From assembly GCA_017398045.1 (NCBI GenBank), contig JAFQHI010000025.1:186001-250000 (forward strand): DNA of 64,000 nucleotides, in the 5' to 3' direction. This DNA is from Alistipes sp. (GTDB lineage: Bacteria > Bacteroidota > Bacteroidia > Bacteroidales > Rikenellaceae). A program made the translations under genes and the position numbers. The notes below the pieces were generated by a model, which was not told the origin of the DNA, made no database searches, and saw nothing but the letters and a program-made list of their open reading frames with translations. Positions 1 to 64,000 of the stretch are shown here, piece after piece (position 1 is the first letter of the stretch; each line of letters starts with the position of its first letter).

Positions 1-309
1 GTTGGCGGCCTCGGGGCTGAAAATCTCAATCATATCGCCCGTCGGTTGCCCCGTCGTCTCGTCAATGGCATAGTCAAGCCACTCAATCAACTGGAATGTC
101 TTTGAGCCAATCGTATAGGTCGTGTTGCTGTACACCGTACGGGTGTCGCCCGCATTTTCGATACCGGCACGTGCGCCGAACTGAATTTCGGTGCCTACAA
201 GCTCGGGATTGATATTGGGCTGCTCCTCCTCAAGAACGTCCTTGGTACAACTCGTCACCAAGAGCGTCATCGCGCAGAAAAGCGCGGAAAGTCTGAAAAT
301 CTTTTTCAT
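1..309 (-). CDS. Fimbrillin-like lipoprotein (N-terminal part, runs off window)
   Basis: This partial minus-strand frame starts at an ATG at 309 and stays open to base 1 (103 codons). The N-terminus is a lipoprotein signal, MKKIFRLSALFCAMTLLVTS followed by Cys, so the mature protein should be lipid-anchored. After the anchor come an acidic linker and a stretch with EIQFGARAG and TRTVYSN. That arrangement resembles the start of Bacteroidales fimbrillin/Mfa-like proteins, which have an F-x-A core and a TRT-x-Y element shortly after the anchor. A small gene lies directly upstream on the same strand. Adhesin or pilus subunit is the likely role, but the C-terminal part is not visible, so another surface lipoprotein is possible. 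Confidence 0.6.
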   Translation of the reverse strand, partial: MKKIFRLSALFCAMTLLVTSCTKDVLEEEQPNINPELVGTEIQFGARAGIENAGDTRTVYSNTTYTIGSKTFQLIEWLDYAIDETTGQPTGDMIEIFSPEAAN

Positions 310-334
310 ATCCTCTCTCTCCTTTCTCTCTTCG

Positions 335-517
335 TTAACTCCACTCGCCGTTGTTCCAGCTGTCTTCGCCCATATCGACAACGTCACCAATCTCGTGACC
401 CGACGTGTTTACCCCGCTTTGGGGGTTTTCCTGCACGACAGAAGATGCGAAGCTGCCCTCCACGGCAACCCGCATACAATCTGTGCGCGGTGCTACATAG
501 TACACCTTTCTTTTCAT
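335..517 (-). CDS. Small hypothetical protein upstream of fimbrillin-like gene
   Basis: A 60-residue frame starts with MKRKVYYVAPRTDCMRVAVE and ends in an acidic, Asn- and Trp-containing tail (EDSWNNGEWS). It has no signal peptide or membrane segment. It ends 25 bases before the lipoprotein start on the same strand and probably shares a transcript with it. Short acidic proteins of this general look (charged N-terminus, a central ES/ASSV-type segment, Gly/Asp-rich end) occur next to fimbrillin-like genes in Bacteroidales. I know of no function for them. The plausible start codon, codon usage like the neighbours and tight spacing support a real gene. Confidence 0.6.
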   Translation of the reverse strand: MKRKVYYVAPRTDCMRVAVEGSFASSVVQENPQSGVNTSGHEIGDVVDMGEDSWNNGEWS

Positions 518-538
518 ATCCTCTCTTTTTATGGTTAA

Positions 539-887
539 AATCCTCTTTGGTAGGCGGTTACTGCTCCGCCTTGGCGCGAATCACCGCTATTTCGGTCGCC
601 TCTCCAAACGGCCAAAATTGGTTGATTCTTCGGTTTTCTCTCCAAAACCTTTGCCGACAAAATTACGGATTGAAAAGGAAAAAACCAAAGATTTTTGGTC
701 TTTTTTTACGATTTTTTAGCGATTTTTTCCACTCCTCGCGCGTGTCGTTTGCGCGTAATGGTGTAAGATGCGAAAAATCAGCCATTTACGAAATTTTGTA
801 CGAAGCCTCTTTATGTTCGGTGATTTAGTACAAAAGAGGACAAAATCGGGACAAAAGGACTTAAGGAAATTTTGTCCAAAATAGGCA
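539..887. other. Intergenic stretch, no gene seen
   Basis: These 349 bases separate the start of the small 60-residue gene from the stop of mnmE, both on the minus strand. The stretch is more A/T-rich than its surroundings and has several poly-T and poly-A runs. It holds a possible terminator near 680-707 and a short GGCGG/CCGCC hairpin near 553-570. I found no convincing reading frame, tRNA or TAnnTTTG box. The frames that overlap it lack signal and conserved features. Confidence 0.6.
680..707 (-). terminator. Possible AT-rich terminator downstream of mnmE
   Basis: ACCAAA and TTTGGT pair as a 6-bp stem around a 4-base loop, with T-tracts on both flanks. On the minus strand it lies about 180 bases after the mnmE stop. 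The stem is weak and AT-rich, so confidence is low. Confidence 0.35.
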
Positions 888-2225
888 CTATTTGCCAATG
901 CAAAAGTGGCCGAAAATGTGCGAAAGCACCTCTGTCGGGAGTATCTCGCCACGGGCCGTGATGGAGCCGATGGCGGCAATAACGCTACGAATTTCTTCGC
1001 TCAAAAGGTCGGTCGGAAGCCCGCGGTCGAGTCCCGAAAGAGCCTCGCCAAGCGACTCGGATGCGGTGGTAAGAGCCTCATAATGGCGGGCATTGGTGAC
1101 GATGGTCTGCTCCTCGGAGGTCGCAGGAAGAGCCTCGACAAGGGCCTTCAACAGCCGCTCGATGCCCTCGCCCGTGCGTGCCGAAATGGGAATGGCTCCC
1201 TGTGGAAGGGTGGTTGCGTGGGCGGTGTCAATCTTGTTGCAGAGGCGAATGAGGGTCTGCTCGCCCGAGGTGACAAAGGGGGGCTTAACGGCCGTGTCGG
1301 TCACCTCGGTCACCCATATTATAATACGCGCACGCGCGATGCTCTGCTTCGTGCGCTCGATGCCCATCTGCTCCAGGCGGTCGTCGGTGGCACGCAGTCC
1401 GGCCGTATCGAGAAAGCGGAAGGTGATGCCCTCGATGGTCAGCAGCTCCTCAATCACGTCGCGGGTTGTGCCGGCAATCTCCGAGACCATCGCACGTTCC
1501 TCGCTCAACAGCCGGTTCAACAGGGTCGATTTTCCCACGTTGGGCGCACCCACGATGGCCACCGGAACGCCCTCCTTCAGTGCGTTGCCGAGTTGAAACG
1601 AATGGCGCAGACGTGTGATTTCGTGGCTGATGGCCTGCATCGTGCGACGCAGCAGGTTGCGGTCGGCAAATTCGACATCCTCCTCGCCAAAATCCAGCTC
1701 CAGCTCCAGGAGGGCGGTGAGTGACAGCAGCTCCTCGCGTAGGGTGTCGAGCGCGGAGGAGTATCCGCCCCGCAGTTGGTGGGTGGCCAGGCGGTGGGCA
1801 GTTTGCGAATTGGAGGCGATGAGGTCGGCCACGGCCTCGGCCTGGGCTAAATCCATGCGCCCCGAGAGGTAGGCCCGACGGGTAAATTCGCCCGGCTCGG
1901 CCATCCTTGCACCCGCCTGCAACCCTGCCTGCAACACCTCGCGGAGGATGTAGGCAGAGCCGTGGCACGAAAATTCGACCGTGTCGTCGCCCGTGTAGCT
2001 GTTTGGGGCCAAAAAGAGGGTAGCCACCACCTCGTCGATGGTCTCCTCATTGCGCACTATCGTGCCGAAATGGGCCGTGTGGCTTGCACACGATGCCAAC
2101 GGCCGACGTCCCCGAAAAAGGCGGTCGGCAATCGCCACGGCATCGCGCCCCGAAAGGCGGATGATCGAGAGCGCACCCCCAGTGGCGGTGGCCGGAGCGA
2201 TGATGGTATCGTGTGAGGTAGGCAT
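888..2225 (-). CDS. mnmE: tRNA modification GTPase MnmE
   Basis: MnmE with MnmG installs carboxymethylaminomethyl groups on wobble uridine 34 of certain tRNAs. The 445-residue frame starts MPTSHDTIIAPATATGGALS, the usual N-terminal folate-binding TrmE domain. A G domain follows with GAPNVGKST (about residue 224), DTAG and NKID. The protein ends in CIGK, the conserved C-terminal motif carrying the catalytic cysteine. The frame is open further upstream, but the earlier residues are arginine/proline-rich and unlike the family, so I chose the ATG at 2225. This start lies 14 bases after the stop of the transglycosylase gene, which suggests co-transcription. Confidence 0.96.
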   Translation of the reverse strand: MPTSHDTIIAPATATGGALSIIRLSGRDAVAIADRLFRGRRPLASCASHTAHFGTIVRNEETIDEVVATLFLAPNSYTGDDTVEFSCHGSAYILREVLQAGLQAGARMAEPGEFTRRAYLSGRMDLAQAEAVADLIASNSQTAHRLATHQLRGGYSSALDTLREELLSLTALLELELDFGEEDVEFADRNLLRRTMQAISHEITRLRHSFQLGNALKEGVPVAIVGAPNVGKSTLLNRLLSEERAMVSEIAGTTRDVIEELLTIEGITFRFLDTAGLRATDDRLEQMGIERTKQSIARARIIIWVTEVTDTAVKPPFVTSGEQTLIRLCNKIDTAHATTLPQGAIPISARTGEGIERLLKALVEALPATSEEQTIVTNARHYEALTTASESLGEALSGLDRGLPTDLLSEEIRSVIAAIGSITARGEILPTEVLSHIFGHFCIGK

Positions 2226-2239
2226 ATGCGGTTGGCTCG

Positions 2240-3634
2240 CTATTTTTCGATGCGGATGCGCTGTCCCTCGCGGATGCGGCCTGCATTGCGGATGCCGTTC
2301 CAACGCATCAGCTGATTGACCGTCACACCGTAACGACGAGCAATGCCGCCCAGCGTCTCACCGCGCTTGATGCGGTGGTAGGTGGTGCGTTTCTCGAGCC
2401 GTTTTTTGTCCAGATTGACCGGATTGAGGTACTCTTTGAGGTAGGTCGAATCCTTGGCCATAATCTCCTGCTCGCGCTCGATGTATTGATTCACGTTGCG
2501 CTGCGGAAGCACCAGTGTGTAGGGTTTTGTCGAGGCGGGAATGATATCCATGCGATACTGCGGATTCAGCAGACGCAGGGTCTCGATATCGACATCGATG
2601 GTCGATGAAATCTGCTCGAGGTGGGTGATGCGATTGACATGAATCGTGTCGAGAGCCAGCGGAACAGGCGTTTTGGTCATCTCGATGTTGTGTTCGCGGT
2701 GGTAATTGAAGGCGTAGGTGGCAGCAATGAAGGCCGGCACGTAGCCGCGCGTCTCACGCGGAAGGTAGTCGTAAATCTGCCAGAAACTCTTGCCACCCGA
2801 ACGGGCGATGGCCTTATTCACGTTGCCCGGACCGCAGTTGTAGGCGGCAATGGCCAGGGTCCAATCGCCAAAGATGCGATAGAGGTCCTTCAGGAAGCGG
2901 ATGGCGGCCTCGGTCGAGCGAATCGGGTCACGACGCTCATCAACCAACGTGTTGATTTCCAGTCCATAGCTCTTTCCGGTCGAGGGCATGAACTGCCACA
3001 GACCTACCGCACCTGCACGCGATACGGCATTGACCTGCAAGGCCGATTCGATGATGGGCAGGGCGCGTAACTCAATCGGCATATCGGCCGCCATCAGGGC
3101 ATTTTCAATCAGCGGAAAATAGAGCTGCGAAAGGCCCAGGATGCGGCTCATCGTCCCCGGGGCGGTATCGACATAGCGGTTAATGTGGCCGCGCACGATG
3201 TAGTTGTAGGCGAGCGGAATGGTCGAAACGAGGTTGCGCAAACGCTTGGCATAGAGCGTGTCGCGCTGACGGTCGGCGATGGAGTCTTTGCCGATAATCT
3301 GCACCGAATCCGAGAGGATGTAGTGGCGGAAATAGTCGTCGTACTGAATCTCCTGACGCAACTCATGCCACTGGGCAATGAGCGAATCGACCTGGGCGGG
3401 CGAAAGGTTGAGCGTCAGGTCGTTGATAACGGGCTTTTCGACGATGGTGTCCTGTTGGATAGGCTCCTCGACGAGGGGCTTTTTTTCGTCGGCCGGCACT
3501 TTGACGGCCTCGACCTGCTCGGTACGACGTTTGTTGCGTTTGCGATTCTTTTTGCGGTCAAAGAGGCCGTCGGCGGCCGATACGGTTTGGGTCGTAAGTG
3601 CCGCAAGCAGCAGCAACGTCAGGAGTTTTCTCAT
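2240..3634 (-). CDS. MltD-like membrane-bound lytic transglycosylase (SLT + LysM)
   Basis: This enzyme would cleave the MurNAc-GlcNAc bond of peptidoglycan in the periplasm, forming 1,6-anhydro ends. The 464-residue protein has a signal peptide ending near AVSAADG, a basic linker and a long helical region. A goose-type lysozyme/SLT domain follows at about residues 165-300, with the catalytic Glu in PIIESALQVNAVS and the hallmark motifs GLWQFMPSTGKSYGL and AAYNCGPGNVNKAI. One LysM peptidoglycan-binding repeat ends the protein (RGETLGGIARRYGVTVNQLM). It lies between the DUF5683 gene and mnmE. The parA-parB-DUF5683-MltD order is familiar from other Bacteroidales. Confidence 0.92.
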   Translation of the reverse strand: MRKLLTLLLLAALTTQTVSAADGLFDRKKNRKRNKRRTEQVEAVKVPADEKKPLVEEPIQQDTIVEKPVINDLTLNLSPAQVDSLIAQWHELRQEIQYDDYFRHYILSDSVQIIGKDSIADRQRDTLYAKRLRNLVSTIPLAYNYIVRGHINRYVDTAPGTMSRILGLSQLYFPLIENALMAADMPIELRALPIIESALQVNAVSRAGAVGLWQFMPSTGKSYGLEINTLVDERRDPIRSTEAAIRFLKDLYRIFGDWTLAIAAYNCGPGNVNKAIARSGGKSFWQIYDYLPRETRGYVPAFIAATYAFNYHREHNIEMTKTPVPLALDTIHVNRITHLEQISSTIDVDIETLRLLNPQYRMDIIPASTKPYTLVLPQRNVNQYIEREQEIMAKDSTYLKEYLNPVNLDKKRLEKRTTYHRIKRGETLGGIARRYGVTVNQLMRWNGIRNAGRIREGQRIRIEK

Positions 3635-3670
3635 TGTTTATTCGGTCGAAAAGTGTTTAATGTGAGCTTT

Positions 3671-4903
3671 TTAGAATGTGAATCCGAGGTTGAATCCGAC
3701 AACGGGTCGGTGGCTGCCCTCGGTGGGGATATAGGTGTAATCAACCATCGGTTCGAGGTTCATCGAGAGGTCGTCCGATACGTCGTAGTCGCGCAGGTGG
3801 GCATCGACATGTGCATCGACAATCTGCAACACATAGAGGCCGGCCGTGAGGATGATACATAGGTCACGGTTACGCCGGTAGTTGTTGCGGAGGTTTTTGA
3901 TGAAGTTCGAGGAGTAGCGTCCCCGGAACTCGTCTGTGGGGCCGTTGGGGTAGTTTTCGGGGTGTGCCTCGTAGTCGGCCAGGATACTGTAGGCCTTCTT
4001 GAATCGTTGGAAACCGCGGTTGTTCCAGTCGATGCAGTAGCCCAGCGTGGCAAAACCTCCGATGACGAACGGTACCTTCCAATAACTCTTGTTGTAAATC
4101 TGGCCGGCTCCCGGGCAGATGCAGGCCAGCGTGGTGGCCTTCTTGACGCTCGACACCTCGTTTGTGGAGTAGTTCACGGCCGCATCACCGATAAAATAGA
4201 TGTATGAGGCGAGTGTCAGTCCGAGGTAGATTTGCCGTTTCGTGTTGCTTCGAATCATCTTCGTTTGGAGGGCGTCCAGCTCGGGCGTGCGCTCCATCGA
4301 GACGTCGGTGATGGCATCGAATTGGCGTTTGAGCGGCTTATACTTCTTGTTTTCGTTGATGTAGAGGGCTAATCCTCCGGCCAACGTACCGTAAAGAATC
4401 GGCAATTTCCAATACTGCTTGTTGTAGATTTGGCCATAGCCGGGTACGACGGCCGACATCCAGCTGACGCGCGAAAGCCCCATCGAGTCGCTCATGAACC
4501 ACCCCTTGTGGAAGAAGCGTTTGGTGGTGTCCTGCTCGACCCCTTCGAGCAACACCTCGGCCATTGCAATCGAATCGAGGGTCGTGAGGTCGTCCGTGCG
4601 TACTTCGCGCAGTGCGAGTGAGTCGCGCTCGAACTCGGCCAGGAAGATTGAATCGGTCTCGGCGAAGAACTGCTCCACGAGCAACGAGTCGGCCTTGACA
4701 AGAGCCGAATCGGCACGTTGGAGCATACCTCCACGCACGATGGTGCGCTTGCCGCGCGGCATGGTGAGCGGTCGCGAGTCGGCATTCTGCCCATATCGCT
4801 GCAAGGCCTCTCGCGCGGTTTGGGCCTCGACGGGCATGATGCAGGCGGCGACAAGGAGTATTGCCACCGATAAAATCCAACCTTTCATGCTGCTCGTCAT
4901 CAT
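3671..4903 (-). CDS. DUF5683 family membrane protein
   Basis: A protein of about 410 residues with a signal peptide (MKGWILSVAILLVAACIMPV), a Ser/Asp/Glu-rich periplasmic stretch and a C-terminal half with several hydrophobic segments. The motif PGYGQIYNKQYWKLP recurs later as PGAGQIYNKSYWKVP, so the DUF5683 core looks internally duplicated. The family has no established function that I know of. It is usually encoded beside parAB and a lytic transglycosylase, which hints at a role in envelope or chromosome-linked growth. The start is ambiguous between 4903 (MMTSSMKGW) and 4888 (MKGW). I prefer 4903 because of the A-rich sequence just upstream. The parB stop is 22 bases before it. Confidence 0.85.
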   Translation of the reverse strand: MMTSSMKGWILSVAILLVAACIMPVEAQTAREALQRYGQNADSRPLTMPRGKRTIVRGGMLQRADSALVKADSLLVEQFFAETDSIFLAEFERDSLALREVRTDDLTTLDSIAMAEVLLEGVEQDTTKRFFHKGWFMSDSMGLSRVSWMSAVVPGYGQIYNKQYWKLPILYGTLAGGLALYINENKKYKPLKRQFDAITDVSMERTPELDALQTKMIRSNTKRQIYLGLTLASYIYFIGDAAVNYSTNEVSSVKKATTLACICPGAGQIYNKSYWKVPFVIGGFATLGYCIDWNNRGFQRFKKAYSILADYEAHPENYPNGPTDEFRGRYSSNFIKNLRNNYRRNRDLCIILTAGLYVLQIVDAHVDAHLRDYDVSDDLSMNLEPMVDYTYIPTEGSHRPVVGFNLGFTF

Positions 4904-4925
4904 TGCTTTGTTGTATGGGGTAGGT

Positions 4926-5795
4926 TTAGTTGCCAAGTCGATGGATGAATTGTTCGATGTCGGCATCGCTTGAGAAGCCGATGGTGATTTTACCGCCACC
5001 GTTCTTGGCGCGTTTGATGGCAATCTCGGAGGTGAAGAGCTGCTCGAGACGCTCCACCAATCGCAGGTAGCTCTCGGGATACTCCTCCTCCTCGCCTTCG
5101 CGGGCCGGTTTTGTCCCCTTTTCGCTCCAGGCACGTACCAACTCCTCGGTCTGGCGCACCGAAAGTCCCTTTTTAAGGCACTTTTTCAGCAGACGCACTT
5201 GCTCCTCGTCGGGCGCACCGGCCAATGCTTTGGCGTGACCCATCGAAATCAGCCCCTCTTTGAGTGCCAACTGCACCTCGTTCGGAAGCTTCAGCAGGCG
5301 TAGGTAGTTGGCTACCGACGAACGCTTCTTGCCCACCTTCTCCGAGAGGGCATCCTGCGTGAGGTTGCACTCCTCCAACAGGCGTTGCATACCGAGGGCA
5401 ATCTCGATGGCGTTCAGGTCCTGACGCTGGATGTTCTCCACGAGGGCCATGGCGTGCAGATTCTCGTCATCCACCTCGCGCACGTACGCCGGCAACACCT
5501 CGAGGTCGGCACGTTGGGCAGCACGCCAGCGACGTTCGCCGCTGATGATGATATATTGCTCCCCCTCGGTCTTGCGTACCGTGATGGGTTGGATGATGCC
5601 CAGCTGGCGAATCGAATCGGCCAACTCGTCGAGTGCCTCCTCGTCAAACTCCGTGCGGGGCTGTGTGGGGTTGGGGATGATTTTCGATACCTCGATTTCG
5701 AGCATTTTGCTCATCGGGGCGGCCTTCAGGTCGATTTTCTCGCTCCCGAAGATGGCGTCCAAGCCGCGACCTAATCCCTTCTGCTTCTTCATCAT
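4926..5795 (-). CDS. parB: Chromosome partitioning protein ParB
   Basis: ParB binds parS sites near the origin, spreads along DNA as a CTP-dependent clamp and works with ParA to segregate chromosomes. The 289-residue protein begins MMKKQKGLGRGLDAIFG, the typical ParA-interacting N-terminus. The ParB/Srx fold follows, with NPTQPRTEFDEEALDELADS (box I) and the box II motif GERRWRAAQRA, then an HTH region (LTQDALSEKVGKKRSSVANY) and a C-terminal dimerisation segment. Its start lies 2 bases after the parA stop, so the two are surely co-transcribed. I did not find a parS-like 16-mer palindrome in the spacers, although I could not search exhaustively. Confidence 0.97.
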   Translation of the reverse strand: MMKKQKGLGRGLDAIFGSEKIDLKAAPMSKMLEIEVSKIIPNPTQPRTEFDEEALDELADSIRQLGIIQPITVRKTEGEQYIIISGERRWRAAQRADLEVLPAYVREVDDENLHAMALVENIQRQDLNAIEIALGMQRLLEECNLTQDALSEKVGKKRSSVANYLRLLKLPNEVQLALKEGLISMGHAKALAGAPDEEQVRLLKKCLKKGLSVRQTEELVRAWSEKGTKPAREGEEEEYPESYLRLVERLEQLFTSEIAIKRAKNGGGKITIGFSSDADIEQFIHRLGN

Positions 5796-5797
5796 GA

Positions 5798-6592
5798 TTA
5801 TGCTTCTTGTTCGTTTTTCGTCTGTTTGGCTGCGCGACGGTTGCGCTTGAGGAACTCGCGTGCAAGTTGCAGGTAGCTCACCGAGCCGGCTGCCGATGCG
5901 TCGTACAACATGACCGGTTTGCCGTGCGAGGGGGCTTCACCCAGACGGATGTTGCGCTGGATGATGGTCTCGTAGGCCAACTCGCCAAAGTGGTTGCGCA
6001 CCTCCGTAACCACCTGATTGTTCAGGCGATTGCGCATATACATCGTGAGGAGGAAACCCTCGATTTCGAGCGCGGGGTTGAGCGACGACTTTACCTTGCG
6101 AATCGTCGAGAGGAGCTTCGAAAGACCCTCCAGCGCGAGGTATTCGCACTGCACGGGAATCAATACCGAGTCGGCGGCCGTCAGGATGTTGAGCGTCGTG
6201 TAGCCCAGCGACGGGGAGCAGTCGATAAAGATGTAGTCGAACTTACTGCGCACGCTATCGACAATCTCCTTCATGACATGGTGCGCCTTCTCGCGCGTGG
6301 CCAATTCGGTCTCGGCGGCCACCAGGTCAATCGACGAGGGCAGCACCCACAGGTTCTTGACATCTTCGCTCTTGAGTATCACCTCCTCGGCTTTGCGCTC
6401 GCCCGAGATGCACTCGTAGATGCCCTCCAGGTCGATATCGAATCCCAGACCCGAAGTGGCGTTGGCCTGCGGGTCGGCATCGAGCAGCAGCACCTTCTTG
6501 CCCAAAAGGGCGAGCGATGCTGCAAGGTTGATGGCCGTGGTGGTCTTACCTACGCCCCCTTTTTGGTTGGCCAATGCGATAACTTTTGCCAT
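5798..6592 (-). CDS. parA: Chromosome partitioning ATPase ParA (Soj)
   Basis: This deviant Walker-type ATPase forms nucleotide-dependent, DNA-bound gradients that move ParB-parS complexes. The 264-residue protein opens with [20 protein letters not shown], whose KGGVGKTT is the deviant Walker A motif with the signature lysine. It continues with [12 protein letters not shown] (A') and [14 protein letters not shown] (Walker B region). Length and the absence of an N-terminal HTH match chromosomal Soj/ParA rather than plasmid type Ia. A -7 box on the minus strand at 6667-6674 probably drives the parA-parB-DUF5683 run. Confidence 0.97.
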
Positions 6593-6666
6593 ATCGTTTT
6601 TATCCTCTTTTTCTTATGTGGTTGGTTGTGGTTTGCATCTGCGCTCCGTGAGGCCATAATGCGGGA

Positions 6667-6674
6667 CAAAAATA
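6667..6674 (-). promoter_or_regulatory. -7 box (TATTTTTG) for parA
   Basis: On the minus strand the sequence reads TATTTTTG, a match to the Bacteroidetes TAnnTTTG element, about 75 bases upstream of the parA ATG. It is divergent from the box at 6729-6736. I see no clear -33 TTTG at the ideal spacing. Confidence 0.5.
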
Positions 6675-6728
6675 GTGATTTTCCTGCAATATTCCACCCA
6701 AAAAATGGAAAACTATCCGAAAAATAGT

Positions 6729-6736
6729 TACCTTTG
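6729..6736 (+). promoter_or_regulatory. -7 box (TACCTTTG) for CPBP protease gene
   Basis: TACCTTTG matches TAnnTTTG, 28 bases before the ATG at 6765. A decoy ATG at 6755 reads only seven codons before a stop and cannot be the start. Confidence 0.55.
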
Positions 6737-6764
6737 AACGATAAAATCCCCAAAATGAACCAGT

Positions 6765-7691
6765 ATGAACAATTCTAATGCAGATAACCGACCGACGGCA
6801 ACATTTCCGCCACGGTTGTTTCCCTCTTATGGCGATTTGTTGGCCATGCTCGGCATCTTCTTTGTGGCGCAGGTTGCCGTCACGTTGATAGGTGCGCTGG
6901 TGCTGCTCTTTTCGGGGCGGGGAATGGTGGACCTCGAGCCGGTCGAATTGGGGCGTTTTTTGGCCTTGTCGAGTTTTGTGTCTTGCACCGCAACTGCCTT
7001 AATGATATGGCGTTATCGTCGTTGGCGCAAGGCTCCGAAAATCCATATTGCATTGGGGCTGAAAGGGCTGAATCCGTTGCTGATAGGGTGGTGCTATCTG
7101 CTGATGATGGCCGTCTCGGTAGTGCTGGAACCGCTCTATGAACTGCTCCCCTCGCCGAACCAAAATTTCGGGCGTGGCGTATGGGCTTTTATGGCGGTGG
7201 TCATCATCGCTCCGACGCTCGAGGAGTGGATTTGTCGCGGACAGATTTTCGGCTCACTCCGCTCGCGTTACGGTGTGGTTCGTTCGCTGGTGTTGTCGGC
7301 CCTTGTTTTCGGGGTAATGCACGTGCAACCGGTCCCCGTACTGAATGCCTTTGTGTTGGGGTTGGTGCTTGGATTTATCTACCATAGAACCAATACGTTG
7401 TGGTCGTCTATCATACTCCACGCCCTCTACAACGGAACGGCCTTCGCGCTCACCGTGGCGGGCTATGGCGAGTCGTCGTTCAGGGAGCTTTTCGGGGCGC
7501 ACGAGAGCCTCTATATGCTCTTCTACGTGGTGGCTTTGCTGATGATGGTCTGCTCGCTGGTGGCGATTTGGCGGATGGTGCATCCGAAGTCCGATACAGC
7601 CGCTGCCGCTACCACTCCCAACGTGGCACATCAGCCCCAAATCGAGTCGGAATTGACGGCCGAAACGAAGAAAAATAGCACCGAGGAGTAA
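6765..7691 (+). CDS. CPBP family intramembrane glutamic protease
   Basis: A 308-residue polytopic membrane protein of the CPBP/Abi (CAAX protease-like) family. The hallmark motifs are visible: the EExxxR motif as EEWICRG (about residue 151), FGVMH about 35 residues later, and HALYNGTAFA with the last conserved His/Asn. There are about seven to eight hydrophobic segments; the C-terminal tail is hydrophilic and Thr/Glu-rich. Family members include Rce1-type proteases and immunity or processing proteins, and the substrate here is unknown. It heads a plus-strand run leading to periplasmic chaperones and the OstA-like gene, although the next gene has its own -7 box. Confidence 0.9.
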   Translation: MNNSNADNRPTATFPPRLFPSYGDLLAMLGIFFVAQVAVTLIGALVLLFSGRGMVDLEPVELGRFLALSSFVSCTATALMIWRYRRWRKAPKIHIALGLKGLNPLLIGWCYLLMMAVSVVLEPLYELLPSPNQNFGRGVWAFMAVVIIAPTLEEWICRGQIFGSLRSRYGVVRSLVLSALVFGVMHVQPVPVLNAFVLGLVLGFIYHRTNTLWSSIILHALYNGTAFALTVAGYGESSFRELFGAHESLYMLFYVVALLMMVCSLVAIWRMVHPKSDTAAAATTPNVAHQPQIESELTAETKKNSTEE

Positions 7692-7731
7692 TAATCCGCC
7701 TTCGGCGCGCGTTATTTCCCCGAAAAAATAG

Positions 7732-7739
7732 TATCTTTG
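7732..7739 (+). promoter_or_regulatory. -7 box (TATCTTTG) very close to a start codon
   Basis: TATCTTTG matches TAnnTTTG and ends only 9 bases before the ATG at 7749. In Bacteroides the transcription start lies about 7 bases after this box, so the message would have almost no leader. Confidence 0.5.
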
Positions 7740-7748
7740 CCCTTTGGT

Positions 7749-8645
7749 ATGCGATTTACGAAGCGATATACGATACTCTTGGCGGGGGTGCTTCTGACGG
7801 CTTGTCAGGAGTTGCCGCGCTATTTTTCGGGTGAGGAGTTGCTGGCCAAGGTGGGCGATAAGGAGTTGGTAGTCGATGAGTTGCGACGCTCGATTCCCGG
7901 TGGCCTGACCGAAGCCGACTCGTCGGCCTATGCCCATGTCTTTGTCGATAGATGGGTGCGTCGTCAGCTCAAAATCCGTGAAGCCGAACAGCTCTTCTCC
8001 TCGTCGGTGGCCGATATCGACCGCCAGGTGGAGGAGTATCGTCAATCGCTCCTGGTACGCAAACTCGACCAATTCTACGTGGACCGCATGGTCGATACGA
8101 CCTTTGCGGCCGAGGATTTGGAGGCCTACTACAACACCCACAAGAGCGATTTTAAGCTCGACCGCACGATTGTCAAGGGGTGTGTGGTGCGTGTGCCGAA
8201 GAGCTATCGCCAGCGTAGTCGCCTGAAGGAGTTGATGGCCTCGAAACAGGAGGCGCGTCAGCAGGATTTCCGCGATATCTGCCTGAAACAGGAGTTCCTG
8301 ATGTCCGATTACGCCACCGAGTGGGTCAATTGGAGCGACTTTTTGAGCCAGCTGCCCACCGTGCGCTCGGCCTCCTATGAGGGCCTCTTGCTCAAAAACG
8401 GGGTGCAGGAGATGAGCGACGAAAGTGCCTATTACTATTTCCGTATCGACGAGGTGCGTCGTGCCGGAGAGGCGGCTCCGCTCGATGAGGTGCGTTCGAC
8501 GATTCGTCGCATCCTCTTCAACGGTCGCCAACAGCAGGTCATCCGCGACCATGAGGAGCAGCTCTACCAAAGTTCGATGGAGGCGGGCGATGTACGTCTC
8601 TATTCCACCGAGACAGCCTCTTCCGCAGCGGATAAGACCGAATAA
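7749..8645 (+). CDS. SurA/PrsA-like periplasmic folding lipoprotein
   Basis: A 298-residue lipoprotein: MRFTKRYTILLAGVLLTAC is a lipobox signal, so it should sit on the periplasmic face of a membrane. The segment GEELLAKVGDKELVVDELRR and the helical, charge-rich middle match the N-terminal chaperone part of SurA/PrsA-like peptidylprolyl isomerases. A weak parvulin-like region may follow, but I do not see the usual rotamase motifs, so isomerase activity is doubtful. It lies 26 bases upstream of a full SurA-like gene, and the two probably act together in outer-membrane protein folding. A TTG 12 bases upstream keeps the frame open, but the ATG at 7749 gives a proper signal peptide. Confidence 0.8.
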   Translation: MRFTKRYTILLAGVLLTACQELPRYFSGEELLAKVGDKELVVDELRRSIPGGLTEADSSAYAHVFVDRWVRRQLKIREAEQLFSSSVADIDRQVEEYRQSLLVRKLDQFYVDRMVDTTFAAEDLEAYYNTHKSDFKLDRTIVKGCVVRVPKSYRQRSRLKELMASKQEARQQDFRDICLKQEFLMSDYATEWVNWSDFLSQLPTVRSASYEGLLLKNGVQEMSDESAYYYFRIDEVRRAGEAAPLDEVRSTIRRILFNGRQQQVIRDHEEQLYQSSMEAGDVRLYSTETASSAADKTE

Positions 8646-8671
8646 AACCGACGAAAAACAGAAAAACAGAT

Positions 8672-10078
8672 ATGCTGAAAAAGTCTTTAATCCTGATTCT
8701 TACGGCCGTACTCTTTCTGACGGCCGCTTGGGCGCAGAAACGCCAGGTTATGCTCGATAAGGTGGTGGCCGTAGTCGGCTCGTCGTCGATTCTTCACTCC
8801 GAGGTGTCGGAGTATGCCCGTCAGCTCGTCGAGCAGCGTCGTGCCGAGGGTTACACCTCGGACCGCGACCCGATGAACGAGGCGTTGGAGGCCATGATGA
8901 CCCAGAAACTGCTCTATCATCAGGGCCAAATCGACTCTGTATCGGTCAACGAGAGCGATATCCTTTCGCGCGTCGAGGACCAGGTGCAGGCGATGATTGC
9001 CCAGACCGGCTCGATTGCCGAGTTGGAGGCGGTGCATCATATGCCGATTTTCAACATCCGCGAGATGTTGCAGCAGCGTATGCGCGAGCAGTCCTTTGCC
9101 CAGTCGATGCGCTACGAGGTGGAGAGCAAGGTGAGCATCATCCCGGGTGAGGTGGAGCATTTCTACAACTCGATTTCGAAGGACAGCCTGCCGACCATTG
9201 CCGAGCAGTATGTCTATGCCCACATCACGAAGTATCCCAAGTCGATTAAGGAGGCCAAGCAGCGCACCAAGGAGCGACTGCTGGAGATGCGCGAAAGAAT
9301 CATCAACGGGCAGGCCAAGTTTGCCAACCTGGCGCGTATGTATTCGCAGGATGGTACGGCCATGCGCGGTGGTGAGATGGACCCCACGCCGCTGTCGGGT
9401 CTCGACCCCGCCTTCGGTGCCGCCCTCGAGCAGTTGCGTGTCGGTCAGATTTCGGAGGTTGTGGAGTCGCAGTTCGGCTTCCACATCATCGAATTGCTCG
9501 GCAAGCAGGGCCAGCTCTACCATTTCCGCCACATCATCCTCAAGCCCTCCTATACGTCGGAGGAGTTGAGCGAGTCGCTGATGACGCTCGATAGTCTGGT
9601 GCAACTGATTCGTGCCGATTCGATTACCTTCGAGCAGGCCGCCCTCGACCATTCGGACGACAAGACCTCGAAGATGAACGGCGGTATCGTTTCGAATCAG
9701 GCCATCCTGGAGCGTTATCAGGCCTTCGATGCCAACCTGATGGTGACGAAGTTCCTGCGCGAGGACTTTGCACAGTTCAGCGCGTTGGACGACTACAACC
9801 ACCTGATTATGATGAAGGAGGGCGATGTTTCGAACTCGTTCCTCACGACCGATGTGATGCAGGACCAGCTGGCCAAGGTGGTGAAGCTGGTGAAGGTCAT
9901 CCCGACCCATACCGCATCGTTGGCCGATGACTACCTGCGCCTCGAGGAGCTGGCTCTTCAGGAGAAGAAGAAGCGCGTCTTCGACGAGTGGCTGTCGAGT
10001 AAGATTAAGAGTATGTATGTCTATATCGACCCCGCCTTCCGCGAAGGGGAGTTCGAAAACAAACAGTGGGTCGAGTAA
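8672..10078 (+). CDS. SurA-like periplasmic peptidylprolyl isomerase
   Basis: The 468-residue protein has a cleavable signal (…TAAWAQKR) and a SurA N-terminal chaperone domain (VMLDKVVAVVGSSSILHSEV, residues 25-170). A parvulin domain follows at about residues 175-270 (IINGQAKFANLARMYSQDGT, MRGGEM, then GFHIIELLG), then a second, less conserved rotamase-like domain (HFRHIILKPSYTSEE, MNGGIVSN). It should bind unfolded outer-membrane proteins in the periplasm and may catalyse prolyl isomerisation. It is preceded by a related lipoprotein and followed after 3 bases by the OstA-like gene, so this is a compact envelope-biogenesis operon. It is larger than E. coli SurA in its C-terminal part. Confidence 0.9.
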   Translation: MLKKSLILILTAVLFLTAAWAQKRQVMLDKVVAVVGSSSILHSEVSEYARQLVEQRRAEGYTSDRDPMNEALEAMMTQKLLYHQGQIDSVSVNESDILSRVEDQVQAMIAQTGSIAELEAVHHMPIFNIREMLQQRMREQSFAQSMRYEVESKVSIIPGEVEHFYNSISKDSLPTIAEQYVYAHITKYPKSIKEAKQRTKERLLEMRERIINGQAKFANLARMYSQDGTAMRGGEMDPTPLSGLDPAFGAALEQLRVGQISEVVESQFGFHIIELLGKQGQLYHFRHIILKPSYTSEELSESLMTLDSLVQLIRADSITFEQAALDHSDDKTSKMNGGIVSNQAILERYQAFDANLMVTKFLREDFAQFSALDDYNHLIMMKEGDVSNSFLTTDVMQDQLAKVVKLVKVIPTHTASLADDYLRLEELALQEKKKRVFDEWLSSKIKSMYVYIDPAFREGEFENKQWVE

Positions 10079-10081
10079 GCC

Positions 10082-12586
10082 GTGCGTAAGATTGTAGCCA
10101 TCCTTTCGGTGCTGACGGTGGTCGGTACGCTGCTCTTTGCACAGGGCGGAGGTAGCGTCGCGCCTAAAAATGGAGGGGGCGAGAAGAAAATCATCCACCT
10201 GAAATCGGACCTTTCGGGACCGGTGGCACCGGGCGATTCGGTGCTGTTTCTGGTGGGTAACGTGGCTGCCCAGCACAACGGAGCCGTCATTACGTGCGAC
10301 AGTGCTGTGCGCTACTCCGATACGCGCGTGGAGTGTTTCGGCAATGTGCTTATCAACAAGAATACGACCTATATGTATGGTGAGCGTGCCGACTACGACG
10401 GAGCCATCAACGAGGTGCGGGTCTATTCCGACCTGGTGAAGGTGGTCGATGGCGATGCCACGCTCTATACCCCCAATTTCAGCTTCAACACGCAGGACAA
10501 CATCGGTGAATTTTGGGGCGGTGGTGTGCTTACGAATCGCCAGAACGTGATGGAGGCACAGCGCGGTTACTACTTCTCCGACCGGAAGGAGCTGGTGGCG
10601 GTTGATGCCGTCGAGATGCGCAACGAGGAGTATCAGATGCGTGGCGACTCGGTCATCTATAACACCGAGAGTGAAAATGCCTATTTCCATAAGAATACCC
10701 ATATCTGGGATGCCGACGGCAACTACCTCTATGGCGACCGTGGCCAATATCTGAAGGCCGAGCAACGCTACATGGTGACCGAGCGCGGGTATCTGCTCAC
10801 CGAGACGCAGGAGTTGTGGAGCGATACACTCGACTACTTCCGCGCCGAGCAACACGTGATTATGCGCAATAACCTCCAAATCGACGAGACGGAGCATAAG
10901 AACCTTGTCTTTGGCGATTATGGCGAGTATTGGGAGCTGACGGGCAACGGATTCTTGACCAAGAACCCTTCGATTGTCAATTACGACACGGAACGCAATG
11001 CCGATTCGGTCTTTATGCGCAGTGACTCGATTTACCTCTATACGCTCAAAATCGGTGACCCGATTCCCAACGAGTATGCCGTCGATAGCCCCGCTGTCGA
11101 TAGCCTCGGTGGTGATACCGAGCGGGAGGGGTTGGATGTCGGAGGACAGGAGCTGGTTGCCGATAATCGCCTTGCCGAGCGCGATGGATTGCTGGCCGAT
11201 GGGGCGTTGAAACCCTTGGCTGGTCGCTTGAAGGCCGACGAAAACCCGCTTGTGCCGGCTGTTGCCGATTCGACGGCTTTGGTCAGCAGCTCGGAGATGG
11301 AGGATGCTGCGGAGGCTGCCGATACGGAGGTAGGGGCGATGATTCCGAGCGATTCGTTGCAGCACGAGATGCCCGACTCGATTCCGGCCGATACGCTCAC
11401 CCCGAAGGAGCGGATGCAGCTCGAAAAGCTCAAACTGAAGGAGGCAGCCCGTGCCGCGGCCGAACTGAAACGCAAGGAGCGTGCCGCAGCCAAGAAGGCA
11501 CTGTTGGATTCGATTGCCATCGAGCGACAGAAGAAGACCAACCAGAAGCTGCGTGCCATGGAGGTGAGTGATTCGATTCGTCAGGCCAAACGACTGGAAA
11601 AGGCACGTGCGAAGATGCGCCAGCGCATGGAGCGGGAGCGTCGTCGCGGTATCGTCCATCTGATTGACTCGGCTACCTTCCGTCAGGTCGATTCGGCCCT
11701 GGTGTTCGATATGAACTTTGTCGATTCGGTGATGGGCCACATGGCCGATTCGCTCGACTCGCTGCATCGCATGTCGCTGTTGATGGATACGACCGACTCG
11801 ACGAAGGTGATTGACAGCGTCTATCGCTTCGTGAAGGGCTTCCGTAACGTGAAGATTTACCGCACCGATTTCCAGGCTATATGCGACTCGCTGACGGCTC
11901 GTTCGCTCGACTCGACGGCACACCTCTATATCAAACCCGTGCTGTGGAACGAAACGAACCAAATCACCTCCGAGGTGATGGATATCTACACGGCCAACAG
12001 CCAATTGGAGCATGCCGAATTTGTGGGCGACCCGATGATGGCCTCGCAGTTCGATACGGTCTATTACGACCAGATTACGGGCAAGGAGATGGAGGCCTAT
12101 TTTGCCGAGAATGAGCTGTATCGGGTCGATGTGAATGGCAATGTGCAGACGATTTTCTTCCAAAAGGATGGCGTTCCGCAGGAGGTGGTGATGATGGCCG
12201 TCATCGAGAGTGGCGATGCTACCTTCTTCATCGAGGAGCGTCAGTTGGCCAAGATTGTCTATCGCACGAACCCCGTTTGGCCGATTTATCCGATTGATGG
12301 TGTGCCGGCCGATGTCTCTTTCTACCTCAAGGGATTCCGCTGGGAGGGCGACCGTCGCCCCACGCGCAATGATGTTTTCGACCGTGTCATCCGCCCCTCG
12401 AAACGTGCCGATTCCGAATCTACAGCCGTGCCAACCTTCCCGATTCGGGCGTGGATAGACCGCCAACGCGAAGAGCTGGTGCGCGAAGGCCGATGGGCCG
12501 ACCGCAATGAGGAGGTCGATATCGAGACCGTAGAGTGGATGCGCTCGTTAGGGTTCGAGGTGGGGCAGCCCCATCCGGGACGCTAA
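10082..12586 (+). CDS. OstA/LptA-like envelope protein with long charged insert
   Basis: An 834-residue exported protein starting at GTG, 3 bases after the SurA-like stop, with the signal MRKIVAILSVLTVVGTLLFA. Residues about 35-330 are beta-rich repeats (FLVGNVAAQHNGAVITCDSA, VECFGNVLINKNTTYMYGER) that match the OstA-like N-domain of the LptA/LptD fold used in LPS transport. Residues about 337-440 are low-complexity Asp/Glu/Ala, and 440-525 form a strongly charged Lys/Arg/Glu helix. The C-terminal third again looks beta-rich and OstA-like. LPS bridging or outer-membrane assembly is the likely role. The family and the surA context are seen; the precise function is inferred. Confidence 0.85.
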   Translation: MRKIVAILSVLTVVGTLLFAQGGGSVAPKNGGGEKKIIHLKSDLSGPVAPGDSVLFLVGNVAAQHNGAVITCDSAVRYSDTRVECFGNVLINKNTTYMYGERADYDGAINEVRVYSDLVKVVDGDATLYTPNFSFNTQDNIGEFWGGGVLTNRQNVMEAQRGYYFSDRKELVAVDAVEMRNEEYQMRGDSVIYNTESENAYFHKNTHIWDADGNYLYGDRGQYLKAEQRYMVTERGYLLTETQELWSDTLDYFRAEQHVIMRNNLQIDETEHKNLVFGDYGEYWELTGNGFLTKNPSIVNYDTERNADSVFMRSDSIYLYTLKIGDPIPNEYAVDSPAVDSLGGDTEREGLDVGGQELVADNRLAERDGLLADGALKPLAGRLKADENPLVPAVADSTALVSSSEMEDAAEAADTEVGAMIPSDSLQHEMPDSIPADTLTPKERMQLEKLKLKEAARAAAELKRKERAAAKKALLDSIAIERQKKTNQKLRAMEVSDSIRQAKRLEKARAKMRQRMERERRRGIVHLIDSATFRQVDSALVFDMNFVDSVMGHMADSLDSLHRMSLLMDTTDSTKVIDSVYRFVKGFRNVKIYRTDFQAICDSLTARSLDSTAHLYIKPVLWNETNQITSEVMDIYTANSQLEHAEFVGDPMMASQFDTVYYDQITGKEMEAYFAENELYRVDVNGNVQTIFFQKDGVPQEVVMMAVIESGDATFFIEERQLAKIVYRTNPVWPIYPIDGVPADVSFYLKGFRWEGDRRPTRNDVFDRVIRPSKRADSESTAVPTFPIRAWIDRQREELVREGRWADRNEEVDIETVEWMRSLGFEVGQPHPGR

Positions 12587-12606
12587 TACAGCGATAACAA
12601 AAAAAG

Positions 12607-12640
12607 AAAAAGACAGGCCGTGAAGGTCTGTCTTTTTTTT
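12607..12640 (+). terminator. Rho-independent terminator after the OstA-like gene
   Basis: AAAAGACAGGCC pairs with GGTCTGTCTTTT with one mismatch, around a short loop, followed by a run of T. It lies 20 bases after the OstA-like stop. Confidence 0.8.
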
Positions 12641-12660
12641 GGTAATGGGGGAAGGCTTGC

Positions 12661-12750
12661 TAAAGGTTGCTAAAGGTTGCTAAAGGTTACTAAAGGGAGC
12701 TAAAGGTTACTAAAGGGAGCTAAAGGTTACTAAGGGGAGCTATAGGTTTC
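12661..12750 (+). repeat. Decamer array R1 (TAAAGGTTGC type)
   Basis: Nine consecutive 10-base units without a gap: TAAAGGTTGC twice, then alternating TAAAGGTTAC and TAAAGGGAGC, then degenerate TAAGGGGAGC and TATAGGTTTC. It lies between the terminator of the OstA-like gene and the stop of the convergent YidE-like gene. A 7-base array continues directly from it. Confidence 0.9.
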
Positions 12751-12810
12751 AACTTTCAACTTTCAACTTTCAACTCTTTGCTCTTCGCTCTTCGCTCTCT
12801 CCTCTTTCCT
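12747..12810 (-). repeat. Heptamer array abutting the YidE-like stop codon
   Basis: A 7-base period: TTTCAAC four times, TCTTTGC, TCTTCGC twice, TCTCTCC, TCTTTCC on the plus strand. Read from the YidE-like gene (minus strand) the stop codon is followed at once by AGGAAAG, AGGAGAG, AGCGAAG repeats, then TTGAAAG repeats, then the decamers. Confidence 0.9.
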
Positions 12811-14472
12811 CTACAATAACATCATCAGCACCACCTGGATAATCACGACACGCAGGAACATACATATGGGATAGACCGTGGCGTATGCTACCGAGGGGTT
12901 GTCGCCCTCGATGGTGTCGTTGGCGTAGTTCAGGGCCATCGGGTTTGCCATCGAACCGCACATCAGACCGCATATCGAGCCGAAATCGAGTCGCCACCAC
13001 CGCAAGGCGGCCAGAGCCACCACGAAAATCGGTACCACGGTCAGCAGGCCTCCAAGCACTAACCAGAGCATTCCCTCGGGACGGACAATCGTTTCGAAGA
13101 AGCGTGCGCCGGACGAAAGGCCGAGGCAGGCCAGGTAGAGGTCCAAACCCAGGGCGCGGAGCATCATGTTGGCACTTTGGGTCGTGTAGGTAATCATGTG
13201 CAGACGCGGACCGAAGGTGCCAATCAGAATACCCACCAAAATCGGTCCTCCGGCCAGACCCAATCGCACGGGGACCGAAATACCCGGCATCGAGAAGGGA
13301 ATATAGCCCAGCATCAGACCCAAAATCATACCGATAAAGACCGATACGAGGTTCGGCTCGTTGAGGCTCTTCACGGCATTACCCAGGATTTTCTCCACGT
13401 GTTTGATATCGGCCGCTTCACCCACCACGGTCAGACGGTCACCGAGTTGCAGCACCAAATCGGGCGTGGCGAGGAGCTGTACTCCCGAACGATAGACGCG
13501 CGAAATATTGATGCCGTAGTTGTTTCTGAGGCGCAACGATGCGAGGCGTTTGCCGTTGATTTCGGGACGTGTGATGAGGATGCGTTGCGAAATCAGCTCG
13601 CTGTCAATCTTGTTCCAGTCGATGTTCTCGGCATTCCAATCCTTGGCCTCCTGCTCGCCGAAAATCAGCCGCAGGGCATCGGCCTCGTGGGGCGTGGTGA
13701 TGACCATCAGCACATCCCCCTCCTGCAACTCTTTATCCGAGGTGGGTATCGAAACGTGACCCTCGCGCCACAGACGCGAAATAACAAAGTGGTGCTGGCT
13801 CTCCGATGCCACCTCCGAGACCGTCTTCCCAAAGACGGCCGGATTCGTCAAACGGTAGGAGGCGATGAAGATGTTTTTGCGATGCTCGGCATCGGGACCC
13901 GTCAGGTCACCCGGTCGTACAAACCCTTTGCGCAGCAGCACGATGGCCAAAATGACACCCACGACACCAAACGGATAGCAGAGGGCGCAACTTAACGCTG
14001 CACCGCTGGCATCGATGCCGACCTGCTCCAGGGTCTGCTGGGCAGCACCGAGGGCCGGGGTGTTGGTCGTGGCTCCGCACAAAATACCCGCCATATCCGA
14101 CATCGGCACCCCAAAGAAGAGGCTTAAGGCGACCGCCATCAGCGTACCTAACAGCAAAATCGCCAGCGAGGGGATGAGCAGACGCACCCCTTCGGTACGC
14201 ATCGAGGAGAAGAAGCCGGGGCCGACCTGCAATCCCAAGGCATAGACAAACAGCACCAAGCCAAACGACTCGGCATATTTGAGCATCTGGGCATCAATCG
14301 AGAGTCCGAGGTGGCCGGCCAGAATACCTACAAAGAAGATAAAGGCCGTGCCGAGCGAGATGCCAAGCACCTTGATGCGCCCCAGCAGGACACCCGCAGC
14401 CGATATGAGCGAAAGGACGATAATCGCTTGCAGGGCAGAGTGTTCGATAAATAGCAGTCTGAAGTAATCCAT
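12811..14472 (-). CDS. YidE/AspT-family putative transporter
   Basis: A 553-residue membrane protein of the aspartate:alanine exchanger/YidE-YbjL family. The N-terminal membrane half contains GRIKVLGISLGTAFIFFVGI and LVLFVYALGLQVGPGF. Two cytoplasmic RCK_C (TrkA-C-like) domains follow at about residues 205-375 (ISRLWREGHVSIPTSDKELQ and LRLRNNYGINISRVYRSG), then a second membrane half ending in LCGSMANPMALNYAN. This is the usual duplicated layout. The substrate is unknown; relatives exchange dicarboxylates or amino acids. It is flanked by decamer arrays on both sides, and its stop codon touches a heptamer array. Confidence 0.9.
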   Translation of the reverse strand: MDYFRLLFIEHSALQAIIVLSLISAAGVLLGRIKVLGISLGTAFIFFVGILAGHLGLSIDAQMLKYAESFGLVLFVYALGLQVGPGFFSSMRTEGVRLLIPSLAILLLGTLMAVALSLFFGVPMSDMAGILCGATTNTPALGAAQQTLEQVGIDASGAALSCALCYPFGVVGVILAIVLLRKGFVRPGDLTGPDAEHRKNIFIASYRLTNPAVFGKTVSEVASESQHHFVISRLWREGHVSIPTSDKELQEGDVLMVITTPHEADALRLIFGEQEAKDWNAENIDWNKIDSELISQRILITRPEINGKRLASLRLRNNYGINISRVYRSGVQLLATPDLVLQLGDRLTVVGEAADIKHVEKILGNAVKSLNEPNLVSVFIGMILGLMLGYIPFSMPGISVPVRLGLAGGPILVGILIGTFGPRLHMITYTTQSANMMLRALGLDLYLACLGLSSGARFFETIVRPEGMLWLVLGGLLTVVPIFVVALAALRWWRLDFGSICGLMCGSMANPMALNYANDTIEGDNPSVAYATVYPICMFLRVVIIQVVLMMLL

Positions 14473-14530
14473 AAACCTAACCTAATCGGCTGCGAAGATA
14501 CGCTAAGTCGCGCGGAATACCAAATAAAAG

Positions 14531-14640
14531 GGGAATTAAGGGCAGCTAAGGGTGGCTAAGGGCGACTAAAGTACTACTCCCTTTAGTAACCTTTAGCAGC
14601 CTTTAGCTCCCTTTAGCTCCCTTTAGCTCCCTTTGCCTCC
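14531..14640. repeat. Decamer array R2 with inverted arms
   Basis: Four forward units (GGGAATTAAG, GGCAGCTAAG, GGTGGCTAAG, GGCGACTAAA) are followed by a 10-base centre. Six or seven units in reverse orientation come next (CTTTAGTAAC, CTTTAGCAGC, CTTTAGCTCC three times, CTTTGCCTCC). The 10-base phase is kept across the centre. The two arms are partly complementary and could fold into a long hairpin. It lies between the yidE-like start and the dksA-like terminator. Confidence 0.9.
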
Positions 14641-14652
14641 CCTTCAATAACT

Positions 14653-14683
14653 AAAGGCCCCAACCTTTCGGGTCGGGGTCTTT
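14653..14683 (-). terminator. Terminator after the DksA-like gene
   Basis: AAAGGCCCCAACC and GGTCGGGGTCTTT pair around TTTCG. It lies a few bases after the DksA-like stop on the minus strand. Confidence 0.8.
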
Positions 14684-14689
14684 CGTTGT

Positions 14690-15070
14690 TTACTTCTTGG
14701 CCATCTTGGCTTCGATACATTCTGTAGCGTGGGGTACCTTCATCAGTCGCTCCTTCGGAATCAGCTTTCCGGTGGTTTTGCAGATGCCGTAGGTTTTGTT
14801 CTCGATGCGTACCAAGGCCATTTCGAGGTTGCGGATGAACTTCATCTGGTGCATGGCCAGGCGGCCGTTCTCCTCCTTCGAAAGGGTTGCTGCACCCTCT
14901 TCGAGCACCTTGTAGGTGGGCGATGTGTCCTCCGTATCGTTGCCCGACTGATGGGTGACTGCCGCGTGCAGCAGCTCATAATCTGCGCGTGCGCTCTCCA
15001 ATTTTTTCAAGATAAGCTCTTTGAACTCGGCGAGTTCGGCGTCGCTGTAACGGGTCTTTTCTTCAGCCAT
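14690..15070 (-). CDS. TraR/DksA-type zinc-finger protein with half the cysteines
   Basis: A 126-residue protein with an N-terminal coiled-coil region (ILKKLESARADYELL) and a C-terminal DksA-like finger, YGICKTTGKLIP then VPHATECIE. DksA proteins bind the RNA polymerase secondary channel and with ppGpp adjust transcription. In the classical finger the sequence is C-x2-C…C-x2-C. Here only one Cys of each pair remains (ICKTTG and TECI), as I recall for other Bacteroidetes homologues, so zinc binding may be lost or changed. The gene follows ileS on the same strand, the usual Bacteroidales order. No lspA follows it. Confidence 0.88.
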   Translation of the reverse strand: MAEEKTRYSDAELAEFKELILKKLESARADYELLHAAVTHQSGNDTEDTSPTYKVLEEGAATLSKEENGRLAMHQMKFIRNLEMALVRIENKTYGICKTTGKLIPKERLMKVPHATECIEAKMAKK

Positions 15071-15191
15071 AGTCGTAAATCTCTACTGGTTATAACGTAA
15101 AATTAAACCTTTTTTGCGAAATAACCAAATTTTCGCTCCAAAAATCGTACCTCGAAAGGGGGCGAGGGGAGGCAATCGCCTCCACAACCCC

Positions 15192-18100
15192 TTACAGGCG
15201 CGTTACGGCAATCTTCAGCGGCTCTTCGTCCAGGTCGCTATCTACGACCACCGAACCCGCAGGCTCGGCCACGGCCTTCACCTCCAGAGCCAGCGTCTGC
15301 TGACCGATGAAGTCGGCCCATACCGAGAGCGAATCAACTACCGCCTCCTTGGCCTCGATTTCGACGCGAATCTTGTCCGTCACGGCAAAGTCGGCCTCCT
15401 TGCGGATGTTCTGGATGCGGTTCACCAGCTCGCGGGCCACACCCTCCCTCTTCAGCTCTTCGCTGACCGTGATATCGAGTGCCACGGTCAATTTGCCTTC
15501 GGTCGTTACGAGCCAACCCGGCATATCCTCCGACGTGATGATAAAGTCGGCAGGGGTTACCGTCAGCGACTCGCCATCGACCACGATGCAGCTCTCGTCC
15601 GAGGTCTCGATGGCCGTGATTTGCTCCTGCGTGAACGATGCCAGGAGGGCGGCCATCTGCTTCGAGTAGCGGGCGTAGCGCGTACAGAAGTTCTTGAAGT
15701 TGAGCTTGATATGCTTCGTGATGATGCCCGTCGTATCGTGCAGCAGCTCGATAGCCTTGACATTCACCTCGTTCTCCACGAGCGACTTGATGGCCTCGAT
15801 ATGGGCAGCCATAGCGGGGTCCAAGACCGGAATCATGATTTTCTGCAACGGCTGGCGAACCTTAATCGAGACCTTACGACGCAGGGCGAGGGTCATCGAC
15901 GTCAGTTGCTGGGCGATGGACATCATCTCCTCCAAATCGCTGTTAATCAGCCCCTCGTCGGCCTTCGGGAAGTCGGCGATGTGTACCGAGCATACGTTGT
16001 GGCGACCGCTCATGGCGTTCAAATCGCAGAAGATGCGGTCCGAAATGAAGGGGGCAAACGGAGCAGCCAGCTTGGCAACCGTCTCCAAACAGGTGTAGAG
16101 GGTCTGGTAGGCTGCGCGTTTATCCTCGGTCATCTCGCCGCCCCAGAAACGCTTGCGGTTGAGGCGCACGTACCAGTTCGAGAGGTTCTTATCGACAAAC
16201 TCCTGAATGGCGCGGGCAGCCGGCGTGGGGTCGTAGTCCTCCAGGTAGTGCGTCACGTTCTTCACGAGCGAGTTTAGCTCCGAGAGAATCCAACGGTCAA
16301 TCTCGGGACGACGCTCGATGGCTACCTCCTCCTCGCGGCCCGTGAAGCCATCGACATTGGCGTAGAGGGCGAAGAACGAGTAGGTGTTGTAGAGCGTGCC
16401 GAAGAACTTGTTGCGTACCTCCTTCACACCCTCGACATCGAACTTGAGGTTATCCCAAGGCTGCGAGTTCGAAATCATATACCAGCGCGTAGCGTCGGCA
16501 CCGTAGGTTTTCAGCACCTCGAACGGGTCCACGGCATTGCCCAGACGCTTCGACATCTTGTTGCCGTTCTTGTCCAGCACCAGACCATTCGAGATGATGT
16601 GCTTGAAGGCCACCGAGTCGAAGAGCATCGTTGCCAAGGCGTGGAGCGTGAAGAACCAACCGCGCGTCTGGTCCACACCCTCGGCCACAAAGTCGGCCGG
16701 ATAGACCTCCGAGAAGTTCTCCTTGTTTTCGAAGGGGTAGTGCTGCTGGGCGTAGGGCATGGCACCCGAATCGAACCATACGTCAATGAGGTCCGCTTCG
16801 CGGCGCATCGGCTCACCCTTCGACGAGGTGAGGATGATGTTATCGACATAGGGACGGTGCAGGTCGAGATTCTCCACCGCGTAGTTCTCCTTCGACATAT
16901 CGCCCACGCGGAAGTTCGGGAAGGGATTCTCGGTCATGTGACCCGCCTCAATCGACTTCTCGATTTCGGCCATCAGCTCCTCCATCGAACCGATGCAACG
17001 CACCTCGGTGCGGTCCTCCGTAGCCCAAATCGGGAGCGGGGTACCCCAGAAGCGCGAGCGCGAGAGGTTCCAATCGTTCAGGTTCTCCAACCACTTGCCA
17101 AAGCGACCCGTACCGGTCGATTCGGGCTTCCACTGAATCGTCTTGTTCAGCTCCATCATGCGCTCCTTCATCGCCGTCGAGCGGATGAACCACGAATCGA
17201 GCGGGTAGTACAGCACCGGCTTGTCCGTGCGCCAGCAGTGGGGGTAGTTGTGAACGTGTTTCTCAATCTTGAAGGCCTTGTTGGCCTCCTTCAGGCGGAT
17301 AGCGATATAGACATCGAGCGTCTCGGCGGCTGCGGCCGCCTGCTCGTCGTACTTGCCATCGGGGTTAAACTGCGGGTCGTAGGCATTCTTTACGTAGCGA
17401 CCGGCATACTCACCATAGGCGGTCGTATCGATACACGCTGCCACGAACTTTTCGTCCAGCTCCTCCATGAGGTAGAACTTACCGGTCAAATCGACCATCG
17501 GACGGGTTTCGCCGCGCTTGTTAATCAGGTAGAGGGCCGGAATACCGGCAGCACGTGCCACGAAAGCGTCATCGGCACCAAAGGTGGGGGCGATGTGTAC
17601 GATACCCGTACCATCCTCGGTCGTGACGTAGTCGCCCGGGATGACGCGGAAGGCCTTCTCCGAGGCTACTTTCCACTCCTTGTCCGAGACCATCTCCACG
17701 GGCTTCACCCACGGAATCAACTGCTCGTAGTGCATACCCACGAGGTCCGTACCCTTGTACTCACCCACCACACGGTAGGGGATGAGCTTGTCACCGGCCT
17801 TGTACTCCTCCAGCTTCAGGTCGGCTGCCTTGGGGTTGAAGTGGTGAGCGAGCAACTCTTTGGCCAAGACGACGGTCATCTTCTCGCCCGTGTAGCCGTT
17901 GTAGGTCTGGACAGCCACGTAATCAATCTTCGGGCCTACGCAGAGTGCCGTATTCGAGGGGAGTGTCCAGGGGGTCGTCGTCCAGGCGATGAAGTAGGGC
18001 GTACCCCACTCGTTCATCTCGGGCTTCGGGTCCACCATCTTGAACTGCGCCACCATCGTCGTATCCTTCACGTCGCGGTAGCAACCCGGCTGGTTCAGCT

Positions 18101-18677
18101 CGTGCGACGAAAGACCCGTACCGGCTGCGGGGGAGTAGGGCTGAATCGTGTAACCCTTATACAAAAGGCCCTTCTCGTAGAGCTGCTTGAGCATCCACCA
18201 TAGGGTCTCGATATACTTGTTGTCGTAGGTGATGTAGGGGTCCTGCATATTGACCCAATAGCCCATCTTGCGCGTGAGGTCCTCCCACACACCCGTGAAC
18301 TCCATCACCGCCTCGCGGCAGGTGCGGTTATACTCCTCAATCGAAATGGTCTTGCCGATATCCTCCTTCGTGATGCCGAGCTTCTTCTCCACACCCAGCT
18401 CTACGGGAAGACCGTGCGTATCCCAACCGGCCTTACGATGCACCTGATAGCCCTGCTGCGTCTTGTAGCGGCAGAAGACATCCTTGATTGTGCGTGCCAT
18501 GACGTGGTGAATACCCGGCATACCGTTTGCCGAGGGGGGACCCTCGAAAAAGACAAACGAAGGGTGACCCTCACGGGTGGTGAGGCTCTTCTCGAAGGTG
18601 TTTTCCTCGTCCCAACGAGCCAGCACCTCGTCGGCGATTTTGGCTAAATCCAAGCCTTTGTACTCCTTGAATTTCAT
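15192..18677 (-). CDS. ileS: Isoleucyl-tRNA synthetase
   Basis: This enzyme charges tRNA-Ile, with editing of valine. The 1161-residue class I synthetase is of the long IleS2-like type. The HIGH-box region reads PSANGMPGIHHVMART, the KMSKS loop reads GNKMSKRLGN, and the editing (CP1) domain lies between (WTTTPWTLPSNTAL, GTGIVHIAPTFGADD). The C-terminal anticodon-binding part follows (ELNSLVKNVTHYLED). It is the first long gene in a minus-strand run with the dksA-like gene, and a -7 box lies 42 bases upstream. Confidence 0.97.
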   Translation of the reverse strand: MKFKEYKGLDLAKIADEVLARWDEENTFEKSLTTREGHPSFVFFEGPPSANGMPGIHHVMARTIKDVFCRYKTQQGYQVHRKAGWDTHGLPVELGVEKKLGITKEDIGKTISIEEYNRTCREAVMEFTGVWEDLTRKMGYWVNMQDPYITYDNKYIETLWWMLKQLYEKGLLYKGYTIQPYSPAAGTGLSSHELNQPGCYRDVKDTTMVAQFKMVDPKPEMNEWGTPYFIAWTTTPWTLPSNTALCVGPKIDYVAVQTYNGYTGEKMTVVLAKELLAHHFNPKAADLKLEEYKAGDKLIPYRVVGEYKGTDLVGMHYEQLIPWVKPVEMVSDKEWKVASEKAFRVIPGDYVTTEDGTGIVHIAPTFGADDAFVARAAGIPALYLINKRGETRPMVDLTGKFYLMEELDEKFVAACIDTTAYGEYAGRYVKNAYDPQFNPDGKYDEQAAAAAETLDVYIAIRLKEANKAFKIEKHVHNYPHCWRTDKPVLYYPLDSWFIRSTAMKERMMELNKTIQWKPESTGTGRFGKWLENLNDWNLSRSRFWGTPLPIWATEDRTEVRCIGSMEELMAEIEKSIEAGHMTENPFPNFRVGDMSKENYAVENLDLHRPYVDNIILTSSKGEPMRREADLIDVWFDSGAMPYAQQHYPFENKENFSEVYPADFVAEGVDQTRGWFFTLHALATMLFDSVAFKHIISNGLVLDKNGNKMSKRLGNAVDPFEVLKTYGADATRWYMISNSQPWDNLKFDVEGVKEVRNKFFGTLYNTYSFFALYANVDGFTGREEEVAIERRPEIDRWILSELNSLVKNVTHYLEDYDPTPAARAIQEFVDKNLSNWYVRLNRKRFWGGEMTEDKRAAYQTLYTCLETVAKLAAPFAPFISDRIFCDLNAMSGRHNVCSVHIADFPKADEGLINSDLEEMMSIAQQLTSMTLALRRKVSIKVRQPLQKIMIPVLDPAMAAHIEAIKSLVENEVNVKAIELLHDTTGIITKHIKLNFKNFCTRYARYSKQMAALLASFTQEQITAIETSDESCIVVDGESLTVTPADFIITSEDMPGWLVTTEGKLTVALDITVSEELKREGVARELVNRIQNIRKEADFAVTDKIRVEIEAKEAVVDSLSVWADFIGQQTLALEVKAVAEPAGSVVVDSDLDEEPLKIAVTRL

Positions 18678-18718
18678 CGTAGTATGTTGTTTTTTGTGCT
18701 TATTTTCGCTTTAACGGA

Positions 18719-18726
18719 CAAAGATA
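18719..18726 (-). promoter_or_regulatory. -7 box (TATCTTTG) for ileS
   Basis: On the minus strand TATCTTTG matches TAnnTTTG, 42 bases upstream of the ileS ATG. Confidence 0.55.
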
Positions 18727-18737
18727 CAAAAATAAAT

Positions 18738-18870
18738 TAAGAATGAAGAATGAAGAATTAAGAATTTAAGGGCGATTAAGGGTGGATAAAGGGGGCTAAA
18801 GGTTGCTATGGGGTTTCTTTAGTATCCTTTAGTATCCTTTAGCTCCCCTTAATAGCCCTTAATAACACAG
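18738..18870. repeat. Decamer array R3 with inverted arms, plus AT-rich heptamers
   Basis: The block starts with 7-base units (GAATGAA twice, GAATTAA, GAATTTA). Forward decamers follow (GGCGATTAAG, GGTGGATAAA, GGGGGCTAAA), then a short centre, then reverse decamers (AGTATCCTTT twice, AGCTCCCCTT, AATAGCCCTT). As in R2, the arms are inverted and in phase. It lies between the ileS promoter and the 3' end of the ABC exporter gene. Confidence 0.85.
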
Positions 18871-18933
18871 TAACAGCGTAACATAGGTGTACCCCCTGTT
18901 ACGCTGTTGCTTTTGTTACGCTCTTACTCCGTT
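18869..18933 (-). repeat. GCGTAAC repeats and hairpin at the 3' end of the ABC exporter gene
   Basis: AACAGCGTAAC and GTTACGCTGTT form an 11-bp perfect inverted repeat around a 14-base loop. GTAAC recurs at short intervals up to and including the stop codon of the exporter gene (GCGTAACGGAGTAAGAGCGTA on the minus strand). There is no T-run, so it is not a standard terminator. Confidence 0.65.
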
Positions 18934-20761
18934 ACGCGAAACTCTGCATCTCAATCAGATGGGCGTAGATGCCGCCCTTCTTGACCAGCTCGTCGTGCGT
19001 ACCCTCTTCGGCAATCTTACCCTCGCTTACGACCAGAATCTTGTCGGCATCCTGGATGGTCGAAAGACGGTGGGCGATGACGACCGACGTGCGCCCCTTG
19101 AGGAGCTTACCCAAGGCCTCCTGCACCAGCTTTTCGCTTTCGGTGTCGAGGGCCGAGGTAGCCTCGTCGAGAATCAGGATTTCGGGATTCTTCAGCACGG
19201 CACGGGCAATCGAAAGTCGCTGACGCTGACCACCCGAGAGCTTCGAGCCGCGGTCGCCGATGTTGGTTTGGTAGCCTTCGGGTGCCTGCTCGATAAATTC
19301 GTGGGCGTTGGCCACACGGGCGGCAGCCACAATCTCCTCGTGCGTAGCTGTGGGCTTACCCATCTTCAGGTTGCCCTCAATCGTGTCGTTGAACAGCACG
19401 GTCTCCTGCGCCACGATGCTCATATGGGCGCGGAGCGACTCCTGCGTATAGGCATCGAGCGATACTCCGTCGATGAGAATTTCACCTTGTTGCGGGTCGT
19501 AGAAGCGCGGAATCAGCTCCGAAAGGGTCGATTTACCACCGCCCGAGGGGCCCACCAAAGCGACCGTCTCACCGCGCTTGATGCTGAACGATACGCCATC
19601 AATCACATCGCGCTGACCATCGTAGGAGAAGTGGACATTGCGGAACTCGATTTTCTCCTTCAGCCCCTCGAATTGACGGGCATCCTGCTTGTCCTCGATG
19701 GCGGGTTTCGAGTCGATAATCTCGAAGATACGCTCACCGGCAGCAATACCCTGGTTGATATTGGCAAATTGGTCCACGAAGTGGCGCACGGGGCGGGTGA
19801 TTTGCGAGAAGATGGCCACAAAGGCGATGAACGAACCCGGGTCGAGCGAGCCGTTACCGACCAGAATACCGCCAAAGACCAGCACCACGCCCACGGCCGA
19901 GATGCCGAGGAATTCGCTCATGGGCGAGGCCAGCTGCTGGCGACGCGCCATCGAGAGGGTCAGCTCGGCAACATCGGAGTTGATGCCGTAGAAATTGCCC
20001 TTTACGTAGTCTGTGGCGTTGTAGCTCTTGATGACCTTCACACCTGCCAACGATTCGTCGAGGGCCGAAACCATCTCACCCAGACGTTGTTGGTTCGTGC
20101 GTGCCGGATGGCGCAGTCGCTTCACGATGCTGCCAATGAGCAGTGCCACCAGGGGCAGGAACAGCACCGAGAAAATCGACAACTCCCACGAAAGGATAAT
20201 CATCATGGCAACGTAGCCGATGATGAGGAACGGCTCGCGGAAGGCCACCAGCAGGGTGTTCGTGATGCAGAACTGCACGACATTCACGTCGGCCGTGATG
20301 CGCGAAATGATATCGCCCTTCTGCTGGTCGCTGAAGTAGCCCACGTGCATATCCATCACGCGCGAGAACATCGCGTCGCGCATACGTTGCAGGGTGCGGG
20401 CGCGCATCGACTCCACGGTCCAGGCTCCGAGGTAACGGAACAGATTGCTCAAGAAGCTGATGAAAATCGTGAACAGAGCCAACATAATCAGCACCTTCTG
20501 TCGGTCATACTCGGGGTAGATTTGCGAGTAGGTGTAGTTGAAGAAGGTCGTCAGATACTCCGTATTAAACTCCACGGGGGGCAACTCGGTGACCCGCTCA
20601 AAGGTGTAGTCGGGGTCGAACATCGTGTTCATGATGGGGACAATCAACACGAAGGTCAGCGAGTTGAAAATCGCATAAAAGAGCGAATAGAAGAAGTAGG
20701 GTATGGCGTACTTTTCGATGGGTCGGGCAAAGCCCAGCAGTCGAAGGTAGGTCTTAAACAT
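18932..20761 (-). CDS. MsbA-like ABC exporter (fused permease and ATPase)
   Basis: A 609-residue half-transporter with six predicted membrane helices in residues 1-320 and an ABC domain in 360-605. The ABC domain has Walker A GPSGGGKST, a signature LSGGQRQRLSIARA, Walker B ILILDEATSALD and an H-loop VVIAHRLSTI. Type IV ABC exporters of this kind flip lipids (MsbA, lipid A) or export drugs. The nearby LPS genes fit MsbA, but the substrate cannot be read from sequence alone. The gene lies downstream of rnhA on the same strand, with its own -7 box. A GCGTAAC-rich hairpin touches its 3' end. Confidence 0.88.
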   Translation of the reverse strand: MFKTYLRLLGFARPIEKYAIPYFFYSLFYAIFNSLTFVLIVPIMNTMFDPDYTFERVTELPPVEFNTEYLTTFFNYTYSQIYPEYDRQKVLIMLALFTIFISFLSNLFRYLGAWTVESMRARTLQRMRDAMFSRVMDMHVGYFSDQQKGDIISRITADVNVVQFCITNTLLVAFREPFLIIGYVAMMIILSWELSIFSVLFLPLVALLIGSIVKRLRHPARTNQQRLGEMVSALDESLAGVKVIKSYNATDYVKGNFYGINSDVAELTLSMARRQQLASPMSEFLGISAVGVVLVFGGILVGNGSLDPGSFIAFVAIFSQITRPVRHFVDQFANINQGIAAGERIFEIIDSKPAIEDKQDARQFEGLKEKIEFRNVHFSYDGQRDVIDGVSFSIKRGETVALVGPSGGGKSTLSELIPRFYDPQQGEILIDGVSLDAYTQESLRAHMSIVAQETVLFNDTIEGNLKMGKPTATHEEIVAAARVANAHEFIEQAPEGYQTNIGDRGSKLSGGQRQRLSIARAVLKNPEILILDEATSALDTESEKLVQEALGKLLKGRTSVVIAHRLSTIQDADKILVVSEGKIAEEGTHDELVKKGGIYAHLIEMQSFA

Positions 20762-20785
20762 GGCAGTTTCAGCTTTGTAATCCTA

Positions 20786-20793
20786 CAAATATA
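20786..20793 (-). promoter_or_regulatory. -7 box (TATATTTG) for the ABC exporter
   Basis: TATATTTG on the minus strand matches TAnnTTTG, 25 bases upstream of the ATG. Confidence 0.5.
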
Positions 20794-20826
20794 CCAATTA
20801 TTTGCTCGTTTTCCAAATTCGATGGG

Positions 20827-21282
20827 CTATTCGGGTTGATAACCGCTATCTTCGAGGAGATTTTGACCACCGGCAGCCGCTACAGCCAGCTGGTCGCACC
20901 GGTTGTTTTCCACGGTCTCGGCATGGCCTTTGACCCACACAAAGCGCACCCGATGGCGGCGGTAAATCTTCAAAAAGCGCATCCAAAGGTCGGGATTCTT
21001 CTTCCCTTGGAATCGCTTTTTCTCCCAGCCGAATACCCACCCCTTCGTCACGGCATCAATCACATATTTCGAGTCGGAATAGAGCGTTACCTCCGACCCC
21101 TCCTTCTTCAAGGCCTCCAACGCGACACAGACGGCCATCAGCTCCATGCGGTTGTTGGTCGTAAGGCGGTAGCCGGCCGACAGCTCCTTGCGATAGGGAC
21201 CTGCCAACAGCACGCACCCGTAGCCTCCGGGTCCGGGATTACCCAGCGACGAGCCGTCGGTATAAATCGTGATTGGCAACAT
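20827..21282 (-). CDS. rnhA: Ribonuclease HI
   Basis: RNase HI removes the RNA strand of RNA-DNA hybrids. The 151-residue protein shows the expected acidic active site: Asp in ITIYTDGSSLGNPGPGG, Glu in NNRMELMAV, Asp in TLYSDSKYVID, and the last Asp in NNRCDQLA. The handle region KGWVFGWEKKRFQGKKNPDL is also present. I chose the ATG at 21282; the frame extends five codons upstream to a TTG. Length and motifs are normal for the bacterial family. A palindromic heptamer element separates it from valS. Confidence 0.95.
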   Translation of the reverse strand: MLPITIYTDGSSLGNPGPGGYGCVLLAGPYRKELSAGYRLTTNNRMELMAVCVALEALKKEGSEVTLYSDSKYVIDAVTKGWVFGWEKKRFQGKKNPDLWMRFLKIYRRHRVRFVWVKGHAETVENNRCDQLAVAAAGGQNLLEDSGYQPE

Positions 21283-21286
21283 GCGT

Positions 21287-21400
21287 TGCAAATTCAAAAT
21301 TTAGCATTCAAAATGTAGAATGGCGGTAAACGGCTAAAAATCACCATCCACCGCCATTTTGCTCTCCATTTTGAATTTTGAATTCTACATTCTAAATTTA
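21287..21400. repeat. Palindromic AT-rich heptamer element between valS and rnhA
   Basis: The core is a 9-bp perfect inverted repeat, AATGGCGGT at 21319-21327 and ACCGCCATT at 21350-21358. The flanks are 7-base units in opposite orientation: ATTCAAA/ATTTAGC-like units on the left and TTTTGAA, TTCTACA, TTCTAAA on the right. The right arm runs into the valS stop codon. The same heptamers occur at 59610-59680. Confidence 0.8.
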
Positions 21401-24022
21401 TTTCAAAGCCGTAAGCTGCTCTTTGATGGCTGCAATCTTGGCCTCGGCATCGGCCTGCTTGGCACGCTCGTTAGCGACCACCTTCTCGGGGGCGTTCTGC
21501 ACGAAACGCTCGTTCGAAAGCTTGGCCATCACGCTGCGGAGGAAGCCCTCGAAGTACTTCAGCTCCTCCTCCAGCTTCTTCTTCTCGGCCTCCGTGTCAA
21601 TCATGCCGGCCAGCGGTACGAAGTACTGCGTCGTCTTGACAATAAAGGCGGCAGCCGTCGGATCCTTCTCGGTGGTCGGCTCGATGGCCGTCAGGTTCGC
21701 CAACTTCATGATGACGGGGGCGAACTCCGCAGGGTAGTTCTCATCCTCGACCACCTTGAGCGTCAGCTGCTCCTTCTGCGGGAGGTTCTTCTGGTTGCGG
21801 ATGTTGCGCACCGACGAAATCACCTCACGCGCCAACTCGAAGCGAGCCAACAGGGCGGGCTGCTCCTCCGAGGCGGTCGGCATCGAAGCTACGCAAATCG
21901 ACTCCTCCTCCTTGCGGGGTGCGAGGTCCTGCCAAATCTCCTCCGTGATGAAGGGCATGAAGGGGTGCAGCATACGCATCAGCGCATCGAAGAAACGCTT
22001 CGTGGCCTCCATCGTCGTAGCGTCGATGGGCTGTCCGAAGGCGGGCTTCACCATCTCGAGGTACATACCGCTGAACTCGTCCCAGAAGAGCTTGTAGAGG
22101 GTCATGCAGGCCTCCGAAATGCGGTATTGGCGGAAGTCGGCCTCCACCTCGCGGAGCGTTTCGGAGAGCTTCTCGTTGAACCAGGCAACGGCCATGCGGT
22201 TGCACGCCGGCTGCTCCTGCTCCTTCACCTCCCAGCCGTTCAGCAGGCGGTAGGCGTTCCAAATCTTGTTGCCGAAGTTGCGCCCCTGCTCGCAGAGTGC
22301 CTCATCGAACATCACGTCGTTACCGGCCGACGAGGACATGAGCATCGCCAGACGGACACCGTCGGCACCATACTTCTCAATCAAATCGAGCGGGTCGGGC
22401 GAGTTGCCGAGCTGCTTCGACATCTTGCGGCCAATCTTGTCGCGGACGATACCCGTGAAATAGACGTTGCGGAACGGCTCGGCCGAGCGGTACTCGAAAC
22501 CGGCCATAATCATACGGGCCACCCAGAAGAAGATGATATCGGGACCCGTTACGAGGTCGTTCGTCGGGTAGTAGTATTTAATCTCCTCGTTGTCGGGGTT
22601 GCGGATACCGTCAAAGACCGAAATCGGCCAGAGCCACGACGAGAACCAGGTGTCGAGTACATCCTCGTCCTGACGGAGGTCGCTCAGCTGGAGCGTCTCG
22701 TCGCCCGACTTGGCGCGTGCCTTCTCCAAGGCCTCTTCGGCCGTGAGGGCCACGACATAGCCGCCCTTCGGCAGGTAGTAGGCCGGAATACGCTGACCCC
22801 ACCACAGCTGACGCGAGATGCACCAATCCTTGATGTTCTCCATCCAGTGGCGGTAGGTGTTCTTGTACTTCTCGGGTACGAAGCAGATGATATCCTCCAG
22901 GACGGCCTTCGTGGCGGGCTTCGAAAGCTCCTCCATCGAGAGGAACCACTGCATCGAGAGCTTCGGCTCGATGGCTACACCCGTGCGCTCCGAGTAACCC
23001 ACGTTGTTCGTGTAATCCTCGGTCTTCTCCATGAGGTTGGCGGCCACCAAATCCTGCTCGATTTGCTTGCGCAACTCGAAGCGGTCCATGCCGACATAGA
23101 TACCCACCTTGTCGTTAATCGTACCGTCGTCGTTGAAGATATCGATGGTCTCGAGGTTGTACTTCTCGCCCAGCATATAGTCGTTTACGTCGTGGGCGGG
23201 GGTCACCTTCAACGCACCCGTACCGAACTCGATATCGACATACTCGTCACGAATGACGGGAATCGAGCGACCTACGAGCGGCACAATCACGCGGGCATCG
23301 GCCGCAAGGTGCTGGTAGCGCGGGTCGTTCGGATTGACACACAAGGCCGTATCGCCCAGAATGGTCTCCGGACGGGTCGTGGCGACGATAAGTGCCTCGT
23401 CCGAACCCTCCACCTTATAGCGCAGGTAGTAGAGTTTGCCGTGCGACTCCTTGAAGATTACCTCCTCATCCGACAGCGCGGTCTTGGCCGAGGGGTCCCA
23501 GTTTACCATGCGGACACCGCGGTAGATTTTGCCCTTCTCGTACAAATCGCAGAAGACGCGCAGTACGCTCTCCGTGCGCTCGTCGTCCATCGTGAAGCAG
23601 GTGCGGTCCCAGTCGCACGAAGCACCCAGCTTGCGCAACTGCTTAAGAATCACACCGCCATACTTCTCTTTCCACTCCCAGGCATACTTCAGGAACTCCT
23701 CGCGCGTGAGGTCGGCCTTCTCGATGCCCTGCTCGTGGAGCATGGCTACCACTTTGGCCTCCGTGGCAATCGAAGCGTGGTCCATGCCCGGTACCCAGCA
23801 GGCATTCTTGCCCGACATACGGGCGCGACGAATCAGCACATCCTGCAACGTGTTGTTGAGCATATGACCCATGTGGAGCATACCCGTTACGTTGGGGGGC
23901 GGAATGACAATCGTGTAGGGTTCGCGCGTGTCCGGCTCCGAGTGGAACAGACCTTTGTCAATCCAGGATTGATACCATTTTGCCTCCAACTGTTGGGGCG
24001 TGTATTTGTCTGCGATTTGCAT
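21398..24022 (-). CDS. valS: Valyl-tRNA synthetase
   Basis: This enzyme charges tRNA-Val and edits threonine. The 874-residue class I synthetase begins [20 protein letters not shown]. It has the HIGH-like motif [19 protein letters not shown], the [10 protein letters not shown] region and the KMSKS loop as [15 protein letters not shown]. The C-terminal coiled-coil arm ([20 protein letters not shown]) binds tRNA. Its -7 box on the minus strand (24086-24093) is divergent from the lon promoter. The stop codon is followed immediately by a 7-base repeat array. Confidence 0.97.
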
Positions 24023-24085
24023 AGTTTATGTGGAATAAAAGCGTTTATTTCTTCTTGTTGGGACGGTTTTGGCCGTTTTGAGGTG

Positions 24086-24093
24086 CAAAGTTA
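24086..24093 (-). promoter_or_regulatory. -7 box (TAACTTTG) for valS
   Basis: TAACTTTG on the minus strand, 64 bases upstream of the valS ATG. It is divergent from the lon box. Confidence 0.45.
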
Positions 24094-24137
24094 TTAACAA
24101 TCTGCCAAACTTAAAATAAAAACGAAAGAAAAATCGT

Positions 24138-24145
24138 TACCTTTG
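24138..24145 (+). promoter_or_regulatory. -7 box (TACCTTTG) for the lon-kds operon
   Basis: TACCTTTG matches TAnnTTTG, 24 bases upstream of the lon ATG at 24170. I see no heat-shock-type inverted repeat beside it. Confidence 0.55.
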
Positions 24146-24169
24146 TGGCGTTATTTAGATAAGAAGTAT

Positions 24170-26599
24170 ATGAGCAAGAAGACGAAAATAGAGCGTATGG
24201 AGTTCGAGGATGCAAGCCTCGTCAGCGAGATGGCCGACGGCCGTCAGCGTGTTGTCCCGATTGTCGTGGGCGATGACGAACCGCAGGAGGAGGTCGATAT
24301 TCCCGAAATCCTGCCCATTCTGACCCTCCGCTCCTCGGTGCTTTTCCCGGGAGCCATCACCCCCATCACGGTCGGACGCGACAAGTCGATTGCCTTGGTG
24401 CGTGCCGTGAATCAGGAGGGTGGTATGCTGGGTGCCGTACTGCAACGCGAGAGCGAGGTGGACGACCCCACGCCGGCCGATATGTACCGCGTAGGTACGG
24501 CTGCCCGCATCATCAAGATTTTGGAGATGCCCAACGGCAACCTGACCGTCATTTTGAACGGCCTGCAAAAAATCGAGGTACACGAATATGTCGCTACCCA
24601 GCCCTATTTCAAGGCGCGTGTAAGCTCGCTGCGCGACTCGACGCCCGATTTGAAGAGTGTCGAGTTCGAGGCCCTGGTCGATTCGATTCGTGATACGGCT
24701 CTCGGAATTATCAATATCTCCCCCTCGATGCCCAAAGAGGCGGCTTTTGCCATCAAGAACATCGATTCGAAGCGTGGCATCATCAACTTCATCTGCTCGA
24801 ACATGGAGCTGGCCGACGACGACCGTCAGGCCCTGTTGGAGGCCCCGGGTCTCTTGGCTCGTGCGCGTAAGTTGTTGGAGATTTTGGTGCGCGAGCAGCA
24901 GCTGGCCGAGCTGAAAAACGAGATTCAGGAGCGCGTGAAGCAGGAGATTGACAAGCAGCAGCGCGACTACTACCTGCAACAGCAGATGCGCACGATTCAG
25001 GAGGAGTTGGGCGATACGAACGATGCCGACCTGGAGCGTCTGGAGGAGGCCGCAGCCAAGAAGAAGTGGCCCGAAGAGGTGGCCAAGCTCTTTAAGAAGG
25101 AGTTGCAGAAGTTGAGCCGCATCAACCCTGCCGTGGCCGAATATACGGTGCAGATTACCTATCTGGAGCTGTTGTTGGAGCTTCCCTGGGAGGAATATAC
25201 GGAGGATAACCTCGACCTGAAGGCCGCCCGCGCCCAACTCGACCGCGACCATTTCGGTCTGGAGGAGGTCAAAGACCGCATCCTGGAGCATCTGGCCGTG
25301 ATTAAGCTCAAGGGCGACCTGAAGTCCCCGATTCTCTGCCTCTATGGCCCTCCGGGTGTGGGTAAAACCTCGCTTGGTAAGTCTGTAGCTGCCGCGTTGG
25401 GACGTAAGTTCGGCCGTATTTCGCTCGGTGGTCTGCACGATGAGTCGGAGATTCGCGGCCACCGTCGTACCTACATCGGTGCCATGCCCGGCCGTATTAT
25501 CCAGACCATCAAGCGTTGCGGTTCGTCGAATCCGGTCATCATCCTCGATGAGGTGGATAAGCTGACCGTTTCGAACCACGGCGACCCTTCGAGTGCGTTG
25601 TTGGAGGTGTTGGATCCCGAACAGAATACCACCTTCCACGACAACTATATCGATATGGAGTACGACCTCTCGAAGGTCCTCTTCATCGCTACGGCCAACA
25701 ACATCCAGAACATCGCTCCGGCCTTGCGCGACCGCATGGAGATGATTAACATCCCGGGCTATTTGATGGAGGAGAAGGTTTCGATTGCCCTCGACCACCT
25801 CTTGCAGAAGCAGCGCGAGGCGCACGGTATCGAGGCCGGGCAGATGACCCTTTCGCCTGCCACCGTGGAGCAGATTATCGGTGGTTATACGCGCGAGGCG
25901 GGTGTCCGCTCGCTCGATAAGCAGTTGGCCAAGTTGGCTCGCTCGCGTGCCAAGCAGATTGCCTTTGAAGAGGCGTATGAGGCCGAAATCGGTTCGGAAG
26001 AGGTGCAGCGTGTACTGGGTATGCCGAAGTTCCTCAAAGATGAGTACGAGGTAGGCGGCATGACGGGTGTCGTAACCGGCCTGGCATGGACGGAGGTCGG
26101 TGGCGATATTCTTTACATCGAGTCTGTGCTGACCCCCGGTAAGGGCGCATTAAGTCTGACGGGTAATCTGGGCGATGTGATGAAGGAGTCGGCTACGATT
26201 GCCCACGAGTGGGTGAAGGCCCACTATGCGGAGTTAGGCATCGACCCCGTGATGTTCGAGAAGCACGACCTCAATATCCACGTCCCCGAAGGTGCCATTC
26301 CGAAGGATGGACCCTCGGCCGGTATTACGATGGTTACGTCGATTGTATCGACCTACACGAAGCGTCAGGTTAAGGAGCGCATCGCCATGACGGGCGAGAC
26401 GACCCTGCGCGGCCGTGTGACCCCCGTGGGTGGTGTGAAGGAGAAGATTCTGGCCGCCAAACGTGCCGGCATCACCGAACTGATTCTCTCGGAGGAGAAC
26501 CGCAAGGATGTGGCCGAGATTAAGGCCGACTACATCGAGGGACTTACGTTCCATTATGTCAGAACCAACGACGAGGTGTTACGCCTCGCCCTTATATAA
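24170..26599 (+). CDS. lon: ATP-dependent protease Lon
   Basis: Lon is a hexameric cytoplasmic AAA+ protease for damaged and regulatory proteins. The 809-residue protein has the substrate-binding LON domain ([20 protein letters not shown]) and a helical linker. The AAA+ module has Walker [10 protein letters not shown] (about residue 392) and Walker [10 protein letters not shown]. The C-terminal protease domain has catalytic Ser716 in [10 protein letters not shown] and Lys759 in [14 protein letters not shown]. The frame is open back to a TTG at 24143, but the ATG at 24170 fits the promoter position. Seven bases after its stop kdsB begins, so lon heads a four-gene run with Kdo biosynthesis. Confidence 0.97.
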
Positions 26600-26605
26600 T
26601 AAGGT

Positions 26606-27361
26606 ATGAAATTTATAGCCATCATTCCGGCGCGCTACGCCTCCACCCGTTTTCCGGGCAAGCCGCTGGCTATGCTGGGGGGTAAAACGATGATTCAGCG
26701 CGTCTATGAGCAGGTTGCAGGGGTGCTGGACGATGCCGTGGTTGCCACGGACGATGAGCGCATCTATGAGGCTGTGAAGGCCTTTGGCGGCAAGGTGGAG
26801 ATGACCTCCACGGCGCACCGCAGTGGTACGGACCGCTGCTATGAGGCCTACTGCAAGCAGGGTGCGGAGTATGATGTCGTGGTCAATGTGCAGGGCGATG
26901 AACCCTTCATTCAGGCGGCGCAGTTGGAGGCTCTGAAGGCCTGCTTCGAAAATCCCGCAACCGATATTGCCACGCTTGTGAAGCCCTTTAAGGCAGAGGA
27001 TGGCTTGGCCGCTTTGGAGAATCCCAACTCGCCGAAGGTGGTGTTGGACGAAAAGCAGCAGGCAATCTATTTCTCGCGCTCGGTGATTCCCTTCTTGCGG
27101 GGGGTGGAGCGTGAGGAGTGGCTCGAGAAGCACACCTTCTACAAGCACATCGGCATCTACGCCTTCCGCTCGGAGGTGTTGAAGGCCGTGACCTCGCTGC
27201 CGCAATCGACCCTCGAAAAGGCCGAATCGTTGGAGCAGCTCCGCTGGTTGGAAAATGGCTACAAGATTGGTGTCGGTGTGACCGATATCGAGACCATCGG
27301 CATTGATACGCTCGAGGACCTCGAAAAGGCCGAGGCCTTTTTGGCATCCCGTACCCTATAA
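26606..27361 (+). CDS. kdsB: 3-deoxy-manno-octulosonate cytidylyltransferase
   Basis: KdsB activates Kdo with CTP to CMP-Kdo for transfer to lipid A. The 251-residue protein starts [20 protein letters not shown], the nucleotide-binding motif of the family. It contains [10 protein letters not shown], with the metal-binding Asp, and [11 protein letters not shown]. Length is typical. It lies 6 bases after lon and 12 bases before kdsA, so the Kdo genes are transcribed together. Confidence 0.96.
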
Positions 27362-27373
27362 AAAGGTTGCTAT

Positions 27374-28123
27374 ATGAAATTCATAGCTGGCCCATGTGTG
27401 ATTGAGTCGGCCGAGTTGTTGGATGAGGTGGCAGCCCGTTTGGTGGCCATCAACCGACGATTGGGGACCGACATTCTCTTCAAGGCCTCCTTCGATAAGG
27501 CCAATCGTACCTCGATCCGCTCCTTTCGTGGCCCCGGCTTGGAGCGGGGTCTTGCGATGCTTGCCTCCGTCAAAGAGCGGTGGGGCTTATCGCTGCTAAC
27601 CGATATTCACGAGCCGTGGCAGGCCGAGGCGGTCGGTCAGGTGGTCGATGTGTTGCAAATCCCAGCCTTCTTGTGCCGGCAGACCGATTTGCTGACTGCA
27701 GCCGCCCGAACCGGTAAGACGGTCAATATCAAAAAGGGCCAATTCCTGGCCGGTGAAGATATGCGCTATCCCTATGAGAAGGCGATGGAGGCGGGGGCGC
27801 GTGAAGTGTGGCTCACCGAGCGGGGCAACTCGTTTGGCTACCACAATCTGGTGGTCGATTTTCGAAACATCCCCGATATGAAACAATTTGCCCCCACGGT
27901 GATTATGGATTGCACCCACTCCGTGCAACGACCCGGAGCCGATGGCGGGAAGACGGGTGGCAATCGTGAGTTTGTCCCCGCCATGGCCTATGCGGCCAAG
28001 GCCTTCGGGGCCGACGGCTTTTTCTTCGAGGTGCATCCCGACCCCGACAAGGCCCTCTCGGACGGACCGAATATGTTGCCTCTTGATGCCTTGGAGGGGG
28101 TTATTGAACAACTGTTGAGATGA
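27374..28123 (+). CDS. kdsA: 3-deoxy-8-phosphooctulonate synthase
   Basis: KdsA condenses phosphoenolpyruvate with arabinose-5-phosphate to Kdo-8-phosphate. The 249-residue TIM-barrel protein shows IAGPCVIESAELL at the N-terminus, FKASFDKANRTS, GLSLLTDIHEPWQAE, NIKKGQFLA and VIMDCTHSVQRPG. These are the PEP- and A5P-binding loops of the family. The Asn in the FDKANR segment and the Cys in GPCV are present. Its stop overlaps the kdsD start by 4 bases (ATGA), which implies translational coupling. Confidence 0.96.
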   Translation: MKFIAGPCVIESAELLDEVAARLVAINRRLGTDILFKASFDKANRTSIRSFRGPGLERGLAMLASVKERWGLSLLTDIHEPWQAEAVGQVVDVLQIPAFLCRQTDLLTAAARTGKTVNIKKGQFLAGEDMRYPYEKAMEAGAREVWLTERGNSFGYHNLVVDFRNIPDMKQFAPTVIMDCTHSVQRPGADGGKTGGNREFVPAMAYAAKAFGADGFFFEVHPDPDKALSDGPNMLPLDALEGVIEQLLR

Positions 28124-29085
28124 CGGAACTGCTGAAAGAACATATTTTGGAGTTGGCTCGTCGGGCGATACGCACCGAGCGCGAGTCGTTGGCGAATTTG
28201 GAGCAGAGCCTGGGCGACTCGTTTGCCGAGGCGGTGCAGCGGATACTCTCCTCGGAGGGGAAGTGCATCGTTACGGGCATGGGTAAGTCGGGGCTTGTGG
28301 GGCGCAAAATTGCCGCTACGCTTGCCTCCACCGGTACGCCGAGCTTCTTTTTGCACCCGGGCGAGGCTTTTCACGGCGATTTGGGCATGATTTCGAAGGA
28401 GGATGTCGTGTTGGCTCTCTCCTATTCGGGCGAGACGGACGAAGTGCTGAAAATCGTCCCCTTTATCCAGGCCAACGGCAACACGCTGATTGCCATGACG
28501 GGCAACGAGGATTCGACCCTGGCACGCCATGCCGATATCCATTTGAATGTGCATGTGGAGAGCGAGGCCTGCATCCTGCAACTTGCCCCGACCTCCTCGA
28601 CAACGGCACAGCTGGCTATGGGGGATGCCCTGGCCGTGGCATTGATGGAGTTACGAGGCTTCTCGAGCGTCGATTTTGCACGCCTGCATCCGGGCGGCAG
28701 CCTGGGTCGTCGGCTCCTGATGACGGTCGGACAGGCCATGCGTGACCATGATTTGCCGATCGTTACACCCGATTGTTCGGCCGTGGAGATGATTCACGCC
28801 ATATCGAAGGGCGGGCTGGGGCTGATTGTATTGATGGATGCGGGAACGATTCGCGGCATTGTGACCGACGGCGATGTGCGACGGGCCATGGAGCGGCTCA
28901 AGGAGCAGTTCTTCAGCATCCGTGCGATGGATATCGCCACCACCCACCCCAAAACCATCCGCCCCGAGGCCAAACTCATCGAGGCGGAGCGGCAGATGGC
29001 ACGGCATAAGGTCACCTCGTTGCTGGTCGTGGATGAGGCCGAGAGCCTGCAGGGTGTGATCCAAATCTACGATATCAAACTCTGA
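28120..29085 (+). CDS. kdsD: Arabinose-5-phosphate isomerase (KdsD/KpsF)
   Basis: This enzyme makes arabinose-5-phosphate from ribulose-5-phosphate, the precursor for KdsA. The 321-residue protein has an N-terminal SIS domain (VTGMGKSGLVGRKIAATLAS, HPGEAFHGDLGMI, LSYSGETDEVLK) and two C-terminal CBS domains (MRDHDLPIVTPDCSAVEM; LVVDEAESLQGVIQIYDI). The start codon overlaps the kdsA stop. The third-step phosphatase KdsC is not in this cluster. A decamer array and a shared terminator follow. Confidence 0.94.
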   Translation: MTELLKEHILELARRAIRTERESLANLEQSLGDSFAEAVQRILSSEGKCIVTGMGKSGLVGRKIAATLASTGTPSFFLHPGEAFHGDLGMISKEDVVLALSYSGETDEVLKIVPFIQANGNTLIAMTGNEDSTLARHADIHLNVHVESEACILQLAPTSSTTAQLAMGDALAVALMELRGFSSVDFARLHPGGSLGRRLLMTVGQAMRDHDLPIVTPDCSAVEMIHAISKGGLGLIVLMDAGTIRGIVTDGDVRRAMERLKEQFFSIRAMDIATTHPKTIRPEAKLIEAERQMARHKVTSLLVVDEAESLQGVIQIYDIKL

Positions 29086-29140
29086 TTGGACGACTTTTTG
29101 CTGAAGCAGCCCCAAAAGGAGCGTGGGCGAAAAAGGTTTT

Positions 29141-29190
29141 CCCTGAAGTCACCTTAAGTCACTTTAAGCACCCTTAAGCCCCCTTTCCCC
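29141..29190 (-). repeat. Decamer array R4 (CCTTAAG type)
   Basis: Five in-phase 10-base units: CCCTGAAGTC, ACCTTAAGTC, ACTTTAAGCA, CCCTTAAGCC, CCCTTTCCCC. It lies between the convergent ends of kdsD and the ferredoxin gene. This is the most degenerate of the arrays. Confidence 0.75.
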
Positions 29191-29203
29191 CTCGCCAAAC
29201 AAC

Positions 29204-29239
29204 AAAAAAACCTTCGGCCACATGGTCGAAGGTTTTTTC
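29204..29239. terminator. Bidirectional terminator between kdsD and the ferredoxin gene
   Basis: AAAAAACCTTCGGCC and GGTCGAAGGTTTTTT pair around ACAT with one mismatch, and there are T-runs in both directions. Confidence 0.85.
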
Positions 29240-29255
29240 TTGTAAGTCGTAAAAC

Positions 29256-29423
29256 TTACTCGGCAACGATTGCCTCGGTGGGGCATGCGCCTGCGCAGGT
29301 ACCGCAGTCGATGCACTTATCGGGATCGATTACATAAATGTCGCCGGCCGAAATAGCCTCTACGGGGCACTCACCAATGCAGGTACCGCAAGCAACGCAA
29401 GCGTCAGTAATTCTGTAAGCCAT
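29256..29423 (-). CDS. 2[4Fe-4S] ferredoxin
   Basis: A 55-residue protein that begins MAYRITDACVACGTC and ends EAIVAE. It has two C-x2-C-x2-C-x3-C-P motifs: CVACGTCIGECP and CIDCGTCAGACP. All eight cysteines are intact, so it should carry two [4Fe-4S] clusters and act as a small cytoplasmic electron carrier, as in clostridial-type ferredoxins. It is short and easily missed, but the spacing of the motifs leaves little doubt. It lies downstream of serS on the same strand and shares the terminator with kdsD. Confidence 0.96.
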   Translation of the reverse strand: MAYRITDACVACGTCIGECPVEAISAGDIYVIDPDKCIDCGTCAGACPTEAIVAE

Positions 29424-29474
29424 AGTCTTGTTGTTTTAAGTTAAAGTGTGTGTTGTTAATGCAAATGTAGTGAT

Positions 29475-30746
29475 TTATTTGATAAAATCAAATCCCGTGT
29501 AAGGAATTAACACCTCGGGGATGCGGATTCCCTCCTCGGTCTGGTTGTTTTCCAACAGCGCGGCTACGATGCGGGGCAGTGCCAACGACGAACCGTTCAA
29601 AGTATGTGCCAATTGGGTCTTCTTCTGCTCGTCGCGGTAGCGGAGCTTGAGACGGTTGGCCTGGAACGACTCGAAGTTCGAGACGGACGAGACCTCCAGC
29701 CAACGCTGCTGGGCCTCCGAATAGACCTCGAAATCGTACGTCAGAGCCGACGTGAAGGACATATCGCCACCACACAGACGCAGGATACGGTACGGAAGGC
29801 CAAGCGATTTTACAATCGACTCGACGTGTGCCACCATGCCGTCCAGTGCCTCATACGACTTCTCGGGATGGGCTACCTGGACAATCTCCACCTTGTCGAA
29901 CTGGTGCAGACGGTTCAAACCGCGTACATCCTTGCCATACGAACCGGCCTCACGACGGAAGCAGGGAGTGTAGGCGGTCATCTTCACGGGCAGTTCGTCA
30001 GCCTGAAGAATGACATCGCGGAAGATGTTCGTTACGGGAACCTCGGCCGTCGGTACGAGGTAGAAATTATCGGCCGTGGCGTGGTACATCTGACCCTCCT
30101 TGTCGGGCAGCTGACCCGTGCCGAAGCCCGAAGCCTCATTGACCATGATGGGCGGCTCCACCTCCTGATAACCGGCCTTCGTATTGCAGTCGAGGAAGTA
30201 GTTAATCAGGGCGCGTTGCAGACGGGCACCCTTACCCTTATAGACGGGGAAACCGGCACCGGTGAGCTTTACGCCCAGGTCGAAGTCGATGATGTCGTAC
30301 TTGCGGGCCAACTCCCAGTGGGGCAGCGGATTTTCGGGCAGTTGCGAGTAGTTCTCGTCAATCTTTACAACGAGGTTGTCCTCGGCCGTGCGACCCTCGG
30401 GAACAATCTCGGCGGGGAAGTTCGGCAGCGATACGATGGCAGCGTTCAGCTCATCCTGTACCGTGACAGACTCCTGCTGCAACTCGGCCGACTTCTGCTT
30501 CATGGCGGCAACATTGGCCTTGGCAGCCTCGGCCTCCTCCTTACGGCCCTGGCCCATCAGCATACCAATCTCCTTGGCAGCCTTGTTTTGTGCGGCGAGC
30601 GTGTTGTCCAGCTCGACCTGAATGGCGCGACGACGGTCATCGAGCGCGATAATCTTCTCGATGATGGGGGCTGCATCTACGCCCTTCTTGGCCAACTTGC
30701 GGATTGCCTCGGCCTTATCATCGCGGATTTGCTTGATTGTAAGCAT
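29475..30746 (-). CDS. serS: Seryl-tRNA synthetase
   Basis: This enzyme charges tRNA-Ser and tRNA-Sec. The 423-residue class II synthetase has an N-terminal coiled-coil arm (MLTIKQIRDDKAEAIRKLAK…) that binds the tRNA long variable arm. The catalytic core has motif 2 YTPCFRREAGSYGKD and motif 3 (SSLALPRIVAALLENNQ). The open frame extends 21 codons upstream of the ATG at 30746, but that part does not match the family. A -7 box is at 30787-30794 on the minus strand. Confidence 0.97.
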   Translation of the reverse strand: MLTIKQIRDDKAEAIRKLAKKGVDAAPIIEKIIALDDRRRAIQVELDNTLAAQNKAAKEIGMLMGQGRKEEAEAAKANVAAMKQKSAELQQESVTVQDELNAAIVSLPNFPAEIVPEGRTAEDNLVVKIDENYSQLPENPLPHWELARKYDIIDFDLGVKLTGAGFPVYKGKGARLQRALINYFLDCNTKAGYQEVEPPIMVNEASGFGTGQLPDKEGQMYHATADNFYLVPTAEVPVTNIFRDVILQADELPVKMTAYTPCFRREAGSYGKDVRGLNRLHQFDKVEIVQVAHPEKSYEALDGMVAHVESIVKSLGLPYRILRLCGGDMSFTSALTYDFEVYSEAQQRWLEVSSVSNFESFQANRLKLRYRDEQKKTQLAHTLNGSSLALPRIVAALLENNQTEEGIRIPEVLIPYTGFDFIK

Positions 30747-30786
30747 ATTGATGTATCTTTTGTTTAGAATTAGCGTTCTTGATTCG

Positions 30787-30794
30787 CAAAAATA
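30787..30794 (-). promoter_or_regulatory. -7 box (TATTTTTG) for serS
   Basis: TATTTTTG on the minus strand, 41 bases upstream of the serS ATG. It is divergent from the box at 30817-30824. Confidence 0.5.
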
Positions 30795-30816
30795 CAAAAC
30801 AATTCCCAAAAATGAT

Positions 30817-30824
30817 TATTTTTG
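30817..30824 (+). promoter_or_regulatory. -7 box (TATTTTTG) for the U32 gene
   Basis: TATTTTTG matches TAnnTTTG and ends 18 bases before the ATG at 30843. Confidence 0.5.
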
Positions 30825-30842
30825 TGGAAAATTATCGCACGA

Positions 30843-32648
30843 ATGAAACGCATCGAATTGTTGGCACCCGCCAAGGACTACGAAGCTGCCGTGGCAGCCG
30901 TGGAGTATGGAGCCGATGCCCTCTATATCGGAGGGTCGCGTTTTGGTGCGCGTCAGGCGGCTACGAATCCCGTGGAGGAGATTGCGCGTGTCGTAGCCTA
31001 TGCCCACCGTTACGGGGTGAAGGTCTATGCCACGATGAATACGCTCGTGTGGGATACGGAACTGCAGGATGCCGAGCGTGAGGCGCGTGCTTTGTTGGCT
31101 GCGGGGGTCGATGCCCTCATTGTGCAGGATATGGCCTACCGCCGTATGGGCCTCGGGTGCGAACTCCACGCCTCGACCCAGGTGCAGGTGCGCACCCCCG
31201 AGATGGCGCACTTCTTGGCCGAAGCGGGCTTTGCTCGCGTGATTTTGGAGCGTGCCTTGTCGCTCGACGAGATTCGTGAAATCTGCCAGGCCACCACGGC
31301 CGAGGTGGAGTGTTTCGTGCATGGGGCCATCTGCGTGGGGTATAGCGGTCGCTGTTTCCTCTCGCGCTCGATGTCTTCGCGCAGCGGTAACCGAGGCGGA
31401 TGCAGCCAGCCGTGTCGCCTGAAATGGAATCTCACGGACGGAAAAGGGCGCATCTATCTCAAAGATAAGCACCTGCTCTCGGTGCAGGACCTCTCGCTGC
31501 GTCACCGGCTGGGCGAACTGCTCGATGCCGGTGTAACCTCGTTCAAAATCGAGGGACGACTGAAAGATGCGACCTACATCAAAAATGTGGTGGCCGCCTA
31601 TCGGCAGGCATTGGATGCAGAGCTGAAAAAGCGTCCGCATCTTGAGCGTGCTTCGGTTGGGGAGTCCGAGACCTCTTTTATGCCCGATACGGCCAAGAGC
31701 TTTACGCGTGGCGAGTCGGCCTACTTCTTCGATGGCAAACAGCGTGGCGTCGCCTCGTTCGACACCCCGAAGGCGGTGGGGGAGTATGTTGGCCGCATCG
31801 TGGAGGTGAATCGACGGGGCTGGCGTGTGGCGGGCGAAAAAAGGCTCACGGCAGGCGATGGCGTGTGCCTGATGACCGCGGAGGGCTGGTTCGGTACGAA
31901 CCTCAATGCCGTGGAGGGTGACCGTGTGCAACCCAATAAAATGACCGTGGTCGCACCCGGAACACCTCTTTATCGCAACTATGACCACCTTTTTCATAAA
32001 CAACTCGCAGCCGACCGCACGCGACGTGTCATTCCGACCCGTGCTTGGGTGACGCTCTCGGCCGATGAAATAGCGTTGCGCTTGTGCGATGCGGAGGGCG
32101 TAGAGGTGGAGCTGAAACAGCAACAAGCGTTGGATGAAGCTCAAAATGAAGCGAAAAATCGAGAGAACATCCGTCGTCAGGTGATGCGTTCGGGCGAGAC
32201 GATTTTTCGGGTCGATGAGGTGGAGATAGCGGGCGAAAACCGCTTTGTACCGGCCTCCATGATGGCCGATATGCGCCGTGAGGGGTTGGAAAAACTGCTC
32301 GAAAAACGGCTGCAACATCCCGCTCAACCGCGTACCCCTAAAGAGGGTGATGTGCGTTATCCCTTCTCGACCCTTTCGGCCGAGGAGAATGTAACGAACC
32401 ACCTCTCCGAACAGTTCTACCGCGACCACGGGGTGGAGCGGATTGTCGAGCCGTTGGAGTTGGCCCCCACGACCGTCGGTGCGCGTGTGATGCAGTCGGC
32501 CTATTGCCTTCGACGCGAGTTGGGCGAATGTTTGAAAAACAACCCCCGTTTGAAGGGCGATTTATACCTCGAAACGGGAGGCCATAAATACCGCTTGGAG
32601 TTCGACTGCAAGCGTTGTGAAATGAATTTGATAGATTGTTCGAAATAG
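30843..32648 (+). CDS. U32 family protein, RlhA-like (23S rRNA hydroxylation)
   Basis: The 601-residue protein carries the peptidase U32 signature, ECFVHGAICVGYSGRCFLS then RSGNRGGCSQPCR, with the conserved cysteines. A C-terminal DUF3656-like region follows (residues about 370-590), ending FDCKRCEMNLIDCSK. In E. coli the long U32 protein with this layout is RlhA, which hydroxylates C2501 of 23S rRNA. The short one, TrhP, acts on tRNA. Length and the extra domain favour the RlhA side, but an earlier collagenase annotation of the family cannot be ruled out by eye. The next gene, a methyltransferase, starts 2 bases after its stop. Confidence 0.85.
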   Translation: MKRIELLAPAKDYEAAVAAVEYGADALYIGGSRFGARQAATNPVEEIARVVAYAHRYGVKVYATMNTLVWDTELQDAEREARALLAAGVDALIVQDMAYRRMGLGCELHASTQVQVRTPEMAHFLAEAGFARVILERALSLDEIREICQATTAEVECFVHGAICVGYSGRCFLSRSMSSRSGNRGGCSQPCRLKWNLTDGKGRIYLKDKHLLSVQDLSLRHRLGELLDAGVTSFKIEGRLKDATYIKNVVAAYRQALDAELKKRPHLERASVGESETSFMPDTAKSFTRGESAYFFDGKQRGVASFDTPKAVGEYVGRIVEVNRRGWRVAGEKRLTAGDGVCLMTAEGWFGTNLNAVEGDRVQPNKMTVVAPGTPLYRNYDHLFHKQLAADRTRRVIPTRAWVTLSADEIALRLCDAEGVEVELKQQQALDEAQNEAKNRENIRRQVMRSGETIFRVDEVEIAGENRFVPASMMADMRREGLEKLLEKRLQHPAQPRTPKEGDVRYPFSTLSAEENVTNHLSEQFYRDHGVERIVEPLELAPTTVGARVMQSAYCLRRELGECLKNNPRLKGDLYLETGGHKYRLEFDCKRCEMNLIDCSK

Positions 32649-32649
32649 T

Positions 32650-33531
32650 ATGCAGGAGCAACTGACACCCGATTTTCGGGACTATGAACTCATCGACTCG
32701 GGCGACTTCGAGAAGTTGGAACGCTTCGGGCGCATCGTGACACGCCGCCCCGAACCGCAGGCCATCTGGCATAAGTCGCTCTCGGAGCAGGAGTGGCAAC
32801 GCCTGGCCGATGCCTCGTTTTTGCGCGATGAACGCAGTGAGGAGCGTGGCGAGTGGCGCGTAAAACCCCAAACGCCCGATCGTTGGACGATTACCTATCG
32901 CTATCGGGAGATGCAACTTAAGATGCGCTTGGCGATGACCTCGTTTAAGCACGTCGGCATCTTCCCCGAGCAGGCCGCCAACTGGAATTTTATCTACGAC
33001 AACTGCCGTGCGCTTGCCGCAAAGGGAACGCCCCGCGTGTTGAATCTCTTTGCCTACACGGGCGGTGCTACGCTGGCGGCACGTGCTGCTGGGGCCGAGG
33101 TTACACACGTCGATTCGGTGAAGCAGGTGGTGACCTGGTCGCGCGAAAATATGGAGCAGAGCGGTCTGGATGGAGTGCGCTGGATGGTGGAGGATGCCTT
33201 GAAATTTGTGCGTCGTGAGGTGCGCCGTGGCAATCGCTACGAGGGTATCATCCTCGACCCGCCCGCCTATGGACGCGGTGCAAATGGTGAGAAGTGGGTG
33301 CTGGAGGAGAACATCGGCGAAATGCTTGCCTGCTGTGCGGAGTTGTTGGCCGAGAAGGATGCCTTCCTGGTGCTGAATCTCTACTCGATGGGACTCTCCT
33401 CGACCTTGGCCCGCACGGCTGTGCGCCAAGCCTTTGGCCAGCCGAAAGCGGAGCAGTATGGCGAATTGACCTTCACCGACCGTGCCGGCAAGGAGCTTCC
33501 GCTCGGCACGTATTATCGCTTCAAGCGATAA
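32650..33531 (+). CDS. Class I SAM-dependent methyltransferase (RlmI-like core)
   Basis: The 293-residue protein has the SAM-binding Rossmann motif VLNLFAYTGGATLAARAAGA, an acidic residue in VTHVDSVKQ and the catalytic-region motif GIILDPPAYGRGANGEKW. This set occurs in RlmI/RlmK-type RNA methyltransferases, but the PUA domain of RlmI is absent, so the target is uncertain. Coupling to the RlhA-like gene suggests an rRNA or tRNA substrate. The stop codon is followed at once by a 7-base AGAGCGA-type repeat array. Confidence 0.88.
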   Translation: MQEQLTPDFRDYELIDSGDFEKLERFGRIVTRRPEPQAIWHKSLSEQEWQRLADASFLRDERSEERGEWRVKPQTPDRWTITYRYREMQLKMRLAMTSFKHVGIFPEQAANWNFIYDNCRALAAKGTPRVLNLFAYTGGATLAARAAGAEVTHVDSVKQVVTWSRENMEQSGLDGVRWMVEDALKFVRREVRRGNRYEGIILDPPAYGRGANGEKWVLEENIGEMLACCAELLAEKDAFLVLNLYSMGLSSTLARTAVRQAFGQPKAEQYGELTFTDRAGKELPLGTYYRFKR

Positions 33532-33593
33532 AGAGCGAAGAGCAAAGAGCAAAGAGGGAAAAGAGAAAAAGAGTTGAAAGTTGAAAGTTTCCT
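33532..33593 (+). repeat. Heptamer array abutting the methyltransferase stop codon
   Basis: Directly after TAA: AGAGCGA, AGAGCAA twice, AGAGGGA, AAAGAGA, AAAAGAG, TTGAAAG twice, with strict 7-base spacing. It is the same sequence class as the array at 12747-12810, read from the gene end. Confidence 0.9.
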
Positions 33594-33670
33594 AAAACCC
33601 TTAAGCCCCCTTAAGCCCCCTTAAGCATCTTTAACTATCTTTAAGAACCCTTAAAAAGTAACTTTAAGCA
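33594..33670 (+). repeat. Decamer array R5 (TTAAGCCCCC type)
   Basis: Units with 10-base spacing: TTAAGCCCCC twice, TTAAGCATCT, TTAACTATCT, TTAAGAACCC, TTAAAAAGTA, ACTTTAAGCA. It follows the heptamer array and precedes the small membrane protein gene by 18 bases. Confidence 0.88.
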
Positions 33671-33687
33671 AAGAAAATAGAAAAACT

Positions 33688-33978
33688 ATGGGACTTTTAG
33701 TATTGACTTTCGGCCTGTTGAGCGGCTGTTTTCTGGCTGCGTTGGTCGGTATGTTGGGCGCACGTCGCCGCATCGGTTTTGGCTGGTCGTTTTTGATTAG
33801 CTTGATTTTCACCCCGATTGTGGGTCTGATTTTTGTCCTCTTCTCGGACGAACTGCCCACGGCAGGAGAGCGTCGTTGGGGCTGCATCGGCAATACCCTT
33901 GGCTGCCTCGGCTTGCTGTTTCTTATCGGATTTCTTGTTTTGCTCTTTGGCGGTGGGGCGATGATTGCTGCGTTGTAA
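33688..33978 (+). CDS. Small membrane protein, unknown function
   Basis: A 96-residue protein with three hydrophobic segments: about residues 1-22 (LLVLTFGLLSGCFLAALVGM), 30-51 (FGWSFLISLIFTPIVGLIFV) and 70-95. A short basic loop (GARRRIG) sits between the first two. The segment RRRIGFGWSFLISLIFTPIV resembles small Bacteroidetes membrane proteins with a K/R-x-IGFWW-x-F motif, but I know no function. The ATG is preceded by an A-rich stretch, and a perfect terminator follows 2 bases after the stop. Confidence 0.75.
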   Translation: MGLLVLTFGLLSGCFLAALVGMLGARRRIGFGWSFLISLIFTPIVGLIFVLFSDELPTAGERRWGCIGNTLGCLGLLFLIGFLVLLFGGGAMIAAL

Positions 33979-33980
33979 GT

Positions 33981-34009
33981 AAAAAAAGAGGCTCACAGCC
34001 TCTTTTTTT
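33981..34009. terminator. Bidirectional terminator
   Basis: AAAAAAAGAGGCT, CAC, AGCCTCTTTTTTT: a perfect 13-bp stem with a 3-base loop. It serves the small membrane protein gene (+) and the chromate transporter gene (-). Confidence 0.9.
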
Positions 34010-34011
34010 AT

Positions 34012-34578
34012 TTAGTGATAGATGACAATGCCCGCCACGGCAGATAGCACAATCAGCAGAATCGGATTCACCTTGCGCCATTGACCGAACAGCACCGCAC
34101 CGAACAAAAGCCAGCTCCAGCCATCGATGAAGTTCTGCTCCGCGGGGTCGCTCGACTGGGGAAAGATAAGCATCAGGGCGGCCGCGGCAATCATGCCGAT
34201 AACGACGGGTCGCATCCCCCGCATCGCCCCCTCAATCAGGGTGTTGTGTCTTAAGCGCAGGTAGAAGCGTGTGATGAGCAACATGATGGTCATGGCCGGC
34301 ATACAGACGGCAAAGGTGGCGATGAGCGAGCCTAAAATACCATATCCCACACCGCCGGCCTGCGCTCCTACCGTATAGCCGACATAGGTGGCCGAGTTGA
34401 TGGCAATCGGTCCGGGGGTGATTTGCGATACGGCCACAATATCGGCAAACTCGCTGCCCGTCATCCAGCCATGGCGCACCACCACCTCGTTTTGGATAAG
34501 CGAGAGCATGGCGTAGCCACCGCCAAAGCCGAAGAAGCCGATTTTAAGGTAGGAAAGGAAGAGTTGCCAGAAAATCAT
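34012..34578 (-). CDS. Chromate transporter subunit (short ChrA), second gene
   Basis: A 188-residue half-size CHR protein starting MIFWQLFLSYLKIGFFGFGGG. The CHR signature follows in ISQITPGPIAINSATYVG, with four to six hydrophobic segments. Short-chain CHR proteins occur as adjacent pairs that together give the chromate-efflux activity of full-length ChrA. Its start overlaps the stop of the partner gene by 4 bases, so the pair is translationally coupled. A natural substrate other than chromate is possible. Confidence 0.9.
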   Translation of the reverse strand: MIFWQLFLSYLKIGFFGFGGGYAMLSLIQNEVVVRHGWMTGSEFADIVAVSQITPGPIAINSATYVGYTVGAQAGGVGYGILGSLIATFAVCMPAMTIMLLITRFYLRLRHNTLIEGAMRGMRPVVIGMIAAAALMLIFPQSSDPAEQNFIDGWSWLLFGAVLFGQWRKVNPILLIVLSAVAGIVIYH

Positions 34579-35111
34579 TGCTTCAATCGTTTAAGGTGTG
34601 ACAGCTCCCACGCAATGCCAAGCAGGGCGGCAGCGAAGAGGATGCCGATGGGCGACCAGCCCAGCCAATGGATGGCTGCGGCCGTAGCGATGATGACCAG
34701 ATACATCGCGCGGTGCATCCCCTGCGAGAGCTTGATGACGGGAAAGATAATCAGAGCCACCACCGCCGGACGCATTCCGCGAAAAGCGGCCTCGACCCAT
34801 GCGTTGTGGCGAATATCGGCAAAGAGGATGGCGATGAGCAGGATGATAAGAAACGAGGGGACAACGATGCCCATGAGTGAGGCGACGGCTCCACGCAGTC
34901 CGCGGACTTTGTAGCCCACAAAAACGGCCGTGTTGAGGGCAATCGGTCCAGGGGCGGATTGGGCCAGGGTCAACAGGTCCAAAAAATCGGCTCGCTCGAC
35001 CCATCGACGACGGTCGATGACCTCCCTCTCGATGAGCGGAATCATGGCATAGCCACCACCAAAGGTGAAGGCTCCAATCTTCAGAAAACTCCAAAAAAGA
35101 TGCAGGCTCAT
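34575..35111 (-). CDS. Chromate transporter subunit (short ChrA), first gene
   Basis: The 178-residue partner: MSLHLFWSFLKIGAFTFGGGYAMIPLIEREV, then LTLAQSAPGPIALNTAVFVGY, the same CHR signature as in the downstream gene with different flanks. The pair presumably forms a heteromeric inner-membrane transporter with inverted halves. It is 18 bases downstream of rsmE. Confidence 0.9.
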   Translation of the reverse strand: MSLHLFWSFLKIGAFTFGGGYAMIPLIEREVIDRRRWVERADFLDLLTLAQSAPGPIALNTAVFVGYKVRGLRGAVASLMGIVVPSFLIILLIAILFADIRHNAWVEAAFRGMRPAVVALIIFPVIKLSQGMHRAMYLVIIATAAAIHWLGWSPIGILFAAALLGIAWELSHLKRLKQ

Positions 35112-35129
35112 CGCTCGTAAAGGGTTGAA

Positions 35130-35846
35130 CTATTGGTTATTTACGACCGACACCATCGTTACGGCCACCACAGCGGCCGTCTCCGTGCGCAGGCGTTGTT
35201 CGCCGAGCGTAATCTCCTCGAATCCGGCCTCGACGGCCATCCGAATCTCCTCCTTCGAAAAGTCCCCCTCGGGGCCAATCAGCACCAAGGCACGCTCCCC
35301 CTTTTTGAGGGTCGAGGCCAGATAGCGTTTTCCCTCGGGGGCTATAGCCAGGTCGCAGTGGGCGATGAATTTTCGACCATCGAAAGGCGTGGCTATCAAC
35401 TCGTTGAAGGGTGTGAGCGGCGTTAATTGGGGTTTGAAGGCTTTGAGCGATTGCTTCATGGCCGAGATAATCACCTTCTCGCTGCGCTCGGCCTTGAAGG
35501 TGCGTCGCTCGCTATGCTCCGTCTCGAGCGGAATGAACCGGTCGATGCCAATCTCGGTGGCCTTCTCCAAAAACCATTCGTAGCGTTCGTTGTTCTTGGT
35601 GGGTGCTACGGCCATCGTCAGCGAGTAGGGGAGCGGTTCGAAGGGATTTTCCGTATGAAGAATCTCGACCCGACAACGCTTCGGGTGGTCCTCGACGATG
35701 CGTCCTTCATAGAGCGCACCGCGACCATCCGTCAAATGAATCGTATCACCGGCCTTGAGGCGCAGCACACGTACACCGTGTTTCGACTCCTCCTCGCTCA
35801 ATGTGTAGTGGGGAGGTGTAATTTCGGGGGCATAAAAGAGTTGCAT
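35130..35846 (-). CDS. rsmE: 16S rRNA m3U1498 methyltransferase
   Basis: RsmE methylates U1498 of 16S rRNA. The 238-residue SPOUT-class protein starts MQLFYAPEITPPHYTLSEEE, has HGVRVLRLKAGDTIHLTDG in the PUA-like N-terminal domain and ends in the knot region with ALVLIGPEGDFSKEEI and TLGEQRLRTETAA. The open frame extends far upstream, but the family start is the ATG at 35846. It shares the spacer with the divergent M3 peptidase gene. Confidence 0.95.
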   Translation of the reverse strand: MQLFYAPEITPPHYTLSEEESKHGVRVLRLKAGDTIHLTDGRGALYEGRIVEDHPKRCRVEILHTENPFEPLPYSLTMAVAPTKNNERYEWFLEKATEIGIDRFIPLETEHSERRTFKAERSEKVIISAMKQSLKAFKPQLTPLTPFNELIATPFDGRKFIAHCDLAIAPEGKRYLASTLKKGERALVLIGPEGDFSKEEIRMAVEAGFEEITLGEQRLRTETAAVVAVTMVSVVNNQ

Positions 35847-35861
35847 GACGAATTTTTTCGT

Positions 35862-35869
35862 TATCTTTG
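35862..35869 (+). promoter_or_regulatory. -7 box (TATCTTTG) for the M3 peptidase genes
   Basis: TATCTTTG matches TAnnTTTG, with a TTG element at 35841-35843, 18 bases upstream. The ATG of the peptidase follows 58 bases later. The -33 element overlaps the first codons of rsmE on the other strand. Confidence 0.6.
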
Positions 35870-35893
35870 CCAATTGGCACGCAAAGCGTGCGA

Positions 35894-35901
35894 CAAAGTT
35901 A
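35894..35901 (-). promoter_or_regulatory. -7 box (TAACTTTG) for rsmE
   Basis: TAACTTTG on the minus strand, 47 bases upstream of the rsmE ATG. It lies inside the transcribed leader of the divergent peptidase gene. Confidence 0.4.
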
Positions 35902-35927
35902 AGTAAAAAATAAGAAAAAGAGAACCG

Positions 35928-38165
35928 ATGAAACGGATTGTTACAATCTTTGCACTCTTCCTTGTTATGATGAACCTTTCGTGTCAGCAACAAAACCGTC
36001 GGACGGAGAATCCGTTGCTCGAGAAGTGGGAGACCCCTTACGGTGTGCCGCCCTTTGATGAGATTGAACTTTCGCACTACAAGCCTGCTTTCGAGACCGC
36101 CATGGCGGCTCATGTGGCCGAAATCGAGGCCATCACCTCGCAAAGCGAAGAGCCGACCTTCGAGAATACGATTTTGGCCTACGACCGCTCGGGCCTTTTG
36201 TTGGAGCAGGTGTCGCTTGTCTTTGGGATGTTGTCGGCTGCCGATACCAACCCCGAGATGCAGCAAATCGAGGCCGAGATGATGCCTCTGCTGGCGGCAC
36301 ACAGCGACCGCATCATGCTCAACGAAAAGCTCTTCGCGCGTATTCGTACCCTCTACGACGAGCGTCGCAACTTGGGGCTGAACGAGAAGCAAAATCGCCT
36401 CTTGGAGCAGATTTACAACGATTTCGTGCGTTCTGGTGCCATGCTCGAGGGGGCGCAGCGCGAGCGATTGATGGCCATCAACGAGGAGCTTTCAACCACC
36501 TCGGTGGCCTACGGACAGAACATCCTGGCGGAGAACAACGCCTATGTCCTCTTTTTGGAGAGCAACCAGACCAACGGCCTGCCGTCGGGTGTGCGCGACC
36601 AGGCTCGCGAGAAGGCTGCCGAGCTGGGTAAGGAGGGTAAATTTGCCTTTACGCTCCACAAACCGAGCCTGATTCCTTTCCTGACCTACTCCACCGAGCG
36701 TGCGTTGCGTGAGGAGATTTACAAAGCCTATCTGAATCGTTGCAACAACGGCAACGAATACGACAACAAGCAGCTTATCAACGACTTCGTGCGTCTGCGT
36801 GTCGAGAAGGCCAAGCTGCTGGGCTATGATAGCTATGCCGCCTATGTTATCTCGAACGAGATGGCCGGCACGACCAAGGCAGTGTATGCGCTGTTGGATG
36901 AGATATGGACCCCGGCCGTCGAGCGTTCGAAAAAGGAGGTGGAGGCCATGTTGCCCCTCTTCGAGCAGGACCATGCGGGTGAAAAGTTCCAGCCCTGGGA
37001 TTGGTGGTACTATGCCGAGAAGGTGCGTAAGCGCGAATACGCCCTCGATGAGGAGATGTTGCGCCCCTACTTCGCGCTCGAAAACGTGCGAGGCGGTATC
37101 TTCTTCCTCGCCAATCGCCTTTATGGGGTGACCTTCCGTCCGATTTCGGTTCCCGTCTATCACGAGGAGGTGTCGGCCTACGAGGTTTTGGACCAGGACC
37201 AATCGCACCTCGGTGTCCTCTACTTCGACTATCATCCGCGCGACGGAAAGGGGCAGGGTGCCTGGTGTGGCAACTATGTCGAGCAGCGTTACGAGGAGGG
37301 CAAGCGCATTGCTCCCGTGGTTTCGATTGTCTGCAACTTCACCCGTCCGACTGCCTCGTCACCGGCCCTTCTGACCGTCGATGAGACCGAAACGCTCTTC
37401 CATGAGTTCGGCCACGCGATGCACTTCCTGCTGCACGATGTCGAGTATCGCTCCCTCTCGGAGGTCGAGGGCGATTTCGTGGAGCTGCCCTCCCAGATTA
37501 TGGAGAATTGGGCCTTCCATCCCGAGGTGCTGAAGAACTATGCCGTCCACCATCGCACGGGTGATATCATCCCCCAGCACATGATTGACAAACTCAAGCG
37601 CAGCGAGCTGTTCAACCAGGGCTTTATGACGACCGAGCTGGTGGCTGCCGCCCTGTCGGATTTGGATATCCACTCCATCAAGAACTACGAACCCTTCGAC
37701 CCGATGGCCTTCGAGCGCAACGCCCTCTACGAGCAGCGCAAGATGAATCCCGAGATTGAGCCGCGCTACCACTATCCCTACTTCAGCCACATCTTCGATG
37801 GCGGCTATTCGGCCGGTTACTACTTCTACATCTGGGCCGAGGTGCTGGATAAGGATGCCTTTGCCGCCTTTGCCGAGAGTGGCGACTACTTCAACCGCGA
37901 GATTGCCGCCCGTTTCCGCAAACTGCTCGAAAGCGGTGGCGAGAAGGATGGTATGACCCTCTATCGGGAGTTCCGAGGTCAGGAGCCGGACAAGACGGCC
38001 ATGCTCGTTGGTCGAGGCCTTGTGGAGCGAGCTGTGGAGGAGTTGCAACCCAATGCGGCCAAGCTGGCGGCCGAGAAGAAAGCAGCCGAAGAGCAGGTGA
38101 CGGGCGGTGAGGCCGACACAAAGTCCGAAGCGGCTGTTATCGAGGTAGATAACGAGTGGAAATAG
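35928..38165 (+). CDS. M3 family peptidyl-dipeptidase, lipoprotein (first of two)
   Basis: A 745-residue zinc metallopeptidase of the Dcp type, which removes dipeptides from C-termini. The signal MKRIVTIFALFLVMMNLSC indicates a lipoprotein, so unlike cytoplasmic E. coli Dcp it should act in the periplasm or at the surface. The active site is HEFGH (residues 492-496) in ETLFHEFGHAMH, with the third zinc ligand Glu probably in the SLSEVEGDFVE segment. The last 60 residues are an Ala/Glu/Lys-rich tail without clear fold. A paralogue follows 33 bases downstream. Confidence 0.93.
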   Translation: MKRIVTIFALFLVMMNLSCQQQNRRTENPLLEKWETPYGVPPFDEIELSHYKPAFETAMAAHVAEIEAITSQSEEPTFENTILAYDRSGLLLEQVSLVFGMLSAADTNPEMQQIEAEMMPLLAAHSDRIMLNEKLFARIRTLYDERRNLGLNEKQNRLLEQIYNDFVRSGAMLEGAQRERLMAINEELSTTSVAYGQNILAENNAYVLFLESNQTNGLPSGVRDQAREKAAELGKEGKFAFTLHKPSLIPFLTYSTERALREEIYKAYLNRCNNGNEYDNKQLINDFVRLRVEKAKLLGYDSYAAYVISNEMAGTTKAVYALLDEIWTPAVERSKKEVEAMLPLFEQDHAGEKFQPWDWWYYAEKVRKREYALDEEMLRPYFALENVRGGIFFLANRLYGVTFRPISVPVYHEEVSAYEVLDQDQSHLGVLYFDYHPRDGKGQGAWCGNYVEQRYEEGKRIAPVVSIVCNFTRPTASSPALLTVDETETLFHEFGHAMHFLLHDVEYRSLSEVEGDFVELPSQIMENWAFHPEVLKNYAVHHRTGDIIPQHMIDKLKRSELFNQGFMTTELVAAALSDLDIHSIKNYEPFDPMAFERNALYEQRKMNPEIEPRYHYPYFSHIFDGGYSAGYYFYIWAEVLDKDAFAAFAESGDYFNREIAARFRKLLESGGEKDGMTLYREFRGQEPDKTAMLVGRGLVERAVEELQPNAAKLAAEKKAAEEQVTGGEADTKSEAAVIEVDNEWK

Positions 38166-38198
38166 CAGCAAATAAACCAAACAAAAATAGCAAAGAAG

Positions 38199-40316
38199 AT
38201 GAAAAAACTTGTAATTATGGCACTTTCTGTGTTGGCCGTATCGTGTGGCAATCAGTCGATTCCCCAGGCCGATTATCCGGAGCTGGACCGCTCGAACCCC
38301 TTGTTGGCCGAGTGGGACACCCCCTACCAGACCCCGCCTTTCTCGCAGATTAAACTCGAGCATTTCGAGCCGGCTGTCGATGCCGCCATCGCCTGCTCGC
38401 GTGCCGAGATTGAGGCGATTGTAAACAACCCCGAGAAGCCCACCTTCGGCAATACGATTGTGGCCATGGAGCGCAGCGGTGAACTGCTGAATCGCGTTGC
38501 CGGTGTCTTCTACAACCTCATGGGTACCGATGCCACGCCCGAGATGCAGGAGGTGGCACAGCGTATTCAGCCCAAGATGACCGAGCTGAGCAACGATATT
38601 TCGCTCAATCCGGCACTCTTTGCCCGCGTCAAGGCGGTCTATGAGCATCCCGGATTCGGCCTTTCGAAGGTGGGTAAGCGACTCTTGGAGGATACCTATA
38701 AAGGTTTCTCGCGCAGTGGTGCCGCCCTCTCGGAGGAGGATAAGGAGTTGTATCGTCAGTATTCGAACGAGTTGGCCGCTCTCACGTTGCAGTTCGGCCA
38801 GAATGCGCTGAAGGCAACGAATGCCTATACGCTCAACATCACCGACCCGAAGCAGGTCGAGGAGTTGCCCGACTTCGTAAAGGAGGGCCTTGCAGCCGAT
38901 GCCAAAGCACGTGGCGAGAAGGGTTGGACCGTGACGTTGCAGGCTCCGAGCTACATCCCCTTCCTGACCTATTCGTCGAATCGCGCCCTGAAGGAGCAGT
39001 TGTGGAAGGCTTCGAATGCGCGTGCGTTGGGTGGTGAGTTCGACAACTCGGAGGTGATTAAAGGCATCGTCAATACGCGCCTTAAGATTGCCAACCTGCT
39101 GGGCTATGAGACCTATGCCGACTACGTGTTGGAGGAGCGTATGGCCGAGAATAAGACGACCGTAAACGGCTTTTTGCAGGAGCTTTTGACCGCTACGAAG
39201 GAGTATGCCGATGCAGACTACCGCACCCTCAGCGAGTATGCCGCCTCGAAGGGTTTCGAGGGCGAGCTGATGCCGTGGGATTGGGCCTACTACAGCGAGC
39301 AGTACAAGGATGAGAAGTATGCGCTGTCGGATGAGTTGGTGAAGCCCTACTTCAAGTTGGAGAATGTCAAGAAGGGCGTCTTTATGTTGGCCAACAAACT
39401 CTACGGTTTGAACTTCACCGAGACGAAGGAGATTGAGGGCTACCACGAGGAAACGACCGTCTATGAGGTGACCGACAAGAACGGCCGCCACATGGCTATC
39501 CTCTATCTTGATTTCCACCCCCGTGCCACGAAGCGTGCCGGTGCCTGGATGACCGATTTCCGCGGTTCGAAGATTGTCGATGGTGTGGAGACGCGCCCCC
39601 TGGTGTCGCTCGTGATGAACTTCTCGAAGCCCACCGAGACAAAGCCTGCGCTGTTGACCTTCGACGAGGTGGAGACCTTCCTGCACGAGTTCGGCCACGG
39701 CCTGCACGGTATGTTGGCCGAGGGTGAGTATGGCTCGATGACCGGCACGGCCGTTTACCGCGATTTCGTGGAGCTGCCGTCGCAGATTATGGAGAACTGG
39801 GCTACCGAGAAGGAGTTCCTCGACCTGTGGGCCGAGCATTTCGAGACGGGTGAGAAGATGCCCGCCGAAATTATCGACCGCATTGTGGCCGCCCAGAACT
39901 ACCTGGCTGCCTATGCCAACGTGCGCCAGCTGTCGTTCGGTATGAGCGATATGGCATGGCATACGCTCACCGAGCCTTTCGAGGGCGATGTGGAGCAGTT
40001 CGAGCAGCAGGCCATGGCTCCGACGCAGGTGCTTCCCGTCGTAGCCGGTACGGCCATGGCTCCCGCCTTCACGCACATCTTCTCGGGCGGTTATGCTGCC
40101 GGTTACTACGGCTATAAGTGGGCCGAGGTGCTGGAGGCCGATGCCTTCTCGCTCTTCAAGGAGAAGGGTATCTTCAACGAGGAGGTCGCCACCTCGTTCC
40201 GCGAGAACATCCTCTCGAAGGGTGGCACGGAGCATCCGATGGACCTCTACGTGAAATTCCGTGGTCACAAACCTGCTACGCAGGCACTGATTGACAAGAT
40301 GCAGCTCGGCAAGTAG
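38199..40316 (+). CDS. M3 family peptidyl-dipeptidase, lipoprotein (second of two)
   Basis: A 705-residue paralogue of the preceding gene: lipoprotein signal MKKLVIMALSVLAVSC and zinc motif HEFGH (residues 496-500) in ETFLHEFGHGLHGM. The two proteins share the pattern NPLLxxWxTPYxxPPF at the N-terminus and FVELPSQIMENW near the active site, so they arose by duplication. The second lacks the charged C-terminal tail of the first and has a different third-ligand region (GEYGSMTGTAVYRDFVE). Joint action on peptides in the periplasm is inference. Confidence 0.93.
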   Translation: MKKLVIMALSVLAVSCGNQSIPQADYPELDRSNPLLAEWDTPYQTPPFSQIKLEHFEPAVDAAIACSRAEIEAIVNNPEKPTFGNTIVAMERSGELLNRVAGVFYNLMGTDATPEMQEVAQRIQPKMTELSNDISLNPALFARVKAVYEHPGFGLSKVGKRLLEDTYKGFSRSGAALSEEDKELYRQYSNELAALTLQFGQNALKATNAYTLNITDPKQVEELPDFVKEGLAADAKARGEKGWTVTLQAPSYIPFLTYSSNRALKEQLWKASNARALGGEFDNSEVIKGIVNTRLKIANLLGYETYADYVLEERMAENKTTVNGFLQELLTATKEYADADYRTLSEYAASKGFEGELMPWDWAYYSEQYKDEKYALSDELVKPYFKLENVKKGVFMLANKLYGLNFTETKEIEGYHEETTVYEVTDKNGRHMAILYLDFHPRATKRAGAWMTDFRGSKIVDGVETRPLVSLVMNFSKPTETKPALLTFDEVETFLHEFGHGLHGMLAEGEYGSMTGTAVYRDFVELPSQIMENWATEKEFLDLWAEHFETGEKMPAEIIDRIVAAQNYLAAYANVRQLSFGMSDMAWHTLTEPFEGDVEQFEQQAMAPTQVLPVVAGTAMAPAFTHIFSGGYAAGYYGYKWAEVLEADAFSLFKEKGIFNEEVATSFRENILSKGGTEHPMDLYVKFRGHKPATQALIDKMQLGK

Positions 40317-40334
40317 GTCGTAGCGATACGTCGC

Positions 40335-40368
40335 AAAGAGGTTTTCAGTGCGAAAACCTCTTTTTTTT
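40335..40368 (+). terminator. Terminator after the M3 peptidase pair
   Basis: AAGAGGTTTTC and GAAAACCTCTT pair perfectly around AGTGC and are followed by eight T. Confidence 0.9.
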
Positions 40369-40435
40369 ACCCCATGGTGCAATGTTTAGATACGATTTTG
40401 CAACATTCGTATATTCCTATACGGAGCCTACATAC

Positions 40436-40443
40436 TATTTTTG
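40436..40443 (+). promoter_or_regulatory. -7 box (TATTTTTG) for the GH115 gene
   Basis: TATTTTTG matches TAnnTTTG, 24 bases before the ATG at 40468. A close inverted pair (TATATTCC/TATACGG) lies just upstream, with no clear -33 element. Confidence 0.5.
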
Positions 40444-40467
40444 TAAAAAGTGAAAAAAACGCACACC

Positions 40468-43014
40468 ATGAAAAAATTGTTGCTCTCCGTTTTGTCGCTC
40501 GTGGCCTTGTTGTCGCTCCATTCGGCACGTGCCATTGACCATCCTTCGGCTACCCAACCCGTTTTGTCTGCCGACCGTTTTACGCTGGTGGCCGACTCGC
40601 AGCCCCTCCCGATTTTTGTCGCCTCGACCGAGGATAAAGCCATCCTGCGGGCCGTGAATAACCTCTCGCTCGATTTTGAGCGGGTTACGGGACGTAGGGC
40701 CGAGGTCGGTGAGGCGGTCCGAGCCGAGCGTGCCGTATTGGTCGGCTCGCTCCACTCCGCGCTGGCCGATGAATTGGTGCGTCGCGGTAAGTTCGACCGT
40801 GCGGAGCTGGTTGATTGCACCGAAAAATATTGGATGGCCACCGTCGAACACCCCATCGAGGGGGTCGGTGAGGCGTTGGTGATTCTCGGCAGCGACCGTC
40901 GCGGTGTGGTCTATGGCATCTACGAACTCTCGGAGCAGCTTGGCGTATCGCCTTGGTACGATTGGGCCGATGTGCCGGTGAAAAAGGAGTCGAACCTCTC
41001 GATTGCCCGTGGCTGTTACACGGCCGGTGAACCTGCCGTGCGTTATCGTGGCATCTTTCTGAACGACGAGGCTCCCTGCCTCACGGGGTGGGTCAAGCAC
41101 ACCTACGGCACCGACTATGGCGACCATCGCTTCTACGAGCGGGTCTTTGAGTTGATTTTGCGTCTGCGCGGTAATTTCCTTTGGCCTGCCATGTGGGGAT
41201 GGGCCTTCTATGCCGACGACCCCGCCAACAGCTGCCTGGCCGACGAGATGGGCATCGTCATGGGAACCTCGCACCACGAACCGATGGCTCGCAACCACCA
41301 GGAGTGGGCGCGTAAGCGGAGCGAATATGGTGCGTGGAATTACCTGACGAATCGGCGTGTGATTGACAATTTCTTCCGCGAGGGTATCGAGCGTGCGAAG
41401 GGTACGGAGGATTTAATCACGATTGGTATGCGCGGCGATGGCGATGAGGCGATGAGCGAAGAGGCCGATATCGAACTCTTGGAGCGCGTGATTGAGAATC
41501 AGCGTCGCATCATCCGCCAGGTGACGAAACGTCCGGCCGAAGAGACCCCCCAGGTGTGGGCGTTGTATAAAGAGGTGCAGGAGTATTACGACAAGGGCTT
41601 GCGCGTGCCGGACGATGTGACGATTCTCCTTTCGGACGATAATTGGGGCAATGTGCGTCGTCTGCCCAAGGCCGAGGAGTTGCAACGCAAAGGCGGTTGG
41701 GGTATGTACTATCATGTCGATTATGTGGGCGCACCCCGCAATTCGAAGTGGCTCAACGTGACCCCTGTGCAGAACCTCTGGGAGCAGATGCAACTCACCT
41801 ATGCCTATGGTGTGGACCGCCTTTGGGTGTTGAATGTGGGCGATTTGAAGCCGATGGAGTATCCCATCACGTTGTTCCTCGATATGGCCTGGAATCCGAC
41901 CCGCCTGACGGCCGAGAATCTGATGGAGCATCCGCGTGCCTTCTGTCGTCAGCAGTTTGGCGAGGAGCAGGCCGAGGAGGCTGCCCGCATCCTGAATCTG
42001 TACAGCAAATACAACGGTCGCATCACGGCCGAAATGTTGGATAAGACGACCTACAACCTTGAAACGGGCGAATGGAAGCAGGTCTCGGACGAGTATCTGA
42101 AGCTCGAAGCGGAGGCCTTGCGCCAATACCTGACCCTGCCTGAGTCGATGCGTGATGCCTATTTCCAGCTCATTCTCTTCCCCGTGCAGGCGATGGCCAA
42201 CATCTATGAGATGTACTACGCCCAGGCGATGAATCATGCCCTCTATGCGGCCGGTGACCCTGCGGCCAACCGTTGGGCCGAGAAGGTGGAGGCCTGCTTT
42301 GCACGCGATAAGCAGCTTTCGCACCAATACAACAACCTGATGGCCGGTGGCAAGTGGAAGAATATGATGATTCAGAAGAAAATCGGCTACACGATTTGGA
42401 ATGATGACTTCCCGGCCGATAAGTTGCCCGAGGTGTTCCGCCTGGAGGAGGATAAACCGCTTGTCGAGGGCTTTGTATTCCGCAGTGAGGAGGATTATCT
42501 CGCCATCGAAGCTCCGCATATTTATGCGCAAAAGGGGAGTGAAGCGGGACAATGGACGCTCATCGCAGATATGGGGCGCACGCTGGGCGGTGTGGCCCTG
42601 ATGCCCTACACGGTTTCTGTCGAGGGGGCCTGCCTAAACTACCGTATGGAGATTCCGAAGGGGGTCAAGCAGGTGAAGGTGCATCTGGCGACGAAATCGA
42701 CCCTGCCGTTCCACAACGGCACGGGACATAGCTATCGCGTCGGTTTCAAAGGCGCGGAGGCCGTGGTGCGTTGTTTTAACGAACGGCTGAACGAGAAGCC
42801 TGAAAACATCTATGAGATTTTCTATCCCACGGTGGCGCGTAGAGTGGTTGTCGAGACCATCGAACTGACCCTGCCCGAAGATACAAAGGGTCTTTATGAC
42901 CTCTTGATTGAGCCGCTCGACCCTGGTATTGTCTTTGAAAAGGTGGTGGTGGATTGGGGAGGCTATAAGCCGAGCTATCTGATGGGAACCGAAAGCCCGT
43001 ACAGCCGTAAATAG
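40468..43014 (+). CDS. Glycoside hydrolase family 115, probable xylan alpha-glucuronidase
   Basis: The 848-residue exported protein (signal MKKLLLSVLSLVALLSLHSARA) matches GH115 throughout: ILGSDRRGVVYGIYELSEQL, VSPWYDWADVPV, RYRGIFLNDEAPCLTGWV, GTSHHEPMARNHQEWAR and TIGMRGDGDEAM. Known GH115 enzymes release (4-O-methyl-)glucuronic acid from glucuronoxylan, including internal residues. The C-terminal part (GGVALMPYTVSVEGACLNY onward) is the beta-sandwich domain of the family. The frame also opens at a GTG 18 bases upstream, but the ATG gives the cleaner signal. It faces a hybrid regulator gene, with susC-susD beyond, so it belongs to a small utilisation locus. Confidence 0.93.
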   Translation: MKKLLLSVLSLVALLSLHSARAIDHPSATQPVLSADRFTLVADSQPLPIFVASTEDKAILRAVNNLSLDFERVTGRRAEVGEAVRAERAVLVGSLHSALADELVRRGKFDRAELVDCTEKYWMATVEHPIEGVGEALVILGSDRRGVVYGIYELSEQLGVSPWYDWADVPVKKESNLSIARGCYTAGEPAVRYRGIFLNDEAPCLTGWVKHTYGTDYGDHRFYERVFELILRLRGNFLWPAMWGWAFYADDPANSCLADEMGIVMGTSHHEPMARNHQEWARKRSEYGAWNYLTNRRVIDNFFREGIERAKGTEDLITIGMRGDGDEAMSEEADIELLERVIENQRRIIRQVTKRPAEETPQVWALYKEVQEYYDKGLRVPDDVTILLSDDNWGNVRRLPKAEELQRKGGWGMYYHVDYVGAPRNSKWLNVTPVQNLWEQMQLTYAYGVDRLWVLNVGDLKPMEYPITLFLDMAWNPTRLTAENLMEHPRAFCRQQFGEEQAEEAARILNLYSKYNGRITAEMLDKTTYNLETGEWKQVSDEYLKLEAEALRQYLTLPESMRDAYFQLILFPVQAMANIYEMYYAQAMNHALYAAGDPAANRWAEKVEACFARDKQLSHQYNNLMAGGKWKNMMIQKKIGYTIWNDDFPADKLPEVFRLEEDKPLVEGFVFRSEEDYLAIEAPHIYAQKGSEAGQWTLIADMGRTLGGVALMPYTVSVEGACLNYRMEIPKGVKQVKVHLATKSTLPFHNGTGHSYRVGFKGAEAVVRCFNERLNEKPENIYEIFYPTVARRVVVETIELTLPEDTKGLYDLLIEPLDPGIVFEKVVVDWGGYKPSYLMGTESPYSRK

Positions 43015-43027
43015 TGCGCTCGAACGT

Positions 43028-43072
43028 AAAACGGAGCCGGTCACCTCGTAAGGTGGCCGGCTCCGTTTTTTT
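43028..43072 (+). terminator. Terminator after the GH115 gene
   Basis: AAAACGGAGCCGGTCACC and GGTGGCCGGCTCCGTTTT pair with one mismatch around a 6-base loop, and T follows. Confidence 0.9.
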
Positions 43073-43090
43073 GTAAGGACGAGAAAGGAA

Positions 43091-43170
43091 TAAGGGGGCT
43101 TAAGGGAGCTTAAGGGAGCTTAAGGGGGCTTAAGGGGGCTTAAGGGTACTTAAAGGGTGCTAAAGGTTAT
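43091..43170 (+). repeat. Decamer array R6 (TAAGGGAGCT type)
   Basis: Eight in-phase 10-base units: TAAGGGGGCT, TAAGGGAGCT twice, TAAGGGGGCT twice, TAAGGGTACT, TAAAGGGTGC, TAAAGGTTAT. It is the most regular array in the window. It is followed by TTTCAAC-type heptamers at 43180-43225. Confidence 0.92.
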
Positions 43171-43174
43171 TCCT

Positions 43175-43350
43175 TTCTATCTCTCAACTTTCAACTTTTA
43201 ACTTTCCACTTCCTTCGCTCTTTAACCCACCTTCGGTGGCTTGACTTTGCTCCGGCTCGGCATCACGCAAGCGTGTGCGCTCGCCTTAATCGCAAAGTTA
43301 TCTCTTTCCTCTTCGCTCTTCGCTCGTTGCTCTATCCTCTTTCCTGTTCA
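43175..43350 (-). repeat. Heptamer arrays at the 3' end of the hybrid regulator gene
   Basis: One block (about 43180-43225) has TCTCAAC, TTTCAAC, TTTTAAC, TTTCCAC, TTCCTTC, GCTCTTT units. A second (about 43301-43337) has TCTTCGC-type units and lies inside the last codons of the regulator gene. Between them are two short hairpins (CCACC TTC GGTGG; CACGC AA GCGTG). Confidence 0.8.
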
Positions 43351-46300
43351 GATACTCCGTGGGCGAAATGCCGTAGAATTTGCGGAAGGCGGTCGAGAAG
43401 TGGGTCTGGCTGCTGAAGCCCACCATGTAGGCCACCTGCGAAATGTTTACTTTGCGTTCGGCAAGCAGTTCGGTAGCCTTTTTAAGGCGGATGTTGCGGA
43501 TAAACTCACCCGACGAGATGCCCGTCAGCTCCTTCAGGCGTCGGTGGAGTTGGGCGCGGCTTAAGCCGACCTCCTCGGCCAACATTTCGACCTTCAGTTC
43601 GGGGTTGTCGAGGTTGTCGTTCACGATTTTCATCACGCGCTCCATCAGCACATCGTTGTTGGCCTTCAGCTCCACCTCCTTGATTTTATCCTCCTGGTGC
43701 GCACCCGAGAATTTGCCGCGGATGCGTTGGCGGTTCTTGAGCAGGTTGTCAATCAAAATCTGCAATTCGTCGATGTGGAAAGGCTTGGCCATGTAGCCAT
43801 CGGCACCAAACTCCAACCCCTCGATGCGGTCGCTCTGCTCGGCCTTCGAGGTGAGCAGAATGGTCGGGATGTGGGAGGTGTTGGGGTGGCTCTTGAGCCG
43901 TTTGAGGAGTTGCAAACCATTCAGACCGGGCATCAAAACATCCGACACGATGAGGTCGGGAAGCTCCGTGAGGGCGCGTTGTAACCCCTGCTCGCCATCG
44001 CCAGCGGTGAGGATTTTGTAGGCATCGGAGAGCGACTCCTCGAGGAAGAGACGAATCTCCTCATCATCGTCAATGACCAGAATACGGTGTCGGCTCTTCG
44101 AACGCACGTTGCGCTCACGCTTTGGCGTGGCGGATTGTTCGTTGAGGATGGTACGCATGGGTGCCTGCTCGCTGCTGTCACCCTCGGCAATCAGCCCATG
44201 CGGTTGAGGCAGCAGGATGGTGAAGATGGCCCCTCGGCGGTCTCGTCTGTTGGCTGCCGAGATACAGCCCCCTTGCAACTCGACCAACATACGGCAGAGA
44301 TTCAATCCGATACCGAATCCGCGAGTCTTCGACTCTTGGCTGCCCTCGCCTTGATAGAAGCGGTCGAAGATACGCTCCAGCTCATTTTCGTCGATACCCG
44401 GGCCACTGTCGCTGACGCAGATTTCCGCTTCGCCCGTATCTTGTCGGAAACTCAATCCCACGATGATTTCTCCGCCATCGGGGGTGAATTTCAGGGCATT
44501 GGTAATCAGGTTGGCCATAATCGTATCCAGGTGGTTGGGGTCGGTTTGGAAGAGCATCGACTCCATCGGATGGTCGAACGCCAGACGGATGTTGCGCTTC
44601 TCGGTCTGGTAGCTGTAGGCGGAAAGCGATTCGGTGATGTGGGCCACCAGGTCGCACAGTTGCCGTTGTACGGTCATCTGTCCCGTGTCGAGTTTGCGGA
44701 TGTCGAGGAATTGTCCCAGCAGACGGATGATGCGCTTGGTGTTGCGTTGCATGGTCTGGAGGGCCTGTATCGATTCGTGGTCGGTGGTGCGCTTCAGGAG
44801 CGATTCGATGGGGTTGAGGACCATCACCATCGGGGAGCGAATCTCGTGGGCTACGTTGACGTAGAATTTGAGCCTCGTTTCGTTAATCTCCTCGCGACGA
44901 CGACGCAGAATGTTTCCGATGATGAGCCAGCTGATGGCCACCAGCACCACCGCATAGAGGATAAAGGCGGGCAGGGTGGCATACCAAGGACGGTCGATGC
45001 GGATGTGGATGCGACGCGCACCATTCATCACGCCATCCTCGTCGGCATAGACGTCGAGTGTGTAACGCCCCGGGCGCAGGTGGTTATAGGTGATGCTGTA
45101 TTGCCCCTGCGGGGTGGTGTTCCATTCCGAGCCGAGACCGGTGAGTCGGTAGCGGAAGCGGATATTCTCCGCCTTGCGGAAGGTCATGGTCGAGAAGAAG
45201 AGCGTCAAGGTGTTCTGGTTGTGCGAGAGACGCAATTGGTTGGTCTCCGTAAGCGGCTGCTCGCTGACGGGGTCACCCGAACGGGTGCGCGTAAGGCTCG
45301 TGACGGGTTGGTTACCGATATACATACGGGTCAGCAGCACCTCACGATGGGTGTTGCTGCGCGAGATGGGCGATTGGAAACGGGTGATGCCGTAGCTGTC
45401 GCCAAAGAAGATGGCCGTGCCGTCCGAGTAGTAGGAGCCGCGGATGTATTCGCGCTTGGTGGCTCCACTGCCTGCGTAGTAGTTGATGATGCTGTTATCC
45501 TGGATGTTGAGGCGGTTGATGCCGCGGAAGGTGCTGCACCAGATGTCGCCCGAACGGTCCTCCGCAAGCCCGCAAATCATGTTGCTCGATAGGCCGTTGT
45601 CGGTCGTGTAACGCTCGTAACGGCCATACTGCTCGTTCCAGACAAAGAGTCCGCTGTTGGTGCCAATCCAAATCGACCCGTCGCGCGATTCGGTGAGCGC
45701 GTACGTAACGGCGCGATTCAGCAGGGCATCCGTGGCGATATCGAGGTACTGCTCGTTGCGGGTGTCGTAGCACGATACACCGAGGTAATGGCCAATCCAG
45801 AGACGCTCTTTCGAGTCGATGAAGAGGCGATTGACATAGGAGTTGCGCAGTAACCGTTGGTTTTCGCGCTCACTCGTTGGCAGCGGTGTTCCCTGCATCA
45901 GACGCGGGTTGTATCGCCAAATACCTCCGCCAAGCAGACCGACGTAGATGCGCCCCTCGTGGTCGAGGGTCAGGCTCTTGACACGCTGTCCGTTGAATTC
46001 GGGAATGGCGGTGAGGGTGCCGGTGGCGCGGTTGAGGGTGTAGAGACCCGAATAACCCACACCTATCCATATCCTGCCCCGCTCATCCTCCAAAAAGGCA
46101 CTCGCATCGCCCGAGAGCTGTCTGCGTCGCAGCATATTACCTGCTTCGTCCAATTCGAAGAGGGTGCCATCCTGCGTGCCGGCCAGCAGGGTGCCGTCGC
46201 GGAGCTTGTAGATGGCCATCGTGGCACCGTAGTCGTTGCGGTGGGGGAGCTTTTCGATGGTCGAGAAGTCCCACACGTCGAAGGTGGCCGGTACCGAAGG

Positions 46301-47287
46301 AATCATGACGATACCGCGCTGAAAACAGCCACACCACAGATTTCCCTCGCTATCCTCCATCAGTTTTACGGTGTTGGCATTGCGAATGTTCAACTCGTTG
46401 GGGAAGGAGACGGCATACTCTTCGAGGGCCTTTTTCTCCTCGTTGATGCGCCACAGTCCGTTGCGGAAGGTGGCCACGATGAAGTCGCCACCGGGTCGTT
46501 GCAGCAGGTCGTAGGTGTCGAGATAGAGATTTTGAGGCACTCGAAGCTGCTCGAATCGACGCTCTATTTCGTTGAAAACGAATATTTTACCCCCCCCCGC
46601 AGCGATTATCATACCGTTGCGGTTCGTCTCGACCAACGTCACGGGGTCTTTCGCTGCGTTGGTCAGTGCGTAGTGCGTCACGCGCGTGAAGTCGTTCTCT
46701 ATGCAATAGATGCCTCGCTCCTCGGTGGCAATCCAGATGCGTTTGTGCGAATCTTCGTGAAAATGGTTGATGTGGTCCGTGTCGCACAGCTCGGTTACGC
46801 GGCTCAACGGTCTTGCCGTCATCTGTTCGGGATTCAGCGTGAAGATGCCCAGACGCGATACGGCAAGCCATATCTCGCCCGACGAGAGCTGTTTGATGGC
46901 CGATACGTTGGGGGTGTAGCCCGTCCCCTCGAACGTGACCCGATGGAAGGTGTCGCTACCGGCATCGTAGCGTTGCAGTCCGGTTTGAAAACCGACCCAC
47001 AGGTTGCCCTCACGGTCGCTGTTGAGCGAACGAATACCGTTGCTCATAATGGAGAGCGAGTCGTGTTCGTTGTGGAGGTATTCGATGAAGTGCAATCCGT
47101 CGAATTTGTTGAGTCCGTACTCCGTACCTATCCATATATAGCCCTTGTCGTCTTGGTGAAGCGTCGTGATAAGACTCGAGGAGAGTTGCCCCGCTCCATA
47201 GAAGCGACTCTGTATGCCAAGCGTGTTTTGCGTAAGAAGCAACGCGCCAATGAGTAGCAACGCGCGAACGAATAGCCAATGTTTCAT
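43298..47287 (-). CDS. Hybrid two-component system regulator (propeller sensor, kinase, receiver, AraC)
   Basis: A 1329-residue one-protein signalling system typical of Bacteroides glycan loci. An N-terminal signal leads to a periplasmic sensor of repeated reg_prop blades (GYIWIGTEYGLNKFDG, GNLWVGFQTGLQRYD, GRIWIGVGYSGLYT) and a Y_Y_Y domain. One membrane helix follows at about 772-793. The cytoplasmic part has HisKA with His814 in VAHEIRSP, HATPase (GSGPGIDENELE-like region, GFGIGLNLCRMLV), a receiver domain with phospho-Asp1115 in IVSDVLMPG and an AraC-type HTH ending near 1315. It is divergent from susC and probably activates susCD, perhaps also GH115. A run of nine G sits at residues 230-233. 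The last 13 residues are encoded by repeat sequence. Confidence 0.94.
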   Translation of the reverse strand: MKHWLFVRALLLIGALLLTQNTLGIQSRFYGAGQLSSSLITTLHQDDKGYIWIGTEYGLNKFDGLHFIEYLHNEHDSLSIMSNGIRSLNSDREGNLWVGFQTGLQRYDAGSDTFHRVTFEGTGYTPNVSAIKQLSSGEIWLAVSRLGIFTLNPEQMTARPLSRVTELCDTDHINHFHEDSHKRIWIATEERGIYCIENDFTRVTHYALTNAAKDPVTLVETNRNGMIIAAGGGKIFVFNEIERRFEQLRVPQNLYLDTYDLLQRPGGDFIVATFRNGLWRINEEKKALEEYAVSFPNELNIRNANTVKLMEDSEGNLWCGCFQRGIVMIPSVPATFDVWDFSTIEKLPHRNDYGATMAIYKLRDGTLLAGTQDGTLFELDEAGNMLRRRQLSGDASAFLEDERGRIWIGVGYSGLYTLNRATGTLTAIPEFNGQRVKSLTLDHEGRIYVGLLGGGIWRYNPRLMQGTPLPTSERENQRLLRNSYVNRLFIDSKERLWIGHYLGVSCYDTRNEQYLDIATDALLNRAVTYALTESRDGSIWIGTNSGLFVWNEQYGRYERYTTDNGLSSNMICGLAEDRSGDIWCSTFRGINRLNIQDNSIINYYAGSGATKREYIRGSYYSDGTAIFFGDSYGITRFQSPISRSNTHREVLLTRMYIGNQPVTSLTRTRSGDPVSEQPLTETNQLRLSHNQNTLTLFFSTMTFRKAENIRFRYRLTGLGSEWNTTPQGQYSITYNHLRPGRYTLDVYADEDGVMNGARRIHIRIDRPWYATLPAFILYAVVLVAISWLIIGNILRRRREEINETRLKFYVNVAHEIRSPMVMVLNPIESLLKRTTDHESIQALQTMQRNTKRIIRLLGQFLDIRKLDTGQMTVQRQLCDLVAHITESLSAYSYQTEKRNIRLAFDHPMESMLFQTDPNHLDTIMANLITNALKFTPDGGEIIVGLSFRQDTGEAEICVSDSGPGIDENELERIFDRFYQGEGSQESKTRGFGIGLNLCRMLVELQGGCISAANRRDRRGAIFTILLPQPHGLIAEGDSSEQAPMRTILNEQSATPKRERNVRSKSRHRILVIDDDEEIRLFLEESLSDAYKILTAGDGEQGLQRALTELPDLIVSDVLMPGLNGLQLLKRLKSHPNTSHIPTILLTSKAEQSDRIEGLEFGADGYMAKPFHIDELQILIDNLLKNRQRIRGKFSGAHQEDKIKEVELKANNDVLMERVMKIVNDNLDNPELKVEMLAEEVGLSRAQLHRRLKELTGISSGEFIRNIRLKKATELLAERKVNISQVAYMVGFSSQTHFSTAFRKFYGISPTEYLNRKEDRATSEERRGKR
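46590..46598 (-). repeat. Homopolymer G9 tract inside the regulator gene
   Basis: Nine consecutive C on the plus strand, hence nine G in the coding strand, encode Ala-Gly-Gly-Gly (residues 230-233). Gain of one G gives GGG TAA at once; loss of one gives a TAG nine codons later. Confidence 0.95.
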
Positions 47288-47639
47288 CTTTAAGTCTGTG
47301 TTTGGTATTGCAAAGTAAGAAACTTTCTGCGAAAATGCAACACATTTTAATAATAAGAGGGCCGATGTTTTTGCCCGATGAAACAAAAACAAACGCGAAT
47401 GAAACGAAAATGAAATGCGAGGTATCAAAACGGCAAGAAGATGAATCAAACGTATCTGTCGGTTGGAGCGTGATATTGTAATTTTGTATTCGGAAGGGGA
47501 GATTGTATGCTGCCCCGATGCAAACGACGAGAAAATTGACAGAAACAAAAAAGAATAGGCTAAAAACAAAAACAACTAACCGCTTTTTGCACGAAAAAAA
47601 TTCAAACTAAGTACACCTAATTATTAACCACTAAAAAAG
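47288..47639. other. Divergent spacer between the hybrid regulator and susC
   Basis: These 352 bases hold no gene. They contain A-rich direct repeats around 47385-47425 (GAAACAAAAAC, GAATGAAACGAAAATGAAATG) that could be regulator-binding sites. A -7 box lies at 47479-47486, followed by a leader of about 150 bases before susC with AT-rich stretches and a CTAAAAAAG motif right before the ATG. I see no strong hairpin that would mark a riboswitch. Confidence 0.55.
47479..47486 (+). promoter_or_regulatory. -7 box (TAATTTTG) for susC
   Basis: TAATTTTG matches TAnnTTTG, 153 bases upstream of the susC ATG. No good -33 element is present, as would fit an activator-dependent promoter. Confidence 0.45.
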
Positions 47640-50600
47640 ATGTTTATGAAACACATGAACCTCAAACGGTCTTTAGGACTATGGATGCTGTGCTGTCTGC
47701 TTCCGCTGGCAGGTATAGCACAGGAGTTTGCCGTGAAGGGTAAAGTGACGGACCAGAGTGGTCAGGCTATCGTTGGCGCAAGCGTCATCGTGAAGTCGAC
47801 CGTGAAGGGTACGACCACCGACCTCGACGGTAGCTACCAAATCAAGGCAGCGTCGAAAGACGTGCTGGTATTCTCGTATCTGGGTTACGTGGATCAGGAG
47901 ATTCCTGTTGCCGGCAAGACCCAAATCGATGTAACGCTTGTCGAGGATGCGCAGTCGGTTGACGAGGTTGTCGTAATCGGTTACGGTACGGCACGTCGTT
48001 CGGATGTGACGGGTTCGATTGCCACGGTCGGTGGTGAGGACCTGCGCAAGGTACCCGCTACGGATATCACGCAGGCTTTGCAGGGCCGCATCGCCGGTGT
48101 CGATATGACCTCGACCTCGTCGAAGCCCGGTGCCAGCATGCAGATTCGTATTCGTGGCGAGCGTTCGCTCTCCGCATCGAACGACCCGCTGATTGTATTG
48201 GACGGTATTCCGTTCATGGGATCCATTTCGGATATCAACCCCAGCGACATCAAGTCGATGGATATCCTGAAGGATGCCGCTTCGACGGCTATCTACGGTT
48301 CGCGTGGTGCCAACGGTGTCATCATGATTACCACCTTCAAGGGTACGCGCAACCAGCCCGCCAAGGTGACCTATTCGGGTTACGTAGGTATTAAGGATGC
48401 CATTCCCTATCAGATGATGTCGGGTAAGAAGTATGCCGAGATGCGTGAGTATGCCGGTATGTATAGCAATTCGCTCGACGAGTCGAACGATGTGGATACC
48501 GATTGGCAGGATATGCTCTATCGCACGGGTATCGTGACCAACCACAGCCTCAACGTATCGGCCGGTACGGATAAGGGCAGCTACAGCTTCGGTGCAGGTT
48601 ACTACCTCGACCAGGCTGTCCTCCCGACGCAGGACTACTCGCGTTATTCGCTCAATGGCTCGGTGGACCAGCAGATTGGTAAGTACATCCGCATCGGTAT
48701 GACGACCAACACGAGCTACAGCATGAACCACGGTAATCAGGTGAACCTCTACAGCGCACTCTCGAAGTCGCCGCTTATCGACCCCTACAACGAGGATGGT
48801 ACGATGAAGGTACGCGTGAATATGCCGAACGATACCGACCAATACATCATCACGAAGGATGTGCTGGAGAAGTACGAGGATTTGTGGCTCAACGAGTCGG
48901 AGTCGCTGGCTACCTACAACACGGCCTTTGCCGAGGTACAGATTCCGGGTGTTAAGGGTCTGTCGTATCGCGTTAATCTCGGTCTTAACTACCGCAGCCG
49001 CAAGCAGGGTGCCTTCACGGGCAAGGGTATCAACGACACGAACCCCAACAACCCCAATTCGGCATCGTTGCAGCACCAGGAGACCAAGAACTGGGTAGTG
49101 GAGAACATCGTTACCTTCGACCGCACGTTTGCCGACAAGCACCGTGTAAACGTAGTGGGTATGTATTCGGCCGAGGAGACCGTCTTCTCGCAGTCGCACG
49201 TGGCCGGTAAGGATATTCCGGCCGAGTATTTCCAATATTATAACATTGGTCAGGCTGCCGGTGAGATTACGGTTAATCCGAACAACTGGAACTATTCGAA
49301 GAGCGGTCTGATGTCGTGGATGGCTCGTGCCATGTACACCTACGACAACCGCTATATGCTTTCGGTGGCTGTCCGCTCGGATGGTTCGTCGCGTCTTGCG
49401 AAGGGTCACCAGTGGCACACCTATCCCGCCGTTTCGGCCGGTTGGAATGTCCACAACGAGAAGTTTATGAAGGATGTTTCGTGGCTCGATATGTTGAAGG
49501 TACGCGTAGGTTATGGTGAGACCTCGAATCAGGCCATCGATCCCTATAAGACGCTCGGTCTGCTTTCGACCCGTCCCTACAACTTTGGTGACAACTACCA
49601 GACGGGTTACTACGTATCGCAGCTGCCGAACAGCGACCTGGGTTGGGAGTACACCGAGACCTGGAACTTCGGTGTCGATTTCTCGCTCTGGGGTGGTCGC
49701 CTGACCGGTACGATGGAGTACTATATGCAGGACACGAAGGATATTCTGCTGGGTGTAGGTCTGCCTGCCACGTCGGGTGTAAGCAGCTACACGGCTAACA
49801 TCGGTGCTACGCAGAACCGTGGTTTCGAGTTGACGTTGAACGGTACGATTCTCAAGAAGGGTGATTGGACCTGGGATGCCGGTGTGAACCTCTACCTGAA
49901 CCGCAACGAGTTGGTTGAGCTGGCTTCGGGTCAGACGCGCGACGAGAGCAACTGCTGGTTCGTAGGCTATCCGATTCGCTCGATTTTCGACTATGAGCGC
50001 GTCGGTCTGTGGCAGGAGGGTGACCCCTACCTCGATATCCTGGAGCCGGGTGGCAACGTAGGTATGATTAAGGTAAAATATACGGGCGACTACAACGAGG
50101 ATGGTACGCCGACGCGCGCCATTGGTGCCGACGACCGCCAAATCATCAACGTAGAGCCTGACTTTATGGGTGGTTTCAACACACGTGTAGCATGGAAGGG
50201 CCTCGACCTGACGGTGATTGGTTCGTTCCAGGCCGGTGGTACGCTGATTTCGGCACTGCACTCGTCGAACTCGTATCTGAATATGCTGACGGGTCGTCGT
50301 GGTCAGATTGACGTTGATTACTGGACGCCGGAGAATACGGGCGCACGCTACCCGAAGCCGGGTGGTATCACGAGCAACGACAACCCGAAGTATGGCTCTA
50401 CGCTGGGTTACTTCGATGCATCGTATGTGAAGATTCGCACCATCACGCTGGGTTACACGATGGATAACCTGCGCTGGATTAAGAAGATGGGTGTTGATGG
50501 TCTGCGTGTTTATGTAACGGTTCAGAACCCCTTCATCATCTACTCGCCTTTCCACCGCGATTCGGGTCTCGACCCCGAAACCAACACGTTGGGTAACGAC

Positions 50601-50711
50601 GGCAGCACGTCGGCTGTAACCTACAGCGGCGGTATGGGTCGTATGCCGGTTGTGGGCTACAATACCCCCAATACGCGCAACTACCTGCTCGGTGTTAATT
50701 TAACCTTCTAA
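47640..50711 (+). CDS. SusC/RagA-family TonB-linked outer-membrane transporter
   Basis: A 1023-residue outer-membrane importer for oligosaccharides. After the signal peptide comes a carboxypeptidase-regulatory-like domain (VKGKVTDQSGQAIVGASVIV), a TonB-box-like stretch (QSVDEVVVIGYGTARRSDVT) and the plug domain (IQIRIRGERSLSASNDPLIV-type motif with LDGIPF). A long beta-barrel follows, ending …NYLLGVNLTF with the terminal Phe usual for barrel insertion. It pairs with the SusD gene 18 bases downstream. ATGs at 47640, 47646 and 47655 are all possible; I chose the first because of the AAAAAAG just before it. The substrate is unknown; the GH115 gene suggests a glucuronate-substituted glycan. Confidence 0.96.
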   Translation: MFMKHMNLKRSLGLWMLCCLLPLAGIAQEFAVKGKVTDQSGQAIVGASVIVKSTVKGTTTDLDGSYQIKAASKDVLVFSYLGYVDQEIPVAGKTQIDVTLVEDAQSVDEVVVIGYGTARRSDVTGSIATVGGEDLRKVPATDITQALQGRIAGVDMTSTSSKPGASMQIRIRGERSLSASNDPLIVLDGIPFMGSISDINPSDIKSMDILKDAASTAIYGSRGANGVIMITTFKGTRNQPAKVTYSGYVGIKDAIPYQMMSGKKYAEMREYAGMYSNSLDESNDVDTDWQDMLYRTGIVTNHSLNVSAGTDKGSYSFGAGYYLDQAVLPTQDYSRYSLNGSVDQQIGKYIRIGMTTNTSYSMNHGNQVNLYSALSKSPLIDPYNEDGTMKVRVNMPNDTDQYIITKDVLEKYEDLWLNESESLATYNTAFAEVQIPGVKGLSYRVNLGLNYRSRKQGAFTGKGINDTNPNNPNSASLQHQETKNWVVENIVTFDRTFADKHRVNVVGMYSAEETVFSQSHVAGKDIPAEYFQYYNIGQAAGEITVNPNNWNYSKSGLMSWMARAMYTYDNRYMLSVAVRSDGSSRLAKGHQWHTYPAVSAGWNVHNEKFMKDVSWLDMLKVRVGYGETSNQAIDPYKTLGLLSTRPYNFGDNYQTGYYVSQLPNSDLGWEYTETWNFGVDFSLWGGRLTGTMEYYMQDTKDILLGVGLPATSGVSSYTANIGATQNRGFELTLNGTILKKGDWTWDAGVNLYLNRNELVELASGQTRDESNCWFVGYPIRSIFDYERVGLWQEGDPYLDILEPGGNVGMIKVKYTGDYNEDGTPTRAIGADDRQIINVEPDFMGGFNTRVAWKGLDLTVIGSFQAGGTLISALHSSNSYLNMLTGRRGQIDVDYWTPENTGARYPKPGGITSNDNPKYGSTLGYFDASYVKIRTITLGYTMDNLRWIKKMGVDGLRVYVTVQNPFIIYSPFHRDSGLDPETNTLGNDGSTSAVTYSGGMGRMPVVGYNTPNTRNYLLGVNLTF

Positions 50712-50729
50712 TCAACGAATAGGACAATT

Positions 50730-52664
50730 ATGAAAAAGATATCGAAATTTTTAGCCCTTGCGGCTCTGCTGTTGTCCACCTCGTGTTCGGACATTTTGGA
50801 TGAGCAGCCGCGTAGCTTCTATACCCCCGAGTTCTTCTCGACCGAGGAGGGTATTCAGGGTGGTCTGACCTCGCTCTACGCCCACCTGCGTTATATCTAT
50901 GGTCAGGGCTACTACTACAACATCATGACGACGGGTACCGATGAGGCTACCTATGGTCAGTCGGCCGACGGCAACTTCAAGGATGCCGACCTCTCGGGCG
51001 TGGGTAACCTGAACGCTTCGACTTCGCGTTCGGACGTGCTTTGGGGTACCGCCTTCTCGAACATCAATACCTGTAGCGGTATTATCGAGAATGCCACCAA
51101 CGCCGGTATGAGCGATGCGTTGATTGCCGAGGCTCGTTTCTTCCGCGCATTTGACTATTTCAAGCTTGTGCAGACTTTCGGCGGTGTACCGCTGGATATG
51201 GGTGCCGGTGAGCTGAAGTTTAATACCACGCCGGCTCGTACTTCGGTGCGTAATACGGTTCCCGAGGTCTATACGAAGGCTATCTTCCCCGACCTGATTC
51301 AGGCTGTTCAGGACCTGCCCGAGGTGGGTCGTGTAACGGGTGGTGTTACAAAGACGTTGGCTCGTCTGTATCTGGCCAAGGCTTATCTGACCTACGCTTG
51401 GTGGTTGGAGAATCCGAAGAATATCCCGACCTATCCCGAGGCTTCGCGTCAGGACCCCGACGGTAAGAGTGCCGCCCAGTATTTCCAGATGGCTTACGAT
51501 ATTGCCGTTGAGGCGATTGAGAATCCCGGTCCGTTCGGCTTGCAGCCCACCTACTATGATGTGAATGTGGCTTCGAACGACCGCAACAACGAGATTCTGC
51601 TCTATGCCGACCACACGCAGGATAGCGAGTTCTACAACGCATCGAGCCTCTCGTGGAGTAATGGTAATGCCCCCGAGAACTTCGCTCACTGGATGATAAA
51701 CTGGAACTATCAGACGTTGCGCATCGGTCACAATGCCGACCTGTCGAGTGTCTTCGAGCCTATCGGTCGTGAGGCCGTTCAGGGTTTGAGCCGTCCGTGG
51801 ACCCGTATGGCCCCGACGCACGAGGCTTTGGCTACCTTTACCGATAAGGCCAAGGACTCGCGCTACGATGGTACCTTTATGACCGTTTATCGCGGTAACT
51901 GGGATAAGAAGGGTGATGCTTCGCTGCCCGCAACGGCCTATGCCGCCAACGGTATGCCGGTAGCTCCGGGCGATGCCATTCTGACCTTCCTGCCCGAGGA
52001 GGACAGCAACGTGAATTATGCCAATCCGAAGAACAACGTAGGTGCAGGTGTACTGCCCGGTCGTGCCGATTTCGTGATTAACCCGAGCGGTGTGAGCCGT
52101 GTCTGCTTCCCCGGTCCGTGGAAGATTGGTGGCCACCGTACCGACAATGGCGCAGGTCTGGGTTCGCCCAACGGCGCAAGTACCCGTCCGTATGCCATCA
52201 ACAAGTTCTCGGAGTTGTACTTCGTGGCTGCCGAGGCTGCCGTGAAGGGTGCAACCGTGAAGAGCGGCAAGTCGGCTCGTGAGCTGCTGAACGTGATTCG
52301 CGCTCGTGCCGGTAAGTGGAGCTTCAGCGTAGCCGAGAATCAGGCTTATGTGGCCGATTTCAGCGAGGAGTTGGTAGCTGCTACGCCCGCAACGATTACC
52401 ATCGACTACATCCTGGATGAGCGTATGCGCGAGTTCTACGGTGAGGGTCAGCGTTGGTTCGAGCTGGTTCGTACCCAGACCTGGAAGGAGCGTGCAGGTT
52501 CTTACACGATTGCCGGTAGCGACTGGAAAGACAAGACTCCCAAGGTCTATAACCGCACGATTGAGAACTTCCATTACCTCCGTCCGATTCCGCAGGGTCA
52601 GCTCGACGGTATGGAGATGACGCCCGAGGAGAAGGATGCTTATCAGAACCCGGGTTACAATTAA
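50730..52664 (+). CDS. SusD/RagB-family glycan-binding lipoprotein
   Basis: The 644-residue surface lipoprotein starts MKKISKFLALAALLLSTSC. It has the SusD pattern: TPEFFSTEEGIQGGLTSLYA near the N-terminus, AEARFFRAFDYFKLVQTFGG in the TPR-like helices, RLYLAKAYLTYAWWL, and a C-terminal DERMREFYGEGQRWFELVRT followed by YLRPIPQGQLDG. SusD proteins sit as a lid on SusC and bind the glycan. No further glycanase follows; the region ends in a hairpin-rich spacer. Confidence 0.96.
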   Translation: MKKISKFLALAALLLSTSCSDILDEQPRSFYTPEFFSTEEGIQGGLTSLYAHLRYIYGQGYYYNIMTTGTDEATYGQSADGNFKDADLSGVGNLNASTSRSDVLWGTAFSNINTCSGIIENATNAGMSDALIAEARFFRAFDYFKLVQTFGGVPLDMGAGELKFNTTPARTSVRNTVPEVYTKAIFPDLIQAVQDLPEVGRVTGGVTKTLARLYLAKAYLTYAWWLENPKNIPTYPEASRQDPDGKSAAQYFQMAYDIAVEAIENPGPFGLQPTYYDVNVASNDRNNEILLYADHTQDSEFYNASSLSWSNGNAPENFAHWMINWNYQTLRIGHNADLSSVFEPIGREAVQGLSRPWTRMAPTHEALATFTDKAKDSRYDGTFMTVYRGNWDKKGDASLPATAYAANGMPVAPGDAILTFLPEEDSNVNYANPKNNVGAGVLPGRADFVINPSGVSRVCFPGPWKIGGHRTDNGAGLGSPNGASTRPYAINKFSELYFVAAEAAVKGATVKSGKSARELLNVIRARAGKWSFSVAENQAYVADFSEELVAATPATITIDYILDERMREFYGEGQRWFELVRTQTWKERAGSYTIAGSDWKDKTPKVYNRTIENFHYLRPIPQGQLDGMEMTPEEKDAYQNPGYN

Positions 52665-52860
52665 CGAATGTCTGTGGGTGCCTACCCTGCATCGAGCGGG
52701 GTAGGCACTCATACCTGCATGAGGTTGTTTGCATCATCATTTAGTGGGGGAGGTGGCAATGCCACCGGTTGACGTTACTGTTTCAAGGGTTTTTGCAGGA
52801 ATCGGTGTGCGCCACCTCTATTTTCCTAAACCAGGATGTTTCTCCTCGATGCAGGGAGAA
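52665..52860. other. Hairpin-rich spacer after susD
   Basis: Several inverted repeats overlap here. A 10-bp stem GTGCCTACCC/GGGTAGGCAC lies at 52678-52708. CCCTGCATCGAG at 52685-52696 is exactly complementary to CTCGATGCAGGG at 52845-52856. GAGGTGGC at 52750-52757 is complementary to GCCACCTC at 52811-52818, and a local GGTGGCA/TGCCACC hairpin is also present. No frame is convincing and no T-run follows the first stem. A structured 3' UTR or small RNA is possible. Confidence 0.5.
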
Positions 52861-52864
52861 CGAT

Positions 52865-52908
52865 AAAAAGCGAGGAGCTGTTCCATCGGAACAGCTCCTC
52901 GTTTGTTG
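52865..52908 (-). terminator. Terminator after the pectinesterase-like gene
   Basis: CGAGGAGCTGTTCC and GGAACAGCTCCTCG pair perfectly around ATC. The minus strand continues with TTTTT. It probably also limits the susCD transcript. Confidence 0.85.
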
Positions 52909-52922
52909 TTTGTCGGAAACCG

Positions 52923-54416
52923 CTATTGCATCGGATTCCAGCCACCGAGAACGAAGGCCGGGTCCATGTAGGAGGCAATCAGCTCCTTGTCCTTCTCGCC
53001 ATCCAGACGACGCGAACCCTTCAGACGCTGCGAATAATCAATCGGATTACCCGCCGTGTCGCGGCTGTCATACTCCCAGTAGCGTTGCTTGACGAGCTTG
53101 TCGGGCAGACCCATCCAGCCGATGGGGTGGATGTTGTTCATCGTGCAGTGAATCAAAACCGCCTCGCAGTAGTCATATTTGGGGTTGGTGCGGGCGATGA
53201 TGGCGTGTTTGCCGATGCCCTCGAAGTGGCAACGCACAAAGACATTACCGTGGTTGGCATCCGTGTTGCGAATCCACATGAAGGGACCGCGCGACTCCAA
53301 TTCGCAGGCGTTGAAGAAGCAGGGGCCACGACCCAGAATCGAGTCGCCATCGCCGATGATGCGGCATTTGTTCAGATAGACCGAACCGTTGGCCTGCAGG
53401 GCATCGCCCGAACCGATGATGGTCACCTCGTCCAGCAGGATGCGCTCGCCCATGACCAGAAGACCCTCGGCCTGCCCTTTCAGGTCGGTGGCAATGGTGA
53501 GGTTGCGCATCGTGAGGTCCTCGCAGTTGTCGGCCATGAAGGCGGCACGACGCGAGGGGAAGGTTCCCGGCCACTCGTTCGTGGCTACATTCTTCGGATA
53601 GGGGTTGAAGACCTCGTTGTTGGGGTAGTGAACCTTCACCCCTTCGCGGCTTTCGCCCTCGATGGTAAGGTTGCGCTTCGAACGGAAATAGACCAACTCT
53701 TCGTAGTCGCCGTTGTGGATATAAATCGTATAAGGCTCGGTGTTGAAGTCGGGAATGTAATCCAACGCACCCTGCACGGTCGAGAAGTCGGCCGTACCGT
53801 CGGCATTGACCTCCAGACGGCGCATATCGGCTGCCGGACCCTCCTTCTTGGTCTTAAAACGCCACTTATTCTCCTTCTTAATGCCGTGGAACGAGCCATC
53901 CTCTGTGGTCAGCACGCCCTCGTCAATGGTGACATAATACTCCTTGCCGTATTGAAGGAGGTTGTGGTGGAGGTAAATCTCGGCACGATTCTCACGCACC
54001 AGAATCGGGTGAAAGTGGAAACCATCCGTAAATCCGCCGATGATGGTGAGCTGGTATTCGTCGCTGGTCGGCTCGGCTACACCCGAGGGGGTGCCGGGCT
54101 TCGTATCGGCATTCGTTTTGCGGGGCTGGTCGTAGCTGTACGGCTCCCAGGTGTAGGGGGCTTTGGGCAGCTTGCGCGGCTCGGTCGGGCCGGCCGGAAT
54201 CGAGAGGTCGAGGCTGTCCACCACCGTATCCGTGGCGGCATCCCAAACGCGAATCATACCCGCTTTACCCACCGTGGGGGTTGAGTCGAAGAGAATTGAG
54301 AGGCGCGTGTCGGGGTTGACGTTGCGCGCACCCGGTTGCGGGAACAGCTCCTGGTCGATGGACGAAGAGCAGGCCGTCAGCCATAGGCCGAGGGCCAGAG
54401 TCAGCAGTTGTTTCAT
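52923..54416 (-). CDS. Pectinesterase-like (CE8) lipoprotein with Ig-like N-domain
   Basis: A 497-residue lipoprotein (signal MKQLLTLALGLWLTAC). Residues about 25-115 look like a bacterial Ig-like domain (SGxRNVNPDTRLSILF type). Residues about 195-497 form a right-handed beta-helix of the pectin methylesterase family, recognisable by DFSTVQGALDYIP, IYIHNGDYEE, SRRAAFMADNCEDLTMRNLT and IHPIGWMG. Comparing by eye with plant and Erwinia enzymes, the first Gln (Q315), both catalytic Asp (D338, D358) and an Arg are present. The second Gln, beside the first Asp, is Gly337. Activity may be changed. It is the last gene of a minus-strand run, 17 bases after the DUF2156 fusion gene. Confidence 0.85.
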   Translation of the reverse strand: MKQLLTLALGLWLTACSSSIDQELFPQPGARNVNPDTRLSILFDSTPTVGKAGMIRVWDAATDTVVDSLDLSIPAGPTEPRKLPKAPYTWEPYSYDQPRKTNADTKPGTPSGVAEPTSDEYQLTIIGGFTDGFHFHPILVRENRAEIYLHHNLLQYGKEYYVTIDEGVLTTEDGSFHGIKKENKWRFKTKKEGPAADMRRLEVNADGTADFSTVQGALDYIPDFNTEPYTIYIHNGDYEELVYFRSKRNLTIEGESREGVKVHYPNNEVFNPYPKNVATNEWPGTFPSRRAAFMADNCEDLTMRNLTIATDLKGQAEGLLVMGERILLDEVTIIGSGDALQANGSVYLNKCRIIGDGDSILGRGPCFFNACELESRGPFMWIRNTDANHGNVFVRCHFEGIGKHAIIARTNPKYDYCEAVLIHCTMNNIHPIGWMGLPDKLVKQRYWEYDSRDTAGNPIDYSQRLKGSRRLDGEKDKELIASYMDPAFVLGGWNPMQ

Positions 54417-54433
54417 GTGTTATGGATTTAAGG

Positions 54434-55825
54434 TTAGTGTTCGTGTATGAGGTCGGCGTGCAACTCCTCGGGAGGAGTCAAAGGGGCATCGAACCAATAA
54501 ATCATGGCGCGGTCGAACGCTTCGCATCCCGTGCCGAAATCGAAGTCGTCGCCCGTGGTGAATCGCACCGGAACATCCCCGTCGAATCCCTCTTTGGCGT
54601 AGAAGGTGCGCAGGTTGCTGTCGGCCGGAATCAGGAAAAGACCCGCATCGCCTGCCGCACGGCTCGCTGCGATGGCACTGTCGAGCAGACGGGTCGAAAG
54701 GCCGCGATGGCGGTAATCGGGGTCGGTGGCTACGCCATAAATGTAACGCATCCTGCCCCAGGCGGTCGAGAAGGGAATGGAGTGTAACATGGCCACCACT
54801 CGGTCATCGACCTTCTGTGTAAGCATCCGCTCCGCACGGAAATGGCGCACCAAAAACTGCTCGACGAACGCGGCCTCGTCCTGCGGGAAACACCGCTCCC
54901 AAAGGCGTTGGCAGGTGCGTTGAGCCGTGTCGGGCTGCTCGGCACGGTGTTTGGGTTGCAGGAAGGCGGGGTAGTAGGAGAGTTTCGCTTTGCGCAGCCC
55001 CTCCAACCCCAAATCCTCCTCGCGGTTCAAAAGGGTGAATCGCTCGTCGAGCTGCTCGGCAAAGCGACGATTGATGATGGTGAAGGCCCCCTCGAAGCGG
55101 GTGTCGGCCTTCTCGACATGGATATCGAAGGTGTGGTTGTTGAGGGCCGACCCATAGGTGAAGGCCACCAACTGCTCACCCACGTAGATGCATCCTCCCT
55201 GAAGCCCCAGCTCTTCGAAATGGGCAAAGGCCTCGTGGATGGCACGTCGCTCGGCACTCAACCCCTCCTCGATGCATCCGTTGCGATGGCGACACCACTC
55301 CTGCTCGAGGCGGATACACTCCTCGATGCGGGGCGCGGTGAGCGGTTCGTAGCGGTAGTCGGGATAGGCCCCCACGAAGCGGTTGATGTGGTTGCGCTTG
55401 GGTTGGTAATTTTTGCCCTTCAGCAGGCTCAAATCGGCACGGCGATAGAGGTAATCATGCGTGGCGCGGTTGTCGTCGAAGATGAACTCCCCCGCAAAGT
55501 CGCGTTGCAGAGCCTCTTTGGCCGCATCCGTAAGGCCGATTAGGCGCAGGGGTTCATGTGCCGTGGCCGCCTCCTCTTTCAGTCGTTCGATGACCGCTTT
55601 GAAGTCCCCATCGCCCACGGGTTGCATATAGCCGCGCTTCGCCCCTCCGTCGATATGGAAGCGAATGACCAGAAAGCCCTCCACTTCGGCCCAAGCCGTC
55701 TGGTAGAAGGCACTCCAGCAGTAGATATTGGCAAACGAGAGGTCGCAATTATACAGACCGCGCGGCATCGTGTATTGTTCGATGCGGGCGCGATCCGAGA
55801 GGGTAATGGGCCGAAACTGAATCAT
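54434..55825 (-). CDS. DUF2156-GNAT fusion protein
   Basis: A 463-residue cytoplasmic protein in two parts. Residues 1-295 match the DUF2156/phosphatidylglycerol lysyltransferase C-terminal fold (CDLSFANIYCWSAFYQTAWA, GKNYQPKRNHINRFVGAYPD, EGAFTIINRRFAEQL, EDLGLEGLRKAKLSYYPAFL). Residues about 310-450 form a GNAT acetyltransferase (YIYGVATDPDYRHRGLSTRL as the acetyl-CoA motif, then FYAKEGFDGD). DUF2156 proteins transfer aminoacyl or similar groups in other bacteria, and both halves have the GNAT fold. The joined form suggests a double-GNAT enzyme, substrate unknown. It starts 36 bases after the nadC stop. Confidence 0.88.
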   Translation of the reverse strand: MIQFRPITLSDRARIEQYTMPRGLYNCDLSFANIYCWSAFYQTAWAEVEGFLVIRFHIDGGAKRGYMQPVGDGDFKAVIERLKEEAATAHEPLRLIGLTDAAKEALQRDFAGEFIFDDNRATHDYLYRRADLSLLKGKNYQPKRNHINRFVGAYPDYRYEPLTAPRIEECIRLEQEWCRHRNGCIEEGLSAERRAIHEAFAHFEELGLQGGCIYVGEQLVAFTYGSALNNHTFDIHVEKADTRFEGAFTIINRRFAEQLDERFTLLNREEDLGLEGLRKAKLSYYPAFLQPKHRAEQPDTAQRTCQRLWERCFPQDEAAFVEQFLVRHFRAERMLTQKVDDRVVAMLHSIPFSTAWGRMRYIYGVATDPDYRHRGLSTRLLDSAIAASRAAGDAGLFLIPADSNLRTFYAKEGFDGDVPVRFTTGDDFDFGTGCEAFDRAMIYWFDAPLTPPEELHADLIHEH

Positions 55826-55861
55826 CTTTTTTCGGTCGGCTAAATTGGGTAAAATAGGTGG

Positions 55862-56716
55862 TTACTCGCAGGCTTTGAGCGACATGTCGAGCGAACGAAT
55901 CTGGTGCGTAAGCGCACCTACGGAGATGAAATCGACGCCGCACTCGGCATACGAACGCATCGTCTCGAGCGTGATACCGCCACTGGACTCCGTTTCGCAA
56001 CGACCTGCCACCTTCTTCACCGCTTCGCGCGTCATTTCGGGCGTGAAGTTGTCGAACATGATGCGGTCCACACCACCGGCAGCAAATACCTCGTCGATAT
56101 CCTCCAACGAACGTACCTCGCACTCGATGGGAATGTTTTTACCTCGCTCCTGAAGGTATTTTTTGGCCCCCTCGACTGCCTGACGAATACCGCCTGCAAA
56201 GTCGATGTGGTTGTCCTTCAGAAGAATCATGTCGAAAAGACCCATGCGATGGTTTTCGCCACCGCCAATCTTCACGGCCATCTTGTCCAGCACGCGCATA
56301 CCGGGCGTCGTCTTGCGCGTATCGAGAACCTTCGTGTGCAGACCCTCGAGGTGCTTTACGTGGAAGGCCGTCTGGGTAGCTACACCGCTCATGCGCTGCA
56401 TGATGTTCAGAAGAATGCGCTCGGCCTGCAACAGCGAGCGCAATCCGCCCGATACGTAGAAGGCTACATCACCCGGCTTCACGCGGTCGCCATCGTGGAG
56501 CAGCTGCTCAAATTTCATCGTCGGGTCGAGACGCTCGAGTACGAGCTGGGCAATCTCGATGCCGGCAATCACGCCCTCCTGCTTGCACAACAGGCGCATA
56601 CGTCCCTGCTCCTCGGCCGGAATGCAACAAAGCGACGTGTGGTCGCCATCGCCGATATCCTCCTTGATGGCCAGTTCGATGAGTTCATCGACAAACGGTC
56701 TGTATTCTGCTTTCAT
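55862..56716 (-). CDS. nadC: Nicotinate-nucleotide pyrophosphorylase (quinolinate phosphoribosyltransferase)
   Basis: NadC converts quinolinate and PRPP to nicotinate mononucleotide in NAD synthesis. The 284-residue protein shows the typical motifs: EDIGDGDHTS, NIMQRMSGVATQT, LDTRKTTPGMR, HRMGLFDMILLKDNH, IECEVRSLEDIDE and VDRIMFDNFTPE. All Arg/Lys residues expected for PRPP and quinolinate binding are in place. It lies 9 bases after a TonB-dependent receptor gene. nadA and nadB are not in the window. Confidence 0.96.
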   Translation of the reverse strand: MKAEYRPFVDELIELAIKEDIGDGDHTSLCCIPAEEQGRMRLLCKQEGVIAGIEIAQLVLERLDPTMKFEQLLHDGDRVKPGDVAFYVSGGLRSLLQAERILLNIMQRMSGVATQTAFHVKHLEGLHTKVLDTRKTTPGMRVLDKMAVKIGGGENHRMGLFDMILLKDNHIDFAGGIRQAVEGAKKYLQERGKNIPIECEVRSLEDIDEVFAAGGVDRIMFDNFTPEMTREAVKKVAGRCETESSGGITLETMRSYAECGVDFISVGALTHQIRSLDMSLKACE

Positions 56717-56725
56717 GATAGTATG

Positions 56726-59005
56726 TTATTGAATGTTAATGCTTAAAGTTACTCCCAGAAGACGCGGACGACTGCGCTGTACGAAGCGGTTGCCAATCGA
56801 CTCGAAGTAGAAGATGTCGTAGGCCTTGTCCGTGAGATTCTCGCCCCAGAAATCGAGCGTGTAGTTCTTATGCTCGAGACGCACCGAGGCGTTGAAGGTG
56901 GTATAGTAGGGTTGGTACTCGCTGTTTGCCTCGTTCCAATAGATTTTGCCGACCCCCTTCATCGCGCCATGCAGTACCACATCGCCCAGCCACTTTACGC
57001 CCGTCGGGATGGTCCACGTAAGACCGGCCGAAAGGGTATTGCGCGGAGCAAAGGGAACTGAGTTGCCGCGATAGTCCGTCTCACCGTCTTTATAGCGACG
57101 GAACGTAGCCTTCGTGTAGCCATACGCGAGGTCGATATCGAGGTTCGACCACGGCTTGAACTGCATGGCCAGCTCACCACCGAGCGAGCGGGTACGGCCG
57201 GCATTGGTCATCATGCGTCCCGTGGCGTCGGCATCGGCAAGGACGGTCAGCTGTTGGTCGCGGCAGTCAATCATAAAGAGCGCGAAATCACCGCGAATGA
57301 CACCCTCGGCACACGAGAAGTGGCCACCCACCTCGTAATTCCAGCTATATTCGGGCTTGTAGGAGACGATGTCCTGCTCCTCGTATTCGCCCCCTTGCGC
57401 CTTCGTTTGGAGCTTCTCCTTCAGGATGTCGGAGAAGAGCTGGGTGTTGAATCCGCCCGCCTTGAATCCGCGCGAAACGGAGGCGTAGAGGTTGCGGTTC
57501 TCGTCGAAGCGGTAGATGAGCGAGAATTTGGGCAGTACCTCCGTGTAGCTGTGGCTGTAGGAGCCGCGCTCGTCGAGGTCCACCGTCTGGTCACTCTCCA
57601 TCGGACGGGGCATTCCGGGCATCGAGAGCTTGAGGTGGTAGTTCAGTTTGCCGTAGCTGTGGTAGTCGAGTTTCGTGTGTTCGTTCTCGACACGAATACC
57701 CGCTTTGGCCTCCCACTTGCCGAAGCGGAACGACGACTCGTGGTAGATGGCTGCACCGTAGTTCGGATTTTCGAAGTCCGACCCAAGGGGCATCGCCTCG
57801 TTGGCCGTCATTTGAACCCGACCTCCCGTAGCAGCATTGGCCGGTGCGAACATCATGGCATTGATGCCCGCCTCTTTGAACAGCACGGGGGCCTCCATGT
57901 GTTGGTCGCGGTAGAAGCCATAGAGACCAAAGAGGTAGTTGTAGGTGCGTGCGCCCTTCGAACGGAAAATCACATCTTCGGTAACAACATGCTCCTTGAT
58001 GGCCTGACGCAGGGTGAAATAGTCGAGCGGCGTGAAGTCGTTGTCGAGCCGCATATCGTCATCAGTGAGTTGGTAGGAGGTAATCGAGGTGAGGGAGTGG
58101 CGGTCGCTTTCGTATTGAATCGTCAGACCGTCGCTGAGCGTCAGACGGTCGTAACGACACGTGTCGTTGTAGGCAATCAGGCCAGGCGTGATGCCCTCCA
58201 CACCTTCAGAGCGTCCGCCGAGGAAGGCGTAGGGATAGCCCCCCTGCTCGGTTTCGGAAATCGAGAGGGTGTTCTCGATGCGAAGTCCCTTGTTGTTGCG
58301 GAAGAGGAGCTTCCAACGGCCGCCAACCATCTTCTCCCAATCGGTATCTTCGCCTGTCAGTTCGTTCTTGAAAAATCCGTCCGAGGTGGTGCGGTAGGCC
58401 GAAACGGAGGTGGCCCATTTGTCGCTGAATTGCTCGTAGAACGAGGCACGCAGACGGAAGGTGTTGCCCGTGCTGTAGCCCATTTCGAGGCGCGCACCCT
58501 CGTAGTTGAAGGGCGAGAGGGTGTAGATGTTCACCACACCGCCCATCGTGTTACGTCCGTAGAGGGTCGATTGCGGACCACGCAATACCTCCACGCGCTC
58601 GATATCCGACAGCTCTGCATCGAATCCGTTTTTCTGCATCAGGGGGACATTATCAACAGTCATGCCGAGAACCGGATGGTCGATTCTGGCTCCCAGACCG
58701 CGCACATAAATCGATGAGGTCATGCGCGACCCGTAGTCGGGGATGTGGAGGTTGGGAACTTGGTCTGTGAGGTCTTTGAGGGCCGAGATATGATTGCGCG
58801 AAATGGCTCGTTCGCCAAGAATGGTAGAGGCAATCGGTTCGGAGCGCAATACCATGCCCTGCTTGATGGCCGTCACCTGGACACCATCGACCAAGATGGT
58901 CGTATCAGCCGCCTCAACCTCGGGTAGATGCTCGGCTTGTGCCATCAATGGGATGAGTGAAAAGAGGCTGAACAGTAGGGTGGTAAGTCGGGGAACGTAG
59001 TGCAT
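56726..59005 (-). CDS. TonB-dependent outer-membrane receptor
   Basis: The 759-residue protein has a signal peptide (…LIPLMAQAEH) and no SusC-type regulatory domain. A plug domain follows (ISRNHISALKDLTDQVPNLH, IYVRGLGARIDHPVLGM, VEVLRGPQSTLYGRNTMGG) and a beta-barrel of about 600 residues (NLYASVSRGFKAGGFNTQLF, RPRLLGVTLSINIQ at the end). It belongs to the general receptor class for siderophores, haem, vitamins or other small ligands rather than SusC. No SusD partner is present. Direct coupling to nadC suggests, but does not show, a ligand linked to NAD precursors. Confidence 0.92.
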   Translation of the reverse strand: MHYVPRLTTLLFSLFSLIPLMAQAEHLPEVEAADTTILVDGVQVTAIKQGMVLRSEPIASTILGERAISRNHISALKDLTDQVPNLHIPDYGSRMTSSIYVRGLGARIDHPVLGMTVDNVPLMQKNGFDAELSDIERVEVLRGPQSTLYGRNTMGGVVNIYTLSPFNYEGARLEMGYSTGNTFRLRASFYEQFSDKWATSVSAYRTTSDGFFKNELTGEDTDWEKMVGGRWKLLFRNNKGLRIENTLSISETEQGGYPYAFLGGRSEGVEGITPGLIAYNDTCRYDRLTLSDGLTIQYESDRHSLTSITSYQLTDDDMRLDNDFTPLDYFTLRQAIKEHVVTEDVIFRSKGARTYNYLFGLYGFYRDQHMEAPVLFKEAGINAMMFAPANAATGGRVQMTANEAMPLGSDFENPNYGAAIYHESSFRFGKWEAKAGIRVENEHTKLDYHSYGKLNYHLKLSMPGMPRPMESDQTVDLDERGSYSHSYTEVLPKFSLIYRFDENRNLYASVSRGFKAGGFNTQLFSDILKEKLQTKAQGGEYEEQDIVSYKPEYSWNYEVGGHFSCAEGVIRGDFALFMIDCRDQQLTVLADADATGRMMTNAGRTRSLGGELAMQFKPWSNLDIDLAYGYTKATFRRYKDGETDYRGNSVPFAPRNTLSAGLTWTIPTGVKWLGDVVLHGAMKGVGKIYWNEANSEYQPYYTTFNASVRLEHKNYTLDFWGENLTDKAYDIFYFESIGNRFVQRSRPRLLGVTLSINIQ

Positions 59006-59097
59006 CGTTGTTTGCTTTGCGAGGTAAAAGTTAAATAATTGGATTTTGTAGTAAAAAAGTGAATTTATTTTTTTTTAACTTTGAATTGATATAGTTC

Positions 59098-59118
59098 AAT
59101 TTTTAATTCTTAATTCTA
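59098..59118 (-). repeat. Short AT-rich heptamers abutting the rlmH stop
   Basis: TTTTTAA, TTCTTAA, TTCTACT units run into the rlmH stop codon. On the minus strand: TAG then AATTAAGAATTAAAAATTG. Only about three units, so it is a weak example of the same class. Confidence 0.55.
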
Positions 59119-59589
59119 CTCGTGGTGGTACGGCTCGTTGTTCAGAATCGTGAAGGCGCGGTAAATCTGCTCGGTGAATATGGCTCGGACGATTTGGTGT
59201 GAGAAGGTCATCTTCGAGAGCGAAAGCTGCTGGTTGGCACGCTTATAGACCTCTGCCGAAAAACCGTAGGGGCCTCCGATGACAAAGACGAGCCGCTTCA
59301 GTCCGCTCACCATGCGTTTGCGCATCCACTCGGCAAAATCAACCGACCGAAACGCTGCGCCTCGCTCATCGAGCAGGACCACATAGTCGCTTTCGGTGAG
59401 TTGCGCAAGGATGCGCTCCCCCTCGCTTTGGTTTTGCTGTTGGGGAGTTAGGCTCTTCGTATTGCGCAGGTCGGGCAGCACGGTAATCGAGAAACGGCAG
59501 TAGTGGTTAATGCGCTTTTGGTACATCTCCACCAGCGCACTGACCTCCTTCGAATCGGTCTTGCCAACCACAATCAACTCAATCTGCAT
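59116..59589 (-). CDS. rlmH: 23S rRNA pseudouridine-1915 N3-methyltransferase
   Basis: RlmH is a SPOUT methyltransferase that acts on pseudouridine 1915 in helix 69 of assembled ribosomes. The 157-residue protein starts MQIELIVVGKTDSKEVSALV. It has LDERGAAFRSVDFAEWM, the SAM-knot motif FVIGGPYGFSAEVYKRA, LSLSKMTFSHQIVRAIFTEQ and a C-terminal Y-H-H-E. All family hallmarks are present. Its stop codon is followed directly by AT-rich heptamers. Confidence 0.97.
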   Translation of the reverse strand: MQIELIVVGKTDSKEVSALVEMYQKRINHYCRFSITVLPDLRNTKSLTPQQQNQSEGERILAQLTESDYVVLLDERGAAFRSVDFAEWMRKRMVSGLKRLVFVIGGPYGFSAEVYKRANQQLSLSKMTFSHQIVRAIFTEQIYRAFTILNNEPYHHE

Positions 59590-59604
59590 AGCGAAACGAT
59601 GATG

Positions 59605-59690
59605 CTGACTAATTTTGAATTCTATAGTCTAATGATAAACTCTAAAAATTCTAAATTCTACATTCTACATTTTGAATTTTATAAATCGGT
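59605..59690 (-). repeat. AT-rich heptamer array between rlmH and the GH2-like gene
   Basis: Seven-base units ATTCTAA, ATTCTAC twice, ATTTTGA, ATTTTAT run into the stop codon of the GH2-like gene. A looser TTTTGAA TTCTATA stretch lies on the rlmH side. Same unit types as at 21287-21400. Confidence 0.8.
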
Positions 59691-61022
59691 ATTCCACTCG
59701 CCCGTGGCATCTTCGTAGATAACGGGACGCTCCTGCTCGACGCTTTTGAGCCACTCGTAGGCCTTGTACATACAGTAGCCGTTGCCCGAGGGTGCGCCGA
59801 GCGAGTAGGCCACCACGCAGGTGTAGTTGCGCGAGCGGTAGTACATCGCCTTGACGCGCGCGAGGAACTCCTCCACCAGCGTCGGGTCGTTCGAGGGGGT
59901 ACCGCCTATGCGACGGTCGGTGCGCTTCTCGGGAGCCGAAATGGCGGGGCAGTCGATGACGTACATTCCCTGCTCGGTGCAGAGTTCGTAGAACCAGCGG
60001 GGCTGCGGATAGCTCGGGCAGAGGGTGTTGAAGCCTTTGACCTTCAGCGATTTGATTTCGGCCAGGGTCGTAGCCTTGTCGGCTGCGGCATTGTAGGGGG
60101 TTTTCTTCAGCTCCAGCACCGCATCGTGCAGCACGATTTTGCCGTTTTCGAGCTTGGCACGGCCAAAGCCGATTTTGAGCGGCATATACTCCTTGTAGGC
60201 CCCATGGCGACGCGAAAAGAGCATCACTTTATAGACGGGCGGGAGCTTCGGGCCGCTCTGCCAACGGTTGTTGTTCACGTCGTAGATGTAGGGGTCAAAC
60301 TTGACGGTATCGACCGAACGCCCCGGTACGGGGATGGTGCGGATGTTGAAATCGAGCAACTTGCCCTGGGGCGAGTAGATGTCATAACCCATGTCGATTT
60401 GCTCCTCGTAGTTGTAGGCGTTCTGCGTGGCCATGCGCAGGTGCAGGATGCCGTGGCGGTGGAGCGAGTCGGGGATGAGCTTGAGAACAAAGTCGCGCAT
60501 CGAACGCTTCTCCTGGTAGTATAGGTAGCTCTCCGTGAAGGCTTTGCGCTCGATGGTGGGCGTGGGGTTGATTTGGGGCGTGCGGCTCGGGCGCAGAATC
60601 ATCTTCAGGCTGTTCTCACCCTGACGCATCAGGGGCGTGAGGTGAAATTCGGCCGGCGTGAGGCTCTCCTCCACCTCGGCTACGAGTTGGTCGTTCACGA
60701 AGAGCGAGTAGGCCGAGCCTACGTTTTCGAGGTGGAGGTAAATCACACCGTCGGTCCAGGTGTAGGGGATTTCGAGCGTCTGGCCCACGATGGCCATCTC
60801 GCCCGAGGCGGCAATGACCGTGGGCGAGAAGGGAAGGCTGTAGCCCGAGGTCTCCAATTTGCCCGATTCGGCATCGTGGCGCGTATCGAAGGGAACCACC
60901 TCCGTGCGGTAGATGCGACCGGCCGAAAGGTCGGCTTTTTGGGGGTTCAACTCCCAGAATTGCTGGCCGTAGGAGGCAATCGCAGAGCCTATTGCGGCCA
61001 AAACTAACATATAGCGTTTCAT
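59679..61022 (-). CDS. GH2-like protein lacking catalytic residues (probable pseudoenzyme)
   Basis: A 447-residue exported protein with a signal ending …SAIASYGQQ. It resembles the front part of family 2 glycoside hydrolases: a jelly-roll sugar-binding domain (VGQTLEIPYTWTDGVIYLHL, SAYSLFVNDQLVAEVEES, FHLTPLMRQGENSLKMIL), then a sandwich domain with TPTIERKAFTESYLYYQEK. A partial barrel follows (IKSLKVKGFNTLCPSYPQP, FYELCTEQGMYVID). Where LacZ-type enzymes read SLGNESGNG, with the acid/base Glu, this one reads SLGAPSGNG (A410-P411). The protein stops shortly after, at WNTDL, before the nucleophile. Hydrolase activity is therefore unlikely; a carbohydrate-binding role is possible. Confidence 0.8.
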   Translation of the reverse strand: MKRYMLVLAAIGSAIASYGQQFWELNPQKADLSAGRIYRTEVVPFDTRHDAESGKLETSGYSLPFSPTVIAASGEMAIVGQTLEIPYTWTDGVIYLHLENVGSAYSLFVNDQLVAEVEESLTPAEFHLTPLMRQGENSLKMILRPSRTPQINPTPTIERKAFTESYLYYQEKRSMRDFVLKLIPDSLHRHGILHLRMATQNAYNYEEQIDMGYDIYSPQGKLLDFNIRTIPVPGRSVDTVKFDPYIYDVNNNRWQSGPKLPPVYKVMLFSRRHGAYKEYMPLKIGFGRAKLENGKIVLHDAVLELKKTPYNAAADKATTLAEIKSLKVKGFNTLCPSYPQPRWFYELCTEQGMYVIDCPAISAPEKRTDRRIGGTPSNDPTLVEEFLARVKAMYYRSRNYTCVVAYSLGAPSGNGYCMYKAYEWLKSVEQERPVIYEDATGEWNTDL

Positions 61023-61056
61023 CGAATCTCTTTATAATTAGCACTCCAAAGTTGCA

Positions 61057-61088
61057 CAAAGGTACTTTTTTTTTGGCCAAATCACAAA
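61057..61088 (-). promoter_or_regulatory. Promoter of the GH2-like gene
   Basis: On the minus strand TTTG (61088-61085), 20 bases, then TACCTTTG (61064-61057): both Bacteroidetes elements at the consensus distance, 34 bases before the ATG at 61022. Confidence 0.65.
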
Positions 61089-61103
61089 TAAATAGTACTT
61101 TTG
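61072..61103 (+). promoter_or_regulatory. Promoter of asnS
   Basis: TTTG at 61072-61075, 20 bases, then TACTTTTG at 61096-61103, 36 bases before the asnS ATG. It overlaps the divergent promoter of the GH2-like gene. Confidence 0.65.
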
Positions 61104-61139
61104 TCAGTTACTTAAGAAAAATACGAAAACAATAACGAT

Positions 61140-62528
61140 ATGAAAACGCAACGCATTGTAGAGATTTTGAACACCGGTGCAGTCGATACCGATGTGGTAG
61201 TGAAGGGCTGGGTAAGAACCAAGCGCGGTAACAAAAACGTGGCCTTTATTGCACTGAACGACGGTTCGTGTATGCGTAACATCCAGATTGTGGTCGATTT
61301 GCAGAAGATTTCGGAGGAGAGCCTCAAGCCCATCACCACGGGTGCCTGTCTGCGTGTCGATGGCCGTCTGGTTGCTTCGCTCGGTGCCGGTCAGGGTGTC
61401 GAGGTGCAGGCCGAGAAGATTGAAATTTACGGCACGGCCGACCCCGAATCGTACCCCTTGCAGAAGAAGGGCCACTCGCTGGAGTTCCTGCGCGATATCG
61501 CCTATCTGCGTCCGCGTACCAACACCTTTGGTGCCGTGTTGCGTATTCGCCACGCCATGGCCTTTGCCATCCACCAGTTCTTCCACGAGCGTGGTTTCTA
61601 CTACCTCCATACACCGCTCATCACCGCCTCGGACTGCGAGGGTGCCGGTGAGATGTTCCAGGTGACGACGCTCGATTTGAACAATGTCCCCAAGACGGAG
61701 CAGGGCGAGGTGGACTTCTCGCAGGATTTCTTCGGCAAGGCCTGCAATCTGACCGTTTCGGGTCAGTTGGAGGGTGAGCTGGGTGCGCTGTCGATGGGCC
61801 AGATTTACACCTTCGGTCCTACGTTCCGTGCCGAAAATTCGAACACCCCGCGCCACTTGGCCGAGTTCTGGATGATTGAGCCGGAGGCTGCCTTCTACGA
61901 GTTGGAGGAGAATATGGAGTTGGCCGAGGAGTTCCTGAAGTACCTGATTAACTACGCCTTGGAGAACTGCCGCGAGGATTTGGAGTTCATGAACAAGATG
62001 TGGGACAAGGAGCTTATCGACCGTCTGAACTTTGTGGTTAATAACGATTTCCAGCGTCTGACCTATACCGAGGGTATCGAGATTCTGAAGGCCTCGGGCG
62101 AGAAGTTCGAGTTCCCCGTTGAGTGGGGTTGCGACCTTCAGTCGGAGCATGAGCGTTACCTCGTTGAGAAGCACTTCAAGCGTCCGGTAATTCTGATTAA
62201 CTACCCGAAGGAGATTAAGGCCTTCTATATGAAGCAGAACGAGGATGGTAAGACGGTGCGTGCCATGGATGTGCTGTTCCCCAAAATCGGCGAGATTATC
62301 GGCGGTTCGGAGCGTGAGGCCGATTATGGCAAGCTTTCTGCACGTGTAGCCGAATTGGGTATGAGCGAGAAGAGCCTTTGGTGGTATCTCGATACGCGTC
62401 GCTGGGGTTCGGCTCCGCACTCGGGCTTCGGCTTGGGCTTTGAGCGTCTGCTGATGTTCGTGACGGGTATGACCAACATCCGCGATGTGATTCCCTTCCC
62501 GCGTACCCCGCTGCACGCAGATTTCTAA
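61140..62528 (+). CDS. asnS: Asparaginyl-tRNA synthetase
   Basis: This enzyme charges tRNA-Asn. The 462-residue class IIb synthetase has an N-terminal OB-fold anticodon domain ([35 protein letters not shown]). The catalytic core has [20 protein letters not shown] (motif 2), [11 protein letters not shown] and the motif 3 [16 protein letters not shown]. The Asn-type signature, rather than AspRS, is supported by the [10 protein letters not shown] context and overall length. It has a well-formed promoter; rpoN follows after 86 bases. Confidence 0.95.
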
Positions 62529-62555
62529 TCGGTCGAAAAAAAAGTGACCGAAACG

Positions 62556-62608
62556 AAAAATTTAATGGGACTTCTGCGCGTTGATGTGATGAGGTCCCGT
62601 TAATTTTT
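62556..62608 (+). terminator. Possible terminator or leader hairpin between asnS and rpoN
   Basis: AAAAATTTAATGGGAC pairs with GTCCCGTTAATTTTT (one bulge, one wobble) around a 22-base loop, and the 3' arm ends in a T-run. It lies 28 bases after asnS and ends 7 bases before the rpoN ATG. Confidence 0.55.
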
Positions 62609-62614
62609 ATACCT

Positions 62615-64000
62615 ATGGCCATCAGTCAAAAACAGATACTTTCGCTTCAGCAGAAGCTCTCTCCGCAACAGATTCAGATGATTAAGTTGCTGGAGCTGCC
62701 CACCGTGCAGCTCGAACAGCGTATCAAGCAGGAGATTGAGGAGAATATCGTGCTGGAGGAGGATGAGCGTCGGTCGGAGGAGGAGGAGCCGAAGGAGATT
62801 TCGGTCGATGAGTACCTCAAGGAGGATGATACGCCTGCCTATAAAAGCCGGCTGAACCACTTCTCGCGGGACGACAAGCAGCGTCCGGTCTATCTGACGG
62901 AGGGACGCTCGTTGCAGGAGTATCTGGTCGAGCAGCTCGGCTACCGCAACCTCTCGGAGCGAGAGATGCGATTGGCGGTCTATCTTGTGGGAAGCATTGA
63001 CGAAGATGGCTATTTGAGACGCGATTTGGAGTCGGTGGCCGATGATATCGCCTTCTCGGTCGGGGTGGAGTGTACGGTGGAGGAGCTGGAGCGGTTGCTG
63101 GGCATTATCCACGAATTGGAGCCGCAGGGCGTTGGGGCGCGTAACCTGCAAGAGTGTCTGCTGCTGCAAATGGGACAACTCTCGCAATCGACCCCGACAC
63201 GTCGCCTGGCGATGAAGATTCTCACGCACCATTTCGACGAGTTTGTCAAGAAACATTACGAGCGGCTGATGGCTCGCTTGCAGGTCTCGGAGGAGGAGTT
63301 CCGCGAGGCCATTGCCGAGATTAAACGCCTCTCGCCCAAGCCAGGAAATCTCTACTCCGAAGGGGGAACGAATGCCACCCCTTATATCATTCCCGACTTC
63401 CTGCTCGATTATCAGGATGGCGAATTTCAGCTCTCGCTCAACTCCTATAATGTTCCCGAGGTGAAGGTCAATCGCCGCTACGTGGAGATGATTCGCGATA
63501 TGGTGAAGGCCGACGGCAAGGTGCGCGAGGAGGATAAGGAGGCGTTGCAATTCGTGAAGCAGAAGATTGACTCGGCCAAGTGGTTCATTTCGGCCATCAA
63601 ACAACGCCACGATACGCTGATGCGGACCATGCAGACCATTTTGGACTACCAGCAGGAGTATTTCCGCACGGGCGACCGCTCGAAACTGCGTCCGATGATT
63701 CTCAAGGATATTGCCGACCGCACGGGGTTGGACGTATCGACCATTTCGCGCGTGGTGAATAGCAAGTACGTGCAGACGCAGTTCGGGATCATCCTCCTCA
63801 AATCGCTCTTCTCGGAGGCTATGCAGACCTCGTCGGGCGAGGAGGTCTCCTCCTATGAGATTAAGACCCTTTTGCAGAAGTGTATCGACGAAGAGGATAA
63901 ACGCCATCCGCTGACCGACGAAACATTGATGAATATCCTCAACGACCACGGTTACTGTATTGCGCGTCGCACGGTGGCCAAATACCGCGAGATGTTGGAT
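62615..64000 (+). CDS. rpoN: RNA polymerase sigma-54 factor (C-terminal end beyond window)
   Basis: An open frame of 462 codons starts at the ATG at 62615 and runs off the window without a stop. The N-terminus is the Gln-rich region I that contacts activators (MAISQKQILSLQQKLSPQQI, MIKLLELPTVQLEQRIKQEI). An acidic region II and the core-binding domain follow (YLVGSIDEDGYL, LEPQGVGARNLQECLLLQM, LSPKPGN). The DNA-binding part includes DIADRTGLDVSTISRVVNSK and the RpoN box ARRTVAKYRE just before the edge. Only about 15-20 residues should be missing. Sigma-54 needs enhancer-binding ATPases; none is in the window. Confidence 0.95.
   Translation, partial: MAISQKQILSLQQKLSPQQIQMIKLLELPTVQLEQRIKQEIEENIVLEEDERRSEEEEPKEISVDEYLKEDDTPAYKSRLNHFSRDDKQRPVYLTEGRSLQEYLVEQLGYRNLSEREMRLAVYLVGSIDEDGYLRRDLESVADDIAFSVGVECTVEELERLLGIIHELEPQGVGARNLQECLLLQMGQLSQSTPTRRLAMKILTHHFDEFVKKHYERLMARLQVSEEEFREAIAEIKRLSPKPGNLYSEGGTNATPYIIPDFLLDYQDGEFQLSLNSYNVPEVKVNRRYVEMIRDMVKADGKVREEDKEALQFVKQKIDSAKWFISAIKQRHDTLMRTMQTILDYQQEYFRTGDRSKLRPMILKDIADRTGLDVSTISRVVNSKYVQTQFGIILLKSLFSEAMQTSSGEEVSSYEIKTLLQKCIDEEDKRHPLTDETLMNILNDHGYCIARRTVAKYREMLD

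Follow-up and report, generated by a model that had tools for sequence, protein, structure and literature searches.

Heptamer and decamer repeats behind stop codons in Alistipes sp. are mostly parts of a palindromic, mosaic cassette

Results

Short tandem repeats in a 64,000-nucleotide stretch of Alistipes sp. DNA (the window) and in stretches of three genomes formed a cassette of the order H> G> core G< H<. H stands for purine heptamers and G for TTGAAAG heptamers, and the core is a decamer hairpin (R|Y), a hairpin resembling a terminator (T), or a different small palindrome. Y denotes pyrimidine-sense decamers and R their exact reverse complement. Most copies, the three in the window included, are partial versions of this master order. 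The elements occupy spacers, most of them following a stop codon and many directly abutting the coding sequence; fewer lie in divergent gaps, and almost none deep inside genes. On balance, they are probably lineage-restricted, recombination-prone intergenic mosaic cassettes of gene 3' ends, in which the heptamer arms serve as adapters.

The window's genome (G000) is a 2.36-Mb draft in 56 contigs; judged by its YidE protein, it is closest among named relatives to Alistipes sp. and Rikenellaceae MAGs. The stretches read, 54 from G000, 32 from G027, and 16 from G024, were chosen for holding repeats, and genes were called with our own script. Fifty-two own-genome stretches were picked from H and TTGAAAG matches. 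All 69 exact H and all 21 TTGAAAG matches entered the lists or counts; H matches with one mismatch were taken from among the matches listed, up to contig C15, and weaker arrays elsewhere are under-sampled.

Repeat blocks in the window

An earlier note on the window had described one outward order at three gene ends, and direct reading together with Tandem Repeats Finder (TRF) bore it out: stop, H, G, Y. The Y decamers at all three loci are of the CCTTTAG/CCCTTAAG type. The features are as follows.

Site 1
12811-14472, minus strand: YidE-like permease gene (Pfam Asp-Al_Ex and TrkA_C)
12811-12813, minus strand: stop codon TAG (direct reading)
12777..12811, minus strand: H, flush with the TAG of the permease gene (direct reading, TRF)
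12747..12775, minus strand: G, about four copies of TTGAAAG (TRF, 100% matches)
12661..12746, minus strand: Y, decamers CCTTTAGNNN (direct reading, TRF)
12597..12642, strand not given: terminator-like hairpin with flanking A/T runs (by eye; none here in the consensus terminator scan)
Site 2
32650-33531, plus strand: SAM methyltransferase gene (PF10672)
33529-33531, plus strand: stop codon TAA (direct reading)
33532..33570, plus strand: H, directly 3' of the TAA (direct reading, TRF)
33572..33589, plus strand: G, TTGAAAG heptamers (direct reading, TRF)
33597..33657, plus strand: Y, decamers CCCTTAAGCC / CCCTTAAGNN (direct reading, TRF)
Site 3
43298-47260, minus strand: hybrid two-component regulator gene (Pfam kinase, receiver, and HTH domains)
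43298..43341, minus strand: H, running through the C-terminal codons and the stop at 43298-43300 (direct reading, TRF)
43220..43299, minus strand: interruption, the 80-nt I element, on the same strand as H (dispersed in the genome, covarying stems)
43184..43211, minus strand: G, TTGAAAG-type heptamers (TRF)
43091..43166, minus strand: Y, decamers CCCTTAAGNN (TRF)
Decamers without heptamers
14525..14645, minus strand: R|Y hairpin of the same family, after a terminator-like hairpin (folding z -3.67)
18755..18880, minus strand: R|Y hairpin adjoining a GTAACAGC-type hairpin (z -3.94, with 18755-18900 folded)
29140..29185, plus strand: Y decamers alone, between a gene end and a hairpin that is terminator-like by eye (TRF, reading)

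Since H at site 3 starts before the stop, the C-terminus of the regulator is encoded by H. One or two H-like units stand between the I element and G at this site. A further unit family, GTAACGC / GTTACAG, forms hairpins with inverted arms behind stops in three genomes; copies were read at 18860-18935 of the window (minus strand), L060:2272-2414, and L142:2815-2900.

Block order

The stretches of the three genomes held 139 block clusters (G000, 75; G027, 47; G024, 17), orthologues included, so that the clusters are not independent. Sixty consisted of a single block and are uninformative on order; 50 and 79 clusters had two or more blocks at the two gap settings. Every adjacent unlike pair fitted the master order H> G> R Y G< H<, with no violation among 72 pairs at gaps <60 nt or among 106 pairs at gaps <150 nt. 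In 5000 randomisations of order and strand, the mean numbers of violations were 34.4 and 46.7, and the minima 20 and 32. Read on the opposite strand, this order comes out unchanged, so that the outward polarity is simply what appears on reading either half of an inverted repeat from its end. The composite of fixed order proposed in the earlier note thus extends to stretches of three species, and what looked like fixed polarity is one visible half of a palindrome rather than a tail running one way.

The full H-G-Y composite occurred 12 times, nine in G000 with the three of the window, two in G027, and one in G024, so that copies exist beyond the three of the window. Nine followed a stop in sense orientation, at -28 to +101 nt, one lay at a contig edge, and two in antisense, the latter being one orthologous locus between two genes (L146/L154). 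Orientation to gene ends was biased without being absolute, with 9 of the 11 determinable composites in sense behind a stop.

Placement relative to genes

Of 149 heptamer runs (H or G) in the three genomes, 117 were stop-side, a score that every run in a convergent gap receives by construction; the shares were 65/82 in G000 (52 stretches and the window), 34/46 in G027, and 18/21 in G024. Forty-seven of the stop-side runs began at -1 to +3 of the stop, every value in this range occurring, and 28 began further inside the coding sequence. Only one of the 32 start-side runs lay at -1 to +3 of a gene start. In the stretches picked for repeats, runs were present in 32 of 40 convergent gaps in G000, 17 of 21 in G027, and 11 of 16 in G024, and in 2 of 36, 3 of 16, and 0 of 14 divergent gaps, respectively. 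Deep inside genes, G000 had 2 matches in 266,520 bp, and the other two genomes had none in 149,316 bp and none in 68,985 bp. The fairer test of strand is given by H runs in co-directional gaps, which split into 18 sense and 12 antisense; the bias in position is therefore much stronger than the bias in strand.

Lineage range

The pattern GAGCRAAGAGCRAAGAG matched 219 times in G000 with up to one mismatch, compared to 0 for the backwards control; for TTGAAAG such a control is invalid, because the reversed heptamer is a rotation of itself. The exact H pattern was found in 7 of 61 genomes, all of the same genus (G000, 69; G027, 19; others, at most 4 each). Three successive TTGAAAG units with up to one mismatch occurred in 5 of the 61 genomes sampled within the genus (G027, 31; G000 and G024, 27 each; G008 and G078, 1 each). 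Outside long reading frames at 76 YidE loci, tandem repeats of period 5-12 were detected only in L053, L060, and L124 (contig end), by a filter that missed the short decamers visible by eye in L054. Among the papers listed by searches of PMC open-access articles, none was about this repeat family in Alistipes.

The I element

The interruption at site 3 that the earlier note had seen is the I element, a dispersed, structured sequence of 80-85 nt with a long form of 156 nt. Its first 15 nt were found in 8 of 61 genomes, most often in G025 (36), then in G000 (21) and G027 (9), twice each in G007, G008, G012, and G020, and once in a genome of another genus; G024 had none. In all 20 copies read (16 of 21 in G000 and 4 of 9 in G027, among them 43220-43299 of the window on the minus strand, L004, L017, L043, and L180), mostly from stretches picked for heptamers, it followed a heptamer unit on the same strand, H in 18 and G in 2.

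A two-domain structure over eight rows had 15 cells with double-sided changes compared to 5.0 in shuffles, and a covariation score of 0.237 compared to 0.097; none of 500 shuffles reached either value, and slid structures had 0 to 4 such cells. Pairs with double-sided change (6 versus 3.9, reached in 37/500 shuffles) and further pair types (9 versus 9.1, 328/500) were not outstanding, and three apical pairs do not hold up in the longer subtype. The I element is possibly a new RNA motif or a mobile repeat.

Cores between heptamer arms

The T core, called terminator-like by eye, is about 100 bp long and usually lies between opposed TTGAAAG arms; the stretches from the three genomes contained 24 copies. 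It has the form GGGAGATAGCC...GGCTATCTCCC within AGCTCAACAAAA...TTTTGTTGAGC with T runs on both strands (L011:2480-2620, L027:2360-2500, L153, L155, L177, and others). At seven orthologous loci with both flanks, its orientation differed at five and was the same at two (L024/L152 and L021/L180), an inversion inferred from three draft MAGs, in which short inverted repeats may be misassembled or population-mixed. At three of the five, the two cores were mutual nearest relatives (L153/L027, 0.98; L155/L177, 0.97; L159/L181, 0.92), and a fourth, L156/L037, was nearest one way only (0.82). The opposite T cores of L017 versus L147 and L160 are not nearest relatives, so the core was possibly replaced. 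In L024/L152, the inner hairpin loop was itself reversed. The one-flank pairs L154/L174 and L163/L175 were left uncounted; the former has its left flank in common by eye and thus the same T-core orientation.

Heptamer arms in L002, L045, and L143 enclose a second kind of dispersed hairpin core, typified by AGCGTCAT...ATGACGCT. Palindromes like TGTTCCACGTGGAACA lie behind heptamer arrays within L033:2470-2740 and L132:2990-3130 and may resemble parS/ParB sites.

Gain, loss, and swaps between species

Site 2 was empty in G024 and G027, where a 25-nt spacer without repeats leads to the next start, compared to a spacer of 156 nt in G000. Gain of the composite in its own lineage is the simpler reading, with loss in both others as the alternative. 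At the gene end of site 1, G024 had only a terminator-like hairpin (L055), G027 a different repeat hairpin in the same place (L053), and a relative from goat (L060) tandem 9-mers TTGTAACGC. By eye, a hairpin like that at 12597..12642 followed the YidE-like gene in L053 and L054, and other hairpins in L055 and L056. No orthologue of the site 3 regulator was matched in G024 or G027; matches were found in G008.

Block content differed at six orthologous gaps, four of them read (L136/L038, L142/L024, L162/L034, and L163/L002) and two compared by annotation (L157/L129 and L169/L041). Elements were common to other orthologous gaps, e.g., L146/L154, L170/L008, and L132/L033, and missing on one side at L145/L011 and L151/window. 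An absence in a sister species could be a loss. The suggestion that the element is mobile gains support from the empty site 2 in both nearest species and from the presence, absence, and swaps at these other loci.

Proposed origin of the cassettes

The swaps and flips would be accounted for most simply if cores were exchanged and inverted between arms that are nearly identical; no recombination event or intermediate was seen in the three draft MAGs. The heptamer arms would act as homology adapters, and recombination or replication template switching among near-identical short repeats would copy, exchange, and flip the cores. Arrays would spread over tolerated spacer until purifying selection at the last codons halts them, which would give the stop-flush placement, and sometimes they would pass the stop and lengthen the protein. 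Terminator cores may separate the transcription of neighbouring genes, and H-G-Y at the three window loci may be mostly tolerated 3'-UTR spacer. The stop-flush placement could equally be explained by a function at the stop.

A more far-reaching version, which we put forward only tentatively, is that of self-assembling 3'-end cassettes, in which the inverted heptamer arms would be sockets and palindromic cores, be they bidirectional terminators, hairpins of decamers, or a structured RNA, would be plugged in, exchanged, and inverted by replication template switching. The lineage would thereby rewrite the 3' ends of its genes within the divergence time of close species.

Folding and a possible role in the transcript

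Eight of nine R|Y decamer elements folded with z below -2, compared to 9 of 15 H-Y elements without G and 1 of 10 H-G-Y composites. For the three composites of the window, z against shuffles was +1.60, +0.06, and +1.13. Their folding thus does not exceed that of shuffled sequence, which leaves a hairpin role at these loci without support, and the structural site or RNA element envisaged in the earlier note holds for complete R|Y elements and does not hold for the three composites. Gaps with elements folded no better than those without, with median z of -5.42 (n=31) versus -5.45 (n=8) in convergent gaps and -2.46 (n=24) versus -3.08 (n=50) in co-directional gaps. A locus-specific hairpin of the outer arms was rejected, as shuffled partners were as good in 629 and 257 of 5000 permutations.

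No intrinsic terminator (G+C-rich stem and T run) was found within the composites by a scan of the three sites. The scan gave no hit at site 1; its three hits at site 2 all fall within the following gene, and its single hit at site 3 lies in the I element on the other strand. No Rfam match reached the gathering score in eight sources of 104,207 bases (the window and seven further loci).

The composites might instead work as 3'-end elements of the transcript, purine-rich, C-poor H and G followed by C-rich, G-poor, unstructured Y with a 10-nt period being a Rho loading site or a binding site for an RNase or protein immediately after the stop, and their order kept by selection on RNA. Rho prefers C-rich, G-poor, unstructured RNA. 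The base composition in the G000 stretches (Y, 33% C and 11% G; H, 7% C and 40% G) agrees with such a role, as do the weak folding of the window composites and the predominance of sense composites behind stops. We nevertheless consider it rather unlikely, given the strand split of co-directional H runs (18 sense, 12 antisense), the composite that is antisense in two species, the same gene ends without elements in sister species, and the strong folding of the R|Y elements.

Insertion elements, satellites, and templated tails

Insertion of a MITE- or REP-like mobile element by a transposase that targets gene ends would fit the dispersed, lineage-specific occurrence, the empty site, and the inverted-repeat order. 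It is improbable, as neither constant termini nor a clear target duplication were seen by eye and unit lengths differ, and the RAYT-type Y1 transposase family PF01797 was found in none of 10 draft genomes of the genus, compared to 5 of 14 in the control.

Independent slippage satellites, arising separately from purine-rich sequence after each stop, would agree with units that vary by substitutions and with the other tandem unit at the same place in the relative L060, and they are very improbable: the same unit families in one order occur at many genes in three species, and cores of ~100 bp are shared, cores and order across unrelated genes weighing heavily against them. A telomere-like or reverse transcriptase-templated tail was rejected, and with it the templated tail raised in the earlier note, since the substitution variants and the variable distance from the stop (-1 to +3) indicate neither a template nor a fixed register.

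Comparison with known repeat systems

By analogy, the elements resemble the intergenic mosaics known as BIMEs and NIMEs (neisserial intergenic mosaic elements), and they have arms of tandem 7-mers and palindromic cores. NIMEs are described as many-copy intergenic mosaics of RS modules (30-160 bp) and dRS3 repeats suggested for recombination, dRS3 being one unit of 20 bp that has inverted ends of 6 bp and is a phage integrase target (PMC3898611). The likeness to this published description lies in the many-copy intergenic mosaics of short repeats and modules; the arms in Alistipes, in contrast, are tandem heptamers, and the dRS3 pattern ATTCCC(N8)GGGAAT was absent from the 639,953 bases that make up the window and 102 stretches from the three genomes. 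The T cores between TTGAAAG arms, with orientations that differ and cores that appear to be replaced between species, would be a NIME-like feature if the arms recombine.

BIMEs are characterised as extragenic palindromic mosaics with >100 copies per genome and a link to transcription termination (PMC2817692), and the REP unit is given as 20-40 bp (PMC3733652). The Alistipes elements are likewise palindromic, extragenic, many-copy mosaics of several motifs, but their units are 7- and 10-nt tandem repeats, with no REP of 20-40 bp. RAYT transposases go with REP, and as noted above the family was missing from the draft genomes.

The nearest printed case is that of TAACTGA heptamer direct repeats, reported for Beggiatoaceae, Cyanobacteria, and some Bacteroidetes. 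Those repeats stand in spacers and are oriented relative to genes, and in the main genome most of them closely precede start codons; for two Bacteroidetes with TAACTGA, near relatives are stated to have shorter spacers without obvious repeats (PMC4679880). Tandem spacer heptamers with gene orientation are thus in common with that account, whereas the unit is another one, the Alistipes runs are mainly stop-side, and TAACTGA as described there has neither composite order nor decamers. Abundant heptameric repeats are also reported for Xanthomonas and Nostoc (PMC4692102), similarly plentiful as arrays but with a G-quadruplex unit and, in that description, no composite.

REP/BIME and NIME are built of fixed units tied to a transposase or phage integrase, whereas the Alistipes landscape consists of satellite-like 7- and 10-mers in a strict palindromic order, with RAYT not found. 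The differences between close species, together with T cores in both orientations, make it possible to follow by strain comparison how gene 3' ends arise and are exchanged.
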